Source of the DNA: Sphingobacteriaceae bacterium
GTDB taxonomy: Bacteria > Bacteroidota > Bacteroidia > B-17B0 > Aurantibacillaceae
Assembly (NCBI GenBank): GCA_002319075.1
Contig: NVQB01000001.1
Coordinates: 4,774,001-4,838,000, forward strand
Direction: 5' to 3'
Length of the DNA: 64,000 bases
Part shown: in pieces, positions 1 to 64,000 of the stretch
Layout of the letters: each line of letters opens with the position of its first letter
How positions within the stretch are numbered: the stretch's first letter is position 1
Program-made: the position numbers and the translations under genes
Notes under the pieces: model-generated
What the model was told of the DNA's origin: nothing
Seen by the model: the letters and a program-made list of their open reading frames with translations, nothing else
The model's database searches: none

Positions 1-36
1 GTATTTTATCTATTCCGGCGCTTTAAATTTATAGCG

Positions 37-1302
37 ATGAAATTTTTGTACCTCTTTTGTCTTTTAACTTTCTTATCAGCTGCACAAAGCATTCAACAAT
101 GCAAACAACGCTTCGATACTTATCTTAATTTTCGTGGATCTTTAACCGGGGAGGTTAAATTTGAATCGGATGCTATTTACCTGCTTAATGCGGGCAAGAA
201 GGAATTCGCTGTTTACGAAAATGAAATAAAAGTGTTGTCAGAATTCCTGCAACACAGTTCTATCAAACAACAAGAGCAGTTATTTCGAGCAAAAGGAATT
301 AAAAGATTGTCAAAACAACAAATCGATAGTTTGACACTAAGTTTAAGAAAGCCGGAACAACCCAATCTTAAAACACCTGAGCAGCCTCTCAAAGGATACA
401 GAATAGCGCTCGATCCTGGACATTTTTCCACGAATATGACCGACGCACAGTCTGAACAAAAATTTCTTTTTTTTGTACCCGATAGTTCACATGGTAGAGA
501 TACCGTCAGAATTTTTGAGAGTCTTCTTACTTTCAACACGGCTCACATTTTAAAAAATTTATTGGAAGCTAAAGGAGCTGAAGTTTTTCTCAGCCGTAAT
601 CAATCTGATTTCACTTCTTTTAACTGCACTTACCCCAACTGGATTAAAAATCACCGTAAACGTCATCTCGACAGTTTAAAACAAAATGGATCCTTGTCTG
701 CTGAAAAACACGCTAAACTTTTAAAATGCAATAATTACACCCTGTTCTGGGATTTTTTCAGGGACTATGACCTGGCTAACCGAGCAAATAAAATTAATGC
801 CTATGCGCCAGATGTTACGATTATTATTCATTACAACGTGGACGAGAAAAACGCGCCCTGGAAACAGCACACTAAAAAGAATTTCTCTATGACCTTTATT
901 GGTGGCGCTTTCACAGATCTGGGCAAAATGGAAAGTAAGGTCAACTTTACACGTTTATTACTAAGCGACCAGTTAAATCGTTCAGAAGATCTTTCCGCAA
1001 AAACGGTTTCTAATTTTAATAAAATCCTTGAGATTCCAATAGCTAAAGCTATGGATGCAGATTACCTGAAAGATAATTGTCTCATAACTGCCAGCCCGGG
1101 TGTGTTTTGTCGTAACCTTGCACTTTGCCGTAAAATTAATTCACCCCTGGTATACGGAGAAAGTTTATACCAGGATAATGAGAAGGAGTCTTCCATGCTT
1201 ATGCGTTCAGATTTGGACATGTACGGCGTAAAGGCAAACGAGCGCTTAAATAAAGTAGCAACAGCCTATTATAATGCGGTCTTCGATTTCCTGAAAAAAT
1301 AA
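37..1302 (+). CDS. N-acetylmuramoyl-L-alanine amidase (Amidase_3 family), exported
   Basis: This is a zinc-dependent amidase expected to cleave the bond between N-acetylmuramic acid and L-alanine of peptidoglycan in the periplasm. A hydrophobic N-terminus (about residues 1-17) looks like a signal peptide. The catalytic domain starts near residue 120 with the DPGH motif (His129), followed by Glu161 in the ES-L-FN segment and His265 in IIIHYN, the usual Amidase_3 zinc ligands. A late Glu in the VYGES segment probably serves as the catalytic base. Residues 20-118 form an unassigned region ahead of the domain. An insertion of about 80 residues between the second and third ligands (about 185-250) is longer than in compact amidases. 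The gene converges on the YceI gene with only 7 bases between stops. The family is clear; the specific physiological role is not. Confidence 0.85.
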   Translation: MKFLYLFCLLTFLSAAQSIQQCKQRFDTYLNFRGSLTGEVKFESDAIYLLNAGKKEFAVYENEIKVLSEFLQHSSIKQQEQLFRAKGIKRLSKQQIDSLTLSLRKPEQPNLKTPEQPLKGYRIALDPGHFSTNMTDAQSEQKFLFFVPDSSHGRDTVRIFESLLTFNTAHILKNLLEAKGAEVFLSRNQSDFTSFNCTYPNWIKNHRKRHLDSLKQNGSLSAEKHAKLLKCNNYTLFWDFFRDYDLANRANKINAYAPDVTIIIHYNVDEKNAPWKQHTKKNFSMTFIGGAFTDLGKMESKVNFTRLLLSDQLNRSEDLSAKTVSNFNKILEIPIAKAMDADYLKDNCLITASPGVFCRNLALCRKINSPLVYGESLYQDNEKESSMLMRSDLDMYGVKANERLNKVATAYYNAVFDFLKK

Positions 1303-1309
1303 CACGCTG

Positions 1310-1852
1310 CTACTTTTTCAATACAGGAACATCCAAATGTATTTCCACCTTATTTCCCATCATCCTGCTCTTTTTGCCTAGGTCATAATCTAAACGATTA
1401 ATCTCGAAGTCGCCACGAAACCAAGCTGTATCTTGATTTGTAATAAATTCAAAAGGAATGGTAACCGGTTTTGTGAGGTCTTTTATAGTCAGATCTCCTT
1501 CTACAATAAAATATTCTCCCACTTTTCTAAAGCTCGTTGAAGCAAAGCTAATTGCGGGAAATTTTTCCACATCAAAAAAATCAGGACTTTTTAAATGGCT
1601 GTCTCTTTTTCTGTTTTTTGTAAAGATACTCGATGAGCTTACACTGGCTTTTATAGTAGAGCGCGAAACTTCGTCGGGATAAAATTCAATGTCACTTTTT
1701 AAATTCGAAAGACTTCCTTTCACATCCTTTCCAAATGGACCATCAATTTTAAAAGTCACCCGGGCACCTCTCAAAGGCTGCCAGTTGGCCTCAATCAAAA
1801 GGCCAGCCGAACAAAGAATACCTATACAAAAAAGCGCTACAATTTTTTTCAT
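1310..1852 (-). CDS. YceI family periplasmic protein (copy 1)
   Basis: YceI proteins have a lipocalin-like barrel fold that binds isoprenoid-type lipids, and several are induced by stress or secreted. The family pattern is visible: a KSPDFFDVEKFP block near the middle, then a GDLTIKDLTKPVTIP strand pair and a C-terminal V-I-L-V-P strand. I start at the Met of MKKIVALF, which opens a good signal peptide. A longer reading with 21 extra residues upstream would bury that signal, so it is less likely. Its paralogue lies at 4838-5440; this copy has no MarR partner. At 180 residues it is a normal family length. The ligand is unknown. Confidence 0.88.
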   Translation of the reverse strand: MKKIVALFCIGILCSAGLLIEANWQPLRGARVTFKIDGPFGKDVKGSLSNLKSDIEFYPDEVSRSTIKASVSSSSIFTKNRKRDSHLKSPDFFDVEKFPAISFASTSFRKVGEYFIVEGDLTIKDLTKPVTIPFEFITNQDTAWFRGDFEINRLDYDLGKKSRMMGNKVEIHLDVPVLKK

Positions 1853-1981
1853 GGCTAAATCTTTATCTAAGATAACGATTCTGCCAGAATAAGGCTGAGC
1901 AAAGCTTATGCACACTCTAAAGTTTGTGAAAACAGATTTAGATCATTTCTGCCTGCGGAAAATAAAATTACCTTTACCCAC

Positions 1982-2191
1982 ATGGAAACAAAAGATAGTA
2001 ATGGCAATATTCTTGCAGATGGAGATTCAGTAACACTTACAAAAGACCTCAAGGTAAAAGGATCTTCCATCGTTTTAAAAAGAGGCAAAACGGTTAAGAA
2101 TATTAAGCTTACGGAAGATCCGGCAGAAGTAGATTGTCGTGTTGACGGAAGCAGTATAGTTTTAAGAACAGAGTTTTTGAAAAAAATTTAA
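1982..2191 (+). CDS. PhnA-domain protein (YjdM C-terminal domain only)
   Basis: This small 69-residue protein matches the C-terminal SH3-like domain of the PhnA/YjdM family: [14 protein letters not shown], then KDLKVKG, VLKRGTVVKNI-like and a final VLRTEFLKK-type strand. E. coli YjdM is about 111 residues and carries an N-terminal zinc ribbon; that ribbon is absent here and no cysteine cluster lies upstream in frame. Despite the historical name, the family is not a proven phosphonate hydrolase and its function is uncertain. A TACCTTTA sequence a few bases upstream resembles the phylum's -7 box. It lies 15 bases ahead of the cyanophycinase gene, so the two are probably co-transcribed. Confidence 0.8.
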
Positions 2192-2206
2192 ACATCCATT
2201 TAGTAT

Positions 2207-3058
2207 ATGGCACCAAAAGGAAAGCTTCTGATTATTGGGGGACATGAGGAAAAAGGGGACGAAGAAGAAAGCTTAAACGTTGTAAAACGCGTAAAAGGCT
2301 ATGAACCTTTTGAAATACTTGGCTCTCTTATTAATAAAACCGCCGGGTCAGAGACGATAATCGAAATTATCACATCTGCTTCCTCCGTTCCTGAGGAGAT
2401 AGAAGAGTGGTACCTTGAAGCTTACAAGCGAGAAGGCTTTCATAAAATTGGCTTCTTACATATGGATAAGTGGACAAGGGATGAGGAAACGGTCTACCTC
2501 GAACGCATTAAAAAAGCACACGCCGTTTTTTTTACCGGGGGCGATCAGGTAAAACTGGTTAAAACTATAAAAGGAAGCGAAATTCTTAAAGCTGTTATAA
2601 AAAAATACCAGGAAGACGAACAATTTATACTTGCGGGTACCAGCGCCGGAGCCATGTCTCTCTCTGACATTATTATTGAAGATGGTTTGATCGGTGAAGT
2701 TCTTTTTAAAGACGATTTGCAGATAGGAAAAGGATTTGGTTTGATTAGTAATATGATTGTAGACACACATTTTATTCAGCGCGGCCGCTTTGCAAGATTA
2801 GCGCAGGCAGTGATACAAAATCCTTCCTGTCTGGGGATTGGTCTGAGTGAAAATACATCGTTGCTAATTAGTGGTGAGAATGAAGCAGAATGCAAAGGTT
2901 CGGGTATGGTTATTATTATAGATGCCAGTAAAATGGGGCAGAATAATGGTAACGATGCCAACGAGAATACGGCAATAGTGGCTGAAAATCTCACCGTGCA
3001 TATCCTTGCAGATAGTTGCAAGTTCTTTTTAAAAGATAAAAAATTTGTTATGGCCTAA
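2207..3058 (+). CDS. cphB: Cyanophycinase (peptidase family S51)
   Basis: Cyanophycinase is an intracellular serine-type exopeptidase that releases beta-Asp-Arg dipeptides from cyanophycin. The sequence shows the S51 nucleophile elbow GTSAGAM (Ser146), the FFTGGDQ loop (about residues 108-114), the DTHFIQRGR segment (His188) and the ENT motif with Glu215, together the expected catalytic set. No signal peptide is present, so it acts in the cytoplasm. At 283 residues it has the usual family length. In many bacteria it sits next to cyanophycin synthetase (cphA), but none is present here: the upstream neighbour is the PhnA-domain gene and the downstream one a convergent T9SS cargo gene. The enzyme family is firm; whether cyanophycin is the real substrate in this organism is inferred. 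Confidence 0.88.
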   Translation: MAPKGKLLIIGGHEEKGDEEESLNVVKRVKGYEPFEILGSLINKTAGSETIIEIITSASSVPEEIEEWYLEAYKREGFHKIGFLHMDKWTRDEETVYLERIKKAHAVFFTGGDQVKLVKTIKGSEILKAVIKKYQEDEQFILAGTSAGAMSLSDIIIEDGLIGEVLFKDDLQIGKGFGLISNMIVDTHFIQRGRFARLAQAVIQNPSCLGIGLSENTSLLISGENEAECKGSGMVIIIDASKMGQNNGNDANENTAIVAENLTVHILADSCKFFLKDKKFVMA

Positions 3059-3065
3059 TACTACT

Positions 3066-4046
3066 TTAGCCCTTTAGAATTTTTTGTTGTCTCTGAACTT
3101 TGTCTTTCTCCAGAATTCTAATCACGTATATACCATTTGGAACGTCGTCAATGGCTATAGCAGTGAGTTCTTCAGAGATTTTACTACTATAAATTAATTG
3201 ACCCAAAGCATTGTAGATCTCCACTCTTGTATTTTGGGTAACATCGCCCAAATGAATTGTAAAGGCTCCGTTATTTGGATTAGGAAACACAGAGAAAATT
3301 GATTCTCCCGTTTCCTCTAATGGGAAAGAATTACTTTTTTTACTTACCGAATTTGCCAGGTATTCTGTATAACACAAATCAACATGTTGTGTGAATTCTA
3401 CGGTACTTTTACATCCAGCAGTATTAATACCGGTAACTTTGTAGGTTTGCGTCTCAATAGGGGTAATAGTCATTTGCGAAGCAATCGGACCAAACTCCCA
3501 TTCATAATAAGTGGTACCGCTTACAGTAAGCGTTGCTGTTTCATTAGCACATACACTGGTTGCATTACTTGTAACTGTTAAACTTGGACTGGGATAAACC
3601 ATCACCACCTCCATAGATGTAATTTCGCTGCGAACCCCATTATTTTCTGCTACAGCATAGTAAGTATAATAACCGGTACTGAGAATGGGAGTTATAAAAA
3701 TCGGGCCTGTTGCTACAGGAGTGCCAAGCGGCGGTGGAACGGTGTACCAGTATATAGAATGCCCGCTGGTTGCCGTTAAACGTGTGCTGTGACCTGTACA
3801 AATTTCTAGGTCACTCGCATGGCTGGTTAGTATAGGAGCCGCGGGTTGTGCAAAAGAATTGTAAGTTGATAGGTTTAATCTCTCCAGGTCCGATAAATAA
3901 GAATACTCACCTCTCTCAAAAAATAATCCCGATGAATAGTCTAACGACAATAGGTTTTCATGTACAGAAGTGTGCGTTGCGGGAAATATCTGGGCACTGA
4001 TTGACAGGCTATAAAAAACAAGCAGTATTGAAATTTTGCTTTTCAT
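3066..4046 (-). CDS. T9SS type A sorting domain protein with Ig-like repeats
   Basis: A secreted surface protein of unknown function. I start at MKSKISILLVF, which gives a signal peptide ending ...SISAQ; a further 10 residues upstream are possible but would spoil it. The middle holds two Ig/PKD-like repeats, each opening with a Cys-containing C-x-G/N-x-(S/T)-x-x-L-T-T block and a conserved Trp (about residues 70-225). The last 75 or so residues form a T9SS type A sorting tail: FPNPNNGAFTI, then V-I-YNALGQ-I and a terminal V-R-KI strand. The same repeat type occurs four times in the large cargo protein at 53222-55465. The gene converges on the cyanophycinase gene with 7 bases between stops. 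Confidence 0.85.
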   Translation of the reverse strand: MKSKISILLVFYSLSISAQIFPATHTSVHENLLSLDYSSGLFFERGEYSYLSDLERLNLSTYNSFAQPAAPILTSHASDLEICTGHSTRLTATSGHSIYWYTVPPPLGTPVATGPIFITPILSTGYYTYYAVAENNGVRSEITSMEVVMVYPSPSLTVTSNATSVCANETATLTVSGTTYYEWEFGPIASQMTITPIETQTYKVTGINTAGCKSTVEFTQHVDLCYTEYLANSVSKKSNSFPLEETGESIFSVFPNPNNGAFTIHLGDVTQNTRVEIYNALGQLIYSSKISEELTAIAIDDVPNGIYVIRILEKDKVQRQQKILKG

Positions 4047-4234
4047 AAATTGGGTCCTTATGAATACAACAGGCATTCTTTATTCAAATGCCGCGTTGTT
4101 TTGTCTATTTTTTTAATGTGTTTAAGAGTAAAACAATCTGTATGGTGTGTCGCCAAACAGTTTGTGCCTGGCTAAAAGTACTTAAAAAAAATAAAATGCC
4201 AAACAAATTTTTCGCTGAAAATTAGATAAAGGTT

Positions 4235-4263
4235 GAAAACCACCCTATGAAAAGGGGGTTTTA
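4235..4263 (-). terminator. Possible terminator downstream of the MarR gene
   Basis: The bases fold into AAAACC + CCC paired with GGG + GGTTTT, with one bulged A and a loop of about 8 bases. On the minus strand it lies about 45 bases past the MarR stop codon and ends in a run of four T. The tail is short, so termination may be partial. Confidence 0.4.
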
Positions 4264-4306
4264 CCGGAATAAGATGAGAAAATGTGGTTTTATGAAGGAT
4301 TTAAAA

Positions 4307-4765
4307 TCATTGTCCTTTGCCGCGAAGCTCATCCAGCAAGGTATTAAGCTGTAGCACCTGGTCAGGGTTCAGGCTTTTAAAAATATCTTTCGTCGATTCG
4401 TCAATGTAATCAAGCTCTTTCAGCAACTTAAGTCCCGAATCAGAAATAAGTAAATTCACACTTCTACGATCACTCGGGCATTCATTACGTATCACGTATT
4501 CTTTTGCTACAAGCTTGTCTACAATACGTGAAGCATCGCTCATACGGTCAAGCATACGTTCTTTCACAAGTTTTAAATGACAGGGAGTAGGGTGCTGGCC
4601 TCTTAAAATGCGAAGAACATTGTATTGTTGAACGGTAAGGTCCAGATTCTTGAAAAATTCACTGTAATGATTGTTCAGCCAATTAGTCGTGTAAAACAGG
4701 TTCACAGCCAGTTTTTGATATTCTGTCTTGAACGATTTTTGTTGTATTTCATCTTCGAGCTTCAT
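4307..4765 (-). CDS. MarR family transcriptional regulator
   Basis: A winged-helix repressor of the MarR/SlyA type, expected to bind DNA as a dimer and release it on ligand binding or oxidation. The recognition region (about residues 61-92), the wing motif DRRSVNL at 99-105 and the following S-x-G-LK-L helix are typical, as is the 152-residue length. It lies directly downstream of the second yceI gene on the same strand, separated by a strong terminator hairpin, so it is likely expressed by read-through or from a weak promoter of its own. Two tandem 12-base palindromes in the yceI promoter region are its most plausible operator. One Cys in the linker (Cys62) could be redox-relevant, but this is speculative. 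Confidence 0.88.
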   Translation of the reverse strand: MKLEDEIQQKSFKTEYQKLAVNLFYTTNWLNNHYSEFFKNLDLTVQQYNVLRILRGQHPTPCHLKLVKERMLDRMSDASRIVDKLVAKEYVIRNECPSDRRSVNLLISDSGLKLLKELDYIDESTKDIFKSLNPDQVLQLNTLLDELRGKGQ

Positions 4766-4783
4766 GGCGCTAAATCAGACTTT

Positions 4784-4822
4784 AAAAAAAAAGGACACAA
4801 GGCGTCTGAATCCCTGTGTCCT
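4784..4822 (-). terminator. Rho-independent terminator between yceI and marR
   Basis: On the minus strand AGGACACAGGG pairs with CCTTGTGTCCT (11 pairs, one G-U) around a 9-base loop and is followed by eight T residues. It lies 15 bases past the yceI stop and 18 bases before the marR start, so it separates a highly expressed yceI from marR. Confidence 0.85.
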
Positions 4823-4837
4823 CACCAATAAGAACTA

Positions 4838-5440
4838 TTATTTTTCTTTGTTTAACTCAATGTTCAGGTTAATTTGAACCTCTTCACTTACAGCAACACC
4901 ACCAGCTTCTAAAGCAGCATTCCAAGCTAAACCGAAATCTTTACGGTTGATAACACCTGTAACTTTGAAACCATTTTTAATGTTTCCGTATGGATCTTTT
5001 ACTGTTTTTGCAGCACCAATCGCGTTTAATTTTACTCTTTTAGTAACACCATGCATAGTTAAATCACCTTCTAAAATATAAGCTGTTTTACCACCTTTTG
5101 GATCTGGTTTCATGCTAACACTTTTAAAAGTAATAGAAGGAAATTTTTCAACGTCAAAAAAGTCAGCACTTTTTAAGTGACCGTCACGCTTAGGATCTTC
5201 TGTATTGATAGAAGCTGGATCAGCAGTAAATTCAATTTTAGCATCTGTAAAATCCATTTCACTTTTTGAACTTGCAGTTCCGTCAAATACTTTAAATTTT
5301 CCTTCTGTTTCGCTAACCATCATGTGGGTTACAGAGAATCCAAGTTTTGAATGGGAAGCATCTACTTTCCAGTTAACTTGTGCAAATGTTGCAGACATCA
5401 TTAATAACGACGCAGCTGCAGTTGTAAATACTTTTTTCAT
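4838..5440 (-). CDS. YceI family periplasmic protein (copy 2)
   Basis: A second YceI protein with a clear signal peptide ending in SATFAQ (residues 1-20). The mature protein shows the family's DxxHSKLGFSVTHMM opening, the DGHLKSADFFDVEKFP block, the LEGDLTMHGVTKRVKL strands and a NRKDFGL motif near the C-terminus. At 200 residues it is closer to the typical E. coli YceI form than copy 1. The likely role is binding of a polyprenyl-type lipid in the periplasm, with no enzyme activity known for the family. It is followed by a terminator and then a marR gene; its promoter overlaps tandem palindromes, which suggests repression by that regulator. It is probably inducible, but the signal is unknown. 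Confidence 0.9.
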   Translation of the reverse strand: MKKVFTTAAASLLMMSATFAQVNWKVDASHSKLGFSVTHMMVSETEGKFKVFDGTASSKSEMDFTDAKIEFTADPASINTEDPKRDGHLKSADFFDVEKFPSITFKSVSMKPDPKGGKTAYILEGDLTMHGVTKRVKLNAIGAAKTVKDPYGNIKNGFKVTGVINRKDFGLAWNAALEAGGVAVSEEVQINLNIELNKEK

Positions 5441-5465
5441 TTTTGTTTGTTTTATAATTATAGGG

Positions 5466-5473
5466 CAAATGTA
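5466..5473 (-). promoter_or_regulatory. -7 promoter box of the second yceI gene
   Basis: On the minus strand the box reads TACATTTG, matching the Bacteroidota consensus TAnnTTTG. It would place the transcript start about 20 bases ahead of the yceI ATG. The -33 element is not clear and coincides with the palindromes listed next. Confidence 0.6.
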
Positions 5474-5502
5474 TGTTATAACATCTAATGTTTAAACATC
5501 TA
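5473..5502 (-). promoter_or_regulatory. Tandem palindromes, putative MarR operator
   Basis: Two perfect 12-base palindromes, ATGTTATAACAT (5473-5484) and ATGTTTAAACAT (5488-5499), lie 15 bases apart centre to centre. Read on the minus strand they form two tandem 15-base direct repeats, TAGATGTTTAAACAT and TAGATGTTATAACAT. They overlap the upstream half of the yceI promoter, exactly where a repressor would block RNA polymerase. The downstream marR gene is the obvious candidate regulator. This assignment is inferred from position and symmetry. Confidence 0.55.
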
Positions 5503-5556
5503 ATTGTTAAATTTTTGTAAGCGAAATGTTATTGTAATGATTTTTAGTCGGTTACT

Positions 5557-6228
5557 TTAGCTTAAAGAAAATAACTTTTGCTCACCTGAACCGAGATCGT
5601 TAAGCTCGTAACTGTCAACACGAATTCTTTTTAATTCGGTTACAGTAAATCCGAGGGTCTTGCACATACGCCGTATTTGTCTGTTCTTGCCTTCTTTTAA
5701 AATGATCTTAATTTGATTGTCATCCATTCGCACACAATAACAGGGTGCGGTAAGGTAATCTCCTAATTGAACGCCGTTTTGAAAACTGGTAAAAAAATCT
5801 TCCGTAGGTGTTCTATTTAAACGCACCAAATATTCTTTTTCTTTTTCAAATTTCGGATTACACATCTTTTCTACCCATTTTCCATCATTGCTTAAAAGCA
5901 TCAGGCCTTCCGATTGTTTGTCGAGTCGCCCCGCTATTGCCAGATCAGGATTATTGGGAAAGAAAGTGGAGAGATTTTCTGAGATGTTTTTGTTTAAAGT
6001 GCTTTCATATCCGGTTGGTTTATGAAATTTTAAATACACAAACTCCTTTTTCAAACGCTCAATTTTTCCATTCACTTTTATTTCAGAATGATCTTCGAGA
6101 AAAACGTTTTCGAAAATTTGCAGAGAATCAATTTCTACCAGGCCTTTTTCAATAAGTTCTGCGGCTGCCTTATTACTGAGCATTAAGGTATGCACTAAAA
6201 AATATTTTATTCTTCGGTAAAAACTCAT
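5557..6228 (-). CDS. rRNA pseudouridine synthase, RsuA/RluB/E/F family (RluF-like)
   Basis: This enzyme isomerises uridine to pseudouridine in rRNA. An N-terminal S4 RNA-binding domain spans about residues 1-55 (LSNKAAAELIEKGLVEID...VNG), followed by the catalytic domain with the family motif GRLDKQSEGLMLLSNDG, whose Asp103 is the expected catalytic residue. The C-terminal EGKNRQIRRMCKTLGF motif is also characteristic. I favour an RluF-like enzyme because of the S4 domain and the spacing, but the target position cannot be read from sequence. The 223-residue length is normal. It stands alone on the minus strand, divergent from the ABC ATPase gene. Confidence 0.87.
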   Translation of the reverse strand: MSFYRRIKYFLVHTLMLSNKAAAELIEKGLVEIDSLQIFENVFLEDHSEIKVNGKIERLKKEFVYLKFHKPTGYESTLNKNISENLSTFFPNNPDLAIAGRLDKQSEGLMLLSNDGKWVEKMCNPKFEKEKEYLVRLNRTPTEDFFTSFQNGVQLGDYLTAPCYCVRMDDNQIKIILKEGKNRQIRRMCKTLGFTVTELKRIRVDSYELNDLGSGEQKLFSLS

Positions 6229-6393
6229 TTTAAAAGTTTAAAGTTAAATGTTATTATTAAACGCCGTAATCTTAAATCCATCAAGGTTTTAATCGAACCA
6301 TCTTTTTCTGCAAAGCCTGAAGCATTAAACAAAATATCCGAAATTGTTACGAGTGGTTTTTTAATCATGTTGTAAAGGCCTAATTTTACAGCA

Positions 6394-7125
6394 GTGGAAG
6401 AACTCATTTCAATAAGAAGTTTAAAAAAGACTTATAAAATAGGCGACGAGATCATAGAAGCGCTTAAAGATGTGTCGCTAAGTATTTATAAAAATGAGTA
6501 TGTAGCACTCATGGGTCCTTCCGGCAGCGGCAAGTCTACCCTGATGAATACCCTTGGTTGTCTCGATAGTCCTACTTCTGGTCAATACATTTTAAATGGT
6601 CTTTCGGTAGCGCAAATGACGGACAATGAATTGGCAGAAGTGCGCAACAAAGAAATAGGTTTTGTTTTCCAGACTTTTAATTTGTTGCCCCGGGCTACAA
6701 CACTGGATAATGTTGCTCTGCCGTTGGTTTATGCCGGTTTCAGCAAAGCAGACCGGGAAAAACGCGCAAAAGAAGTTTTAGAAAGTGTTGGCTTGGGTAA
6801 TCGCATGAATCATAAGCCAAATGAATTAAGCGGTGGACAACGCCAGCGTGTGGCCATTGCCCGAGCACTGGTTAACAATCCCGCCATCATTCTTGCCGAT
6901 GAGCCAACCGGAAATCTCGATAGTAAAACTTCTGTCGAAATTATGGGGCTTTTTGAAGAGATACACAAAAAAGGAAATACAATCATTCTTGTTACTCATG
7001 AGGAAGACATAGCTCTTCATGCCCACCGCATAGTACGTTTAAAAGATGGGCTTGTAGAAAGCGATTCTTTGAATACAAAAATCACCACCTACAAAAACCG
7101 CATGGAAGAAATGGATAAAAACTGA
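6394..7125 (+). CDS. ABC transporter ATP-binding protein (LolD/MacB type)
   Basis: This is the ATPase subunit of a MacB/LolD-type ABC transporter, a class that powers FtsX-like permeases moving lipoproteins, peptides or drugs. It has a Walker [10 protein letters not shown] (41-49), a Q-loop at VFQTFNLLP, an LSGGQRQR signature (145-152), a Walker [13 protein letters not shown] (165-176) and the switch His202. The translation starts at GTG; no upstream ATG is in frame. No permease gene is adjacent: the neighbours are a divergent pseudouridine synthase and a barrel-like protein. The partner must be elsewhere. A weak stem-loop follows the gene. Confidence 0.88.
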
Positions 7126-7151
7126 TTGTTTTTGTCATTTCCATTTTTTGC

Positions 7152-7206
7152 CCGATTTTAACCAGATAAACAGATTTTAAGCAATTTGGGTTAATCGGTT
7201 TTTTAA
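7152..7206 (+). terminator. Possible terminator after the ABC ATPase gene
   Basis: CCGATT-(TT)-AACC can pair with GGTTAATCGG across a long 25-base loop and is followed by six T residues. The T run is good but the loop is long and the stem is bulged. Confidence 0.3.
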
Positions 7207-7236
7207 TCCCATAATATCACTTAATTTTAAGGCCTT

Positions 7237-7968
7237 ATGAGATTCCTGATTCCGCTCTTATTTTTATCTTTTTTCCTGCAGGGGCAAAAGGATTCTGCAA
7301 TAACTGTTCCTTTAGTTGGAGTTAATTTTGGAGGACAAATCCCTTATGGAGATTTAGCCAATCGTTTTGGTTTAAATTTAAGGGCCGGTGGTTCTTTCCT
7401 GATCAAAACAAAAAAGAACTGGATCTATGGCCTTGATGCATTTTACATATTTGGAAGAAATGTAAAAGAAGATGTTCTTGTAAATCTTAAAACCCCCGAA
7501 GGCTATGTTACCGACAATGAGGGCTATCCTGCAGATCTGCGGATAACAGAGCGTGGCATCGGAGTTCATGCACACTTCGGACGCATCTTTAATATTGATA
7601 AGAGCTTCCCCAATTCGGGTATTATGGTAACCGTTGGCATAGGCTATTTGCAACACAAGGTTAATCTTTACGACGCACAAAATCGTGTAGCGGCTATATA
7701 TAAAGATCTTAAAAAAGGCTACGACCGTTTTAGTGGAGGGCCCTCCATAAGTCAGTTCATTGGCTATTTGCATCTCAGTGAGAATAGGCTTTTAAACTTT
7801 TACCTCGGTTTTGAATCATACCAAACCTTCGCGAAAAGTTTCAGAAAATTAAACTACACCACGGGACTACCTGATACAAAACAACGCTTCGACGGACTTT
7901 TAGGCTTCAGGGCAGGTTGGATTCTTCCACTTTACAAAAAGAAACCTAACGAATTTTATTATAATTAA
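7237..7968 (+). CDS. Putative outer-membrane beta-barrel protein
   Basis: I do not recognise a named family. A signal peptide is visible (MRFLIPLLFLSFFLQGQ). The rest alternates polar and aromatic or hydrophobic residues in strand-length stretches (for example NWIYGLDAFYIFGRN, GIMVTVGIGYL, RLLNFYLGFES) and ends with a strand-like LGFRAGWILPLY near the C-terminus, as in small outer-membrane barrels. It lies 6 bases ahead of the Kdo transferase gene, so the two are co-transcribed and a role in outer-membrane or LPS biology is plausible. No catalytic motif is visible. The barrel assignment is inferred. Confidence 0.65.
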   Translation: MRFLIPLLFLSFFLQGQKDSAITVPLVGVNFGGQIPYGDLANRFGLNLRAGGSFLIKTKKNWIYGLDAFYIFGRNVKEDVLVNLKTPEGYVTDNEGYPADLRITERGIGVHAHFGRIFNIDKSFPNSGIMVTVGIGYLQHKVNLYDAQNRVAAIYKDLKKGYDRFSGGPSISQFIGYLHLSENRLLNFYLGFESYQTFAKSFRKLNYTTGLPDTKQRFDGLLGFRAGWILPLYKKKPNEFYYN

Positions 7969-7974
7969 TTCTGA

Positions 7975-9222
7975 ATGTTTTTTTACAATTTTATCGTTCG
8001 TTTATACGGCTTTGTAATTCTTGCAGCTTCTCTCAGAAAAGAAAAAGCAAAACAATGGGTGCGCGGAAGAAAGAACTGGAGATTGGAACTTAGCCGCAAA
8101 ATCGCCCCTTTTGCAGGACGTAAAAGAGTATGGGTGCATTGCGCCTCTTATGGCGAGTTCGAGCAGGGACGACCGCTAATGGAAGCCATTCGTAAACAAC
8201 ATCCGGATTATGTAATAGTGCTTAGTTTCTTTTCACCAAGCGGATATGAAGCATTTAAAACCTGGAGCGGAGCTGATCTTATTTGTTATCTTCCGTTGGA
8301 CACCAGGGCGAATGCAAAAGCGTTTATTAGTAGTATTAATCCGAACATAGCTCTTTTTATTAAATACGAATTCTGGGTAAATTTTTTATTCCGCTTAAAA
8401 AAACAAAATATTCCAACATTCCTGGTTTCAGCGGTTTTTAAGCCACACCACCCTTTCTTTAAATGGTATGGAGGCTTATTCAGAAGATCTTTAAAAACGT
8501 TCACAGAATTATTTATCCAGGATGATGCCTCCGCTGCTTTATTGCAAAGTATAGGGATGAAGAACTACGAAGTGTGCGGTGATACGCGTTTTGACCGGGT
8601 GGTGGAGATAAAAAATAATTTTACGCCGCTTCCGTTTTTTGAAGAATTTTGCGGTAACAAAAAAGTAATTATTGCGGGAAGTACCTGGCCCAAAGATGAA
8701 GAACTTTTAATTGAGATGTTTAAAAATTTAAATGATCCTGATTTGAAACTAATTTTAGCACCGCATCATGTGGATGATAAAACCATTCAAAACCTTGAGA
8801 ACCTGCTTTCAAAAAACGATCTCGTTTATACTTTGTATAGCGACCAAAAACAAAATTCCGCTTCGTCCATCCTAATCGTAAATGCGATGGGTCTCCTAAA
8901 CAAGATTTACCATTACGCGACTGTCACTTATATTGGCGGTGGTTTCAACTCCGGTATTCATAATTGTCTTGAGCCCGCAGTGTATTTAAAACCCGTTCTT
9001 TTTTACGGTGGTGACGATTATCACAAATACAATGAAGCTATAGACCTTCTTAAGATGGGCGCCGCAAAAAATGTTTCTAACGCCAATGAAGCAGAAAAAG
9101 AAATCCTTCATTTTTTAAATTCACACGAGGAAATTAAAAAAGTGGAAGAGAGATTAAGTACTTATTTCGCGAAAAATTCAGGAACTACGGAGAAGGTGCT
9201 TGGGTTTATTAATTGGGACTAG
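7975..9222 (+). CDS. waaA: 3-deoxy-D-manno-octulosonic acid (Kdo) transferase
   Basis: WaaA transfers Kdo from CMP-Kdo to the lipid A precursor at the inner face of the cytoplasmic membrane, an essential early step in LPS synthesis. The N-terminus carries a hydrophobic anchor (about residues 3-20). The WVHCASYGEFEQGRPLM motif contains Glu61, the equivalent of the catalytic Glu in E. coli WaaA. Later motifs also fit: SFFSPSGYE, YLPLDT, FIKYEFWVNF, the GDTRFDRV segment, IIAGSTWPKDE and a C-terminal GGGFNSGIHNCLEPA that binds the nucleotide sugar. The length of 415 residues is normal. It is coupled to the preceding barrel-like gene and convergent with the GT4 glycosyltransferase gene. Confidence 0.93.
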   Translation: MFFYNFIVRLYGFVILAASLRKEKAKQWVRGRKNWRLELSRKIAPFAGRKRVWVHCASYGEFEQGRPLMEAIRKQHPDYVIVLSFFSPSGYEAFKTWSGADLICYLPLDTRANAKAFISSINPNIALFIKYEFWVNFLFRLKKQNIPTFLVSAVFKPHHPFFKWYGGLFRRSLKTFTELFIQDDASAALLQSIGMKNYEVCGDTRFDRVVEIKNNFTPLPFFEEFCGNKKVIIAGSTWPKDEELLIEMFKNLNDPDLKLILAPHHVDDKTIQNLENLLSKNDLVYTLYSDQKQNSASSILIVNAMGLLNKIYHYATVTYIGGGFNSGIHNCLEPAVYLKPVLFYGGDDYHKYNEAIDLLKMGAAKNVSNANEAEKEILHFLNSHEEIKKVEERLSTYFAKNSGTTEKVLGFINWD

Positions 9223-9278
9223 GGCAGGTCTTGGAACAGATTCGTGAAATCAAAATTCATCAAAGATGCATTCCAGTC

Positions 9279-10403
9279 CTAGTCTGTCGTTTTTAAAACA
9301 CTCTCCCACAACAAATCCGCACTCTTATCCCATGAAAACTTCTGTTTCTGAATTCTTCCTTTTTGTATAAGAGCATTCCTTAAAGCCTCTTCACCGTACA
9401 TACGAAGCATGGCATTTTTTACGTCGTGAATTTCTGTCGGATTTACAAGTAATGCGGCATCTCCGGCAATCTCTGGCAAACTGGTTACATTACTGGTAAT
9501 GATAGGAACTTCTGCCTCCATAGCTTCCACTAAAGGAATGCCGAAGCCTTCGTAATAGGGTATAAAAGTCAATGCAGTGGCGCTCCCTAAAACAAGTCCA
9601 AGATCCTCATCGCTTAATCTTCCGGTAAAAATGATGTCTTCTTTATAAGCACTTTCTTCAAGGGTTTTGTTTATGTCCGAAAGTCCCCAAAAGCCAGGCC
9701 CTGCAAGCACTAACTTAAAATCAGAATGACTTTCTTTCTTAAACTCAGAAAAGGCCCTGATCAGAGAAGGGATGTTTTTTCGCGGATGTAAAGAACCCAC
9801 ATTCACAAAATAGTTTTTTCCGTAGGAGAACTTTTCTTTGGTTTTTTGTTTCGTGAGCTCATCTAAAGGTTTAAAAAAGGAATGAATACCATTGTAAACC
9901 ACATCAATCTTAGAAGCTTCGATTTTGTAATTTGAAATGAGCTCTTGTTTACTGAATTCCGAAACAGTAGCTATTCTGCTAGCTTCTTTCGCAAACCTGG
10001 GGAAGTAATAATTATAATATTTAGCGGTCAGCCATTTACTATCCTTTGGGTAATGTATAAAGTTAAGATCGTGAATCACCGGCAATTGCTTGCAGGGAGC
10101 TCCAAGACTTAAAAATCCATCAGGAGACAGGAACAAATCGGGTTTCATTTTAGTAAGCACACCCTTAACGGATAATTGTAACCAGGCATAATACAAAAAG
10201 GGGTGACGCGCCTGAGGAGAAACAACCAATGGCGTAATATTATCCGAAAAAATGAACTCCTCGTCAAAGGGTCGGTCAAATAAAAATACAAAGTGAACAT
10301 TCGGGTTTTTCCGGGTAATACGTTTCAGGGTCTGGTAACCAAACCAACCAATTCCCTCAAGTCGGTTTTTCAATAATAACCGGGTATTAACAACGATCTG
10401 CAC
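9279..10403 (-). CDS. Glycosyltransferase family 4 (GT4) protein
   Basis: A GT-B fold glycosyltransferase that moves a sugar from an activated donor to a glycan acceptor. The N-terminal domain shows the PDLFLSPDGFLSLG and PVIHDLNFI segments; the donor-binding C-terminal domain shows NVGSLHPRKNIPSLIRAF, LAGPG, FTGRLSDEDL and the E-x7-E motif EGFGIPLVE typical of GT4. The start is GTG and a TAGATTTG -7 box lies only 4 bases upstream, which implies an almost leaderless mRNA. It is divergent from the flippase gene, so it probably belongs to the same surface-polysaccharide locus. The sugar specificity cannot be told. Confidence 0.88.
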   Translation of the reverse strand: MQIVVNTRLLLKNRLEGIGWFGYQTLKRITRKNPNVHFVFLFDRPFDEEFIFSDNITPLVVSPQARHPFLYYAWLQLSVKGVLTKMKPDLFLSPDGFLSLGAPCKQLPVIHDLNFIHYPKDSKWLTAKYYNYYFPRFAKEASRIATVSEFSKQELISNYKIEASKIDVVYNGIHSFFKPLDELTKQKTKEKFSYGKNYFVNVGSLHPRKNIPSLIRAFSEFKKESHSDFKLVLAGPGFWGLSDINKTLEESAYKEDIIFTGRLSDEDLGLVLGSATALTFIPYYEGFGIPLVEAMEAEVPIITSNVTSLPEIAGDAALLVNPTEIHDVKNAMLRMYGEEALRNALIQKGRIQKQKFSWDKSADLLWESVLKTTD

Positions 10404-10407
10404 CCCG

Positions 10408-10415
10408 CAAATCTA
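10408..10415 (-). promoter_or_regulatory. -7 promoter box of the GT4 gene
   Basis: On the minus strand it reads TAGATTTG, a full match to TAnnTTTG, ending 4 bases before the GTG start. Transcription would begin at or next to the start codon. The -33 element is weak. Confidence 0.55.
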
Positions 10416-10447
10416 TGAATTAGATTAGTAAAAGCGATAAAAAAAAC

Positions 10448-10455
10448 TATCTTTG
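10448..10455 (+). promoter_or_regulatory. -7 promoter box of the flippase gene
   Basis: TATCTTTG matches TAnnTTTG and ends 10 bases before the ATG, predicting a leader of only a few bases. It forms a divergent promoter pair with the GT4 gene box about 35 bases away. Confidence 0.6.
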
Positions 10456-10465
10456 TCCGCTTTTA

Positions 10466-11932
10466 ATGCAAAAGAAAAAGTTCATACTCGACCTCGCCAT
10501 CCTGATCATCCTTAATCTCCTTATTAAGCCATTCTGGACTGTAATTATTGAGCCAAAAGTTCAGGGGCAAATGGGAAATATAACTTATGGTGAGTATTTT
10601 ACTATTTTCCAATTCTCTTTATTACTCAATATATTTTTAGATTTTGGCTTAACCAATTTTAATAATAAAAACATTGCACAATACAGTCATTTACTGAGTA
10701 AACATTTTGGTAAAATGTTAAGCCTGAAGTTTACACTTGGCTTATTGTACTTTGTGGTTTCTTTTTCTATTGGTTATTTACTTTTCGGGTACAACGTTCA
10801 GCTGCTTGTCATTTTATGCCTCAATAGTTTTTTATTAAGTTTAAACGTGTTTTTACGTTCAAACTTACAGGCCCTGCATTTATTTAGATTAGATAGCTTT
10901 ATTTCTGTTTTAGACAGGGTAATACAAATAATCATTGTTTTAGCAATGCTATTCAACATGTTTTGGTTAAAGCTTTCTATTATGAACTTTGCGTATGCGC
11001 AGACGGTGGGTTATGCGCTTACAGGATTAATTTGTTTTATAGTTGTAATAAGAAAAACACTCACTTTTACATTAAACTGGGACTGGCACTTTAATATTTT
11101 AATTTTAAAAAAGAGTTTACCTTATGCTGTATTGGTTTTGTTGATGACGTTTTACAATCGCCTCGATCCCATTATGATTCAGGAGCTACTACAGGGTGAT
11201 CTGGGAAAAGAGCAAAGCGCTATTTATGGAAAGAGTTTTAGGTTATTAGATGCAGCCAATCAAATAGCAATGTTATTCTCCATTCAGTTGATTCCTTTAT
11301 TCAGCAGGATGATAAAAAATAAAGAAAACATGGAAAACATTGTGAAATTATCTTTCACATTATTGGTTACACCGGCATTAATCGTCTCAATAAGTACTAT
11401 TTTTTATGCTCAACATTTTTTTGAAAAAATAAATTACTCTACAAATGCTGCCTACGATGCGGCTGAAGGCTATGAGATTTTGGCAGTGTTGATGAATTGC
11501 TTTACTGCAGTTTCATTAACATGTATTTTTGGAACACTTTTAACGGCCAATGGCGATTTAAAAAAATTAAACATAATGGCTTTTGGAGGCATTTTGGTTA
11601 ATTTAATCTTAAATTTTCTTTTAATTCCAAGGTATCAGGCCATGGGTAGTGCAATTGCAAGTTTAATTACACAGTTTCTTACCGGATTTTATCAGGTATA
11701 CCTGTCTTACAAAGTGTTTAATTTCAAGGTGAACAAACGTTTGTTGAGGTCCTTGTTTTTCTTCATTGCGGGTTTATTTTTTATTAATTATTTCACCTGG
11801 GATTTACTGGGCAAAGATGGCGACAGTTGGATGTTTAATTTTGTTATAATGCTTATCTTTAGTGGTTTATTAGCCTTTGTTACTGGTATGGTAAATCCTA
11901 AATCAGTATTACGTTTTATTAAATACAAATAA
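10466..11932 (+). CDS. Polysaccharide flippase (Wzx/MATE-like, PST family)
   Basis: A multi-pass inner-membrane protein of about 488 residues with roughly 12-14 hydrophobic helices, typical of lipid-linked oligosaccharide flippases. It opens with a short basic N-terminus and a first helix (LDLAILIILNLLIKPFW), and an FLDFGLTNFNNKNIA loop resembles other family members. A late PRYQAMGSAIASLITQ segment before the final helices matches the polysaccharide-biosynthesis C-terminal pattern. It would move an undecaprenyl-linked repeat unit to the periplasm for Wzy-type polymerisation. It is followed after 3 bases by a Wzz-like gene and then by an O-antigen-ligase-like gene, a coherent Wzx/Wzy-dependent trio. 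Confidence 0.86.
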   Translation: MQKKKFILDLAILIILNLLIKPFWTVIIEPKVQGQMGNITYGEYFTIFQFSLLLNIFLDFGLTNFNNKNIAQYSHLLSKHFGKMLSLKFTLGLLYFVVSFSIGYLLFGYNVQLLVILCLNSFLLSLNVFLRSNLQALHLFRLDSFISVLDRVIQIIIVLAMLFNMFWLKLSIMNFAYAQTVGYALTGLICFIVVIRKTLTFTLNWDWHFNILILKKSLPYAVLVLLMTFYNRLDPIMIQELLQGDLGKEQSAIYGKSFRLLDAANQIAMLFSIQLIPLFSRMIKNKENMENIVKLSFTLLVTPALIVSISTIFYAQHFFEKINYSTNAAYDAAEGYEILAVLMNCFTAVSLTCIFGTLLTANGDLKKLNIMAFGGILVNLILNFLLIPRYQAMGSAIASLITQFLTGFYQVYLSYKVFNFKVNKRLLRSLFFFIAGLFFINYFTWDLLGKDGDSWMFNFVIMLIFSGLLAFVTGMVNPKSVLRFIKYK

Positions 11933-11935
11933 ATT

Positions 11936-12928
11936 ATGGTTGAGAATATTTCAGCAAGAGAGCTGATCGAAAAAGTTATTGAGTGGAGAAAAAAGTTTCT
12001 GTGGATTACTATAGTAACTGCAATTGTTACCGGAGTCATCGTTTTTTTGATGCCTAAACAATACAAATCTACTGCTATTGTTTTTCCGGCCCGCCAGTTT
12101 TCGGTATCAAAATTAGTTATCGAAGCAAACGCAGGTAACCAGGAAGATTACATGATGTATGGTGATGCAGATGATTGCGAAAAACTAATGCAGATTTTCG
12201 CAACAGACGATATTAAAATTAAAGTGGCTGACCGCTTTAACCTTTGGGAGCGTTGGAAATTGAAAGATACAGTATTTGCTCTGCATTTCTTAAAACAAAA
12301 GTGGGACGATCAGGTAACCATTAAACGCACAGAATACAACAGTATCAAAATTGAAGTTTTAGACTATACTGCTGATAGTGCAGCCTTTGTAGCTAATGGT
12401 ATTTCGGATTATTGTGACTCTATTCGTTTCGATATGAACAGGAAACTTTCGGGCCAGGTTCTCAAAATTGTGAAAATGGAATACGACAGCACTATAGCAA
12501 GAATGAAAATTCTGGAAGACAGTTTAAATGTTCTCAGGGGCTTAGGTGTTTTTCACTACAAGGAGCAAGTAAAAGCTTATTCAAAAAGTTACGCGAAAGC
12601 TATAGAAAAAAATGATGTAGCGGCAATGAAACGGTTTGAAGCAAAATTTGATACCCTGAAAAAATATGGTGGTGCTTACCAGAACATTCATGATAACCTC
12701 GAAAAGTATGGTTCGAAATATCCTGATATTAAAATGAAATACGATGAGGCAAAAGTAAATTACAACACTTTGGTGCCAAATAAATTTGTAGTTCAAAAAG
12801 CTCAGGGCGATGAATTTAAAGCTAAACCAAAGAGAATGACCATTATAGCCATCACAGTTCTGGCAGCTAACTTTATGGGATTATTCTTTCTCTTATTCAG
12901 AGATAAATTTGGCAAAGCAGAACACTAG
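11936..12928 (+). CDS. Wzz-type polysaccharide chain-length protein
   Basis: Wzz-domain proteins set the chain length of polymers made by the Wzy pathway. Two membrane helices flank a periplasmic domain: about residues 22-43 (FLWITIVTAIVTGVIVFLM) and 304-324 (MTIIAITVLAANFMGLFFLL). Between them is a mostly helical, charged region with coiled-coil character. The P-x-P-like KAKPKRM motif just before the second helix fits the family. There is no cytoplasmic tyrosine-kinase domain and no separate BY-kinase gene nearby, so control by phosphorylation is not evident here. Spacing from the flippase is 3 bases, implying translational coupling. Confidence 0.83.
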   Translation: MVENISARELIEKVIEWRKKFLWITIVTAIVTGVIVFLMPKQYKSTAIVFPARQFSVSKLVIEANAGNQEDYMMYGDADDCEKLMQIFATDDIKIKVADRFNLWERWKLKDTVFALHFLKQKWDDQVTIKRTEYNSIKIEVLDYTADSAAFVANGISDYCDSIRFDMNRKLSGQVLKIVKMEYDSTIARMKILEDSLNVLRGLGVFHYKEQVKAYSKSYAKAIEKNDVAAMKRFEAKFDTLKKYGGAYQNIHDNLEKYGSKYPDIKMKYDEAKVNYNTLVPNKFVVQKAQGDEFKAKPKRMTIIAITVLAANFMGLFFLLFRDKFGKAEH

Positions 12929-12963
12929 AAGCTTTACCTGAATTAATTTTAAATCCAAGCGCT

Positions 12964-14403
12964 TTGACCAGGCATTTAAAAGCATATCTATTTCCTTTAT
13001 TGATGTTGGCCTATATTTTAGGTGATGCCTACATCATGGTATACAAAAGGGGTTATTTTTATCCTTATAATTTGCTGCCTGTTGCATGTTTTATTATTTA
13101 CACGGCGATTTTTCATCTGCAAAATCTTGTTTTGTTTTTGGCCTTCTTTACTCCATTGGCTGTGTCCTTAAAGGAGCTCGGACTAACAGAGGGACCCGAT
13201 CTCAGTCTTCCCACAGAACCGGTTATGTTTGGTATCATGCTTTTATATGTCATGATCCATTTTCAAAAGACGGTAACAGATAAAAAATTTCTGAATCATC
13301 CTCTGAGTATTTTAATTTTCGTTCAGTTACTCTGGATGTTTTTTACGACCTGCACAAGCACTGAGTTTGTAATATCACTTAAGTATCTGATCTCCCGTTT
13401 GTGGTTCATCTTCAGTGGGTACATCATCATTCCGCACCTGTTTCAAAACAGGAAGAACATGATCAACTTCATCCTTGTTTATTCTTTGGCTCTACTGATT
13501 GTTGTTTGCTATACAACAGTTTCACATGCCCGTTTTAATTTTGACGAAAAAATCGCTGACTGGATAGTTTCTCCTTTCTATAACGATCATACTGCTTACG
13601 GCGCAGCATTGGCCATGTTTATCCCGGTAATGGTTTCTTTTTGGTTTTTAAAATCTATTTCAAAGAGGGTTAAATTAATTTCCATCGGATTGTTCTTTAT
13701 GTTTATGCTGGCGATAATTCTTTCCTTTGCCCGCGCAGGGTGGGGTAGTCTGGCCCTCGCCCTTTCCATTTATATTACCCTCTTTTTTAGAATTAAATTC
13801 AAAACTTTATTCGTTACTTTCTTTTCCTTATTGGGATTGTTTCTCATTTTTCAAACAGAGATTCTGATGGTACTGAGCAGAAACGACCAGGACGCTAAAG
13901 GTGGCTTTGGAAATAATATTCAATCTATGTCCAACATCTCAACCGACGCTTCCAATCTTGAACGTTTGAACCGCTGGAGCTGTGCTATTCGTATGTGGGA
14001 AGATAAACCCGTTTTAGGTTGGGGACCCGGAACTTACATGTTTAAATACGCACCTTACCAATTAAGCAGGGAGCTTACCATCATCAGTACAAACTTCGGT
14101 ACTAACGGTAATGCGCATAGCGAATACCTCGGTCCTCTTGCAGAGCAGGGTCTGATGGGATTGATTATCGTCGTCATCATTCTCCTATATACAACTTCAT
14201 TGGGATACAGACTCGTCTATTCCCTCGAAGACCGGGATGACCGAATTCTCTGCACGGGAATATTTTTGGGTATCATGACTTATTTTGTACACGGTTTCAT
14301 CAATAATTTTCTCGATACTGATAAGCTTTCTCTGCCTTTCTGGGCCTTTGCTGCTGCTTTGGTGTGCTTTGATATTTATTATCCTAAAAAGAAAAAGGTT
14401 TAA
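12964..14403 (+). CDS. O-antigen ligase/polymerase-like membrane protein (Wzy_C family)
   Basis: An inner-membrane protein of about 479 residues with 10-12 hydrophobic helices. A large periplasmic loop carries the RLNRWSCAIRMWEDKPVLGWGPGTYMFKYAPYQ pattern and a later NAHSEYLGPLAEQGLMGL segment with the His and Glu characteristic of the Wzy_C/WaaL domain. It would polymerise repeat units or ligate glycan to lipid A core or another acceptor. The start is taken as TTG 35 bases after the Wzz gene; a Met 13 residues further in would remove part of the first helix. As the third gene of the Wzx-Wzz trio, it is more likely a polymerase (Wzy) than a ligase, but sequence cannot separate the two. Confidence 0.82.
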   Translation: MTRHLKAYLFPLLMLAYILGDAYIMVYKRGYFYPYNLLPVACFIIYTAIFHLQNLVLFLAFFTPLAVSLKELGLTEGPDLSLPTEPVMFGIMLLYVMIHFQKTVTDKKFLNHPLSILIFVQLLWMFFTTCTSTEFVISLKYLISRLWFIFSGYIIIPHLFQNRKNMINFILVYSLALLIVVCYTTVSHARFNFDEKIADWIVSPFYNDHTAYGAALAMFIPVMVSFWFLKSISKRVKLISIGLFFMFMLAIILSFARAGWGSLALALSIYITLFFRIKFKTLFVTFFSLLGLFLIFQTEILMVLSRNDQDAKGGFGNNIQSMSNISTDASNLERLNRWSCAIRMWEDKPVLGWGPGTYMFKYAPYQLSRELTIISTNFGTNGNAHSEYLGPLAEQGLMGLIIVVIILLYTTSLGYRLVYSLEDRDDRILCTGIFLGIMTYFVHGFINNFLDTDKLSLPFWAFAAALVCFDIYYPKKKKV

Positions 14404-14582
14404 CCCGATCCTTTTCATTTCTGCCTCTTTTTCAAAAACAAGCAAAACCTTTATCCAGTTTCTTCGTATATGCTTCCGAAAAGGGCAATGCCACTAAAAG
14501 GAATTTTGTGCTAGTCAATTTTACATTATTTAAACTTTACATAAGAAAAGCTTCAAGATCAAACAATAATTTTACAGCACAC

Positions 14583-15614
14583 ATGTTGAGGTTTTTTACT
14601 ATTTGTTTTTTATGTGTTTGCCTCGCTTTTAAGGCGAACGCTCAATGCAATGTTACAGTTTCTTCCACCGATGGTTACAATGTAAATGTCCGTGTCGCCT
14701 TGGTTTCAGTTATTCCCAGTAGCAATTCATGTCCCTGGGGTTACAATTACAATCTGGTAGTAACTTACACTGTAGCATTTACCGGTTCAAACATTCCAGG
14801 TTCTTTATATACCTTACAAGGTAATTTTACCTGCAACGGTCAAAATCTTTTTTTTGATTTACCAAACAATGCCGCAACAGGGTCATACACCACGGGTACA
14901 AATCCCTATATCGCTTCCGATGGTAATAATATTTATACGACTCATCCAAGTTGCACCGCGGCAAATCCTTCTAATTTAAATTGCGGTACAATTACCGTAG
15001 ACATTAATGGTCCCGGCATCAATAATCAGACTGTTAACTGTAACTCTTCGGTAGTTCCTCTGCCAATAGGTCTGGCTTATTTTTCGGGAGCTTATACCAA
15101 AACCGGAATTATATTAAGCTGGCAGACACAAACGGAAACAGAAAATTCTTTTTTTACTGTTGAAAAAAGCGAAGATGGTATCGAATGGGTTCCATTAACA
15201 AATATTCCCGGAGCAGGTAACAGCCAGGTTTCAAAACAGTATTCTTTCCTGGATGCAAAGCCTTACGCAGGGATAAATTATTACCGTTTAAAACAGACAG
15301 ATATCGATCAGAAATTTTCTTATTCTTCTGTAATCGCGGTCATGAATGCTTCAGAAAAGATCTCTTGCAGCAAGATCTGGCCAAATCCTGCTTCTTCAGA
15401 TGTAAATTTTGAAATAACCAGCCCTTCTAATGGGAATGCCACCTATGAAATTATCAATGAAATCGGATCCATTGCAAACAACGGTGCTCTAGCGTACTTT
15501 ACCGGAAAAAATGAAATGAAAATTTCTACTGAAAATTTGCCTGCAGGATATTATGTTTTGAGACTCGCTTTTCCAGGCGAGCTTAAGGTGCATTATAAAC
15601 TTGTGAAAATCTGA
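14583..15614 (+). CDS. T9SS type A sorting domain protein
   Basis: A secreted protein of unknown function. I start at MLRFFTICFLCVCLAF, which gives a signal peptide ending ...KANAQ; an in-frame reading 25 residues longer has no signal. The N-terminal half (about residues 20-160) is rich in Cys, Asn and Thr and resembles no domain I can name. A linker module PLPIGLAYFSG...LSWQTQTETENSFFTVEKSEDG...YRLKQTD is the common Bacteroidota fibronectin-like segment. The last 75 residues form a T9SS sorting tail (WPNPASSDVNFEI ... LPAGYYVLRL). It follows the polysaccharide trio by about 180 bases, but no functional link can be shown. Its stop abuts the convergent phosphatase gene with no spacer. Confidence 0.83.
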   Translation: MLRFFTICFLCVCLAFKANAQCNVTVSSTDGYNVNVRVALVSVIPSSNSCPWGYNYNLVVTYTVAFTGSNIPGSLYTLQGNFTCNGQNLFFDLPNNAATGSYTTGTNPYIASDGNNIYTTHPSCTAANPSNLNCGTITVDINGPGINNQTVNCNSSVVPLPIGLAYFSGAYTKTGIILSWQTQTETENSFFTVEKSEDGIEWVPLTNIPGAGNSQVSKQYSFLDAKPYAGINYYRLKQTDIDQKFSYSSVIAVMNASEKISCSKIWPNPASSDVNFEITSPSNGNATYEIINEIGSIANNGALAYFTGKNEMKISTENLPAGYYVLRLAFPGELKVHYKLVKI

Positions 15615-16850
15615 TTAGAAATTAAGATCGCTTACTTTCAAAGTTAGCAAAGCGATATCATCTGGAAATTCATTCTCTCCTTTAAATTCTTCTGCAAAAT
15701 ACAGCAGAGCCTCGTTTAAAAACTCAGGACCCGACTTATTATTTTTTGCAATAATTTCTTTCAGAGCTTCAACGCTCACCGAGTCATCTTCCATGTTCGA
15801 GGTGTCTGTAAGTCCATCGGTGTAACAAACCAGGGTAAATTCAGAAGTGTAATTAAACGTCTCCACATTAATCTGTGCGAGATTTTCGCTGATACCTAAA
15901 AGAGTGCACCCTTTACTTAATTCCTGGAATTTATTTTCGTAATAAAAAATAGGAGGGTTATGTCCCGCATTAATATAACTGAATTGCTGGCTCTTGGTAT
16001 TAAGCTTAGCAAGGAAGAGAGATACAAATTTTTCGGACTTGGTGTTATCGATAACACGTTTATTTAATTCAAGAACAATGTCCTTTAAATTATGCGTGTA
16101 ATTTATAAGGCTGTGAAGAGTAGCCTGCATATTACTCATAAGTAAGGCAGCTGCCACACCCTTGCCACTCACATCAGCCATACAGAAAATAAATTCGTGA
16201 TTATTAAGTTTTATAAAATCATAATAATCTCCTCCAACTTGTTGATGCGGTAAGTATTTTGCTGCTACCTGGAATGCTTCAGTATTAGGCAATTCGCGCG
16301 GAAAGAGCATTTGCTGCATGCTTTGCGCTAACTCCAACTCCTTTTTTATAGTTGCTCTCTGAATATTTTCTTTGTAAAGTTTTTTATTTTCTATAGCAAC
16401 AATTATAATATTGGTCAGCGTTTGAACATAAGGTAAATGTTTAATTGCAGCGCTGAGTTCAAGTTTTTCCTGGTTTACATCTCCTAATAAAACGAAAGCA
16501 AGCGGCGTGTGTTTGTGAAAAACCGGAATGACAATTTCAAAACTTTTACTTAATAAGCCTTTACTGAATGTAATTGTTTCAATCTCATGTATGGCTAAAA
16601 GTTCTTCTTCAAAAACGGTATTTGTAAATTCTTTACCCATCCCATATTTCAAAATACATTTCCACTCATTGTCGAAATGAAATAGAATTAATTTTCCCAC
16701 ACCTAAGCGGTTCTCTAGTATTTCCTGGTAAAGATCAAGAAGCTGGGCCGTCGAAAAATTATTATTGATCGCTTTGGTAACTTCAAGTAAAGCATTCAGC
16801 TTTAGATCCTGGATGCGTTTTTGTTTAGATATTTTTGCGTTTTCAGCCAC
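15615..16850 (-). CDS. SpoIIE/PP2C-type serine phosphatase with GAF-like domain (RsbU-like)
   Basis: A cytoplasmic protein phosphatase of the SpoIIE/RsbU type, a class that typically dephosphorylates anti-sigma antagonists or similar partners. Residues about 20-165 look like a GAF-type sensor domain, then a coiled linker (KELELAQSMQQMLFP) leads to the PP2C domain. Metal-binding motifs are present: GGDYYDF, ADVSGKGVAAAL, NAGHNPP, YTDGLTD and the final PDDIALL. The start is GTG directly after the TAA of the phosphoribosyltransferase gene, with no spacer, so the two are translationally coupled. No anti-sigma or antagonist gene is next to it, so the target is unknown. Confidence 0.88.
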   Translation of the reverse strand: MAENAKISKQKRIQDLKLNALLEVTKAINNNFSTAQLLDLYQEILENRLGVGKLILFHFDNEWKCILKYGMGKEFTNTVFEEELLAIHEIETITFSKGLLSKSFEIVIPVFHKHTPLAFVLLGDVNQEKLELSAAIKHLPYVQTLTNIIIVAIENKKLYKENIQRATIKKELELAQSMQQMLFPRELPNTEAFQVAAKYLPHQQVGGDYYDFIKLNNHEFIFCMADVSGKGVAAALLMSNMQATLHSLINYTHNLKDIVLELNKRVIDNTKSEKFVSLFLAKLNTKSQQFSYINAGHNPPIFYYENKFQELSKGCTLLGISENLAQINVETFNYTSEFTLVCYTDGLTDTSNMEDDSVSVEALKEIIAKNNKSGPEFLNEALLYFAEEFKGENEFPDDIALLTLKVSDLNF

Positions 16851-17357
16851 TTAAATAAGATATACTGCTTCTTTATTCTTCTTCGAAAAATCTGCTTCTA
16901 TGTGTTCTTGCAAAGTCGTACTTAAAGTCAATCCAACGTAATCGGCCTTAACCGGAAAACGTGTATGACTCCTGTCTACAAGAATTACAGTATTCAGCTT
17001 CTTTACCGGCTTATCGAGAAATAATTTTACAGCGTACATAAGTGTCTTCCCACTGTTCAACACATCGTCTACAAGAACAATTGTTTTATTTACAAATTCC
17101 TTTTCGGTGAAATCTACTTCCGGTTCACCTTCCCAGGGTTTGTCTTTGTTAACTTTTATTTTTCCAAGCGTTATTTTAAGTGGAGAAATCTCTTTTAATT
17201 TTTCACTGATCTGTTGAGCTACCTTATAGCCGTTACCATCAATACCTACCACCAAAATCTCTTTCTCGGTAAAGTTATTTTCATATACCTCAAAAGCCAA
17301 TCGGTTAAGTTTTTGTTTTATCTGTAAGGTGTCTAGTATTTTTACTTTTTCACTCAT
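16851..17357 (-). CDS. PyrR-like phosphoribosyltransferase
   Basis: A type I phosphoribosyltransferase of about 168 residues. The PRPP-binding loop VLVDDVLNSGKT (about residues 95-106) and the later LVDRSHTRFPVKADYVG segment closely resemble PyrR, the bifunctional pyrimidine attenuator/uracil phosphoribosyltransferase. I start at MSEKVKIL; a version nine residues longer is possible. No pyr genes are nearby, and the downstream partner is a PP2C phosphatase, which argues against a classical pyr-operon role. It may act in purine or pyrimidine salvage or as a nucleotide sensor; this is open. Confidence 0.82.
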   Translation of the reverse strand: MSEKVKILDTLQIKQKLNRLAFEVYENNFTEKEILVVGIDGNGYKVAQQISEKLKEISPLKITLGKIKVNKDKPWEGEPEVDFTEKEFVNKTIVLVDDVLNSGKTLMYAVKLFLDKPVKKLNTVILVDRSHTRFPVKADYVGLTLSTTLQEHIEADFSKKNKEAVYLI

Positions 17358-17466
17358 GTTGTTTTCTGATAAAAGATCTTGCAAAGCGCCCGCAGATCAA
17401 CTCTAAAATTAAATCACTTTGAGTAAAAATAATCAAAAGCTGTGATAAACAATCAACAATTAAAGG

Positions 17467-18417
17467 TTAATTCTTTAAAAAGGATATGACTGCTTTATTA
17501 AGTTTTTTTGCGCACCTAAAATGAGTGTCGTGTTTTGCTTTTTTGTAAATGATTAACCTGGTTGTGCCCGGATAAGAAGCGTGTAATTTTTCTCCTACGT
17601 AAACAGGCACCACACCGTCTTTTTTGCCCCAAATCAATAGAGTAGGGGTCTTGTCTAAATTGTAGTTGTAGTTTTGATAAGCACTTTGATGACTGCTTAA
17701 ATAACTTAATTGTAATTGGCGCGATTTTAAGGTCGGACTAAAATAGTGTGCAATCAGTTTCCTCTTTAATTTACGCGTGGCCGGATATTTTTTTGATAGA
17801 ACAGCTTTTTGCATAGCGCTGAAATCGGATAGAGTTTGCGGAACAATAATACTGGTCATGCTTTCAACGCCCGCTATCTTTGCCAAACTGTCAGCCATTT
17901 CAATAGAGAAAAATTTTACGGGCCCATCAATAATAACAAGTTTATTTACTTCGCCTGGATAAATCTCATTGTACATGGCTGTAGTCAGTCCTCCATAACT
18001 AAAGCCCATCACCGATATCTTTTCCTTGGAAATTATTTTTCTTATAGCCTCATGAATTTGTTCTACCTGGAATTCGACAGAATAATTAGTTTCTTTTGCC
18101 CTACTTTTTCCAAAATATACCAGGTCTGGCATAAGTAAATTATAATAGCGTGATAAGTAAGCTACCTGCTTGAACCAATTAGTTTTTGCGTCCACACCCA
18201 TACCATGAAGCAGGAGTAGATAGGGTTTTTTAGGGTCGTTAGAATAATTAATGTGAATAAAAGCCTGTTGTGTTTCAATGATAGTATCGTGATGCAGATA
18301 CTTCTGAATTTTTTTGGTAACCGCTCTTTCCTGAAGCTTAAAGATTCGCGGAGTATTATTTTGCGCACTTAAAACTATACCTGTAATGAAACAAAAGTAT
18401 AAGAAATAAGTGCGCAT
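17467..18417 (-). CDS. Alpha/beta hydrolase, exported
   Basis: A secreted or periplasmic alpha/beta hydrolase of 316 residues. The N-terminus has a signal peptide ending ...IVLSAQ (residues 1-19). The oxyanion HGMG is at 71-74, the nucleophile elbow GFSYGG contains Ser140, an acidic residue lies in IWGKKDGVVP and the catalytic His in KKAKHDTHF. Its substrate is not evident. It begins 4 bases after the dapA stop codon on the same strand, so it is the distal member of an lhgO-dapA-hydrolase group, though its export makes a shared pathway with DapA unlikely. Confidence 0.82.
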   Translation of the reverse strand: MRTYFLYFCFITGIVLSAQNNTPRIFKLQERAVTKKIQKYLHHDTIIETQQAFIHINYSNDPKKPYLLLLHGMGVDAKTNWFKQVAYLSRYYNLLMPDLVYFGKSRAKETNYSVEFQVEQIHEAIRKIISKEKISVMGFSYGGLTTAMYNEIYPGEVNKLVIIDGPVKFFSIEMADSLAKIAGVESMTSIIVPQTLSDFSAMQKAVLSKKYPATRKLKRKLIAHYFSPTLKSRQLQLSYLSSHQSAYQNYNYNLDKTPTLLIWGKKDGVVPVYVGEKLHASYPGTTRLIIYKKAKHDTHFRCAKKLNKAVISFLKN

Positions 18418-18421
18418 AACC

Positions 18422-19303
18422 TTAGTATTTTTTAATCAGTTGAGCTAATGTTTGTTTCACTTTATCATTTGGCTCACACAAAGGAAGACGAACGTAAGGA
18501 TCACATTTTTTCAATAAACTCAAAGCGTATTTTATTCCACCCGGATTTCCATCTGCAAATAATTGATCCGTAATATCAACTAAGCCGTAGTGTAATTTTT
18601 GCGCTTCTGTAAATTTTTGCTGTAAAGATAAACGAACCATCTCGCTGTAGTCTTTCGGGAAAGCATTGGCAACTACAGAAATTACACCATCTCCACCTGC
18701 TGCAATAATTGGTAAAGTCAGGTTATCGTCACCGCTGATCACCATAAAGTCTTTCGGTTTATTTTTGATGATCTTCATAATCTGCTCCATATTGCCGCTG
18801 GCTTCTTTGGTTGCAATAATATTTTTAAAATCTTTTGCGATTCTAACCTGCGTTTCCCAGGTCACATTGCTTCCGGTACGTCCGGGTACGTTATACAAAA
18901 TAATATCTTTTTTAGTAGCCTTTGAAAGTGCTTTATAATGTTGGTAGTACCCTTCCTGGTTGGGTTTGTTGTAATAGGGCGCCACAGATAAAATGGCTTC
19001 AAATGATTTTAAATCCGTTTTATCAAAATTATCAAGAACATCCTGCGTATTGTTTCCGCCAATGCCCAATACCAAAGGTAATTTGTTACTATTCGCTTTT
19101 ATAACCGTTTCTATAACGAGCTTCTTTTCATCCTTGCTGAGCGTCACGCTTTCTCCGGTTGTACCCAGCACTACGATATATTCTACTTTACCTGCATGTA
19201 AATGTTTTACAACAGAAGTTAATCCTTTTGTATCTACATTACCTTTTTTGTCAAACGGAGTCACTATCGCTACTCCCGTTCCTCTTAAATTTTTATTGCT
19301 CAT
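18422..19303 (-). CDS. dapA: 4-hydroxy-tetrahydrodipicolinate synthase
   Basis: DapA condenses pyruvate with aspartate semialdehyde, the first committed step of the diaminopimelate/lysine pathway, in the cytoplasm. The family signatures are complete: GTTGES (47-52), the YNVPGRTG motif with Tyr137 and Arg142, and the Schiff-base Lys166 in ATKEASGN, followed by SGDD. At 293 residues it is a normal tetrameric TIM-barrel DapA. It lies between lhgO (51 bases upstream) and the exported hydrolase (4 bases downstream). None of the other dap genes is in the window. Confidence 0.94.
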   Translation of the reverse strand: MSNKNLRGTGVAIVTPFDKKGNVDTKGLTSVVKHLHAGKVEYIVVLGTTGESVTLSKDEKKLVIETVIKANSNKLPLVLGIGGNNTQDVLDNFDKTDLKSFEAILSVAPYYNKPNQEGYYQHYKALSKATKKDIILYNVPGRTGSNVTWETQVRIAKDFKNIIATKEASGNMEQIMKIIKNKPKDFMVISGDDNLTLPIIAAGGDGVISVVANAFPKDYSEMVRLSLQQKFTEAQKLHYGLVDITDQLFADGNPGGIKYALSLLKKCDPYVRLPLCEPNDKVKQTLAQLIKKY

Positions 19304-19354
19304 TGATATTATAAATCTGTTTATTCCTTTGTGAAAATTGGTGTAATTAGTGTC

Positions 19355-20572
19355 TTATTTCAGGTTGAAAAACTCCGTAGCCTGCATCGCTATCTCATTT
19401 CCGTAAGCCAGACTTGCAGTAGCCGCCGGACTAGGACTGTTGATCACATGCATGGCATTTCCATTTTTTTCAATTTTAAAGTCGTCCAGCATTTCTCCCT
19501 CAGGTCCTAAGGCCATAGCTCTTATTCCGCAACGGGCAGGAACGATGTCATCCATTTGTAGATCCGGAATTAATTTACGTAAACGGTTTAAGAAATAAGT
19601 TTTACTAAATGCTCCGCGGTATTCATCCAAACCGAATTGCCAGTGTTTACCGAAAAATTTCCAGGTGCCTTTATAAGAAAAAGCATCCATCGTGTCTTTC
19701 ATGCTGAATGCTGTTTTAGTGTAACCTTCACGATCAAATACAAATACAGCATTCGGACCACACTCTGTACCACCTTTAATCATACGTGTAAAATGGACAC
19801 CTAAGAAGGGGAATTTAGGATTGGGCACCGGGTAAATAAGATTTTTTACCTTACTTAATCCTTTTTCACTTAGATCATAGTAGTCTCCTCTGAAACCTAC
19901 AATCGCAGAGTCTGTTTTAGTACCTTCTTTTTTGGTTAGACGGTCAGCTTGTAAACCTCCGGTAGTAATAATATAGTTTCCTGTAAATTTTCCTTTCTCT
20001 GTAACAACAACTGTGTTGTTTGTGTTTTTTTCAAATCCGGTAACTTTATGCGAAGTTAAAACCTTGCTGCCAGTATTTTTTGCATGAATTAATTCTACAT
20101 ATTTTTTAGCCACATCGGTATAATCAATAATACCGGTACATCCCACCCATAAACCCGAAATACCTTCGCAATGAGGTTCAATTTCTTTTATTCGTTTAGA
20201 GTCAATGATCTCAATATCTTCTACGCCATTAGCAACGCCATTATTATAAACCTTGGTCATGTGAGCCAACTCGCTTTGTTCGGTAGCAACAATTATTTTC
20301 CCGCAAATGTCATGTTGAATTTTATAATCTTTTGCAAACTGCACCAATTCACGTCGGCCGGAAACACAATTAATTGCTTTATAAGATCCTGGTTTATAAT
20401 AAATGCCACTGTGAATCACACCACTATTATGACCCGTTTGATGCATGGCAACTTCCTTCTCTTTTTCAAGGACAAGAATTTTTTTATTAGGATGTTGCAA
20501 CGTTAATTTATATGCCGTAGCAAGGCCAACAATGCCTCCGCCTACGATAATGATGTCGAAATTATTTTCCAT
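19355..20572 (-). CDS. lhgO: L-2-hydroxyglutarate oxidase
   Basis: A FAD-dependent oxidase that converts L-2-hydroxyglutarate to 2-oxoglutarate, a metabolite-repair or lysine-catabolism step. The start is set at MENNFDIIIVGGGIVG, giving the Rossmann GGGIVG at residues 9-14; an upstream 10-residue extension is less likely because a TACATTTG -7 box sits just before this ATG. Other matches to LhgO include HQTGHNSGVIHSGIYY (flavin-proximal), GLWVGCTGIIDY, PVPNPKFPFLGVHFTRMI and the C-terminal NSPSPAATASLAYG. At 405 residues the length is normal. A glycine or glycerol-3-phosphate oxidase assignment is less likely given these motifs. Confidence 0.9.
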   Translation of the reverse strand: MENNFDIIIVGGGIVGLATAYKLTLQHPNKKILVLEKEKEVAMHQTGHNSGVIHSGIYYKPGSYKAINCVSGRRELVQFAKDYKIQHDICGKIIVATEQSELAHMTKVYNNGVANGVEDIEIIDSKRIKEIEPHCEGISGLWVGCTGIIDYTDVAKKYVELIHAKNTGSKVLTSHKVTGFEKNTNNTVVVTEKGKFTGNYIITTGGLQADRLTKKEGTKTDSAIVGFRGDYYDLSEKGLSKVKNLIYPVPNPKFPFLGVHFTRMIKGGTECGPNAVFVFDREGYTKTAFSMKDTMDAFSYKGTWKFFGKHWQFGLDEYRGAFSKTYFLNRLRKLIPDLQMDDIVPARCGIRAMALGPEGEMLDDFKIEKNGNAMHVINSPSPAATASLAYGNEIAMQATEFFNLK

Positions 20573-20582
20573 AAATGTTGAG

Positions 20583-20590
20583 CAAATGTA
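20583..20590 (-). promoter_or_regulatory. -7 promoter box of lhgO
   Basis: Read on the minus strand the box is TACATTTG (TAnnTTTG consensus), ending 10 bases before the ATG at 20572. It predicts a very short leader and supports this start codon. No strong -33 is visible. Confidence 0.55.
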
Positions 20591-20793
20591 CCAAATTATC
20601 ACTGGATTTTGCTTTATATTTACAGCACTTTAATACGACATTTACAACTCTTGACCATGCGTGATAACAAGGAGATCCTATTTTAAGCAAAGCTTCAAAT
20701 ACTATGTGTATCTTTCTGCGCAACGCATTTTTCTATGCCTCCTATGTCTCTATGTGTTTTAAATTTATCACGATAATATTTAAATAGTTAATA

Positions 20794-21399
20794 ATGAAAA
20801 TAATCTGCATCGGCCGCAATTACGCTGAACACGCCAAAGAACTTAAAAACGAACTTCCAACGGAACCTGTTTTCTTTATGAAACCAGACACCGCGCTGTT
20901 AAAGGAAGAAGACTTTTATTTGCCAGATTTTACAAATGACCTGCACCATGAAATTGAGTTGGTTATTAAGATCAGCAAAGCCGGAAAACACATTGAAGAG
21001 CAATTTGCACATAAGTACTACAATGAAATTGGTATTGGAATAGATTTCACCGCTCGTGATTTGCAAACCAAAGCCAAAGAAAAAGGACTCCCGTGGGAAA
21101 AAGCAAAGGCCTTTGATAACAGCGCTCCTATTGGAAAATTTATAGATAAAGGAAAATTGAATCTTGAAAATATTAATTTTGAATTGAAAGTTAATGGGCA
21201 ATCAAAACAAATTGGCCATTCTAAAGACCTCATTTTTTCTTTCGATAAAGTTATTAGTTATGTTTCTAAATTTATAACTCTAAAAGTAGGCGATCTTATT
21301 TACACGGGCACTCCTGAAGGGGTAGGGCAGGTGAAGATCGGCGACAAACTGGAAGGGTTTTTAGAGGGTGAGAGTTTTTTAAAATTACAGGTAAAATAA
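20794..21399 (+). CDS. Fumarylacetoacetate hydrolase (FAH) family protein
   Basis: A single-domain FAH-family enzyme of 201 residues. Members hydrolyse or decarboxylate small diketo or oxaloacetate-type acids using a bound metal. The metal ligands fit: Glu in HHEIELVI, a Glu-x-Asp-like IGIDFTARD region, and the YTGTPEGVG motif near the C-terminus. The short N-terminus starting with CIGRNYAEHAKEL matches compact bacterial FAH proteins such as oxaloacetate decarboxylases and acylpyruvases. It stands alone between lhgO and a bidirectional terminator. The exact substrate is not determinable from sequence. Confidence 0.85.
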   Translation: MKIICIGRNYAEHAKELKNELPTEPVFFMKPDTALLKEEDFYLPDFTNDLHHEIELVIKISKAGKHIEEQFAHKYYNEIGIGIDFTARDLQTKAKEKGLPWEKAKAFDNSAPIGKFIDKGKLNLENINFELKVNGQSKQIGHSKDLIFSFDKVISYVSKFITLKVGDLIYTGTPEGVGQVKIGDKLEGFLEGESFLKLQVK

Positions 21400-21439
21400 A
21401 ATCAGCATGTTCGCATTTTGTTTTGATCAAGAGCTGATA

Positions 21440-21479
21440 AAAAAAAGTCCCTGAAACATGAATTCAGGGACTTTTTTTC
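21440..21479. terminator. Bidirectional terminator between FAH and hydrolase genes
   Basis: AGTCCCTGAA pairs perfectly with TTCAGGGACT (10 pairs) around a 7-base loop, with A and T runs on both sides. It serves the two convergent genes ending at 21399 and 21489. Confidence 0.88.
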
Positions 21480-21488
21480 ACTGGTCCA

Positions 21489-22367
21489 TCAGGAGTGGGA
21501 GCCATTCATGGCTGTTGGCTTATCATCAGATACCGACGTTCCTGCGCCACTTATAAACGAAAAGAGATCCTGATTTAAACGTTCTTTCTCTGTTACAAAT
21601 AAACCATGCGGAGCTCCTTCATAAACTTTCAGCGTAGAATTTTTTATTAATTCCGCAGCTTTTTTTCCGGAAGTTTCAAACGGAACCGTTTTATCATCGT
21701 CTCCATGAATAATCAGCGTAGGGACAGTGATAGCTGAACAATCTTTTCTGAAATCAGTTTCTGAAAACGCACGCATACATCCTAAAGTAGAGAGTTGTGT
21801 TGCTTGTAAAGTGAGTCCCTGTGCCCATTGCAGCAAATCATCACTTACCGGGTGACTAACAAGATTTACGCCAAAAAACTGTTTTCCAAAATTGCTTAAA
21901 AAAGCCGGACGATCCGTCTTGATAGTTTTTTCAAACTCATCAAACATCTCTTTGGGCGCTCCATCCGAATTATCATTGGTCTTTAACATAAAAGGAGTTA
22001 CTGCCGAAACAAGGACAATTTTACTCACTTTCCCCGAACCGTGATTTGTTAAGTAACGCACAACTTCCCCGCCACCCATAGAAAAGCCGACAAGAGTAAC
22101 ATCACTTAAATTTAAATGATCGATTAAAGATTTAAGATCCGAAGCCAAAGTATTATAGTCGTAACCATCAAATGGTTTTTCTGACATTCCGAAACCTCTG
22201 CGGTCATAAGCAATACAACGAAAGTTTTTTGAAAGTTCGCCTAACTGGTATTCCCACATGCAACTGTTGGACGGCCACCCATGAATAAAAATAACGGGTT
22301 TTCCTTTACCAAGATCCTGGTAATATAATTCTACAGGAGTTTCTCCTTGTGTTTTAACATATGGCAT
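21489..22367 (-). CDS. Alpha/beta hydrolase (haloperoxidase/arylesterase-like)
   Basis: A cytoplasmic alpha/beta hydrolase of 292 residues resembling the non-heme chloroperoxidase/arylesterase group. The HGWPSNS oxyanion region (29-35), the nucleophile elbow GFSMGG with Ser96, an Asp in the IHGDDDKTVP segment and the His of EGAPHGLF complete the triad. No signal peptide is visible. The C-terminus ends in a Ser/Asp-rich tail of about 20 residues, longer than the usual family end. It follows rpoC on the same strand, but a terminator lies between, so it is probably its own unit. The physiological substrate is unknown. Confidence 0.84.
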   Translation of the reverse strand: MPYVKTQGETPVELYYQDLGKGKPVIFIHGWPSNSCMWEYQLGELSKNFRCIAYDRRGFGMSEKPFDGYDYNTLASDLKSLIDHLNLSDVTLVGFSMGGGEVVRYLTNHGSGKVSKIVLVSAVTPFMLKTNDNSDGAPKEMFDEFEKTIKTDRPAFLSNFGKQFFGVNLVSHPVSDDLLQWAQGLTLQATQLSTLGCMRAFSETDFRKDCSAITVPTLIIHGDDDKTVPFETSGKKAAELIKNSTLKVYEGAPHGLFVTEKERLNQDLFSFISGAGTSVSDDKPTAMNGSHS

Positions 22368-22429
22368 AGTTTTAATTTTTATAATTCACTTAAGAACATA
22401 AAAATCTAATGCCATCCCATTATAAAAAC

Positions 22430-22455
22430 AAAAAACCCCGACATTTCTGACGGGG
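22430..22455 (-). terminator. Terminator after rpoC
   Basis: On the minus strand CCCCG...CGGGG forms a GC-rich stem across a 10-base loop and is followed by six T residues, 32 bases past the rpoC stop. It closes the tuf-to-rpoC operon. Confidence 0.75.
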
Positions 22456-22486
22456 CCTTTTATTCAAAATTTAGAATTTAAGATTT

Positions 22487-25400
22487 TTACAAAGCTTCTT
22501 CGCCAACTTCTTGTTTCGAAGCCATTAAACGTTCGTATTCTTCTTTGCTTCCTACTACTAGTTTTTCGTACTGACGTAAACCTGTACCTGCAGGAATTAA
22601 ATGTCCAACAATTACGTTTTCTTTTAATCCTAATAAAGTATCTACTTTACCATTTACAGCAGCTTCGTTTAACACCTTCGTAGTTTCCTGGAAGGAAGCA
22701 GCAGAGATCCAGCTATTGGTTTGTAACGACGCACGTGTAATACCTTGAAGAATTGGATTTGCAGTTGCAGGAACCGCATCACGAGCTTCAATTAATTTTT
22801 TATCCTTACGACGTAACACAGAATTCTCATCACGTAACTTACGTGCAGTGATGATTTGACCGCGTTTCATTTCAGGACTATCACCTGGTTCGATAACAAC
22901 CTTTTTACCAAAGATCTCGTCATTTTGAGTCATAAAGTCTCCTTTATTGATCAGTTGTTGTTCTAAGAACATAGTATCACCTGGATCAACAATTTCAACC
23001 TTACGCATCATTTGACGCACGATAGTTTCAAAGTGTTTATCATTCAGTTTTTGACCTTGTAAACGGTACACCTCCTGAATTTCATTCACCAAATATTCTT
23101 GTACAGCTGTTGGCCCTTTGATAGCTAATATGTCACCAGGACTCACAGCACCATCAGATAAAGCATCACCCGCTTTTACGAAGTCATTTTCCTGAACCAG
23201 GATATGTTTACTTAAGTTCACTAAATAACGACGTTGTTCGCCTGTTTTTGCTTCCACAACAACCTCACGGTTACCACGTTTAATTTTACCAAAAGTAACA
23301 ATACCGTCAATTTCAGAAACCACGGCAGGGTTACTAGGATTACGAGCTTCAAATAACTCGGTTACACGAGGTAAACCACCGGTGATATCACCCGTTTTAC
23401 CTGTAACACGAGGAATCTTAACTAAGATTTGTCCTGGTTCAATTTTCGCAGCTTCGTTCACAATAATGTGAGCGCTAACCGGAATGTTATATGATTTTAA
23501 AGATTCACCTTTTTTATCCACGATACGAATCAATGGACTCATTGTTTTATCTCTACTTTCAATAATTACTTTTTCACGGAAACCTGTTTGCTCATCGCTT
23601 TCTTCACGGAATGTAATGTTTTCTTTGATGTGCTCAAATTCAACACTTCCCCCGAATTCTGAAACGATAACAGCGTTATACGGATCCCAATCACAAATTA
23701 ATTCTCCTTTTTTCACTTTAGCACCTGGCTTAACGTATAGGCTAGAACCATAAGGAACGTTACCAGTGGTTAAAGTGATACCAGTGTTAGCGTCAACAAT
23801 ACGCATTTCAGTAGAACGTCCGATAACGATGTTAGATTTAACTCCTTCAGCATTTAAACGCTCAACGGTACGTAATTCGTCAATTTCAAGAATACCATCA
23901 TGTTTAGCAATTAATGCGCTTGATGCAGCAGTATTCGATGCAGTACCACCCACGTGGAAAGTACGTAACGTTAACTGTGTACCTGGCTCACCGATCGACT
24001 GTGCAGCAATTACACCTACAGCTTCTCCTAACTGAACTAAACGTCCGTTAGATAAGTTACGGCCATAACATTTTGCACAAACACCTGAACGTGATTCGCA
24101 GGTTAATACCGAACGAATATCTACGTTTTCAATTGGTGATTTATCAATAGCAATTGCAATGTCTTCAGTAATTACTTCTCCACCTGAGATGATCAAATCA
24201 CCTGTAGTTGGATGGTAAATATCACTTACAGTGGTACGTCCTAAAATACGATCGTATAAAGCTTCAACAACATCATCATTATTTTTTAAAGCTGACATGC
24301 TTAATCCACGAAGGGTTCCGCAATCTGCTTCATTAATAATAACGTCTTGTGCCACGTCAACTAAACGACGGGTTAAGTAACCAGCATCCGCTGTTTTTAA
24401 AGCCGTATCCGCAAGTCCTTTACGGGCACCGTGAGTTGAAATAAAGTATTCTAAGATCGATAAACCTTCACGGAAGTTAGATAATACCGGATTCTCAATA
24501 ATGGAAGTCGTAGTATCACCTGCTTTTTGAGGCTTAGCCATCAAACCGCGCATCCCGCTTAACTGTTTAATTTGTTCTTTAGATCCACGAGCACCTGAAT
24601 CAAGCATCATAAACACCGGGTTGAAGCCCTGGCGATCTGTGCTTAAGTTATCAAGTACTTTTTTAGTCACCTTAGAGTTGGTATGCGTCCAGATGTCAAT
24701 AACCTGGTTGTAACGCTCATTGTTGGTGATAAAGCCCATGTTGTAGTTATTAATAACTTCATCCACCTGACCTTGTGCTTCGTTAATGATGGTCATTTTT
24801 TCAACCGGCGTTTGAATATCGCCTAAGTTAAATGATAATCCACCTTTGAAAGCCGTACGGAAACCTAATTCTTTAATATCATCAAGGAACTTAGCGGTCT
24901 TAGCCATACCTGTTTTCTTAACGATCATCCCGATAATATCACGTAGTGATTTTTTCGTCAATAATTCGTTAATGTAACCTACTTCATGAGGCACAACCAT
25001 GTTGAATAACACGCGTCCTGCAGTAGTATCAATTACCTTGGTAACTAATTTATCTCCTTCTAATGCGTTGGTGATTTTGATTTTAATTTGTGCATGTAAA
25101 TCAACTGCTTTTTCATTCGTAGCAATTACAACTTCTTCTGCATTATAAAATACTTTTCCTTCGCCTTTTACAACATCGTTAGGTAAGTTACGTTTCGATT
25201 TAGTTAAGTAGTATAAACCGAGCACCATATCCTGAGATGGAACCGCTACCGGCGCACCATTCGATGGATTTAAGATGTTGTGTGACGCTAACATTAAGAT
25301 CTGAGCTTCAAGGATAGCTGCATGTCCCAATGGAACGTGCACAGCCATTTGATCCCCGTCAAAATCGGCGTTAAACGCTGTACAAACCAATGGATGTAAC

Positions 25401-26785
25401 TGAATAGCTTTTCCTTCAATTAATTTTGGTTGGAAAGCCTGGATACCTAATCTGTGCAATGTCGGGGCACGGTTTAACATAACCGGGTGACCTTTTAATG
25501 CGTTCTCTAGGATATCCCAAACAATTGGTTCTTTTTTATCTACAATTTTTTTAGCAGATTTAACCGTCTTAACAATACCACGTTCAATCATCTTACGGAT
25601 GATAAATGGTTTGAATAATTCAGCTGCCATTTCTTTTGGCAATCCGCACTCGTGTAATTTTAATTCAGGCCCTACAACAATTACCGAACGAGCCGAATAA
25701 TCCACACGTTTTCCTAATAAATTCTGACGGAAACGGCCTTGTTTACCTTTTAAGGAATCAGATAATGATTTTAAAGGACGGTTGCTGTCAGTTTTTACAG
25801 CATTAGATTTACGTGAGTTATCAAATAATGAATCTACTGATTCTTGTAACATACGTTTTTCGTTACGTAAGATTACATCAGGAGCTTTAATTTCAATTAA
25901 ACGTTTTAAACGGTTGTTACGAATAATAACACGACGGTATAAGTCATTTAAATCGGAAGTAGCAAAACGGCCGCCATCCAATGGAACTAAAGGACGTAAC
26001 TCTGGTGGAATTACCGGTACAACTTTAACGATCATCCATTCAGGACGGTTAACTACGTTTTGATTAGCCTGGCGGAAAGCCTCGATAACCTGTAAACGTT
26101 TTAACGCTTCGTTTTTACGTTGTTGAGATGTTTCAGTGTTTGCTTTGTGACGAAGATCATAAGATAATTCATCCAAGTTCAAACGCGATAACAAATCTGC
26201 AATAGATTCAGCGCCCATTTTAGCGATAAATTTATTAGGATCTGTATCGTCTAATAAAGCATTTTCTTTTGGTAAGGTATCAACAACATTTAAATATTCT
26301 TCTTCAGTTAAGAAGTCGAGGTAGCTGATGCCATTTTCCATGGCAGCTCCTGCATTAATTACTACGTAACGTTCGTAGTAAATGATCATGTCTAATTTTT
26401 TGGTAGGTAGTCCTAACAAGTAACCAATTTTATTTGGTAACGAACGGAAATACCAGATGTGAGCAACAGGCACAACTAAGTTGATGTGACCCATACGTTC
26501 ACGACGTACTTTTTTCTCAGTAACTTCAACACCACAACGGTCGCAAACAATCCCTTTGTAACGGATACGTTTGTACTTACCGCAATGGCACTCATAATCC
26601 TTCACCGGGCCAAAAATACGTTCGCAAAACAACCCGTCTCTTTCGGGCTTGTATGTCCTGTAATTAATGGTTTCAGGTTTAAGAACCTCACCGCTTGAGC
26701 GACGCAGAATAGTTTCAGGAGAAGCTAAACTGATGGTGATTTTCGAAAAATTTGATTTTTGTTTGTTATCTCTTCTTAACGCCAT
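22487..26785 (-). CDS. rpoC: DNA-directed RNA polymerase subunit beta'
   Basis: The beta-prime subunit forms half of the RNA polymerase active-centre cleft. The N-terminal zinc-binding Cys set (Cys66, Cys68, Cys81, Cys84) lies in the [16 protein letters not shown] region, and the catalytic [15 protein letters not shown] motif carries the three Mg-binding Asp residues. The trigger-loop/bridge-helix region and the second Cys cluster ([13 protein letters not shown]) are present. At 1432 residues it has the usual Bacteroidota length and organisation. It follows rpoB after an unusual 121-base spacer with two hairpins, and ends before a strong terminator. Confidence 0.98.
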
Positions 26786-26836
26786 GTTTTATTTTATGGT
26801 TTTCGTTTATGAATTTAATGACTTGCTCTTTTTTGT

Positions 26837-26860
26837 CATGTCGAGCCTAGTCGAGACATG
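26837..26860. repeat. Interrupted palindrome in the rpoB-rpoC spacer
   Basis: A 24-base inverted repeat: CATGTC at one end pairs with GACATG at the other, and GAG/CGA-containing segments flank a central CCTAGT. It lies wholly within the rpoB-rpoC gap. Its form resembles short REP-like intergenic repeats; the family assignment is inferred. Confidence 0.6.
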
Positions 26861-26869
26861 TGCCCTTCA

Positions 26870-26894
26870 AACCCTCCCCGTTAAGGGGAGGGTT
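26870..26894. repeat. GC-rich hairpin in the rpoB-rpoC spacer
   Basis: AACCCTCCCC pairs perfectly with GGGGAGGGTT across a 5-base loop, giving a very stable stem 12 bases past the rpoB stop. No T run follows on the minus strand, so it does not look like a classical terminator. It may be a processing or mRNA-stability element, or an inserted repeat. Confidence 0.6.
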
Positions 26895-26906
26895 GAGTGG
26901 GGGCTA

Positions 26907-29900
26907 TTAATCCATTGTAATATCTAACGCCAGACCTCTTAATTCGTGCAACAATACGTTGAACGACTCAGGAATACCCGGAGTAGGGATGTTCTCACCT
27001 TTTACAATTGCTTCATAAGCTTTTGCACGGCCGGTAACATCATCAGATTTTACTGTCAATAATTCTTGTAACACATTTGCTGCACCGTATGCTTCGAGTG
27101 CCCAAACTTCCATCTCACCAAAACGCTGACCACCAAATTGAGCTTTACCACCCAAAGGTTGTTGTGTGATAAGTGAATATGGTCCGATTGAACGGGCGTG
27201 CATCTTATCATCCACCATGTGACCTAATTTCAGCATGTAAATGATACCTACCGTTGCAGGTTGGTCAAAGCGTTCTCCAGTTCCACCGTCGTATAAATAC
27301 GTACGACCGAATTGAGGTAAGCCTGCTTTTTGCGTGTACTCATCAATTTGTTCTACAGTTGCTCCGTCAAAAATTGGTGTAGAGAATTTTAATTTTAATT
27401 TCTCTCCGGCCCATGCTAACACTGTTTCGTAGATCTGTCCAAGGTTCATACGCGAAGGTACACCTAATGGATTTAATACGATGTCAACTGGTGTTCCGTC
27501 TTCCAAGAATGGCATGTCTTCTTCTTTCACGATACGGGCTACAATACCCTTGTTACCGTGACGACCAGCCATCTTATCACCCACTTTTAATTTACGTTTT
27601 TGAGCAATATAAACTTTTGCTAATTGAACAATTCCATTTGGTAACTCGTCACCAACAGTGATTTGGAATTTCTCACGTTTGTATCTTCCTAAATAATCGT
27701 TGAATTGGATTAAGAAGTTATGCAATAAACGTTCGATTTGTTCATTTTTTTCTTTATCAGTAGTCCAGTTGCTTGGATTTACTTCGCTGTAATCTATACG
27801 CTCTAATAATTTTTGAGTGAATTTAGTACCGCGTGGTACAACTTCTTCTCCTAAAATATTAGTAACACCTTGTGAAGTACGACCGTTAACCAGTACAAAT
27901 AATTTGTCAACTAATTTTAATTTTAAGTTGTAATTATTTTTTTCGTGATCTGTATCTAACTTCTCAACTAAAGGTTTCTCTTCAGCTTTTGCTTTTTTAT
28001 CTTTAATTACGCGAGAGAACAATTTTTTGTCAACGATAACACCTTTGATAGATGGAGATACACGTAAAGACGCATCTTTCACATCACCAGCTTTGTCACC
28101 GAAGATCGCACGTAATAACTTTTCTTCTGGTGAAGGATCTGTTTCTCCTTTAGGAGTAATTTTCCCAATTAAAATATCACCTTCTTTTACTTCAGCACCA
28201 ATACGAATAATACCTTTTTCGTCTAGGTCTTTAGTAGCGTCTTCACTCACGTTAGGAATATCCGGAGTTAATTCTTCCATTCCACGTTTTGTGTCACGCA
28301 CTTCCAAAGTATACTCATCAATGTGAATCGAAGTAAAGATATCTTCACGAACAATTTTTTCATTGATAACGATAGCATCCTCAAAGTTGTAACCTTTCCA
28401 TGGCATGAACGCCACTTTTAAGTTACGGCCTAAAGCTAACTCACCGTCTTGTGTTGCATATCCCTCGCATAATACTTGTCCTCTTTGAACTTTATCACCT
28501 TTCTTAACGATAGGTTTTAAGTTGATACAAGTACTTTGATTGGTTTTTTGGAACTTGGTTAATTTGTATGATTTTACATCGCCTTCGAAGCTGATTAACT
28601 TTTCTTCTTCGTTGCGGTTGTAACGGATCGTGATGGATTGAGCATCTACATACTCAACAATTCCTTCTCCTTCTGCATTAATTAATACACGTGAATCTTC
28701 TGCAACACGGGCTTCAATTCCTGTACCAACAATTGGCGCCTGTGGACGCAACAATGGTACGGCTTGACGCTGCATGTTCGAACCCATTAAGGCACGGTTA
28801 GCATCATCATGCTCTAAGAACGGAATCAACGAAGCTGCAATAGAAGCGATTTGATTTGGAGCAATGTCCATCAAATGCACCGCATTTGGCTCAAGAATAG
28901 GGAAGTCACCTTCGTAACGTGCTGTTACTTTTTTGGTAACGATATTTCCTTTATCATCTAAATCAACGTTGGCTTGCGCAATATTTTTTTGATCTTCTTC
29001 CTCAGCAGTCAAATAAATAATTGGTTTGTTTGAATCTAATTTACCGTTTGTTACCGTACGGTAAGGAGTTTCAATGAAGCCTAATTTATTTACTTTAGCA
29101 TATACACAAAGAGAAGAGATCAAACCGATATTCGGTCCTTCAGGAGTTTCAATCGTACATAAGCGACCGTAGTGAGTGTAGTGAACGTCACGAACCTCAA
29201 AACCTGCACGCTCACGACTTAAACCTCCTGGCCCTAGTGCCGAAAGACGACGCTTGTGCGTGATCTCCGATAAAGGGTTGGTTTGATCCATGAACTGCGA
29301 TAATTGATTTGTTCCGAAGAACGAATTAATTACAGAGCTTAATGTTTTAGCGTTGATTAAATCCGTTGGTGTGAACACCTCGTTATCACGTACGTTCATA
29401 CGTTCACGAATAGTACGCGCCATACGGGCTAAACCTACACCGAATTGTGAGAATAGTTGCTCACCAACAGTACGCACACGACGGTTTGACAAGTGATCAA
29501 TATCATCCACATCTGTTTTCGAGTTAATTAACTCGATCAGATATTTAATGATTAAGATCATGTCTTCTTTAGTCAATACGCGAATCTCAGCAGGAATGTT
29601 TAAACCTAACTTTTTATTGATACGGTAACGACCAACTTCACCTAAATCGTAACGTTTGTCAGAGAAAAATAATTTGTCAATTACGCCACGTGCAGTTTCC
29701 TCATCAGGTGGTTCTGCGTTACGTAATAAACGGTAGATAAATTCAATTGCCTCTTTTTCAGAATTGGTTGAATCTTTTTGTAACGTGTTATAGATGATCG
29801 CAAAATCAGCGGTATTTACATCTTGTTTATGCAGGATGATAGATTTTACACCAGCATCAGCGATAAGATCAATATGCTCATCTTCTAAAATCGTTTCACG

Positions 29901-30719
29901 GTCTAAGATAACTTCGTTACGTTCGATGGAAACTACTTCCCCGGTATCTTCGTCAACGAAATCTTCTAACCAGGTTTTAAGAACACGTGCAGCAAGTCTA
30001 CGACCCACTTCGCGTTTTAAACCAGCTTTGCTAACTTTAATTTCGTCAGCTAAACCAAATATCTCTAAAATTTGTTTGTCACTCTCAAAACCGATAGCAC
30101 GCAATAGAGTAGTAACAGGTAACTTTTTCTTACGATCGATGTAAGCGTACATTACGTTGTTAATGTCAGTTGCAAATTCTATCCAGCTTCCTTTGAAAGG
30201 AATAACACGGGCGCTGTATAATTTGGTACCATTCGCGTGACGGCTTTGGCCAAAGAATACACCTGGTGAACGGTGCAATTGAGAAACAATTACGCGTTCT
30301 GCACCATTTATAATAAATGAACCTTTAGGAGTCATGTAAGGGATAGTTCCCAAATACACGTCTTGCATGATTGGTTCAAAATCTTCATGTTCAGGATCTG
30401 TACAATAAAGGTATAATTTTGCCTTTAAAGGAACAGAGTAGGTAAGTCCACGTTCAATACACTCATCAAGAGCATAACGAGGCGGATCAATATAATAATC
30501 CTTAAATTCTAATACGAAATTGTTACGCGCATCAGAAATAGGAAAGTTTTCTGCAAACACACGGAATAACCCTTCTTTTTTACGGTTTTCCGGCGTTGTT
30601 TCTAACTGGAAAAAATCCTGGAAGGATTTTACTTGAATATCTAAGAAATCCGGATATTCGATCGGAAATTTATTCGACGAGAAATTAACCCGTTTTTGAA
30701 TTTTTGTACTTGCAGCCAA
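26907..30719 (-). CDS. rpoB: DNA-directed RNA polymerase subunit beta
   Basis: The beta subunit of RNA polymerase. The N-terminal [27 protein letters not shown] segment is typical of Bacteroidota RpoB. The rifampicin region reads [27 protein letters not shown], with Asp, His and Ser at the three classic resistance positions, so it looks sensitive-type. The C-terminal [13 protein letters not shown] and [24 protein letters not shown] motifs are intact. The start is TTG (GCT GCA next); no better ATG exists upstream in frame. A hairpin lies between rplL and this gene, recalling the partial terminator known at the same place in E. coli. Length 1270 residues. Confidence 0.97.
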
Positions 30720-30791
30720 TGTTATTTAGATATTAAATTAATACAATTTTGACTTTTTCAAAGCTTATGTTTTCTTCTAACAAAAAAACAT

Positions 30792-30836
30792 GAAAATGAT
30801 CCCGTCCCGATAGCTATCGGGAGCAGGATCATTTTC
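30792..30836 (-). terminator. Double-stem hairpin between rplL and rpoB (possible attenuator)
   Basis: An outer stem GAAAATGATCC/GGATCATTTTC (11 pairs) encloses a perfect 16-base palindrome CCCGATAGCTATCGGG (30806-30821). On the minus strand it is followed after three bases by a run of seven T residues. Its position between rplL and rpoB matches that of the partial terminator known in E. coli that lowers rpoBC relative to ribosomal-protein expression. The role here is inferred. Confidence 0.6.
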
Positions 30837-30854
30837 TAGTAATATACGCAAAAA

Positions 30855-31226
30855 TTATTTAACTTCTGCTTTAGCACCAGCTTCTTCTAAAGCTTTCTTA
30901 ATTGCTTCAGCTTCTTCTTTACCAACTCCTTCTTTAATTGCTTTTGGAGCACCGTCAACTAGATCTTTAGCTTCTTTTAAGCCTAAACCTGTTAAGTCTT
31001 TTACAACTTTTACTACTCCTAATTTAGCTCCACCAGCTTCTAACAAGATAACGTCAAAAGAAGTTTTAGCAGCAGCAGCTTCTCCACCACCAGCACCTGG
31101 ACCTGCAGCAGCAACTACAGCAGCTGGTTCGATACCATGTTCGTCTTTTAATACTTTAGCTAATTCTTGTACTTCTTTTACTGTTAAGCTAACTAATGTG
31201 TCAGCTAATGATTTAATATCTGCCAT
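30855..31226 (-). CDS. rplL: 50S ribosomal protein L7/L12
   Basis: The acidic stalk protein that recruits translation factors to the ribosome. It has an N-terminal dimerisation region, an Ala/Gly-rich hinge ([17 protein letters not shown], about residues 37-53) and the globular C-terminal domain with the typical [28 protein letters not shown] helix pair. At 123 residues it is normal. It lies 139 bases downstream of rplJ and upstream of a strong hairpin that may set the ratio of ribosomal protein to RNA polymerase mRNA. Confidence 0.97.
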
Positions 31227-31365
31227 TTTATTTTTTATTTGTGCTGAAATTTTAAGGTCTCAGCGTTGTTAATTTAATTATTTATTTTGTTTAATGCTAA
31301 AGTGATTTCAAATCTGCTTTAGTGTTTTGCGGTGATTAAATCCACCTGCCAGATTGTTCAATAAA

Positions 31366-31866
31366 TTATGCTGCAGCGTCTTCGCCACCACCTTTGTTTT
31401 CCAAAGCACCCATAACGCGTTGAATTGGAGATTGTAACAATGCAATCACGTCGCCAATTAATTCGTTTTTAGATTTTAATCCTACTAAGGCATCCAGTTG
31501 CTCATCGCCTAAGAAAATCATTTCTTCAACGTAAGCTCCTCTTAAAGCTGGTTTTTTACCACCTTTACGGAATTCTTTCATAATTTTCGCAGGTACATTG
31601 GATGTATCTGTAAAAATTAAAGCAGTTTCGCCTTTTAATACCGGGATTAATTCAGCTAATTTACTGTCGTTTGCTCTTTCAATTGCTTTTTTAAGCAATG
31701 TGTTCTTAATTACTTGTACCGATACTTTTTTATCGAAACATTGTCTACGGAACGCATTTACTTTTTCAACTGTTAAAGTCGAACAATCTGCTAAATAGAT
31801 CTTGTTGTTGGCGTTTAATTTTTCCACCAACTCCTCTATTACCTGTGTTTTTTCGGTTTTATTCAT
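31366..31866 (-). CDS. rplJ: 50S ribosomal protein L10
   Basis: The stalk base protein that carries the L7/L12 dimers on 23S rRNA. The N-terminal KTEKTQVIEELVEKL helix, the RRQCFDKKVSVQVIKNTLLKKAI core and the KGETALIF strand match L10. The C-terminal segment ends in a short Gly/Glu/Asp/Ala tail. It starts 14 bases after the rplA stop, so the long L10 leader that mediates autoregulation in E. coli is absent at this junction; if autoregulation exists it must act elsewhere. Length 166 residues. Confidence 0.96.
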   Translation of the reverse strand: MNKTEKTQVIEELVEKLNANNKIYLADCSTLTVEKVNAFRRQCFDKKVSVQVIKNTLLKKAIERANDSKLAELIPVLKGETALIFTDTSNVPAKIMKEFRKGGKKPALRGAYVEEMIFLGDEQLDALVGLKSKNELIGDVIALLQSPIQRVMGALENKGGGEDAAA

Positions 31867-31880
31867 TTTTTAGCAGTTTT

Positions 31881-32573
31881 TTAAGAGAATAATTTTGGAT
31901 CTACAGTTACACCTGGACTCATAGTGCTACTCAAGGTAATTGATCTTACATAAGTACCTTTAGCGCTTGAAGGTTTTAACTTTAAAATTGTTTGAAGCAA
32001 TTCATTCGCGTTCTCAGATAATTTAGCAGCATCAAAAGATACTTTACCAACACCTGCGTGAATAATTCCTGCTTTGTCTACTTTAAAATCAATTTTACCA
32101 CCTTTTGAATCTGTTACCGCTTTGCCAATGTCCATAGTTACAGTTCCTGTTTTAGGGTTTGGCATTAAACCACGAGGGCCTAATACACGTCCTAAAGCTC
32201 CAACTTTACCCATTACAGAAGGCATTGTGATGATAACATCTACATCTGTCCATCCACCTTTGATTTTTTCAATGTATTCATCTAATCCAACGAAATCCGC
32301 GCCAGCTGCTCTTGCTTCTGCTTCCTTATCAGGAGTTACAATAGCCAAAACACGCATGGTCTTACCTGTACCGTGAGGTAAAGTAACAGTTCCACGTACC
32401 ATTTGATTAGCTTTACGAGGGTCAACTCCTAAACGGATCGCAAGATCCACTGATGCATCAAATTTTGTAGACGAAATGTCTTTAATAATTTTAGATGCTT
32501 CAGCCACGGAGTAAGACTTACTAGCGTCGAATTTCGCGTTAGCAGCCTTTCTTTTTTTAGTCAACGTTGCCAT
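31881..32573 (-). CDS. rplA: 50S ribosomal protein L1
   Basis: L1 binds 23S rRNA at the mobile L1 stalk and in many bacteria represses its own mRNA. The N-terminal [17 protein letters not shown] segment and the core motifs [51 protein letters not shown] and [17 protein letters not shown] are all present. At 230 residues it is normal. It follows rplK by 34 bases. The hallmark pair rplK-rplA is intact. Confidence 0.97.
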
Positions 32574-32607
32574 TTCTTAAGCTTGTTTTTAAATAATTAA
32601 TAATTGA

Positions 32608-33045
32608 TTAGTACGGTTTTTCACCGCTAACTGTAACACCCATGCTACGAGCTGTTCCTACAACCATGTTCATTGCGGATTCAATTGTAAAACAGTTCAT
32701 GTCAACAATCTTATCTTCAGCAATTTTACGTACTTGATCCCATGTTAAGGCACCAACTTTTTTACGGTTACTTGTTGCAGAACCTGCTTTAATCTTAGTT
32801 ACCTCTAATATTTGTATTGCAACAGGCGGACGTTTGATAACGAAATCAAACGACTTATCAGTGTAAACATTGATGATAACCGGTAATACTTTACCAGCTT
32901 GTTCCTGAGTTCTAGCATTAAATTGCTTACAGAACTCCATAATGTTAACACCTTTGGCACCCAATGCAGGACCAATAGGAGGCGAGGGGTTAGCAGCTCC
33001 ACCTTTGATTTGCAATTTTACAATTGCCGATAACTCTTTTGCCAT
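32608..33045 (-). CDS. rplK: 50S ribosomal protein L11
   Basis: L11 binds the GTPase-associated region of 23S rRNA and is needed for stringent-response sensing of uncharged tRNA. The N-terminal [36 protein letters not shown]-type segment and the C-terminal rRNA-binding domain ([25 protein letters not shown] ... ARSMGVTV) are typical. It is 145 residues long. A 185-base spacer with a small hairpin separates it from nusG, longer than other gaps in the cluster. Confidence 0.97.
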
Positions 33046-33188
33046 TTTTTTATTTGTTTGTTTGTTTTATCGAGATCTTTCATTTTAGAAGCAATTTACT
33101 TTGAGTTGGAAGCAGCAAAGCGCTCATTTCATTCTAAAACTAATTAACCATCAATGTGTTTATTTATAGTATTTATTTCGGATTACTT

Positions 33189-33211
33189 ATTTCGGGTTCG
33201 AAACTCGAAAT
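33189..33211 (-). other. Hairpin in the nusG-rplK spacer
   Basis: ATTTCGGGTT pairs with AACTCGAAAT (10 pairs with one G-T wobble) across a CGA loop, 20 bases past the nusG stop. No T run follows, so it is not a standard terminator. It could be an mRNA-processing or regulatory structure ahead of rplK. Confidence 0.4.
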
Positions 33212-33230
33212 GAAATCTCCAAATAGAAAA

Positions 33231-33797
33231 TTATTCTAATTCAACTTCCCCAAAGTTCAGCTCCACTGGAGTTTTACGTCCAAAGATCTTAACTGTTACT
33301 TTGATTTTACGTTTGTCTTCCATTACTTCTTCGATAACGCCGTTAAAGCCATTGAAAGGTCCGTTAATTACTTTAACTGATTCTCCAACTACATAATTCG
33401 TTGATACAGTTCCTTCACTTTCTACCAATTCATCAACCTTACCTAAAATACGGTTAACTTCGCTAATACGCATTGGAACCGGATTACCGCCTTTAGTTTC
33501 ACCTAAAAAACCAATAACACCCGTAATGTTTTTAATTACGTGAGGAATCTCTCCTGCTAACACAGCTTCGATCAATACATAACCAGGATAAAAAGAACGT
33601 TCTTTTGTAGTCTTTTTCCCATTACGAATTTGAATTACTTTTTCCGTTGGAATTAAAACCTGGGAAACGTAATCGTTTAGTTTTAAACGCGTAATCTCTA
33701 CTTCAATATATTGTTTTACCTTTTTTTCCTGGCCGCTAATTGCACGTACAACGTACCATTTTTTTTGCGACAGGTCGGTTTTAACTACATCAGCCAT
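33231..33797 (-). CDS. nusG: Transcription termination/antitermination protein NusG
   Basis: NusG binds RNA polymerase, suppresses pausing and couples transcription to translation or Rho. The N-terminal NGN domain opens with KKWYVVRAISGQEKKVKQYIE and contains the FYPGYVLIEAV strand; the C-terminal KOW domain (about residues 134-185) has the GESVKVINGPFNGFNGVIEEV motif. At 188 residues it is the usual length. It lies 25 bases after secE. Confidence 0.96.
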   Translation of the reverse strand: MADVVKTDLSQKKWYVVRAISGQEKKVKQYIEVEITRLKLNDYVSQVLIPTEKVIQIRNGKKTTKERSFYPGYVLIEAVLAGEIPHVIKNITGVIGFLGETKGGNPVPMRISEVNRILGKVDELVESEGTVSTNYVVGESVKVINGPFNGFNGVIEEVMEDKRKIKVTVKIFGRKTPVELNFGEVELE

Positions 33798-33822
33798 TTA
33801 TTTAGTAATTTTTTAAATACGA

Positions 33823-34017
33823 TTATTTAATAATGTCGTATGCTTGGTCCATTAATATCTGAAAAACCTTGTCCATTCCGAATACAACCAAAGCAATAAT
33901 TATAGATGAAACCATTACTACTATTGCGCTGCTTTGTAACTCAGGCCAGGTTGGCCAGCTTACCTTATTTACTAATTCGTTTTTAGTCTCTGAAAAATAA
34001 GTTCCTATTCTGCTCAT
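33823..34017 (-). CDS. secE: Preprotein translocase subunit SecE
   Basis: SecE clamps SecY in the inner-membrane Sec translocon. This is the short form (64 residues) with an amphipathic N-terminal helix containing the conserved ELVNKVSWPTWPEL motif, followed by one transmembrane helix (about residues 30-52). Its position between tRNA-Trp and nusG is the conserved bacterial arrangement. No rpmG gene lies upstream, although many bacteria carry one here. Confidence 0.94.
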   Translation of the reverse strand: MSRIGTYFSETKNELVNKVSWPTWPELQSSAIVVMVSSIIIALVVFGMDKVFQILMDQAYDIIK

Positions 34018-34030
34018 ATTCTTAAAAGTT

Positions 34031-34058
34031 TATAGTTTAAAGTTGATAGTCAATAGTT
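34031..34058. repeat. 28-base element shared with the parA-parB spacer
   Basis: This AT-rich element between secE and tRNA-Trp matches 45287-45314 at 25 of 28 positions. It is followed here by an ATAGTT/AACTAT inverted repeat, and a similar AACTATCG sequence follows the other copy. It may be a small dispersed repeat. Confidence 0.45.
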
Positions 34059-34087
34059 ATGAAGAACTATCGGCTTCATCTTTTTTG

Positions 34088-34158
34088 CACGGGTGGAGAG
34101 ATTCGAACTCCCATCAACGGTTTTGGAGACCGGTATGCTACCATTGCACCACACCCGT
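34088..34158 (-). tRNA. tRNA-Trp (anticodon CCA)
   Basis: A 71-base cloverleaf on the minus strand: acceptor ACGGGTG/CACCCGT, D-arm, an anticodon loop CTCCAAA giving CCA, and a T-arm with TTCGAAT. The discriminator base is G, as expected for bacterial tRNA-Trp. It lies between tuf and secE. Confidence 0.95.
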
Positions 34159-34237
34159 TTTTACAGTTAAGAGATCTACGATCTACTTGCCTGTTTTCTT
34201 TTAAAGTAAATTAACGTTTTAGAGGCCCTTCTAAAAA

Positions 34238-34273
34238 TAGCAAAATGGCTTCCCGTTTAAGGGAGCCATTTTG
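34238..34273 (-). terminator. Hairpin after tuf
   Basis: CAAAATGGCT(T)CCC pairs with GGGAGCCATTTTG, 13 pairs with one bulge, 20 bases past the tuf stop. On the minus strand the stem is followed by CTATTTTTAG, so it could act as a full or partial terminator before tRNA-Trp. Confidence 0.65.
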
Positions 34274-34293
34274 CCTATATTTATGACTATGGC

Positions 34294-35481
34294 TTAGTCT
34301 AAAATTTCAGTTACCTGACCAGCTCCTACAGTACGGCCACCTTCGCGGATCGCGAAACGTAAACCTTTATCCATAGCAATTGGGTTAATCAAATTAACAG
34401 TAATTGTTACGTTATCTCCAGGAAGTACCATTTCACGACCTGCTTCTAACTCGATTTCTCCAGTTACGTCAGTTGTACGGAAATAGAACTGTGGACGGTA
34501 TTTATTTTGGAATGGAGTGTGACGTCCACCTTCTTCTTTTTTCAAAATGTAAACCTCTGCTTTGAATTTAGCATGTGGTTTTACAGTTCCTGGTTTAATG
34601 ATAACCATACCACGTTTGATGTCTTTTTTCTCAACACCACGTAATAATAAACCTACGTTATCTCCAGCTTCACCGTAATCTAAAATTTTACGGAACATCT
34701 CAACACCTGTTACAGTAGAGTTTAATTTTTCAGCTCCCATACCAATGATCTCAACTGGATCAGCAGAGTTGATCACTCCTGTTTCGATACGACCTGTAGC
34801 AACAGTTCCACGACCAGTAATTGTGAAAACGTCTTCAACCGGCATCAAAAATGGCTTATCTTTTTCACGTGGAGGAATTGGAATGTAGGTATCAACTGCA
34901 TCCATTAATTCCATGATTTTGTCAACCCATTTCGGATCGTTATTTAATCCACCTAAAGCAGATCCACGAATAACCGGAGTGTTGTCACCATCAAATTTGT
35001 AGAAAGTTAATAATTCACGGATTTCCATTTCAACTAAGTCTAATAACTCAGCATCTTCAACCATGTCAACTTTGTTCATAAATACAACAAGTCTAGGTAC
35101 ACCAACCTGACGAGCCAAAAGGATATGCTCACGTGTTTGTGGCATAGGTCCATCCGTAGAAGCTACTACTAAGATAGCACCGTCCATTTGAGCAGCACCA
35201 GTAACCATGTTTTTTACGTAATCAGCGTGACCTGGACAGTCAACGTGAGCGTAGTGACGGTTAGCAGTTGCGTATTCAACGTGTGATGTATTAATGGTGA
35301 TACCACGTTCTTTTTCTTCAGGAGCATTGTCAATTGAAGAGAAATCACGAACTTCTGCAAGTCCTTTAGAAGCCAATACAGTTGTAATAGCAGCTGTTAA
35401 AGTAGTTTTCCCGTGATCTACGTGACCAATAGTTCCAATGTTTACGTGAGGTTTGGAACGGTCGAATTTTTCTTTTGCCAT
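34294..35481 (-). CDS. tuf: Elongation factor Tu
   Basis: EF-Tu delivers aminoacyl-tRNA to the ribosome with GTP. The G1 motif GHVDHGKT (19-26), the switch I RGITI, the [12 protein letters not shown] motif, NKVDMV and SAL elements are all in place, followed by beta-barrel domains 2 and 3. At 395 residues it is full length. It sits between tRNA-Thr(GGT) and tRNA-Trp, as in the E. coli tufB operon. Only one tuf copy is in this window. Confidence 0.98.
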
Positions 35482-35535
35482 AGTTGTTATTTTTACTTTT
35501 GTTGTTTATATTTTATTTTAATTAGTATTTAATCT

Positions 35536-35550
35536 TAATTGAGCTGTTGA
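35536..35550. repeat. 15-base copy of the tRNA-Thr(GGT) 3' end region
   Basis: TAATTGAGCTGTTGA is identical to 35604-35618, which spans the tRNA-Thr 3' end (8 bases of the mature tRNA end plus discriminator and downstream flank). The copy is 68 bases downstream of the tRNA in the tuf leader. It could be a duplication remnant or a small att-like scar. Confidence 0.5.
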
Positions 35551-35609
35551 TCCCGACTATGCAGGCCTACATCCCAGTTGAACATTTTCATATGCTCAAC
35601 ACCTAATTG

Positions 35610-35681
35610 AGCTGTTGAGCAGGATTGAACTGCCGACCTCCTCCTTACCAAGGAGGTGCTCTACCACTGAGCTACAACAGC
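35610..35681 (-). tRNA. tRNA-Thr (anticodon GGT)
   Basis: A 72-base cloverleaf on the minus strand with acceptor GCTGTTG/CAACAGC and a CCTCC/GGAGG anticodon stem around TTGGTAA, giving GGT. It immediately precedes tuf, corresponding to thrT of the E. coli tufB operon. Confidence 0.95.
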
Positions 35682-35753
35682 TTATGCTCTATTTTTAGAG
35701 TTAAAGCTGCTCAAATTGTCAATATCTTAAAGAACAACCGTCTGCACATGCCA

Positions 35754-35776
35754 AAAGTCCCTCTTTTTGGGACTTT
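35754..35776. other. Hairpin in the tRNA-Gly to tRNA-Thr spacer
   Basis: AAAGTCCC pairs perfectly with GGGACTTT over a 7-base loop (TCTTTTT on the plus strand). It lies in a 228-base spacer in the tRNA cluster where no gene is visible. Minus-strand transcripts would fold it, but no T run follows directly. Confidence 0.5.
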
Positions 35777-35832
35777 CAAAAATTTCGAAAACTGATACCA
35801 GCTCTCTACCTTTTTGTCGCCTCTAAATCCTT

Positions 35833-35848
35833 CCCGAAAGCTATCGGG
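35833..35848. repeat. Near-copy of the CCCGATAGCTATCGGG palindrome
   Basis: CCCGAAAGCTATCGGG differs at one position from the perfect palindrome in the rplL-rpoB hairpin at 30806-30821. Both are in intergenic spacers of the same operon, which suggests a dispersed palindrome family. Confidence 0.55.
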
Positions 35849-35909
35849 ATCAGAAGGCGTATTTTCAACTTCACTTTTCAATTCTAAAATCCACCTGGAT
35901 TTTATTTGG

Positions 35910-35982
35910 AGCGAAAGACGGGTCTCGAACCCGCAACCTCCAGCTTGGAAGGCTGGAGCTCTACCAATTGAGCTACTTTCGC
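35910..35982 (-). tRNA. tRNA-Gly (anticodon TCC)
   Basis: A 73-base cloverleaf on the minus strand with acceptor GCGAAAG/CTTTCGC and a CCAGC/GCTGG anticodon stem around CTTCCAA, giving TCC. It corresponds to glyT in the E. coli cluster. Confidence 0.95.
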
Positions 35983-36010
35983 TTTTTTTACTCAATAACC
36001 AAAGTTACTG

Positions 36011-36091
36011 TGGGGACAGGAGGATTCGAACCTCCGAAGTCGAAACAACAGATTTACAGTCTGTCCCATTTGGCCACTCTGGTATATCCCC
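36011..36091 (-). tRNA. tRNA-Tyr (anticodon GTA)
   Basis: An 81-base class II tRNA on the minus strand with a long variable arm. The anticodon loop CTGTAAA gives GTA, the acceptor is GGGGATA/TGTCCCC (one G-T pair) and the discriminator is A. It corresponds to tyrU in E. coli. Confidence 0.95.
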
Positions 36092-36104
36092 GTTCAAAAA
36101 AGAG

Positions 36105-36177
36105 AGCCGCTTGCCGGAATCGAACCAGCGACCTACTGATTACAAATCAGTTGCTCTACCAGCTGAGCTAAAGCGGC
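36105..36177 (-). tRNA. tRNA-Thr (anticodon TGT)
   Basis: A 73-base cloverleaf on the minus strand with acceptor GCCGCTT/AAGCGGC and anticodon loop TTTGTAA, giving TGT. It is the first gene of the tRNA-tuf cluster, matching thrU, and lies about 35 bases past a strong promoter. Confidence 0.95.
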
Positions 36178-36218
36178 TTTTATAATACTTTAAAGAACTA
36201 CCCCTCAAAATGGGAGTG

Positions 36219-36249
36219 CAAATCTACATAAACTTTTTATTCTGACAAA
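36219..36249 (-). promoter_or_regulatory. Promoter of the tRNA-tuf-ribosomal-rpoBC cluster
   Basis: On the minus strand a -33 TTTG (36249-36246) and a -7 TAGATTTG (36226-36219) are separated by exactly 19 bases. This is the textbook Bacteroidota sigma-A promoter. The predicted transcript start is near 36212, about 35 bases before tRNA-Thr(TGT). Confidence 0.85.
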
Positions 36250-36294
36250 CATTTATTTGAAATTTTTTTTATTTTTTTCATAATTTATTTATGC

Positions 36295-37650
36295 TCATTG
36301 CTTTAGAATTCGAAGTTCGTTTGGAAAATAATTATTTATCCGGTTTGGCAGTATTTTCGCCCATCCCAGACCCATACCCTTGTAACACATTAACACCAAA
36401 CCTTTTATATTTTCGTTTCCCGTAAAATTCTCTTTTCGCAAAAATTTTAAAGCTGTTTCTTTATCGAGATCCAATTTGATTACTTCTTTTCTTACTTCCA
36501 AACACCAGGCTAAATCCTGGTTAGGAACCATGTCTTTCCCTTTAATTTCGCCTACCACAGCCCCGGCCTTCTTAAAATAAAATTGTTTTTCGAAGGCCGT
36601 TAGAAAGCTTGCAGCTTCAGCATTTAGCAAATGAAACTGATTGTTTTTTTTTATTACAGAACAAGTAGTTATATCTACAAATGTATTCAGAAGAGATAAT
36701 TCAGTTTTGTTTGCTTCGAGTGAATTTTTCTTTTTTGAATGATATACAGATCCTGAATTACTTTTCTTTCGAAGTACGGCACAGAAAAACCCTTCGCTTT
36801 TTGTAAGATGTGGGTAAAACCTGTATCCATATTGAGTTTCAACTATGCCCCAATTTTTTTCAATCGGTAAAGGCACATACTCCATTTCAAAATCATCAAT
36901 CAATTTTGCAACAATAGTTTCATTTTCTTCAACAGAGTAGGAACAAGTACTATATACGAGAATTCCGTTTTCTTTTAAAGAGGGAAGGACATCATTCAAA
37001 ATTTTTAGCTGACGAACACTGCAGGCCTTCACGTTATCTTCACTCCATTCGTCTATTGCTTCCGGTTGCTTTCTGAAAAGCCCGCTGCCGCTGCAAGGAG
37101 CGTCGATCACAATCGCGTCAAAAAAAGAAGGAAGATCTGAAAAACGCTGCGGATCATTATTTGTGACCACTGTATTACAAGTGCCCCATTTGCTCAGATT
37201 CTGCGCTAAAACATCTGCTCTTGATTTAATAATTTCGTTGGCAACTAAAAGACTGTCTTTGTTAAGTAAAGAATTAATTAAAGTGCTTTTTCCACCCGGA
37301 GCAGCACATATATCCAACACCTTGAGTGTTTGCGAAAGATCAAGACTGTTTTTTAAAGCGAATTCAAGAAACATACTTCCTGCTTCTTGTGGATAATAGC
37401 ACCCTGCCTGAAACAAGGGATCTAAAGTAAATGAAGGGCGTTCGCTGAGATAGAAGCCCTCGCTGTTCCACTTTACGGGTTCTCCCATTTCAAAATCAAG
37501 TCCGGTAGCCGAATGCCCCGCTTTTTTAAACGGATTAAGGCGGATCGAAGTAATTTTATTTTCTTCCTCATGGGCTTCCACAAAAGCTGCTTCGTTAAAA
37601 TGACTCAGGTGATTCAGGCTTTCTAAAAGTTGCGGTGGAAGGCTTGGCAT
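36295..37650 (-). CDS. RNA cytosine-C5 methyltransferase, NOL1/NOP2/Sun family (RsmF-like)
   Basis: A SAM-dependent m5C methyltransferase acting on rRNA (or tRNA). The SAM loop VLDICAAPGGKSTL (112-124) is followed by IDAPCSGSG with Cys186 and YSTCSYS with Cys236, the release and nucleophile cysteines of the family. A C-terminal extension of about 170 residues ends with KGLVLMCYKGMGLGWAKIL, the RsmF/PUA-like tail. At 451 residues it matches RsmF better than RsmB. The gene stands alone beside the tRNA cluster promoter, divergent from recX. The target base is inferred. Confidence 0.88.
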   Translation of the reverse strand: MPSLPPQLLESLNHLSHFNEAAFVEAHEEENKITSIRLNPFKKAGHSATGLDFEMGEPVKWNSEGFYLSERPSFTLDPLFQAGCYYPQEAGSMFLEFALKNSLDLSQTLKVLDICAAPGGKSTLINSLLNKDSLLVANEIIKSRADVLAQNLSKWGTCNTVVTNNDPQRFSDLPSFFDAIVIDAPCSGSGLFRKQPEAIDEWSEDNVKACSVRQLKILNDVLPSLKENGILVYSTCSYSVEENETIVAKLIDDFEMEYVPLPIEKNWGIVETQYGYRFYPHLTKSEGFFCAVLRKKSNSGSVYHSKKKNSLEANKTELSLLNTFVDITTCSVIKKNNQFHLLNAEAASFLTAFEKQFYFKKAGAVVGEIKGKDMVPNQDLAWCLEVRKEVIKLDLDKETALKFLRKENFTGNENIKGLVLMCYKGMGLGWAKILPNRINNYFPNELRILKQ

Positions 37651-37717
37651 TTCTAAAATTAAACGGTTTCTTTGTTTTTCAATCCTGGCAGCTTATTAAA
37701 GCCGCCCTTGTTAATTT

Positions 37718-38209
37718 ATGGAGCACAAAGTAACTAAAATAAAGCTTTCACCCGAGCTGGCGCAGCAAAAAATAATGAGTTGGTGTGCCTACCAGGAAAG
37801 ATCACAGCATGAAACCAGGCAAAAACTTTATGAATATGGTTTGCATTCAGAGGATGTTGAGGCAATCATATCAAACATGATCACTGAGAATTTTTTAAAT
37901 GAAGAGCGCTTTGCCATTGCTTTTGCAGGCGGAAAATTCCGAATTAAACACTGGGGAAAGGTAAAAATAAAAATTGAACTTAAAAAACATAAAGTGTCCG
38001 ACTATTGCATCAACAAGGCGCTTAAGAGTATTGACCCTTTAGAATATGAAGAAATTATAAAGAAAGTAATAGCAAAAAAAACGCGCCTTACAACATCTTC
38101 AAACGCGCAAAAAATATATTACTCTGTATTAAATTATTTAGTATCAAGGGGCTTTGAAAGCGACCTTGTAAGAGAAAATTTAAGTAAATTGCACGACGAA
38201 AAATCGTAA
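37718..38209 (+). CDS. recX: Regulatory protein RecX
   Basis: RecX binds RecA filaments and limits recombinase activity. The family's three-helix repeats are visible: AQQKIMSWCAYQERSQHETRQKLYEYG, then NFLNEERFAIAFAGGKFRIKHWGKVKIKIELKKHKV, then a C-terminal repeat with YSVLNYLVSRGFESDLV. At 163 residues it is normal. It is followed 18 bases later by an SDR gene, with which it may be co-transcribed; recA itself is not in the window. Confidence 0.87.
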   Translation: MEHKVTKIKLSPELAQQKIMSWCAYQERSQHETRQKLYEYGLHSEDVEAIISNMITENFLNEERFAIAFAGGKFRIKHWGKVKIKIELKKHKVSDYCINKALKSIDPLEYEEIIKKVIAKKTRLTTSSNAQKIYYSVLNYLVSRGFESDLVRENLSKLHDEKS

Positions 38210-38227
38210 GTTTTATCCCGCAAAAAA

Positions 38228-39016
38228 ATGAATTTAGATTTACACAATAAACGCGCAATTGTTTGCGGTAGTACACAAGGAATAGGAAAAGCAGTTGCTT
38301 TGGAACTGGCTCTGATGGGCGCAAACGTTACACTTATAGCAAGAAACGAAACAAGTCTAAAACAAGCGAAAAGCGAACTTGCAAATAGCGGTAATCAATT
38401 ACACTCGTATCTGTGTGTGGATTTTAATAATCCGGAACAACTAAAAGAACTTGTATCAAATTTCATTCAACGTACGGGTCCGGTTAATATTTTGGTTAAT
38501 AACACAGGTGGCCCCCCCGCAGGTCCGATTACGAACGCAAAACCCGAAGAATTTCTTTCTGCTTTTAATAATCACCTGATTTGTAATCACGTTCTAGTAC
38601 AAGCTTGCGTGGAAGGAATGAAAAACAGTGGTTACGGAAGAATCGTGAATGTCATTTCCACTTCGGTAAAACAAGCCCTTCCCAATCTCGGAGTAAGTAA
38701 CACTATTCGTGCGGCAGTTGGTAACTGGGCAAAAACACTGGCAAACGAGCTCGGCAAATTTGGAATTACGGTAAACAATGTGTTGCCAGGAGCAACAGCA
38801 ACACAACGCTTATCTACCATTATTGAAAATAAAGCCTTGAAAACAAACGTAAACAACGACGAAGTAAAGAAGGAAATGTTGCACGAAATTCCGTTAGGTA
38901 GATTTGCGGAAGCATCGGAAGTTGCAAATGCGATCGCTTTTCTGGTTTCGCCAGCAGCAGCTTATATTAATGGAATTAACCTTCCCGTAGATGGCGGGCG
39001 TACATCCTCCTTGTAG
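38228..39016 (+). CDS. SDR-family oxidoreductase with atypical catalytic site
   Basis: A short-chain dehydrogenase/reductase-like protein of 262 residues with a Rossmann start GSTQGIG (14-20), the NNTGG structural motif (91-95) and a C-terminal PVDGGRTSS. The usual Tyr-x3-Lys pair is missing: the aligned residues are Ser157 and Arg161 in a VSNTIRAAV segment. A 3-oxoacyl-ACP-reductase-like subgroup lacking the canonical tetrad is known, and this protein fits it. It may use another residue, or be a non-catalytic member. The neighbour upstream is recX. Function uncertain. Confidence 0.82.
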   Translation: MNLDLHNKRAIVCGSTQGIGKAVALELALMGANVTLIARNETSLKQAKSELANSGNQLHSYLCVDFNNPEQLKELVSNFIQRTGPVNILVNNTGGPPAGPITNAKPEEFLSAFNNHLICNHVLVQACVEGMKNSGYGRIVNVISTSVKQALPNLGVSNTIRAAVGNWAKTLANELGKFGITVNNVLPGATATQRLSTIIENKALKTNVNNDEVKKEMLHEIPLGRFAEASEVANAIAFLVSPAAAYINGINLPVDGGRTSSL

Positions 39017-39091
39017 AAGTTAACAAATTACTGTTACTAAAAGAGTTAACACTTACAAAAACGCTGCAGTTAATTAGGGTATTTTAGACGC

Positions 39092-40429
39092 ATGATTAAA
39101 TACTTATTTATTATAATCAATTCATTCGGACTTTTTATTTATGGCTTATTTGCCGGTGACAATGGCATTACTGTTACCAGCAACATTCCTGCTAACCTTG
39201 TTGCAGGACAGGAAGTAACCATCGAATTAAAAGTGAATAAAGGTGGAATGAGTGGTTTTGCAAAATTACAATTAGAACTTCCTGAAGGTATAACCGTTAA
39301 AGCTGCCGATGACAAAGGCGCTAACTATAATTACAACGCAGGGATAGCAAAATGGGTTTGGCCTGCATTACCTATGGAAAGCGAAATTATTGTAAGCGTA
39401 ACTTTATTTGTTGAATCTTCTGCCTCAGGAACAAAGTTTATTGCGTCAAAATATTCTTACGTAGAAAATAATGTAAAACAGGTAGTGGAAATGAATCCGG
39501 TTGAAGTAAAGATTCTACCGCCTGGCTCAGATCCGGGAACGCCAGTTGCTACAAAAACCGAAACACCACTGAATGCAGATTCAGCAACCGTTACAACTTC
39601 CACACCGGTAGTGAATACGGGAGCTGAACCAGCCGGAAATATCACGGTTACAAGGGTAATCTCTGCAGGAACAACTGACAATGAATTTTTAATTACGCTA
39701 AAAATTAAGAAAGATGGAACTAAAGGATTTGCAAGATACAGTGATGATATTTCAGAAGGCATTATTGTAAAGGCAGCTAAAACAGATGGAGGTTCATTTT
39801 CTGTTGCAGATGGTAAAATTAAATTCGTTTGGGTAAATGTTCCTGAGAAAGACGAATTAGAAATCTCTTACACCATAAGCGGAAGCACCTCCAATGCTGT
39901 AGTTCTGGGGGGCGAATATTCTTATCTGGAAGATAATCAAAGCAAGAAATTTAAAGTTCCTATGGAAACTATCGCTTTCCAGACAAAACAAATTGCCGGC
40001 GAGGAAAAGAAAGAATCAAAACCCGTTGAAGTGAAGGATCCTGAAATTGTAATTCCTGCCACTGTTCAATCTGTGGAAGAAACTGTGGCTAAAAAACTTT
40101 CTGAAAGTAGCATGGAAACAACCATTGAGAAGAAAGATGGAACTATGAACTATATGGTTCAGGTTGGCGCTTTTACCAACGCTAATGTTACGGCTCAACG
40201 ACTAAAAAGAAAATTCAGTATTACCGAAACCATAAAGAGTGAATTGCATGAAGGTTACTCTAAGTTTATGATAGGTGCTCATTCAGAATACAAAACTGCG
40301 CGTAATCAAAGGGAAACGATGAAGTCGGTGAATGGTGTAAAGACTGCTTTTGTAGTTGCTTATAATCAAGGTAAAAGAATAACTGTACAGGAAGCATTAA
40401 TGATCACTAATCAAAAATGGTTTAAATAA
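39092..40429 (+). CDS. Exported SPOR-like domain protein with duplicated N-terminal domain
   Basis: An exported protein of 445 residues of unknown function. After an N-terminal hydrophobic segment (residues 1-21), two homologous domains follow at about 27-138 and 185-300; both share KGFA(K/R), a glycine-rich turn, G-I-VKAA, a K-VW-P/V strand and a YSY(V/L)E(N/D)N motif. The C-terminal 95 residues (about 351-445) resemble a SPOR domain, opening YMVQVGAFTN, which in known proteins binds denuded peptidoglycan. The ending ITVQEAL is shared with the next gene's ISIQEAM. The neighbour 34 bases downstream encodes a barrel protein with related modules; the two are probably one unit. Confidence 0.72.
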   Translation: MIKYLFIIINSFGLFIYGLFAGDNGITVTSNIPANLVAGQEVTIELKVNKGGMSGFAKLQLELPEGITVKAADDKGANYNYNAGIAKWVWPALPMESEIIVSVTLFVESSASGTKFIASKYSYVENNVKQVVEMNPVEVKILPPGSDPGTPVATKTETPLNADSATVTTSTPVVNTGAEPAGNITVTRVISAGTTDNEFLITLKIKKDGTKGFARYSDDISEGIIVKAAKTDGGSFSVADGKIKFVWVNVPEKDELEISYTISGSTSNAVVLGGEYSYLEDNQSKKFKVPMETIAFQTKQIAGEEKKESKPVEVKDPEIVIPATVQSVEETVAKKLSESSMETTIEKKDGTMNYMVQVGAFTNANVTAQRLKRKFSITETIKSELHEGYSKFMIGAHSEYKTARNQRETMKSVNGVKTAFVVAYNQGKRITVQEALMITNQKWFK

Positions 40430-40463
40430 AAAAAAAGCCTATTTTTACCGCATCAAAAAAATT

Positions 40464-43265
40464 ATGAAGAATCTGTTTCTTCTTACAATATTTCTTATTT
40501 CTTTATCCGTAAACGGACAAAATGGGTTATCCAGACAGGATAGTTTATTGAGAGCGCAACGCATTCAGGATAGTATCCGTGATCAGGAATTGCTCGATAT
40601 TCTGGGTCCAATTGAGGTTGAAAAACCGGTAATCCCGGTTCAAATTACACCTTCCGTTCAAATTACACCTCCCGTTCAAATTACCCCACCTGTAACGCCC
40701 AAAGACACTCTTAAACCGGTGGTTGCGCCCGCTGATACAACCAAATCAAAACCAGTAACACAACCTGTTATTCAGGTGCCTGTTGATACAGCCAAAGCAA
40801 AGCCTACTCAGCCTGTTGTGCCTCAAAAACAAGTAATAGACTCGGTAAAGCCAGTCATTACGCCACCTGATACAGCCAAAACAAAACCTGTTATACAAGA
40901 GCCTATAAAACCCGCCACGGTTATTGATAAACCTGTTCAACCAGACACTCCAGTGGTTAAAACTCCGGCGTACAGTTCCACGGTTGATCCCAGGTCCTTG
41001 CCTCTGGATAGTTTAACCGCTGACCAACTTTTACAGTACTATCAAACAGAGCCAGAACCTCCTGATTTTTATAAGGGACCGGATATTGGTGATTCTGTTT
41101 ATTATGTTTTGAATCCTATGACCATTCCAACCACCACTGTAAATGGAGAGGCTCTGAGCAGGCACGGTGACGGCACAGAGAGCGAAATTGAACAGGATCT
41201 GGATACGACAAATAGTGTTGAACAACGTCTTAAACCAAAAATCAGCATTGGTGTGGGGCGTATGGGCTTTAATGGAGATCTGTATAAAAAACATTTTCAA
41301 ACTTTGTCTATGGGACGTCCAGCTTTGGATTTAGCTATCTCTCACCGTATCACGCGTTATTTACAGCTCGATTTTAATGTGTTGTTTGGAAAACTTGGCG
41401 GAAATGAACGTCTCGATAACAGAAATGAAAATTTCAGATCAGAAATAAGAGCAGGCGGTGTTAATTTGGTATATGATTTTGGGAATTTTATCCCAAGCCA
41501 GTATAAGGTAAGGCCATTTATTAGTTTTGGAGCGTACGGATTTGAATTTTTAAGTAAAACAGATTTAAAAGATAAAAACGGTCGTACTTATTTTTATTGG
41601 AGCGACGGAAGTATTAAGGATATAGCAGAAGGTGCTCCGGAAGCTCAGAACGCAGTGGATCTTCAAAGGGATTACGTCTATGAATCCGATATTCGCGAAT
41701 TAAATAAGGATGGATTTGGAAAATATACCGAACGTGCATTCGCTTTTCCATTGGGCGCAGGATTCATAATGAAGGTCACAGATCGCGTTGATCTGAAATT
41801 AAATTTTCAATACTATTTCTCAACCACAGATTATATTGACGGTATTTCAAATAAGAGTTTGGGTGAGAGAGCAGGCTCCAAAAGCAGAGACAACTGGACA
41901 TATACTTCGTTTGCTTTGCAATATGATCTTATCGCTAAAAATAAACCTAAGTCAAGCAAAGCTCTCGATACTCTTAGTAATTCTGACTGGTTTGCGCTCG
42001 ATAACAGCGACTCAGACGAAGACGGTGTGCCAGATATGAAGGATGACTGCCAGGGAACTGCAAAAGGCGCGAAAGTAGATTTGAAAGGCTGTCCTGTAGA
42101 CGAAGATAACGATGGTATTCCGACTTACCGCGATGATGAGTTAACAACAGCTGCAGGCGTTCCTGTAAATGCGCGTGGTGTAGGACAAACAGATGATTAC
42201 TGGCAAAAATGGTATGACAACTATTTGAACGATTCTTTGGCCACGGATAGAACTACTGAAACAATTGGAAATATTTACGCTGCAGTAGCTAAGAAACCGA
42301 AAGAGAAAAAAGATAATTTTACTGTAGAATTAGTGAGATATGCAGGACCTATTCCTTCCGATGAATTGGCATTCTTATTAAGTATTGGAGATATTAATTC
42401 GGTAACACTCGACGACGGAACGACTGTGGTGTACACAAGCGGCACTTACGATAAATTGAGTACAGCCATCAAACGTCGTGATGAATTCAGGACTACTGGT
42501 AGTAAAGGAGCAGGTATATCGAGAATCAAAGGGAAAGAAATTGTTCAGGTGGGTGATGATGAACTTCAAAAACTGCTAGCTACTGAAATTGACGACCTGA
42601 TGAATGTGAATGTGAATGACAGTTCTGGTGTCAGCGCATCTGCCATTCTTCCTGAGGAAGCCGGTATTTTTGGAAAAGATGATGTGGTTTACCGTGTGCA
42701 ATTAGGCGCATTTAAAAATAAGATCTCTACAAAAGTATTTAATACAAGTGCCGGTGTACTTGAATTAAAAACAGGCGAGAATATTTACAGATATGTAACT
42801 AAAGGTTACAGAACTATTGGTGATGCTGCTGCAGTGAGAGCCGATTTAGTGGTTCAGGGTTACAGTGATGCGTTCGTAACAGCTTACAAAGGAGGTAAAC
42901 GCATCCCGATGAATCAAACAGGCGCCACTATGGAGGCTGGTTATAAAGAAGATTTAAGTGAGGATAAAACTTTTAACTCGATTGATAAAAAATTATTAGC
43001 ATTTAAAATTCAATTAGGACCATTGAAAAAACCTTCGCAAGAAGCTTCTATGGATGAAAAAGTGAAAGATCTGAAAGCTATTGACAAACAGACAACTGCT
43101 ACTGGAAACATTCGTTACACAGCAGGTGGAGAGTTTTCAAGGTTAGATACCGCTGAAAAATTAAGAAAAGAATTAGAAGATAAAGGTTACTCAGACGCGT
43201 TTATCATCGCCACTTTCAAAAATGAGATCATCTCAATACAGGAAGCAATGGAGTTACTCAAGTAA
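40464..43265 (+). CDS. Outer-membrane barrel protein with TSP3 and SPOR-like modules
   Basis: A 933-residue exported protein with a mosaic layout. A signal peptide (1-18) is followed by a Pro/Thr/Lys-rich linker (about 50-175) that contains an 18-base tandem repeat coding VQITP units. Residues about 255-490 look like an outer-membrane barrel (alternating aromatic strands, SFALQYDLI end). Next are thrombospondin-type-3 calcium repeats (DSDEDGVPDMKDDC, DEDNDGIPTYRDD; about 514-560). Three SPOR-like modules fill the rest (about 618-700, 742-830 and 845-933), with YRVQLGAFKN and FKIQLGPLK cores. The usual OmpA peptidoglycan-binding domain is absent and may be replaced by the SPOR modules. A bidirectional terminator follows. 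Confidence 0.72.
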   Translation: MKNLFLLTIFLISLSVNGQNGLSRQDSLLRAQRIQDSIRDQELLDILGPIEVEKPVIPVQITPSVQITPPVQITPPVTPKDTLKPVVAPADTTKSKPVTQPVIQVPVDTAKAKPTQPVVPQKQVIDSVKPVITPPDTAKTKPVIQEPIKPATVIDKPVQPDTPVVKTPAYSSTVDPRSLPLDSLTADQLLQYYQTEPEPPDFYKGPDIGDSVYYVLNPMTIPTTTVNGEALSRHGDGTESEIEQDLDTTNSVEQRLKPKISIGVGRMGFNGDLYKKHFQTLSMGRPALDLAISHRITRYLQLDFNVLFGKLGGNERLDNRNENFRSEIRAGGVNLVYDFGNFIPSQYKVRPFISFGAYGFEFLSKTDLKDKNGRTYFYWSDGSIKDIAEGAPEAQNAVDLQRDYVYESDIRELNKDGFGKYTERAFAFPLGAGFIMKVTDRVDLKLNFQYYFSTTDYIDGISNKSLGERAGSKSRDNWTYTSFALQYDLIAKNKPKSSKALDTLSNSDWFALDNSDSDEDGVPDMKDDCQGTAKGAKVDLKGCPVDEDNDGIPTYRDDELTTAAGVPVNARGVGQTDDYWQKWYDNYLNDSLATDRTTETIGNIYAAVAKKPKEKKDNFTVELVRYAGPIPSDELAFLLSIGDINSVTLDDGTTVVYTSGTYDKLSTAIKRRDEFRTTGSKGAGISRIKGKEIVQVGDDELQKLLATEIDDLMNVNVNDSSGVSASAILPEEAGIFGKDDVVYRVQLGAFKNKISTKVFNTSAGVLELKTGENIYRYVTKGYRTIGDAAAVRADLVVQGYSDAFVTAYKGGKRIPMNQTGATMEAGYKEDLSEDKTFNSIDKKLLAFKIQLGPLKKPSQEASMDEKVKDLKAIDKQTTATGNIRYTAGGEFSRLDTAEKLRKELEDKGYSDAFIIATFKNEIISIQEAMELLK

Positions 43266-43284
43266 TTTTAGATACTTAAAAAAG

Positions 43285-43317
43285 AATCCAATACCGAATA
43301 GTATTGGATTTTTTTTA
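43285..43317. terminator. Bidirectional terminator after the barrel-SPOR gene
   Basis: AATCCAATAC pairs perfectly with GTATTGGATT (10 pairs) over a 6-base loop. A T run follows on the plus strand and an A run precedes it, so it serves both convergent genes. Confidence 0.88.
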
Positions 43318-43337
43318 CTTATAAATTCAGGTACTCT

Positions 43338-43805
43338 TTAATCTTCTTCGTAATAATCAATTACCAATCCATCTAAAGGATTAATAGATACGATGCGTTT
43401 TTCTTTTCCAAAAACCAACAAAGCTGAACCGGCTTTATGATAGTCACCTTCTTTAATAATTCTAACACTTTCAAGCGTTAAACCAATTACATCTTCCCAC
43501 ATTTTGGTTGTGGACGCATTTACTGCGAATAATTTTATTTTCCCGTCAAATTCCTTTTCCAGTTCAGCTACCGCGGCTTTATAGTTAAAGTTAATAGCGT
43601 CCAAACCATCGCCGTTTTCATTGCAGGAAATGGTTAGTTTTTGCTTGTCTGTAAAATGAAGTTCTAAATTATCTATCAGCTCAACAGAGCCATTTTTATC
43701 AACGGTATTTTGCCACAAGTGACAAACAATTTTTTCAACGACTTTTCCCTGAGCGCTTACAAAACGTGCAAGCGCTTCATCACTAAAATATGTATTCAGA
43801 TCCAT
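43338..43805 (-). CDS. Conserved-looking hypothetical protein
   Basis: I do not recognise this 155-residue protein. It is cytoplasmic by appearance (no signal peptide or membrane segment), acidic, and rich in beta-strand and helix alternation; the ISCNENGDGLDAINFNYKAAVAELEKEFDGKIKLF region may form an alpha/beta domain. It ends in an acidic DYYEED tail. It starts one base after the phosphoesterase stop, so the two are translationally coupled and probably functionally linked. Confidence 0.6.
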   Translation of the reverse strand: MDLNTYFSDEALARFVSAQGKVVEKIVCHLWQNTVDKNGSVELIDNLELHFTDKQKLTISCNENGDGLDAINFNYKAAVAELEKEFDGKIKLFAVNASTTKMWEDVIGLTLESVRIIKEGDYHKAGSALLVFGKEKRIVSINPLDGLVIDYYEED

Positions 43806-43806
43806 G

Positions 43807-44316
43807 TTACGAAGGTAAGGATGTTCTGCTTCCTAATTCAATTATTGCCAGGTTTTTTATGTCGGTGTTCTCTATTTCAAATCTTACAACCGTCTTTACT
43901 GCATGAAAGCCATGCACACCGCATGCCCCGGGATTTATGTGAAGCAGGTCATACTGCTTATCATACATTACTTTTAGGATGTGGGAGTGGCCGCATATAA
44001 ATAAATTAGGCCTGTTTTTTATTATCAGTTCCTTAATTCTTGCAGGATATTTGCCCGGATAACCCCCAATATGCGTCATAAGTACTTTGACGCCTTCGCA
44101 ATCAAAAATTAAATTTTCAGGATAAGTAATGCGGATGTCGTTAGCGTCTATGTTTCCAAAAACAGCTCTGAAAGGTTTTAATTTTTCAATTTCTTTACAA
44201 AGCTCCATAGTACCTATATCACCCGCGTGCCAGACTTCGTCAGCAGCCTCAATGTGTTTTAATAGAGATTTGTCCAGGTAACTATGGGTATCGGATATCA
44301 GAAGAATTTTTTTCAA
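43807..44316 (-). CDS. Metallophosphoesterase (YfcE/MJ0936 type)
   Basis: A compact calcineurin-like phosphoesterase of 169 residues. The metal-binding motifs are in order: SDTHS (Asp9, His11), HAGDIG (Asp33), FGNIDAN (Asn55), the MTHIGG histidine and GHSH near residues 108-115. Members hydrolyse phosphodiesters or act on cyclic nucleotides; the physiological substrate here is unknown. It is coupled to the downstream hypothetical gene with a 1-base gap, and lies 69 bases past the parB stop. Confidence 0.86.
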   Translation of the reverse strand: MKKILLISDTHSYLDKSLLKHIEAADEVWHAGDIGTMELCKEIEKLKPFRAVFGNIDANDIRITYPENLIFDCEGVKVLMTHIGGYPGKYPARIKELIIKNRPNLFICGHSHILKVMYDKQYDLLHINPGACGVHGFHAVKTVVRFEIENTDIKNLAIIELGSRTSLPS

Positions 44317-44332
44317 TGTTATAGTTTACAGC

Positions 44333-44365
44333 AAAATTAAGGCTCTGTAAACCTTACAGAGCCTT
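44333..44365 (-). terminator. Terminator after parB
   Basis: On the minus strand AAGGCTCTGTAA pairs with TTACAGAGCCTT (12 pairs, 3-base loop) 20 bases past the parB stop and is followed by AATTTTGC. The stem is very stable, though the T run is short. Confidence 0.6.
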
Positions 44366-44385
44366 AAAAGAAATGACGAGTATGT

Positions 44386-45276
44386 TTATTCTATCCCAAA
44401 AAAGGAAATGATGTGCTGTAGTTCCTGGTCGTTACTGAAACTGAGCGTTAGATTACCGCCACCCTTAGCATTACGTTTTAGAGAATAAGACTTATTAAAA
44501 ATCTTATCCAAGCCTTTCGAAATCTCTTTATCTTCTACACTTAAGGGTTTTTCAACACGTGTAACTTTAGGAGTTACTTTTACTTTTTCGCCTCTGGCCA
44601 GGTCTTCAATTTGACGAACTGAAAAATCCTGCTCAAGTGCCATTGCAAAAATTGCTAACTGGCGGTCCTCATTATCAATGTTGATAAGAGCTTTAGCGTG
44701 GCCCATAGTAATTTCGCGATCACGCAAAGATTTTTGAATAGGAGCAGGGAGTTTTAATAAACGTAAAAAGTTTGTTACAGTGCTTCTTTGTTTTCCAACC
44801 TTTTCGCTGAGCTGCTCTTGTGTTAGGTTGCATTCATCAATTAAACGCTTATACGAAAGAGAAACTTCAATAGGATCAAGGTCTTCACGCTGAATATTTT
44901 CAACCAAAGCCATTTCTAACATTTCCTGATCGTCAGCAATACGAATGTAAGCTGGTACATCCGTTAGTCCTGCCATTTGAGAAGCTCTGAAACGACGTTC
45001 TCCCGAAATAAGCTGGTAACGGTCGTAGCCTAATTTTCTTACTGTAATGGGCTGAATAATGCCATGTTGCTTAATACTGTCGCTTAGCTCTTGTAAAGCT
45101 GTTTCTTCAAAATTAGTACGCGGTTGAAACGGGTTTGTTTCAATGTTTTTTATTCTGATAACAGATACCGAATTAACAACGGGTGCGTTCTCGCCAATAC
45201 CTTTTGTTGTAATGTCTGTTTTTGCATTTTCTAACAATGCACTTAATCCTCTTCCTAATGCTGGTTTTTTACTCAT
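44386..45276 (-). CDS. parB: Chromosome-partitioning protein ParB (Spo0J family)
   Basis: ParB is a CTP-dependent DNA clamp that loads at parS sites and works with ParA to segregate the chromosome. The N-terminal LGRGLSALLEN, the box I NPFQPRTNFEE segment, the box II/CTP-binding SGERRFRAS motif, and the helix-turn-helix LTQEQLSEKVGKQRSTVTNFLRLLKLP region are all present. At 296 residues it is the standard length. It follows parA on the same strand across an 82-base spacer that contains a copy of a 28-base repeat. Confidence 0.94.
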   Translation of the reverse strand: MSKKPALGRGLSALLENAKTDITTKGIGENAPVVNSVSVIRIKNIETNPFQPRTNFEETALQELSDSIKQHGIIQPITVRKLGYDRYQLISGERRFRASQMAGLTDVPAYIRIADDQEMLEMALVENIQREDLDPIEVSLSYKRLIDECNLTQEQLSEKVGKQRSTVTNFLRLLKLPAPIQKSLRDREITMGHAKALINIDNEDRQLAIFAMALEQDFSVRQIEDLARGEKVKVTPKVTRVEKPLSVEDKEISKGLDKIFNKSYSLKRNAKGGGNLTLSFSNDQELQHIISFFGIE

Positions 45277-45286
45277 TTATGTAGTC

Positions 45287-45314
45287 TATAGTTTAGAGTC
45301 AATAGTCAATAGTT
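45287..45314. repeat. Second copy of the 28-base element (parA-parB spacer)
   Basis: It matches 34031-34058 at 25 of 28 positions and is followed about 20 bases on by AACTATCG, as in the other copy. It lies in the short spacer between parA and parB. Confidence 0.45.
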
Positions 45315-45358
45315 GGAGCCAACATCGGTTGGTTGTAAACTATCGCCTATAAACTTTG

Positions 45359-46192
45359 TTAGATGTCTTCGCTTAATTCTGTTTGTTCCTGGATGCTGAT
45401 AGTTCTGTTGCTATCACTAATCTTAGTTAAACCGTTACGTTGCAGCAACTCACGGGCAAGATTTAAATAACTGTTAGAAGCTTTACCCGCAGCATCGTGC
45501 ATAATAATTGTTTTTCCAAAGCTAGGCGCTTCTGCAAGTTTTGTATTTCGTTGAATAAGCGTATCAAAAACCATATCCTGAAAGTGTGTTTTTACTTCTT
45601 CCACAACCTGGTTGGCTAAGCGCAAACGTCCGTCGTACATAGTAAGCAATACTCCCTCAATATCTAAACTGGTATTTAAATGCGATTGAACAATCTTAAT
45701 TGTTTGCAATAATTTTCCCATTCCTTCTAAAGCAAAATATTCGCACTGAACAGGTATAATCACACTATCAGCGGCAGATAGCGAGTTGATTACGGTTAGC
45801 CCAAGAGAGGGGCAGCAATCCACAATAATAAAATCGTATTTGTCTTTTATTTTGTCAAGCGCCTTCTTCATCATGTATTCACGGTTGGTAAGATTTACCA
45901 GCTCCAGCTCAACACCTACAAGATCTGCATTTGTTGGAAGTAAAAATAAATTCGGAGTTTCCGTTTTCAGAATAACATCTTTGGGATGAATACTGTCGAT
46001 AATACATTCGTACAAACCAGCCTTTACATTAGAAGGATCTATTCCCACTCCAGACGTGGCGTTTGACTGCGGATCGGCATCTACCAACAATGTTTTGTAT
46101 TCGAGAACAGCCAGGCTGGCTGCCAGGTTAATGGCTGTTGTGGTTTTTCCAACTCCGCCTTTTTGATTCGCTATCGCTATTATTTTTCCCAT
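45359..46192 (-). CDS. parA: Chromosome-partitioning ATPase ParA (Soj family)
   Basis: A deviant-Walker ATPase that forms a DNA-bound gradient moved by ParB. The deviant Walker A KGGVGKTTTAINLAASLA is at residues 10-27, the A' motif LVDADPQSNAT and Walker B IIVDCCPSLG follow. At 277 residues it is a typical Soj-type ParA without an N-terminal DNA-binding extension. It lies upstream of parB, the standard order. About 320 bases of AT-rich, apparently gene-free DNA lie upstream. Confidence 0.94.
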   Translation of the reverse strand: MGKIIAIANQKGGVGKTTTAINLAASLAVLEYKTLLVDADPQSNATSGVGIDPSNVKAGLYECIIDSIHPKDVILKTETPNLFLLPTNADLVGVELELVNLTNREYMMKKALDKIKDKYDFIIVDCCPSLGLTVINSLSAADSVIIPVQCEYFALEGMGKLLQTIKIVQSHLNTSLDIEGVLLTMYDGRLRLANQVVEEVKTHFQDMVFDTLIQRNTKLAEAPSFGKTIIMHDAAGKASNSYLNLARELLQRNGLTKISDSNRTISIQEQTELSEDI

Positions 46193-46510
46193 TCTGTTCC
46201 GTTTTAATTTAAGTCCTCATTAGCTTTATTAGTACCAATTTCATTAGTGTGTAAACTAACTATATCAACAAATAAAGCATTTGCATTAACACTTTTCGAT
46301 AACTTGTTTGAAGTGAAGCGGGAATGAAAAGCTGATTTCTTTACATTAATTTTCACCACAAAACAAGAATGATCGTAATAGCGAATGTTCATAAAATACC
46401 CAAAATTTGACTGAAATTGCTGATTGTAAAATTAAATTAATTACCGACTTTACGCGACCTTAGTTTTAAACAAATCGGTGAAAAAATTCACAGGATGTTG
46501 ATAAATTTTT
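46193..46510. other. 318-base intergenic region between parA and the FMN reductase
   Basis: An AT-rich divergent gap. A 62-codon open frame (46204-46392, minus) exists, ending 11 bases before parA, but its composition looks non-coding and I do not call it. I see no clear TAnnTTTG box, terminator or parS palindrome. The parA and reductase promoters must lie here. Confidence 0.4.
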
Positions 46511-47035
46511 ATGAAGAAGATCGTCGTTGTAAGCTGCACCAATCGCCCAAATAGTAACACCTTAAAGGTTAGTAAGATATATGAAAATATCTTAAAGACA
46601 TTCCATGCGAATGTGAGCGTTCTTGACTTTACAATGCTTCCCGAAAATCTTGCTTTTGGCGAAACATTTGGTAAGAGAAGCGACCAATACGCCAGGCTGA
46701 TCGACGAATATGTAAGCACTGTTTCCAAGTTTATTTTTATAATACCTGAATACAATGGCAGTTTCCCTGGAATTTTAAAAACTTTTCTCGACAGTATGCA
46801 TCCGAAGGAATGGGCAAATAAAGATGCCTGCTTGGTTGGTATTGCCGATGGAAGAGCCGGAAATCTTAGAGGGATGGAGCATTTAACTGGAATTCTTCAA
46901 TACCTGAAAATGCATGTTTACCACGATAAACTTCCTATCTCAATAGTGAATAAGATGATGGATGCAGATGGAAATTTTTCTGAAGGGCAGATGAAGGTCT
47001 GTATGGCACAGGTGGAGGGCTTTCTGCAGTTTTAA
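46511..47035 (+). CDS. NAD(P)H-dependent FMN reductase family protein
   Basis: A flavodoxin-like NADPH:FMN oxidoreductase of 174 residues. The phosphate-binding loop SCTNRPNSNTLKVS (8-21) and the PEYNGSFPGILKTFLDSM motif (about 79-96) are the family signatures, and GIADGRAGNLRGMEHL carries the second flavin-binding segment. It is cytoplasmic, likely dimeric and likely reduces FMN or quinone/azo compounds. Its stop codon shares TAA bases with the convergent gene downstream (3-base overlap). Confidence 0.88.
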   Translation: MKKIVVVSCTNRPNSNTLKVSKIYENILKTFHANVSVLDFTMLPENLAFGETFGKRSDQYARLIDEYVSTVSKFIFIIPEYNGSFPGILKTFLDSMHPKEWANKDACLVGIADGRAGNLRGMEHLTGILQYLKMHVYHDKLPISIVNKMMDADGNFSEGQMKVCMAQVEGFLQF

Positions 47036-47490
47036 ACTTTGGTCAGATATTTACTTAACCAGGTATCTCGCAAAGCTTGTTCCCATTTTAAAAACTCATT
47101 TTCGTTAGCAACTGCTGTGTTGTAAACCACTGTATTTTCGGTAATAAGACCTTCTTCTAACAACTCTTTCACTTTGCCTGAATGAACCACTTCTAAATTT
47201 TCCCCGTTTTTATAAGCGATGTAAAAACGATTCAGGAGTTCAATTCCTAAGTTCGCCTCGGTTTCTTTTATAAAACGGGTAAGCTTGTCAATACTGCAAC
47301 CACTGGCATTGGCAACATCCTCATCAACTGTTACAACGATTATTCTGTTTTTAAAAATTTTAAAATCAGCGCTTAATTTATTTTCATGTGCAGTCCAGCT
47401 GGTCACAAATTTTTTTCCTTCGCTAACCAGGTTCTCTAATTGTTCCTGACTTAAAGGCTTGCTAATGATGTATGTCCAGACTCTGTTCAT
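47032..47490 (-). CDS. Bacteroidota-conserved protein, often labelled 'ABC transporter ATPase'
   Basis: A 152-residue protein resembling a family found across Bacteroidota and often labelled ABC transporter ATPase. No Walker A, Walker B or LSGGQ motif is present, so that name is not supported. Visible features are W-TAHENKL near residues 33-40, a strand IIVVTVDEDVANASGCSIDKLTRFI (a recurring D-E-x-x-x-N-A-x-G-C-S pattern), and a conserved FYIAYK. It starts 3 bases after the purB stop and may be co-transcribed with it. Function unknown. Confidence 0.8.
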   Translation of the reverse strand: MNRVWTYIISKPLSQEQLENLVSEGKKFVTSWTAHENKLSADFKIFKNRIIVVTVDEDVANASGCSIDKLTRFIKETEANLGIELLNRFYIAYKNGENLEVVHSGKVKELLEEGLITENTVVYNTAVANENEFLKWEQALRDTWLSKYLTKV

Positions 47491-47493
47491 GAT

Positions 47494-48849
47494 TTAAAAA
47501 TTAGGATTGGTACCTGTGTAATTATGAGGAGTGATTGCTTTTAATTCTTTTTTTATTGCATCAGAAACATTTAATCCGCCAATAAATTCATGCATGGATT
47601 CTTGTGTAATGTGAGTATTGGTGCGCGTAAGGTCTTTTAAAGCTTCATAAGGCTTAGGATAGCCTTCTCTTCGTAAAATGGTTTGAATGGCTTCAGCAAC
47701 CACCGCCCAGTTGTTTTCAAGGTCTTCTTTAAGCGCCCCTTCGTTAAGAATTAATTTATTTAATCCTTTTAGAATACTGGAGTAGGAAATAAGAGAGTGG
47801 GCAAGTGGCACACCAATGTTACGAAGTACTGTACTATCTGTTAAGTCTCTTTGCAGGCGAGATACCGGAAGTTTTACAGAAAGGTGTTCCAATAAGGCAT
47901 TTGCAATTCCTAAATTTCCTTCCGCATTTTCAAAATCGATAGGATTTACCTTGTGAGGCATAGCAGATGAACCAACTTCTCCGGCTTTTAATTTCTGCTT
48001 AAAATAATCCATGCTCACATAAGTCCATACATCACGAGAAAAATCGATAAGTATTGTATTTATACGTTTTAAAGCATCAAAATAAGCACCAATGTTATCG
48101 TAGTGTTCAATTTGTGTGGTGAATTGTGAACGGCTTAATCCCAAAGTTTTATTTACAAAATCATTTCCAAATGCTATCCAGTTGTTTGTAGGATAAGCTA
48201 CCTGGTGGGCGTTAAAATTTCCGGTAGCGCCACCAAATTTAGCGGAAAAAGGAATTTTTGTAAGTTGGTCGAGTTGATTGTTCAAGCGCTCCACAAATAC
48301 GTAAAACTCTTTTCCAAGCTTGGTTGGAGAGGCAGGCTGCCCGTGAGTTCGGGCCAACAAAGTGACGTCTTTCCAATCACGGCTAAAACTCGTAATTTTT
48401 TCGATAATGCCCTTAATAGCAGGTACCAGAACGTTTTCAGAAGCCTCTTTTAATGAAAGAGGGATACTGGTGTTATTGATGTCCTGCGAGGTTAAACCAA
48501 AATGTACAAATTCTGTATAGGTGGATAAATTAAGTTCTTCGAGCTTTTCTTTGATAAAGTATTCTACCGCTTTAACATCATGGTTAGTTGTTTTTTCGGT
48601 GTCCTTGACTTTCAAGGCGTTTTCAAGCGTGAAATTTTTATAAATGTTTCTTAAAGATTCTTTTTGTGAAGCATTCATCTCTGGTAATTGAGGTAAGCCG
48701 GCCTGAGATAAAGCAATAAAATATTCAATTTCTACCAACACACGGTATTTGATTAATCCGTACTCTGAAAAATAAATATCAAGAGCTTCTGTAGTTTTTC
48801 TATAACGACCGTCAACAGGTGAAATTGCGGTTAATGCATTTAATTCCAT
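47494..48849 (-). CDS. purB: Adenylosuccinate lyase
   Basis: PurB carries out two steps of purine synthesis: fumarate release from SAICAR and from adenylosuccinate. The superfamily signature SSAMPHKVNPIDFENAEGN holds the mobile catalytic loop, and the N-terminal ISPVDGRYRKTTEAL, TNHDVKAVEYFIKEK and LTSQDINNTS blocks match E. coli-type PurB. At 451 residues it is the long, E. coli-like form. A TATCTTTA box just upstream resembles the phylum's -7 element. It is followed by the small conserved gene at 47032. Confidence 0.95.
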   Translation of the reverse strand: MELNALTAISPVDGRYRKTTEALDIYFSEYGLIKYRVLVEIEYFIALSQAGLPQLPEMNASQKESLRNIYKNFTLENALKVKDTEKTTNHDVKAVEYFIKEKLEELNLSTYTEFVHFGLTSQDINNTSIPLSLKEASENVLVPAIKGIIEKITSFSRDWKDVTLLARTHGQPASPTKLGKEFYVFVERLNNQLDQLTKIPFSAKFGGATGNFNAHQVAYPTNNWIAFGNDFVNKTLGLSRSQFTTQIEHYDNIGAYFDALKRINTILIDFSRDVWTYVSMDYFKQKLKAGEVGSSAMPHKVNPIDFENAEGNLGIANALLEHLSVKLPVSRLQRDLTDSTVLRNIGVPLAHSLISYSSILKGLNKLILNEGALKEDLENNWAVVAEAIQTILRREGYPKPYEALKDLTRTNTHITQESMHEFIGGLNVSDAIKKELKAITPHNYTGTNPNF

Positions 48850-48946
48850 AAAATTTAAAAGAGGATAAAGATACTATAAAATCAAGGCTTTTACAAACAA
48901 ATAAAAAACCGGAAAGTCTGCTTAGCAGGCCGATCGATCATTCAAA

Positions 48947-48981
48947 TTGACACGGTATTTTTTAAAAAAGTAGTATCTTTG
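48947..48981 (+). promoter_or_regulatory. Promoter of mtaB
   Basis: A -33 TTG (48947-48949) and a -7 TATCTTTG (48974-48981) are 24 bases apart, slightly long against the usual 19-23. The box ends 4 bases before the ATG at 48986, so the transcript should be nearly leaderless. Confidence 0.65.
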
Positions 48982-48985
48982 CCGC

Positions 48986-50332
48986 ATGTCTTTCTCCGGT
49001 AAAACAGTCGCTTTTCACACATTGGGTTGTAAACTCAATTTTTCCGAAACATCTACCATAGCACGTCTATTCCAGGAAAAAGGATTTGAGAAAAAAACAT
49101 TTAATGATGCTGCAGATGTTTACGTGATAAACACATGTTCTGTAACGGAGAATGCTGACAGGGAATGCAAGGCGATCGTTAAAGGGGCGCTTGCTAAAAA
49201 TCCTGAAGCCTTTATTGCAGTTGTAGGATGTTATGCTCAGCTAAAGCCCGAAGAGATTTCGAGGATAGAAGGTGTAGATGTGGTTTTGGGAGCTACCGAA
49301 AAATTTAAATTATTAAACTACATAGATCTTAGCGGAAAACAAACGCACGCGCAAATTCACAATTGTGAAATTTCTGAGGCTGATTTTTTTGTGGGAGCCT
49401 ATAGCGCCAATGATCGTACGCGTTCGTTTTTAAAGGTGCAGGATGGTTGTGATTACAGCTGTACTTTTTGTACTATTCCCTTGGCAAGAGGAAAGAGTAG
49501 AAGTGATACTATTGAAAATGTGTTGACAAATGCAAAAAAGATTGCAGAGAGCGGAGTTAAAGAAATTGTTTTAACAGGCGTAAATATTGGCGATTTCGGC
49601 TATGGTCAATTTATTGATGGCGACATAAAGAAGCGAAAAGAATATACTTTTTTTGATCTTGTAAAAGCCTTAGACCAGGTGGATGGAATCGAACGCTTAC
49701 GCGTTTCTTCTATTGAGCCTAATTTATTAAAGGATGAGATCATTTCTTTCGTAAGTGAATCTAATCGCTTTGTACCGCATTTTCACATGCCTTTGCAAAG
49801 TGGCAGCAATCCTGTTTTAAAAATGATGAAACGTCGGTATGTAAAGGAGCTTTACGCCGAACGTGTAGAAAAAATTAAAACTCTGATGCCAGACTGTTGT
49901 ATTGGTGTAGATGTTATTGTTGGTTTTCCCGGAGAAACGGACGAGCATTTTATGGAGACTTATAATTTTCTGAATACTCTTGATATTTCTTACCTGCATA
50001 TTTTTACATATAGCGAACGTGATAACACCGAAGCTATTCATTTGCCCGGAGTTATTCCTATTCCTGAAAGAAAGCGCAGAAACAAAATGCTTCGTATTCT
50101 ATCCGCTAAAAAATTGCGTTCTTTTTATGAAAAACAGAAAGGCAAAGAATTAACCGTGATTTTTGAATACGAAAACAAGGAAGGGTTTATGTACGGCTTT
50201 ACACAAAATTATGTGAAAGTGAAAATGCCTTACGATCTCTCGCTTTGTAATACGCCTTTACCAGTTACAGTAAAAGATTTTGATGAAGATGGCAATATGA
50301 CTTGTCTCCTGGCTAAAAAAATACTCGCATAA
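48986..50332 (+). CDS. mtaB: tRNA t6A37 methylthiotransferase MtaB
   Basis: A radical-SAM enzyme that adds a methylthio group to t6A37 in tRNA. The N-terminal UPF0004 domain has three Fe-S cysteines (Cys15, Cys51, Cys82), the radical-SAM loop CDYSCTFC supplies Cys155, Cys159 and Cys162, and the C-terminal segment looks like a TRAM-type domain. At 448 residues it is complete. The motif layout favours MtaB over MiaB (subgroup features such as the GCKLNFSET start). The gene begins an apparent unit with the hypothetical at 50367 and has its own near-leaderless promoter. Confidence 0.92.
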   Translation: MSFSGKTVAFHTLGCKLNFSETSTIARLFQEKGFEKKTFNDAADVYVINTCSVTENADRECKAIVKGALAKNPEAFIAVVGCYAQLKPEEISRIEGVDVVLGATEKFKLLNYIDLSGKQTHAQIHNCEISEADFFVGAYSANDRTRSFLKVQDGCDYSCTFCTIPLARGKSRSDTIENVLTNAKKIAESGVKEIVLTGVNIGDFGYGQFIDGDIKKRKEYTFFDLVKALDQVDGIERLRVSSIEPNLLKDEIISFVSESNRFVPHFHMPLQSGSNPVLKMMKRRYVKELYAERVEKIKTLMPDCCIGVDVIVGFPGETDEHFMETYNFLNTLDISYLHIFTYSERDNTEAIHLPGVIPIPERKRRNKMLRILSAKKLRSFYEKQKGKELTVIFEYENKEGFMYGFTQNYVKVKMPYDLSLCNTPLPVTVKDFDEDGNMTCLLAKKILA

Positions 50333-50366
50333 AACTTTTCAGTTTTCTATTAATCCCAAAACAAAT

Positions 50367-51809
50367 ATGAATACATTTTTACGACTTGCATCTCTGTTAT
50401 GCATTGTGTGGCCTTTTACGGTTAGCAGTCAAACTTTTTATAATCCCGACATAGTATGGATGGAAAACATTGCTAACCCTTATAATATTCAAATATTAAA
50501 AGTAAGCCATGATTCAGCCTTTATTTTTCTGAACGACAAAATATGGTTAAAGGATCTTGCAAGCGGAAAACGCCTGGGGGAAGTAAAGCTGCCAAAAGAA
50601 AATTATAGTTACGGCGATCAACGTTTTATGAAGTTTTTTAATTCTGGCAACATGATAGAAATTGTTTCCGTTGAAAGATCGGGCCAAAGTGTTTCGATTA
50701 CAAAACAAATTCTGACGAATAGTCTTGAACTAAAAGAAACAGGTAAACGTTTTTCATTCGATTTAGTGAAAGACATTCCCGCACAGATCAAAATCATGGA
50801 AAGAGAAAATTATTATGAAATACTTGTAAGAGGAGGCTGCGCCATGAGTTATGGCAACTATAAAGACCACTATTTTTCATTAACTACTGTAGATAAAAAT
50901 CTTAATATGATTGACCAGTTTGTTTTTTCGGTGCCTGAAAAAAGTTACGTGCATAGCTTTATACCAGAGAAATTGTATTCGAATGCTATTGCTTATGAAC
51001 TATTGATAAATTATAATGATCCGGAATTTTTTAGACACGTCATATTATTTCCGGATACTAAAGGAAAGATACTTGAAGTGAATACAAATAAATTCGCAAA
51101 TTATTTCAATTTTGTAAAAGTGCAGGAGGCTGCAGATTTTACCTACGGCTATTGTTTTAAGTTAGACAAAACGGCAAAAGAAGAGTATGTGGTGAGCATG
51201 CGTAAATTCGAAATTAAAAATAGTTCAAAAGCTCTTAATCTTTTGCAAAAAGATCTTTTCGTTAAAGACTTTTCTTTTGTGAATGTGAGTAATCTGTGCA
51301 CAAAATCAGTCGTAGCAGATGGACGGGCTAGATTATTGGTTTATCCTATGGACTACAGAGTGGGCGGATTTAACGGATCTTCGATAGGACATGTTACTTA
51401 TATGGATTTTAAGAATGACACCCTGCTTAATAACTACAACCTGCCTTTCCATACAAAAATAGGTCTTAATCCATGGGGACACCTGGATATGTGTTTCGCA
51501 GCGGCTGGTGATAGAATTTTGTTAGCCTATAACGATGATCCTGAAAATACTAACCTGGCCAGCCCAAAAGACTTTGATAAAATAAAACCTATCAACACGG
51601 ATAAAGTAAATTATGGTCCTGTGTTTTACAGATTTTTTGCGGAAGGAGGTTTTAATAAAAACGCATTAAAAGACAGGGTAGAAGATGATTTTTATAAAGG
51701 AATACTTGAGCCGAACGGTGTTTACAATGACAACAAGGGAAACTTTTATTTTCCTTTCTGGAACCGTTCAAATAAAAAAGAATACATTGTTAAATTATCT
51801 ACTGAGTAA
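50367..51809 (+). CDS. Exported hypothetical protein
   Basis: I do not recognise this 480-residue protein. It has an N-terminal signal peptide ending ...VSSQ (residues 1-21). The remainder alternates short strands with D/N-rich turns, a pattern that could suggest a beta-propeller-like exported protein, but no repeat is regular enough to claim one. No sorting tail is visible. It follows mtaB by 34 bases and is probably co-transcribed with it, though a shared function is not apparent. A bidirectional terminator follows. Confidence 0.65.
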   Translation: MNTFLRLASLLCIVWPFTVSSQTFYNPDIVWMENIANPYNIQILKVSHDSAFIFLNDKIWLKDLASGKRLGEVKLPKENYSYGDQRFMKFFNSGNMIEIVSVERSGQSVSITKQILTNSLELKETGKRFSFDLVKDIPAQIKIMERENYYEILVRGGCAMSYGNYKDHYFSLTTVDKNLNMIDQFVFSVPEKSYVHSFIPEKLYSNAIAYELLINYNDPEFFRHVILFPDTKGKILEVNTNKFANYFNFVKVQEAADFTYGYCFKLDKTAKEEYVVSMRKFEIKNSSKALNLLQKDLFVKDFSFVNVSNLCTKSVVADGRARLLVYPMDYRVGGFNGSSIGHVTYMDFKNDTLLNNYNLPFHTKIGLNPWGHLDMCFAAAGDRILLAYNDDPENTNLASPKDFDKIKPINTDKVNYGPVFYRFFAEGGFNKNALKDRVEDDFYKGILEPNGVYNDNKGNFYFPFWNRSNKKEYIVKLSTE

Positions 51810-51840
51810 ATAGTTTATGAAAGCTAAGCTATTCTGAGTT

Positions 51841-51879
51841 AAAAAAAGCGGTCCTGATTTTATCGGGACCGCTTTTTTT
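51841..51879. terminator. Bidirectional terminator between the hypothetical and M48 genes
   Basis: GCGGTCC pairs with GGACCGC and the stem is extended by GA/TC and flanking A7/T7 runs. It serves the convergent genes ending at 51809 and 51881. Confidence 0.9.
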
Positions 51880-51880
51880 A

Positions 51881-52678
51881 TTATTGCGGCTTGTAATATT
51901 TTTTAGCTTCCGGCATATAAGCTTTCAAATCTTTTATACGCGTTTCGTCGCTCGGGTGAGTGCTTAATAATTCGGGTGGTTTTTGTCCACCGCCACTTGC
52001 AGCCATTCTTTCCCAAAAAGCTATAGCAACTTCAGGATCATATCCGGCCATAGCTGCGAAAATTAATCCCATTTTATCCGCTTCGGTTTCGTGACTGCGA
52101 CTGTATTTTAGTGTCCCTAAGGTTGAACCAACGCCGTAAGCCTGGGCGAAAACCTGTTGCGTTAGAGCAGGTTTTTGTGACAGGGCTATTGAAAGCCCGG
52201 TGCCGATGCCTTGTACAAGCATAGCAGAACTCATACGCTGACTTCCATGTCTGGCTATTGCGTGGGCAATTTCATGACCCATTACCACGGCCAGACTTTG
52301 TTCGTCTTTGGTTACAGGTAACAAGCCCGTATAAACTACTACTTTTCCGCCAGGCATACACCAGGCATTAACATCTGGTTGATCTACGACATTAAAAGCC
52401 CATTGAAATCCTTCCAGATCTTTTGTGGCATTTTTCTGAGCATAAAATTGTTCAACTGCTTTTTGAATTCTGGTTCCACAACTCCTTACCATACTGACTC
52501 TTGGGTCGGTGGCAGGTAGTGGCGGGTTTTGCGCGAGAAATTTATCGTACTCTGTTAAACTCATATTGATCATTTCTGATTCAGAAACAAGTTGCAGCGA
52601 CTTTTTACCGGTTACTGCATTGGTTTGGCAGCCGTAAAATAATACGACGCTAAGTATAGATAGGGAAATAGTCTTCAT
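51881..52678 (-). CDS. M48 family metallopeptidase, lipoprotein
   Basis: A zinc endopeptidase of the M48 (HtpX/BepA/LoiP-like) group, probably anchored in the periplasm as a lipoprotein. A lipobox-like sequence VLFYGC places the acylated Cys at residue 17. The metal site is HEIAH (His135, Glu136, His139), with Glu197 of ETEAD as the third ligand. A repeat region SRSHETEADKMGL precedes a C-terminal helical domain ending in a STHPSDETRIKDL motif. At 265 residues it fits LoiP-type outer-membrane quality-control proteases. Confidence 0.88.
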   Translation of the reverse strand: MKTISLSILSVVLFYGCQTNAVTGKKSLQLVSESEMINMSLTEYDKFLAQNPPLPATDPRVSMVRSCGTRIQKAVEQFYAQKNATKDLEGFQWAFNVVDQPDVNAWCMPGGKVVVYTGLLPVTKDEQSLAVVMGHEIAHAIARHGSQRMSSAMLVQGIGTGLSIALSQKPALTQQVFAQAYGVGSTLGTLKYSRSHETEADKMGLIFAAMAGYDPEVAIAFWERMAASGGGQKPPELLSTHPSDETRIKDLKAYMPEAKKYYKPQ

Positions 52679-52738
52679 AGTTAAATTTTGTTTTTACATG
52701 CAAGATTGAGGCCAGTTGGCGCATGTTACCATTACTAA

Positions 52739-53029
52739 TTAGTCTTCGATTTTTGCCGACAAACCTCTTTCCAATAACGCTTCGCAAAGTGGTTTGAGAA
52801 CTTTGAAGGTGCCATTTTTAACCACACATTTACCGGTATAGTGAACAAGGTAAGTGCATTGTTCAGCCTGAATAGCGTCGTGTTTACAGACCTTTATCAG
52901 CGATTCAGAAACAAAGTCAAAAGTATTTACATCGTCGTTGTAAAGAATAAGCGCTTTCACAGCCTCCTCTTTTGTTACGGTCTCCGTAATTTCCAATTCC
53001 AGGATATCTGGTTCGTTAAAGGTTATCAT
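52739..53029 (-). CDS. clpS: ATP-dependent Clp protease adaptor ClpS
   Basis: ClpS delivers N-degron substrates to the ClpA/ClpC ATPase. The core motif LILYNDDVNTFDFVSESLIKVCKH and the later QAEQCTYLVHYTGKCVVKNG match ClpS, including the Asn-Asp-Asp pocket and the His within KH. The start is set at MITFNEPD: a promoter box (53048-53055) overlaps the earlier ATG at 53050, so that upstream start cannot be on the main transcript. At 96 residues the length fits. clpC lies 2.8 kb away on the same strand, with a T9SS cargo gene between. Confidence 0.86.
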   Translation of the reverse strand: MITFNEPDILELEITETVTKEEAVKALILYNDDVNTFDFVSESLIKVCKHDAIQAEQCTYLVHYTGKCVVKNGTFKVLKPLCEALLERGLSAKIED

Positions 53030-53047
53030 TTTTAATAAATCGGTAAA

Positions 53048-53077
53048 CAAAAGTACAAAAAAAATTCCGCCCGCAAA
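53048..53077 (-). promoter_or_regulatory. Promoter of clpS (decides its start codon)
   Basis: On the minus strand a -33 TTTG (53077-53074) is followed after 18 bases by -7 TACTTTTG (53055-53048). Transcription would start near 53042, downstream of the ATG at 53050 and about 13 bases before the ATG at 53029. Confidence 0.75.
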
Positions 53078-53221
53078 AGAGGCTGTTTCTTAGCCTCCAC
53101 ACACAATGCGCAACATATTAGAGTGTGATTTTGCGGCCTTGGACGAAATTGTATTTAACCTGATGTTTTTTTATATATTTTAGCTTTTACACACGTACCA
53201 TTCTTAACCCAAATATTTCTG

Positions 53222-55465
53222 ATGAATAGAACAATAAGTAGTATAGGACTTCGCACACTTTTTTGCATTATTAGCGTTATTATTCCGCGAAAATTCTTAG
53301 CACAATCCACTGGTGTTTGCGGATCGGTGTCACCTTGTGACTTGGTTCAGAACGGTGGGTTTGAAAATAACTCCGGCTGTGGCTCCACGTTAAATTCAGC
53401 TACTTTAGCTTCTTGTTGGCTGGCAAGTTCTTTGTCTCCCGATTTATTTGTAAGAGGCTGCACAACTAGCACTCCTCCCGCGAATCTTGGAAATAACACC
53501 TATAGTTCAACTATTGTTTTTGATAGTTTTAATAGTTCGCCGAACAACGCGGTTATCGGAATGGGCGGCGCAATTACTTCCGGAAATACTCAGCTCGATC
53601 TCTCAGAGAGTTTGGCAAATTATTTAGGTTCCCCAACTATAAATAACCAGGCATATACGCTTAGTTTTTGGGCTTATCAGTTTGTCGGCTCAAAATCCGA
53701 TCCCGATTACATGACCAATGCCACTACTTATCCCCCACAAAGCTTTAACAGCTCTTCTGTAAGCGCGGTACTGTCGTTTGCAACTAATAGCGTATATATT
53801 TCGTCGCCTTACCAAACGTTCCCGTATCCAGGATTAACAACAATACAATCTGTAACTTTATCAAACGTGTTTAATACTTGGAAGCACTATACAATAACAT
53901 TCACAGCCACCGCAGTGGCTCCCGGGAGTTGGTTATATATTGGGATGGACAAAAACCTTACTTACAACCACCTTTTAAGTTCACTTGGCATTAATGCGAT
54001 TGGAGAATACTTTTTCTATACTTTGATAGATGACGTTTCGTTAAGAAAGAGTAGTGTAGCACCTCAATTAAAAATACCCTCACAAATATGCACGGGCCAA
54101 AGCCTGACTAATCTCCAACAATACGTTAACCCGCAAGGAGGTACGTTTTCCGGACCTGGCATCTCCACAATTACGGTACCTAGCACAAGTGGAACCACTA
54201 CACACTATAATTTCAATTCAGCTTCCACATTAACAAATGGCATTTATGCAGTTATTTACACTTACACTGATGCAATTAATTGTCCTCAAACAGCAATACA
54301 GCAAGTGTCTGTAGGAAATACCGCTAATGGATTACCGCTGGTTTATGTGTCAAGTAGCAGTTGTGTTAATTCTGGTACTCTTTCGGTAGTATCACCAGCC
54401 GCTAATACAACCTATAGTTGGCAGCCTGGAAATTTCCAGGGGACAAGTATTATTGTAAATCCGAATTTCGTTACGAGTTATTCAGTGCTGGGGACTAATG
54501 GTAGTACATGCTACGTAGCTGGAAATAGTAAGGTGATACCTAATAAACCTTATGCACAAATAGGACTCGATGCGCAGTCGCAGTGCGCAGGAAGCTCTGT
54601 TCAATTAAACGCGACAGGCAATTTCACTTCCATTGTATGGCAGCCTGGCAACATGAATACCGCAATGGTTATAGTTTCGCCATCTGTTACAACGAACTAC
54701 TCTGTTTATATCACTTCATCTGCAGGCTGCACCGTTATGTCTGTTAAAACAGTTTCAGTTTTACCTTCTAGCATTTACATTTCTGTAAGTAACCCTTCTA
54801 TTTGTGCCGGCCAGGCAGCCACGCTCACAGCGTCAGGTGGAGCAAACTACTTCTGGTATCACAATCCTGTAGATTCCTTATCAAGCGTGGTATATCCATC
54901 AAGTACGACAGTGTATAGCCTAAATGGTTTAAATTCTAATAATTGCTACAGTACAGCAACTGCAACGGTTTATGTTTATAATCCTTATATATCGACCAGT
55001 CGTCCTACAACCATTTGTAAAGGCGAGTCTATAACCCTTACCGCAGTGGCAGGAGCTAACTCTTATGCATGGAATCCGCCAAACTTGTACACTCAGGCAA
55101 TTACTGTTTCACCTAACATAACCACAAACTATACTGTTCAAACTACTAATTATTTTTCATCAACACCCTGCTCTTTAAGGACTACAATGCTGGTTACTGT
55201 TTTACCCTGCACTGCAATCGAGGAAGCAAAAATAAATTTTCAGTCCTTTTCGTTTTTTCCCAACCCTAATGACGGCACTTTCACCATTATTTCTGACCGG
55301 GATGAGCCAACAGAAGTTTCTATTTATAATGAAGCTGGGCAATGTGTAAAGAAACTTAATATTGGCTCAAGCAAAGATTCTTATCGGATGGTTACTGACT
55401 TGCCACCGGGATTTTATTTTTTGGAATCAAAGTGTATATACGCCAAACTCATTATCTCAAAATAA
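53222..55465 (+). CDS. T9SS type A sorting domain protein with four Ig-like repeats
   Basis: A large exported surface protein of 747 residues. After a signal segment (1-28, ...KFLAQ) comes an N-terminal region of about 270 residues opening with a Cys-rich part (CGSVSPCDLVQNGGFEN) that resembles carbohydrate-binding-type N-termini but carries no named motif. Four tandem Ig/PKD-like repeats of about 70-80 residues follow (about 375-660), each with C-x(1-2)-G/A-x-S/A, a YSW/YAW strand and a T-x-YSV-type end. The C-terminal FPNPNDGTFTI ... YFLESK segment is a T9SS sorting tail. It sits between clpS and clpC and converges on the latter over a palindromic terminator. Confidence 0.82.
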   Translation: MNRTISSIGLRTLFCIISVIIPRKFLAQSTGVCGSVSPCDLVQNGGFENNSGCGSTLNSATLASCWLASSLSPDLFVRGCTTSTPPANLGNNTYSSTIVFDSFNSSPNNAVIGMGGAITSGNTQLDLSESLANYLGSPTINNQAYTLSFWAYQFVGSKSDPDYMTNATTYPPQSFNSSSVSAVLSFATNSVYISSPYQTFPYPGLTTIQSVTLSNVFNTWKHYTITFTATAVAPGSWLYIGMDKNLTYNHLLSSLGINAIGEYFFYTLIDDVSLRKSSVAPQLKIPSQICTGQSLTNLQQYVNPQGGTFSGPGISTITVPSTSGTTTHYNFNSASTLTNGIYAVIYTYTDAINCPQTAIQQVSVGNTANGLPLVYVSSSSCVNSGTLSVVSPAANTTYSWQPGNFQGTSIIVNPNFVTSYSVLGTNGSTCYVAGNSKVIPNKPYAQIGLDAQSQCAGSSVQLNATGNFTSIVWQPGNMNTAMVIVSPSVTTNYSVYITSSAGCTVMSVKTVSVLPSSIYISVSNPSICAGQAATLTASGGANYFWYHNPVDSLSSVVYPSSTTVYSLNGLNSNNCYSTATATVYVYNPYISTSRPTTICKGESITLTAVAGANSYAWNPPNLYTQAITVSPNITTNYTVQTTNYFSSTPCSLRTTMLVTVLPCTAIEEAKINFQSFSFFPNPNDGTFTIISDRDEPTEVSIYNEAGQCVKKLNIGSSKDSYRMVTDLPPGFYFLESKCIYAKLIISK

Positions 55466-55484
55466 AATCCTGCTTCTGCTAACT

Positions 55485-55517
55485 AAAAAACCCCGGAAAA
55501 ATTTTTCCGGGGTTTTT
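55485..55517. terminator. Bidirectional terminator between the T9SS and clpC genes
   Basis: A 22-base perfect palindrome, CCCCGGAAAA followed by its complement (55491-55512), flanked by A6 and T5 runs. It serves convergent genes ending at 55465 and 55531. Confidence 0.9.
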
Positions 55518-55530
55518 AATTTTAGAGTGT

Positions 55531-58083
55531 TTAAGCTTTATCTTCTTTTTTGCTTTTTTTAGTTTTAGGCTTGTGGGCACTTACAACGATTTCATCTTTT
55601 TCTTTGTTGTAATCCACTTCAATTTCATCGCCTTCAGACAAGCTGCTTTTGATGATTTCTTCTGCCATAGGATCTTCAAGGTATTTTTGAATGGCACGTT
55701 TTAATGGTCTTGCACCGTAATTCGCATCATATCCTTTTTCAACGATGTAGTCTTTTGCAGCATCTGTAATTTTGATGATGAAACCTAAGCCATTAACACG
55801 TCCGAAAAGACTTGCTAATTCGATATCTATGATTTTATGTATGTCTTCTTTTTGTAAAGAGTTAAACATGATCACATCGTCGATACGGTTTAAGAATTCA
55901 GGAGCAAAAGCTTTTTTCAAAGCACTCTCAATTACACCTTTCGATAAATCTTCTTCACCTTCTTTTCTTGTAGCTGTTCCAAAACCAACACCCACACCGA
56001 AGTCTTTTAACTGACGGGCACCAATGTTACTGGTCATGATGATGATAGTATTTTTGAAGTCGATTTTTCTTCCTAAACTATCTGTCAACATACCGTCATC
56101 CAATACTTGTAATAACATATTGAAAACATCCGGATGTGCTTTTTCTATCTCATCTAACAAGATAACAGAGTAGGGGCGACGACGCACTTTTTCAGTCAAT
56201 TGTCCACCTTCTTCGTATCCAACATATCCCGGAGGCGCTCCAATTAAGCGGGTTGTAGCAAACTTCTCCATGTATTCACTCATGTCGATACGGATTAACG
56301 CATCATCATTATCAAATAAATGTTTCGCTAAAACTTTTGCCAATTGCGTTTTACCAACACCCGTAGGACCTAAGAAAATGAAAGAACCAATTGGTTTATT
56401 CGGATCTTTTAATCCAGCGCGGTTACGTTGAATAGCTTTTACCACTTTTTCAAGCGCTTTATCCTGACCAATAACTTTACCTTTTAATAAAGCATTCATC
56501 TTGATCAATTTCTCACCTTCATTCTGGTTGACACGTTGAACAGGAACACCACTCATCATACTCACTACTTCAGCAACATTCTCTTCGGTAACGGTAACAC
56601 GATTTTGTTTTGTTTCTTCTTCCCATGCTTTTTTAGCAGCTTCCAATTGTGCGTGCAATTGTTTCTCTGTATCACGAAGTCTTGCGGCTTCTTCATACTT
56701 CTGGCTGCGAACCACCTGGTTTTTTAGTTCTTTTATTTCTTCAATTTTTCCTTCAATCTCAACAATGTTTTGAGGAACATTGATGTTTGTTATATGAACA
56801 CGACTTCCAGCCTCATCAAGAGCATCAATTGCTTTATCCGGTAAATGTCTGTCGGTAATATATCTTGCAGTTAAAGTTACACAAGCTTTTAGAGCTTCCT
56901 CTGTGTAAGTTACATTGTGATGATCTTCGTATTTCCCTTTAATGTTATTTAAGATCTGAAGTGTCTCATCTTGTGTCGCAGGCTCGATAATTACTTTCTG
57001 AAAACGACGTTCTAAAGCACCATCTTTTTCAATATACTGACGGTACTCATCTAATGTAGTAGCGCCAATACATTGTATTTCTCCGCGCGCTAAAGCCGGT
57101 TTAAACATGTTGCTGGCATCTAAACTTCCACTTGCTCCACCTGCACCAATAATAGTATGAATTTCGTCAATGAATAAAATCACATCCGGACTTTTTTCCA
57201 ATTCATTCATCACCGCTTTCATACGCTCTTCAAACTGACCACGGTATTTGGTACCAGCTACTAAAGATGCCAGATCTAAAGTCACTACACGTTTACCAAA
57301 CAATACACGCGACACTTTTCTTTGAACGATGCGTAAAGCCAAACCTTCCGCAATACTTGATTTACCAACACCTGGTTCACCAATTAAAATAGGATTGTTC
57401 TTTTTACGACGCGATAAAATTTGCGATACACGTTCAATTTCTTTTTCACGACCAACTACAGGATCTAACTTTCCATCTTCAGCCATCTTGGTTAAATCTC
57501 TTCCGAAATTATCCAACACAGGTGTTTTCGATTTGCTTTCTCCTTGTTTCTTTTGAGCGCCGGCACCACTTCCGCCACCGCCAAAGGCCGATTCTTCAGC
57601 ATCGTCTTCATCTCCACCTGCAGCAGAGTTTTCGATCTTGCCCGGATTCTCTAAGAACCCTTCTAATTCAGCACGCGCAGCATCATAATCTACACCGTAC
57701 TTTAATAATGTTTTTGTTACAACATTGTCATTTTCTTTTAAGATGCACAACAATAAATGTTCGGTGCCTATTTGAATTGACTTAAATGTTTTTGCTTCGA
57801 GGTAAGTGAGTTTAAGCGTTTTTTCAGCTTGCTTAACCAACGGAATATTTGCAAGATTGTTAGACTTGCGTAAACCAGGAGTAAGACTTTGTTCTATGCT
57901 TCTTCTTAACTCTGCAGAATCAATTCCCAGGTTTTTTAATAAGCGCATCCCAACACCGTCTCCATCTCTGATCATTCCAAGCATTAAATGCTCAATACCT
58001 ATATAATCGTGCCCTAATCGAAGAGCTTCTTCCCGGCTGTACGTAATCACGTCTTTTACCCTGGGCGAAAATTTTGCTTCCAT
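55531..58083 (-). CDS. clpC: ATP-dependent Clp protease ATP-binding subunit ClpC
   Basis: A class I Hsp100 unfoldase that feeds substrates to ClpP. The N domain (1-145, two ClpN repeats) is followed by AAA-1 with Walker A GEPGVGKS, a middle region with a UVR motif ([23 protein letters not shown]), AAA-2 with GPTGVGKT and the GVGFGT VGF-type ClpP-docking loop, and a basic C-terminal KKSKKEDKA tail. At 850 residues it is complete. It shares the region with clpS, its adaptor. A TATTTTTG box about 55 bases upstream of the ATG could be its promoter. Confidence 0.95.
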
Positions 58084-58134
58084 ATATCAGTTTCCTTGTT
58101 TTGTTTGGTTAAGTTACATATTTAATGCCAAAAC

Positions 58135-58142
58135 CAAAAATA
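58135..58142 (-). promoter_or_regulatory. Possible -7 promoter box of clpC
   Basis: On the minus strand it reads TATTTTTG (TAnnTTTG). A TTTTG lies upstream but with a spacer of about 26-27 bases, longer than usual. It would give a leader of about 45 bases. Moderate support only. Confidence 0.4.
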
Positions 58143-58367
58143 GTTCTAAATAAGTGGAAAGAGGAATTACAAAAGTGGTTTTTTTAACAAAGATTTTGTT
58201 GATAAGTTTTGGCTTTATTTGCTGATTTTTCGGTACTTTCATCGGTTCAAAAGAAGATTTTAATTGTGTTTTTTTTGCTACAAGTGTTAAATGAAATTGA
58301 CTGACAAAAGAGCATAACGATTCACACAGAAACGACAAAAATTTAAGACAACAAATAGAAAACAACT

Positions 58368-60935
58368 ATGGCAGACGGAGAGAAAATAATTCCTATTAAC
58401 ATTGAAGATGAAATGAAAACAGCTTACATCGATTATTCGATGTCGGTTATTGTGTCGCGCGCATTACCTGATGTAAGAGATGGATTAAAACCAGTACACA
58501 GACGTGTATTGTATGGAATGTTGGATTTAGGTGTCTTATATAACCGTCCTTATAAAAAATCTGCCCGTATTGTTGGTGAGGTATTAGGTAAATATCACCC
58601 GCATGGTGACGCGTCGGTATACGATACAATGGTGCGTATGGCGCAGGATTGGAGCCTTCGTTACATGTTGGTTGACGGTCAGGGAAATTTTGGATCTGTA
58701 GATGGTGATCCACCGGCTGCCATGCGTTATACTGAAGTACGTTTCCGCAAGATTGCGGAAGAGATGATGGCAGATATTGAAAAAGATACGGTTGATTTTC
58801 GTCCCAACTTTGACGATTCTTTAACTGAGCCAACCGTGCTTCCTACACGTATCCCTGCTTTATTAATGAATGGTTCATCTGGTATTGCCGTGGGAATGGC
58901 TACCAATATGGCTCCGCATAACCTGACAGAATGTATTAATGCTATTTTGGCATACATTGATGACAAAGAAATTGACATTGATGGATTGATGAAACATATT
59001 AAAGCTCCTGATTTTCCTACCGGCGGAACCATTTATGGTTACCAGGGGGTGAAGGATGCATTTCATACTGGTCGCGGTAGAGTAGTACTACGCGCAAAAG
59101 CAAATATTGAGCCTGTTGGTGAAAGAGAACGCATTGTTGTTACGGAAATTCCTTACCAGATCAACAAAGCTGAAATGATCAAGCGTCAGTGGGAACTTTG
59201 TAATGAAAAGAAAATTGAAGGTATAAGCGAGATTCGTGATGAGAGTAACCGTGAAGGAATGCGTATTGTTTATGAATTAAGAAGAGATGCCATGTCTAAC
59301 GTGGTATTAAATAATCTTTATAAATTCTCGGCCTTACAAACCTCTTTCTCTATCAACAATGTGGTATTGGTTAAAGGCCGCCCACAAATGCTGAACCTCA
59401 AAGACATGATCCAGTATTTTGTGGAGCACCGTCATGAGGTTGTTGTTCGCAGAACAAAATACGAATTAGCACAAGCAGAGAAGCGTGCGCATATCTTACA
59501 AGGTTTATTAATTGCCATCGATCATTTAGATGAAGTAATTAAAATTATTCGTGAGAGTGAGAGTCCTGATGTTGCTCGCGATGAATTAATTTCCCGTTTC
59601 AGTTTATCAGAAATTCAATCGCGCGCGATCCTCGATATGCGTTTAAGAACTTTAACCGGACTTGAGCGTGATAAAATTAAAGCAGAGTATGAAGAGTTAA
59701 TGAAAACCATTGCTCACTTGAATGATATTTTAAATAATGAGTCTTTGCGTTTCTCTATCATTCGTGAAGAGTTAGTAGAGATCAAAGAAAAATATGGCGA
59801 TGAGCGTCGCACCGATATTGTTTATGCAGGAGATGATCTTCGCATAGAGGATATGATTGTAGATGAAAATGTAGTTATTACAATTTCACACATGGGTTAT
59901 ATGAAACGTACCAATCTTGCTGAGTACAGAGCACAAAACCGTGGCGGCAAAGGAAGTAAGGGAACAGCGACCCGTGATGAAGATTTTGTAGAGCACATGT
60001 TTATTGCTTCTACACATAATTACATTTTATTATTTACGGAAAAAGGTCAGGTATATTGGATTCGTGCGTACGAAGTTCCGGAAGGAAATAAAACAAGTAA
60101 GGGTAGAGCAATTCAAAATCTGATCAGCATTCAGCCTGATGATAAAGTAAAAGCATTCATTAATATTAAAGATCTGAATGATGAAGAATACATTCAGAAC
60201 AACTTTATTATTTTATGTACTAAAGAAGGTATCATTAAAAAAACTTCTGTAGAAGCTTATTCCCGTCCGCGTGCTAATGGTATCAATGCCATTACTATTC
60301 GTGAAGGAGATATTTTATTAGAAGCTGCTCTAACGAATGGTAAGAACGAAATTATGCTTGCTACCAAATTGGGCAAAGTATGTCGTTTTAACGAAGAAAA
60401 AGTTCGTCCGATGGGTCGTAATGCCAGCGGTGTTATAGGAATTGATTTAAACGACGAAGAAGGCGCTAAAAATGAAGTGATAGGAATGATCTGTATTGCC
60501 GACATGAGCGCTAATGTATTGGTTGTGTCAGAAAAAGGCTATGGTAAACGTTCAGATATTGATGAATACAGAGTAACCAACCGTGGTGGAAAAGGTGTAA
60601 AAACCATTAACATTACTGATAAAACTGGAAACTTAGTGGCTATTAAATCTGTTACAGATGCTAACGATTTAATGATCATCACCAAAAACGGAATTACCAT
60701 TCGTATGAACGTGAAAGATCTTCGTGTTATGGGACGCGCTACACAAGGTGTTCGTTTGATTAATATTCAGGATAACGACAGTATTGCTGCAGTAACAAAG
60801 GTAGATCATGAAGAGGATGAAGAAGTAAGCTCAGAAGGAATTATAACAGAAACCGCGGGACCAGTGGCAGAAACGCCTGAAACAGATAGTCCAGCGCAAG
60901 AGGACTCGGGTACTTCCGAAGAAAAAATCGATTAG
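58368..60935 (+). CDS. gyrA: DNA gyrase subunit A
   Basis: The breaking-rejoining subunit of gyrase. The N-terminal part has the typical [19 protein letters not shown] block, the quinolone region [19 protein letters not shown] with Ala82 and Asp86 at the positions equivalent to E. coli Ser83 and Asp87, and the catalytic Tyr121 in AMRYTEVR. The C-terminal pinwheel repeats and a gyrA box-like QRGGKG (reads [10 protein letters not shown] here) are present, with a Glu/Ser-rich tail. At 855 residues it is complete. It is divergent from clpC across 284 bases and ends at a clear terminator. Confidence 0.96.
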
Positions 60936-60960
60936 GGATTTTAAGTTTTAAAACTAGTGA

Positions 60961-60991
60961 GGGAATTATCATAAAGGTAATTCCCTTTTTT
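60961..60991 (+). terminator. Terminator after gyrA
   Basis: GGGAATTA pairs with TAATTCCC over a 9-base loop and is followed by six T residues, 25 bases past the gyrA stop. Confidence 0.85.
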
Positions 60992-61127
60992 ATGCGCAAA
61001 AGGGGGGATATTTAATTTCTGAGTTTTATGTTAATACACCAACGGACAATATCAGTTAAAAGCGGAATCTCACAAACCGTTCAAAAAATTATCTTTATCA
61101 AAAAATTGTCCACCAAAAACAGAATCG

Positions 61128-61135
61128 TAATTTAG
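61128..61135 (+). promoter_or_regulatory. Possible -7 box ahead of the M16 gene
   Basis: TAATTTAG preceded by TTG with a 19-base spacer (61106-61108). A second fit, TAAATTTG, lies at 61147-61154 without a matched -33. Which one is used is not clear. Confidence 0.35.
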
Positions 61136-61186
61136 CGCCGCTGAACTAAATTTGTTTAAGTGTTCAAAAACATAAAAAACCAAACA

Positions 61187-64000
61187 ATGACGAAAAAAAT
61201 TTTACTATCAGGCGCTCTGGGTCTTTTAGGCTTTAGCGCTATGGTCGCACAACCTACATTAATAGAAAAAGTAGAAGCAAAAACAGATAAGGTGGTTATT
61301 CCCTACGAAAGATGGAAATTACCAAATGGTTTAACTATTTTATTGCATGAAGATCACTCGGATCCTGTAGTAAATATTATGGTGACGTATAAAGTAGGAT
61401 CAGACCGCGAAAGTCTTGGTAAATCAGGTTTTGCGCATTTCTTTGAACATATGATGTTCCAGGGATCCAAGCACGTTGCAGACGAAGAGCATTTTAAAAT
61501 GGTTTCAACTGCAGGAGGAGACATGAATGGATTTACTGAACGTGATAAAACTGTTTATTACGAAACTTTACCCTCTAATTATTTAGAAATGGGTTTATGG
61601 TTGGAGTCTGATCGTATGGGCTTTTTATTAGACTCATTAACCACAAAAAAATTCGAAAATCAACGCGATGCAGTGAAAAACGAAAAATCTCAGAACGTAG
61701 AAAATCAGCCGTATGCTATGGCTTACGTAGAAGAGATTAATAAAACACTTTACCCGGCGGGACATCCATACAGCTGGCCTGTTATTGGTTACGTTGATGA
61801 TCTTAACCGCGCAAATCTTGACGATGTTAAGAATTTTTTCATGCGCTGGTATGGACCAAACAATGCTATCTTAAGTATTTCAGGAGATTTTAAATCTGCC
61901 GACGCTTTAACAATGATCGATAAATATTTTGGAGATTTAAAACCTTGTCCTGAGGTTAAAAAATTAAGAGTAGCTCCGGTAACAATTGCTACAGATAAAT
62001 ATACCGCTTACAGGGACAAGACTTACTTTCCATTAAACTTACGTGTATTCCCTACGGTTCCTCAATACCACCGCGACGAGCCAGCTTTAGATTTATTAGG
62101 AGCTATGATGGGACAAGGAAATAACTCTATTTTCTACAAAAACTTTGTGAAAAATAAATTAGCTGTTCAGGCAAGTGCTAATCATAATTCAGATGAACTT
62201 TCCGGAGAATTTACTATTGATATTTTTGCCTATCCACCGGATGATTATAACCTTGAAAAATTATTTACAGACATTGATGCAAGAGTAAAAAGTACAATTG
62301 ATACGTTTGGAATAGTTGGTATTACGGATGAAGCTTTGGCCAGAGCCAAAGGTCAGATTGAAACAAGCGCTTACGATCAAATGAATTCTGTTTGGGGTAA
62401 AAATGCAACCATCTCTGAGTGGGAGCGTTTATTGGGTAAATCATCAAATGTTTCAGACGAAATTGACCGTTATACCCGCGTAACCAAAGAAGATATCACG
62501 CGTGTATTCAACAAATACATTAAAGGCTCGGGAGCAGCCGTATTAAATACGTATCCAATCGTAGATCCTAAAGATTCTGTAAAAAGTGTGAATCCATATG
62601 CTGGGCAAACATTTCCCGCAAATCCTGAATACAATGGATTATCTTACACTGCGGCTGTTGAAAAATTCAACAGAGGGCAAAGACCAGTTGCTGGCGCTGA
62701 AAAAACAGTGAAAGTTCCTGATTACTTTTCAAGCAAAATGAAAAATGGATTAAACATTGTTGGAACAAAAAACACAGAAACTCCTGAGGTTACTATCGTT
62801 ATCACGATGGAAGGTGGTAGTCTTGTGCTTACTGCTGATAAGTTGAAAAAATTGGGCGTTGCTGAACTAACAGCTAGCATGTTGAATGAAGGAACTAAAA
62901 ATTTCACAACGGAAGAAATTAGTTCTAAACTTGATGTATTAGGAAGTTCAATCGGATTTTTTGCAGGAAAATCAGCTACAACCATTCGCGTTACCACTTT
63001 GAAAAAGAATCTGGATGCAACTTTAAAAATTCTGGAGGAAAAACTATTAAATCCTGGTTTCCGTGATGAGGATTTTAAACTTGCCAAGAAACAATATAAA
63101 GAAAGCGTGAGAGACGAAGAAACAAACGCAAATACAACAGCTTCTAAAATGTTTGCTTTCTCTATGTATGGTAACTCTGTAATGGGATTATCACCAACTA
63201 CAAAATCGATTGACAATATAGAACTGGCAGATGTTAAAGAGTATTACGCCAATTATTATTCACCATCGGTGAGTAACCTTGTTTTAGTGGGCGATATTGA
63301 AGAAAAAGATGCTTTGGCAAAACTTGATTTTTTAAATAAATGGGCTGCGAAGGACGTAGCAATACAACCAGTTGTTGAACCAGTTACTCCAACAGAACCA
63401 CGTTTCTTTATCTATAACAAAGCATTAGCGCCATCTTCCATTATCACTATGGGATACCCGTCGTTAAAGTTTGATGCAACCGGTGATTACTACAAAAACA
63501 GAATTGCGAACTTTGTTTTTGGTGGAGCATTCAATAGCCGTTTAAACTTAAATCTTCGTGAGGACAAAGGGTACACTTATGGTATCCGTTCAGGATTTAA
63601 TGGTGGAAAATACAGTGGAACCTTTCAGATTTCAGCAGCTGTTAAAAGAAGCGCTACTGCTTTGTCTTTAGCAGAAATTATTAAAGAGTTTAAAAAGTAT
63701 GAAGCAAGCGGGATTACAGATGCTGAACTTGCCTATACAAAAAGTGCTCTTTTAAACACTGAAGCAATCAAATATGAAGATCCTTATCAAAAAGCAGATT
63801 TTCTTTCTACAATTGCCAGATTTAACCTTGAAAAAGATTATACTGTTAAACAGAATCAAATCCTTAAAAACATGACAAAGGATGATTTAAATCAACAAAT
63901 TAAAAAGTACTTCGACTCTAACAAGCTTACCACAGTGGTAGTAGGTGATAAATGGATAATCGAAAGTCAATTAGACAAAGAGGCTAAAAACGCTAATAAC
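61187..64000 (+). CDS. M16 family zinc protease (pitrilysin type), partial at right edge
   Basis: An exported M16 peptidase whose end lies beyond the window; 938 codons are visible with no stop. A signal peptide spans residues 1-21 (...MVAQ). The inverted zinc motif HFFEH (His84, Glu87, His88) is in the N-terminal half, with a later Glu in the QRDAVKNEKSQN region as the third ligand. The second half has the R-Y-type LREDKGYTYGIRSG segment typical of the inactive half domain. The two-half layout matches M16B/pitrilysin proteases of about 940-950 residues. Its substrate is probably peptides in the periplasm. Confidence 0.88.
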   Translation, partial: MTKKILLSGALGLLGFSAMVAQPTLIEKVEAKTDKVVIPYERWKLPNGLTILLHEDHSDPVVNIMVTYKVGSDRESLGKSGFAHFFEHMMFQGSKHVADEEHFKMVSTAGGDMNGFTERDKTVYYETLPSNYLEMGLWLESDRMGFLLDSLTTKKFENQRDAVKNEKSQNVENQPYAMAYVEEINKTLYPAGHPYSWPVIGYVDDLNRANLDDVKNFFMRWYGPNNAILSISGDFKSADALTMIDKYFGDLKPCPEVKKLRVAPVTIATDKYTAYRDKTYFPLNLRVFPTVPQYHRDEPALDLLGAMMGQGNNSIFYKNFVKNKLAVQASANHNSDELSGEFTIDIFAYPPDDYNLEKLFTDIDARVKSTIDTFGIVGITDEALARAKGQIETSAYDQMNSVWGKNATISEWERLLGKSSNVSDEIDRYTRVTKEDITRVFNKYIKGSGAAVLNTYPIVDPKDSVKSVNPYAGQTFPANPEYNGLSYTAAVEKFNRGQRPVAGAEKTVKVPDYFSSKMKNGLNIVGTKNTETPEVTIVITMEGGSLVLTADKLKKLGVAELTASMLNEGTKNFTTEEISSKLDVLGSSIGFFAGKSATTIRVTTLKKNLDATLKILEEKLLNPGFRDEDFKLAKKQYKESVRDEETNANTTASKMFAFSMYGNSVMGLSPTTKSIDNIELADVKEYYANYYSPSVSNLVLVGDIEEKDALAKLDFLNKWAAKDVAIQPVVEPVTPTEPRFFIYNKALAPSSIITMGYPSLKFDATGDYYKNRIANFVFGGAFNSRLNLNLREDKGYTYGIRSGFNGGKYSGTFQISAAVKRSATALSLAEIIKEFKKYEASGITDAELAYTKSALLNTEAIKYEDPYQKADFLSTIARFNLEKDYTVKQNQILKNMTKDDLNQQIKKYFDSNKLTTVVVGDKWIIESQLDKEAKNANN

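Follow-up and report, generated by a model that had tools for sequence, protein, structure and literature searches.

The window analyzed here is a 64,000-nucleotide stretch of contig NVQB01000001.1 from a Sphingobacteriaceae bacterium (GCA_002319075.1), and all positions refer to that whole stretch. Two open reading frames lie on the same strand with 34 bases between them, at the coordinates given in Table 1, and their products, here called protein 1 and protein 2, share a C-terminal ending, ITVQEA in the first and ISIQEA in the second. Thus, both the adjacent gene pair and the common ending described in a first-pass annotation of the locus are confirmed. A Bacteroidota-type promoter pattern occurred 67 times in the window compared to 89 times expected by chance and was dropped.

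Table 1. Features of the two-gene locus, in window positions
Feature	Position	Strand	Basis
Protein 1 gene, 445 aa: N-terminal helix, two Ig-like domains, linker, one SPOR-type module	39092..40429	+	
N-terminal hydrophobic helix, aa 2-20, probable uncleaved inner-membrane anchor	39095..39151	+	helix in model, motif counts, conservation
Ig-like domain 1, aa 27-142	39170..39517	+	model, hhalign
Ig-like domain 2, aa 185-294	39644..39973	+	model, hhalign
SPOR-type module of protein 1, aa 352-440, with Q357 and K391	40145..40411	+	model, profile match, residue counts, hhalign
Protein 2 gene, 933 aa: signal peptide, Pro-rich linker, barrel, TSP3, three SPOR-type modules	40464..43265	+	
Signal peptide of protein 2, about aa 1-19	40464..40520	+	helix in model; cleavage-type motif ending in Q
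Pro-rich disordered linker, aa 47-173	40602..40982	+	pLDDT <50
8-stranded beta-barrel, aa 258-488	41235..41927	+	model, fold comparison, PorG profile
Long loop between strands 5 and 6, aa 367-423	41562..41732	+	pairwise identity 0.61; 11/25 near-invariant barrel columns
TSP3-type calcium motif, aa 513-575	42000..42188	+	Pfam, profile match, residue counts
SPOR-type module 0 (aa 618-700), most sequences without the glycan Gln	42315..42563	+	model, residue counts, hhalign
SPOR-type module A (aa 742-830), where Pfam SPOR matches best	42687..42953	+	Pfam, model, residue counts
SPOR-type module B, aa 845-933, C-terminal ISIQEAMELLK	42996..43262	+	model, residue counts, hhalign

Protein 1 was found in 475 named loci, and the best 80 of the 475 were analyzed. 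A barrel protein is encoded within 1 kb downstream of protein 1 in 68 of these 80 loci, and 65 of the 68 barrel neighbors carry SPOR modules. The three that lack the modules (L155 from Perlabentimonas gracilis, L161, and L163) were omitted from the residue counts for protein 2, for which n = 65. An adjacent barrel protein was absent from the remaining 12 loci, 8 of which have more than 2.9 kb of downstream sequence. Moreover, a second barrel-TSP3 gene lies upstream of protein 1 in 41 of the same best 80 loci, and those upstream siblings that were inspected have an EF-hand type tail. We conclude that the genetic unit is a conserved cassette, often of three genes. The search that picked the 80 loci was seeded on the C-terminal motif, and R429, Q433, E434, and A435, being conserved by construction, were excluded as evidence. 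Two estimates of wider distribution disagree, and both are rough, as they draw on different samples and a limited number of candidates was scored per genome: a single-sequence Ig query matched 164 of 396 class genomes and 72 of 198 genera, one-Ig paralogues included, and an Ig profile matched 2 of 296 phylum genomes, one of them the window's own. The tallies of 54/60 and 58/60 also include SPOR-only and paralogue matches.

The duplicated N-terminal domains of protein 1, previously of no assigned type, are indeed homologous (hhalign probability 100%, E 5.7e-40) and are Ig-like in the predicted structure. Ahead of them lies a hydrophobic helix, and 3 of 80 protein 1 sequences have an [AGS]-Q cleavage motif past the hydrophobic core, versus 61 of 68 downstream and 39 of 41 upstream neighbors. 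Because the usual A-Q motif is missing and conservation over residues 1-22 equals that of the Ig domains (pairwise identity 0.37 for each), the N-terminus is probably an uncleaved inner-membrane anchor, although a looser signal-peptidase rule, satisfied by 28 of 80 protein 1 sequences, counts against it. Both proteins had been called exported, and for protein 1 that description needs to be revised, as it is probably membrane anchored rather than simply exported. At the other end of protein 1, Pfam SPOR (PF05036) gave no match in the window's protein 1 at E <= 1 and matched 3 of 31 aligned members at E <= 0.01. The C-terminal module, however, is homologous to module A of protein 2 (hhalign probability 99.4%), and the protein 1 profile matches the solved SPOR domain 1x60 (E 0.0036).

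Structure prediction confirmed an outer-membrane type barrel of eight strands in the middle of protein 2. The nearest solved folds are the OmpA/OprF barrels, with VIA Z values of 17.4 for the crystal structure of the OprF barrel (rmsd 2.4 over 134 residues) and 17.9 for an integrative OmpA model; two-domain VIA rows with an rmsd of >10 were disregarded. The loop between strands 5 and 6 is unusually conserved and, provided that the C-terminal arm lies in the periplasm, would face outward. The whole model has a mean pLDDT of 65.7 and a pTM of 0.33, and the relative placement of its domains is not readable from it. The long Pro-rich linker noted at first pass is present in the window's protein 2 but missing from most of the 23 aligned orthologues and is not general in the family. 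The proposed thrombospondin-type-3 calcium repeats were borne out: TSP3 scores 14.6 bits in the window's protein, below the cut-off of 25, but matches 11 of the 23 aligned members at E <= 0.01, and the best PDB match of the profile is the TSP3 stretch of the OmpA-family protein 5wtl (E 0.00022). C529 and C543, the sole cysteines of protein 2, both fall within the motif, and each is Cys in 64 of 65 sequences.

In other bacteria, modules of the SPOR kind serve to locate the division site, and three had been proposed at the C-terminus of protein 2. The predicted structure has a beta-alpha-beta-beta-alpha-beta order at residues 618-689, 742-809, and 845-918, and in both protein models the order of elements is that of the SPOR fold. 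Moreover, PF05036 scores 29.6 bits in protein 2, above the cut-off of 21, and is present in 22 of 23 aligned members at E <= 0.01. The protein 1 module and the three protein 2 modules are mutually homologous (hhalign 97.3-99.5%), and the proposal stands. The whole-model Foldseek/VIA matches listed contain no SPOR structure and are uninformative on the modules, as the lists are filled by Ig-like domains for protein 1 and by the barrel for protein 2.

We tentatively favor, at a little short of an even chance, that protein 2 is an outer membrane-wall tether directed at denuded glycan, probably that of the septum, and that protein 1 is its inner-membrane SPOR partner. Protein 2 could instead be a general OmpA-type tether acting over the whole cell, its SPOR modules standing in for the OmpA domain. 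The replacement, as first annotated, is true for the protein 2 chain, in which the OmpA domain (PF00691) gave no match at E <= 1. A general SPOR-for-OmpA swap is rejected, however, as 27 OmpA-domain matches coexist in the same genome. A general tether fits the likeness of the barrel to OmpA/OprF, and one OmpA-domain protein of the genome (L083) also carries TSP3 repeats, its N-terminal part being without a Pfam match. Against it, the role is already available to the 27 OmpA-domain matches, and the available text on RlpA reports that its SPOR domain does not bind glycan bearing stem peptides (PMC6895207). We consider a general tether somewhat unlikely. The 27 matches seem to leave no need of a second general anchor, and it is therefore suggested that the tether serves a specific site.

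Whether the modules bind glycan at all bears on a further alternative, in which they are SPOR-derived protein-protein interaction domains of an envelope complex. In the RlpA SPOR structure, Q270 and R309 contact denuded glycan (PMC6895207), and the corresponding positions were matched to RlpA by sequence motif. The protein 1 module has Gln in 80/80 and Lys in 80/80 (best 80 of 475 loci), module A has Gln in 65/65 and Lys/Arg in 64/65, and module B has Gln in 63/65 and Arg in 61/65. Module 0 may not bind glycan, because the Gln is mostly replaced (Glu in 39/65, Gln in 18/65) and the R309 position has no basic residue. The loss in module 0 is in keeping with interaction domains, as are two additions in the models: an extra strand after each SPOR core and, in the protein 1 module and module B, a conserved helix with the QEA motif, the ITVQEA and ISIQEA endings sitting in this extra strand-helix. 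Near invariance of the Gln and the basic residue in modules A and B and in protein 1 nevertheless makes an envelope complex free of glycan binding improbable.

Finally, protein 2 might be a PorG paralogue that acts in gliding or type IX secretion and is anchored to the wall through its SPOR modules. The NCBIfam PorG model (NF052316) hits the barrel at E 1.8e-11, PorG is disulfide bonded to the GldK track with its tail cysteines reported to matter in the available text (PMC12635249), and, by eye, a PorP/SprF-like ORF lies about 7 kb from protein 1 in 1 of 20 regions (L038) and, in several of the 20, the ends of some ORFs resemble type IX sorting domains. A paralogue with that role is improbable, however, as the score of 44.2 bits falls below the cut-off of 130, a PorG above the cut-off and with a tail cysteine is encoded elsewhere in the genome (2453550, 170 bits), the only two cysteines of protein 2 are both inside the TSP3 motif, and no recurrent type IX neighbor was seen by eye in the listed part of the 20 regions.

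If protein 2 is a tether aimed at denuded glycan, its barrel would be seated in the outer membrane, and its periplasmic arm, comprising the TSP3 spacer and three SPOR modules, would bind glycan stripped of stem peptides, a form that is enriched at septal sites of amidase activity. Protein 1, held in the inner membrane by its helix, would extend its two Ig-like domains and a SPOR module on a flexible linker and bind the same type of glycan from the opposite side. Together, and often with the upstream barrel-TSP3 protein, they would connect the wall to both the outer and the inner membrane where it is being split, most likely as the cell constricts. The pair may thereby couple envelope layers during division, and the fusion of a barrel to wall modules of the division type, encoded in a conserved cassette beside a probable inner-membrane partner, offers a direct candidate that can be tested.

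Elsewhere, Tol-Pal serves outer-membrane constriction. We speculate that in Bacteroidia a SPOR-based trans-envelope system might do that job, with outer-membrane barrels and an inner-membrane Ig-like protein meeting on denuded septal glycan and with the conserved outward loop and the EF-hand barrel partner as further working parts, but we regard so broad a scheme as distinctly unlikely. TolB_N gave no match in any of the 60 genomes of the relatives sample, the window's own included. TolB is also missing in 277 of 296 phylum genomes, however, a sample with the Ig profile in only 2 of 296, and its lack was rejected as specific support.

Among the matches listed from open-licence literature, covered as titles and abstract starts, no description of a barrel-SPOR protein of Bacteroidota was found. 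OmpM of diderm Firmicutes also fuses an outer-membrane barrel to a wall-binding part but is a trimeric porin with a stalk that attaches to polyaminated peptidoglycan, and the available part of its description names no SPOR (PMC10628300). PorE is a proposed outer membrane-wall tether in Bacteroidetes, a role like that suggested for protein 2, but the available part of its description gives it TPR, propeller, carboxypeptidase-type, and OmpA-like domains and no barrel (PMC12204202). None of these PorE domains matched protein 2 at E <= 1. We note that the same genome encodes a PorE-like chain ending in SPOR-type modules. PorG (NF052316) has a related 8-stranded barrel, from which protein 2 differs in its sub-cut-off score, its added TSP3 and SPOR arm, its different long loop, and its lack of a tail cysteine beyond the TSP3 pair. 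OmpA/OprF proteins have a periplasmic arm, a TSP3-type spacer in some members, and a C-terminal wall anchor, and protein 2 shares this layout as well as the 8-stranded barrel, but it carries three SPOR-type modules in place of the PF00691 domain. RlpA, FtsN, DamX, and DedD share the SPOR element order and glycan-contacting residues with the modules of proteins 1 and 2. These division proteins are lipoproteins or inner-membrane proteins, and to our knowledge none has an outer-membrane barrel, whereas protein 2 joins a probable outer-membrane barrel to three modules in tandem.

The first-pass annotation described two adjacent genes whose exported products end in SPOR-like modules. That ORF pair was recovered at its coordinates on one strand, with 34 bases between the genes, and is preceded in the window by recX and a short-chain dehydrogenase gene. 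The model of protein 1 (mean pLDDT, 82.6) has a helix (residues 2 to 20), two all-beta Ig-like domains (27 to 142 and 185 to 294), a disordered linker, and a C-terminal module (352 to 439) in which one more strand and one more helix come after the beta-alpha-beta-beta-alpha-beta elements. Ig-like domain 1 was best fit by a pilin Ig domain (VIA Z, 14.0; rmsd, 2.0; 122 residues), which shows fold and not function. The model of protein 2 is weaker (pLDDT, 65.7; pTM, 0.33): it gives a signal helix, a disordered Pro-rich stretch, eight barrel strands, a TSP3 region, and three modules with the element order of the protein 1 module, but the domain arrangement is not readable from it. The proposed SPOR identity held for protein 2, as Pfam SPOR scored above cut-off and was present in 22 of 23 aligned members. 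All four modules matched one another by hhalign (probability, 97.3-99.5%); neither the Ig domains nor the barrel matched any of them (all <3%). Matches to 1x60, the solved SPOR domain of a sporulation-specific amidase, were weak for the profiles of protein 1 (E = 0.0036) and protein 2 (E = 0.026), as was that of protein 2 to FtsN (E = 0.069). Pfam SPOR was found at E ≤ 0.01 for 3 of 31 protein 1 members, the module lying mostly below Pfam's reach.

Coordinates of the features discussed (L numbers are named loci)
Feature	Position	Description
Protein 1	39092-40429 (+)	445 aa
Protein 2	40464-43265 (+)	933 aa
Strand 5-6 loop, protein 2	41562-41732
Module 0, protein 2	aa 618-700
Module A, protein 2	aa 742-830
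Module B, protein 2	aa 845-933
Upstream sibling	L030:2919-4256	barrel-TSP3 protein
Upstream sibling	L041:7540-8883	barrel-TSP3 protein
Barrel array	L049:1-9117
Barrel array	L050:2548-11950
Tandem protein 1 locus	L132:438-3154
PorE-like chain	L078:4478-10867; own genome, about 4,497,500-4,503,900	2129 aa; SPOR (32.4 bits) and PD40, both above Pfam cut-offs
Protein 1 paralogue	L079:5998-7245; own genome, about 5,231,000

The pairing recurs. A scan gave 475 loci encoding a protein 1 relative, and in the best 80, which were kept, a barrel-TSP3 ORF lies downstream in 68 (gaps, -13 to 475 bases), with SPOR modules in 65 of the 68. A second barrel-TSP3 ORF lies 9-303 bases upstream in 41 of the same 80, and 67 are in records titled Bacteroidetes, Bacteroidota, Bacteroidia, or Flavobacteriales, almost all of them assembled from metagenomes. 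Among 36 other genomes of the genus, 33 matched protein 2 (E < 1e-90) and 34 matched protein 1 (E < 1e-40). We conclude that the cassette is real and conserved; it is apparently without prior description in the openly licensed literature searched. Its parts are of known kinds; new to us is that a single outer-membrane chain combines them and has a partner that is probably in the inner membrane.

Of the 41 upstream siblings, the 12 whose tails were inspected by eye all have an EF-hand type tail. Pfam EF-hand models matched both siblings tested, those of L030 and L041, but not another barrel ORF, which belongs to the L050 array. The tail and the adjoining Ig-like domains of protein 1 suggest a dockerin-cohesin-like pairing as a possibility. 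In L049 and L050, a shorter protein 1 is flanked by five protein 2-like barrel ORFs each, with differing C-terminal ends, and L132 has two tandem copies of protein 1 before protein 2. One protein 1 locus with the usual upstream sibling comes from a record that bears the title Candidatus Saccharibacteria; the assembly may be mislabelled or mixed.

An [AGS]-Q junction past the hydrophobic core occurs in 61 of 68 protein 2-type neighbors, 39 of 41 upstream siblings, and 3 of 80 protein 1 sequences; under the looser requirement of a small residue at both -1 and -3, the counts are 61 of 68, 33 of 41, and 28 of 80. Pairwise identity in protein 1 is 0.37 for residues 1 to 22 and 0.39 and 0.37 for the Ig domains, and Asn occupies position 10 in 64 of 80; for signal versus barrel it is 0.22 versus 0.53 in protein 2 and 0.26 versus 0.45 in the sibling. 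Because the junction is rare in protein 1 and its N terminus is as conserved as the Ig domains, the sequences argue for an inner-membrane anchor. Counter to that reading, the shorter protein 1 relatives of L049 and L050 appear to be cleavable.

The loop between barrel strands 5 and 6 of protein 2 has a pairwise identity of 0.61, equal to the best strands, and supplies 57 of 231 barrel residues but 11 of 25 near-invariant columns (alignment of 110 barrel proteins). It is predicted to face outward if the arm is periplasmic, and it ranks with the best-conserved regions of protein 2. Outer loops of barrels are usually variable, and a conserved partner or a role as a lid is therefore likely.

Three side chains, those of Q270, R302, and R309, contact the glycan in the RlpA-SPOR complex (PMC6895207). 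Aligned by motif and not by superposition, the Gln and R309 positions hold Gln and Lys in 80 of 80 protein 1 sequences, Gln in 65 of 65 and Lys or Arg in 64 of 65 for module A, and Gln in 63 of 65 and a basic residue in 61 of 65 for module B. Of the 65 module 0 sequences, 39 have Glu and 18 have Gln at the former position, and the latter is Thr, Val, or Ile. We propose, as the most likely mechanism, that the arm would be secured to the outer membrane by the barrel, with TSP3 as a calcium-stiffened spacer, that modules A and B would grip denuded glycan, and that protein 1 would hold the same glycan from the inner membrane. The rivals are a general outer membrane-to-wall tether, a PorG-like role, and a use of the SPOR modules without glycan binding. 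TolB_N was found in 0 of 60 genomes, the window's own included (the controls E. coli, Caulobacter, and Bacteroides ihuae matched), but this does not link the cassette to constriction, because 277 of 296 genomes of the phylum also lack TolB_N, and the absence only sets the scene. The PorG-like role is disfavored, as the barrel scores too low for PorG, a separate PorG is encoded elsewhere in the genome, and protein 2 lacks the tail cysteine reported for PorG (PMC12635249).

Beyond the proposed glycan-gripping pair, the genome encodes further SPOR proteins. A protein 1 paralogue with one Ig-like domain and SPOR above the Pfam cut-off adjoins, by sequence reading, groES and groEL. In the PorE-like chain, TPR and carboxypeptidase-type models match below threshold, and three SPOR-type modules can be read by eye at the end; ORFs of 2,000-2,450 aa matching the SPOR part of protein 2 occur in at least 26 of 36 congeners among the matches listed. 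PorE itself has been proposed (PMC12204202) to tether the outer membrane to the wall. The layout of the chain is similar to that of PorE, but with SPOR, as read by eye, in place of OmpA at the end. Anchors of the SPOR type may thus constitute a second set alongside the OmpA set.
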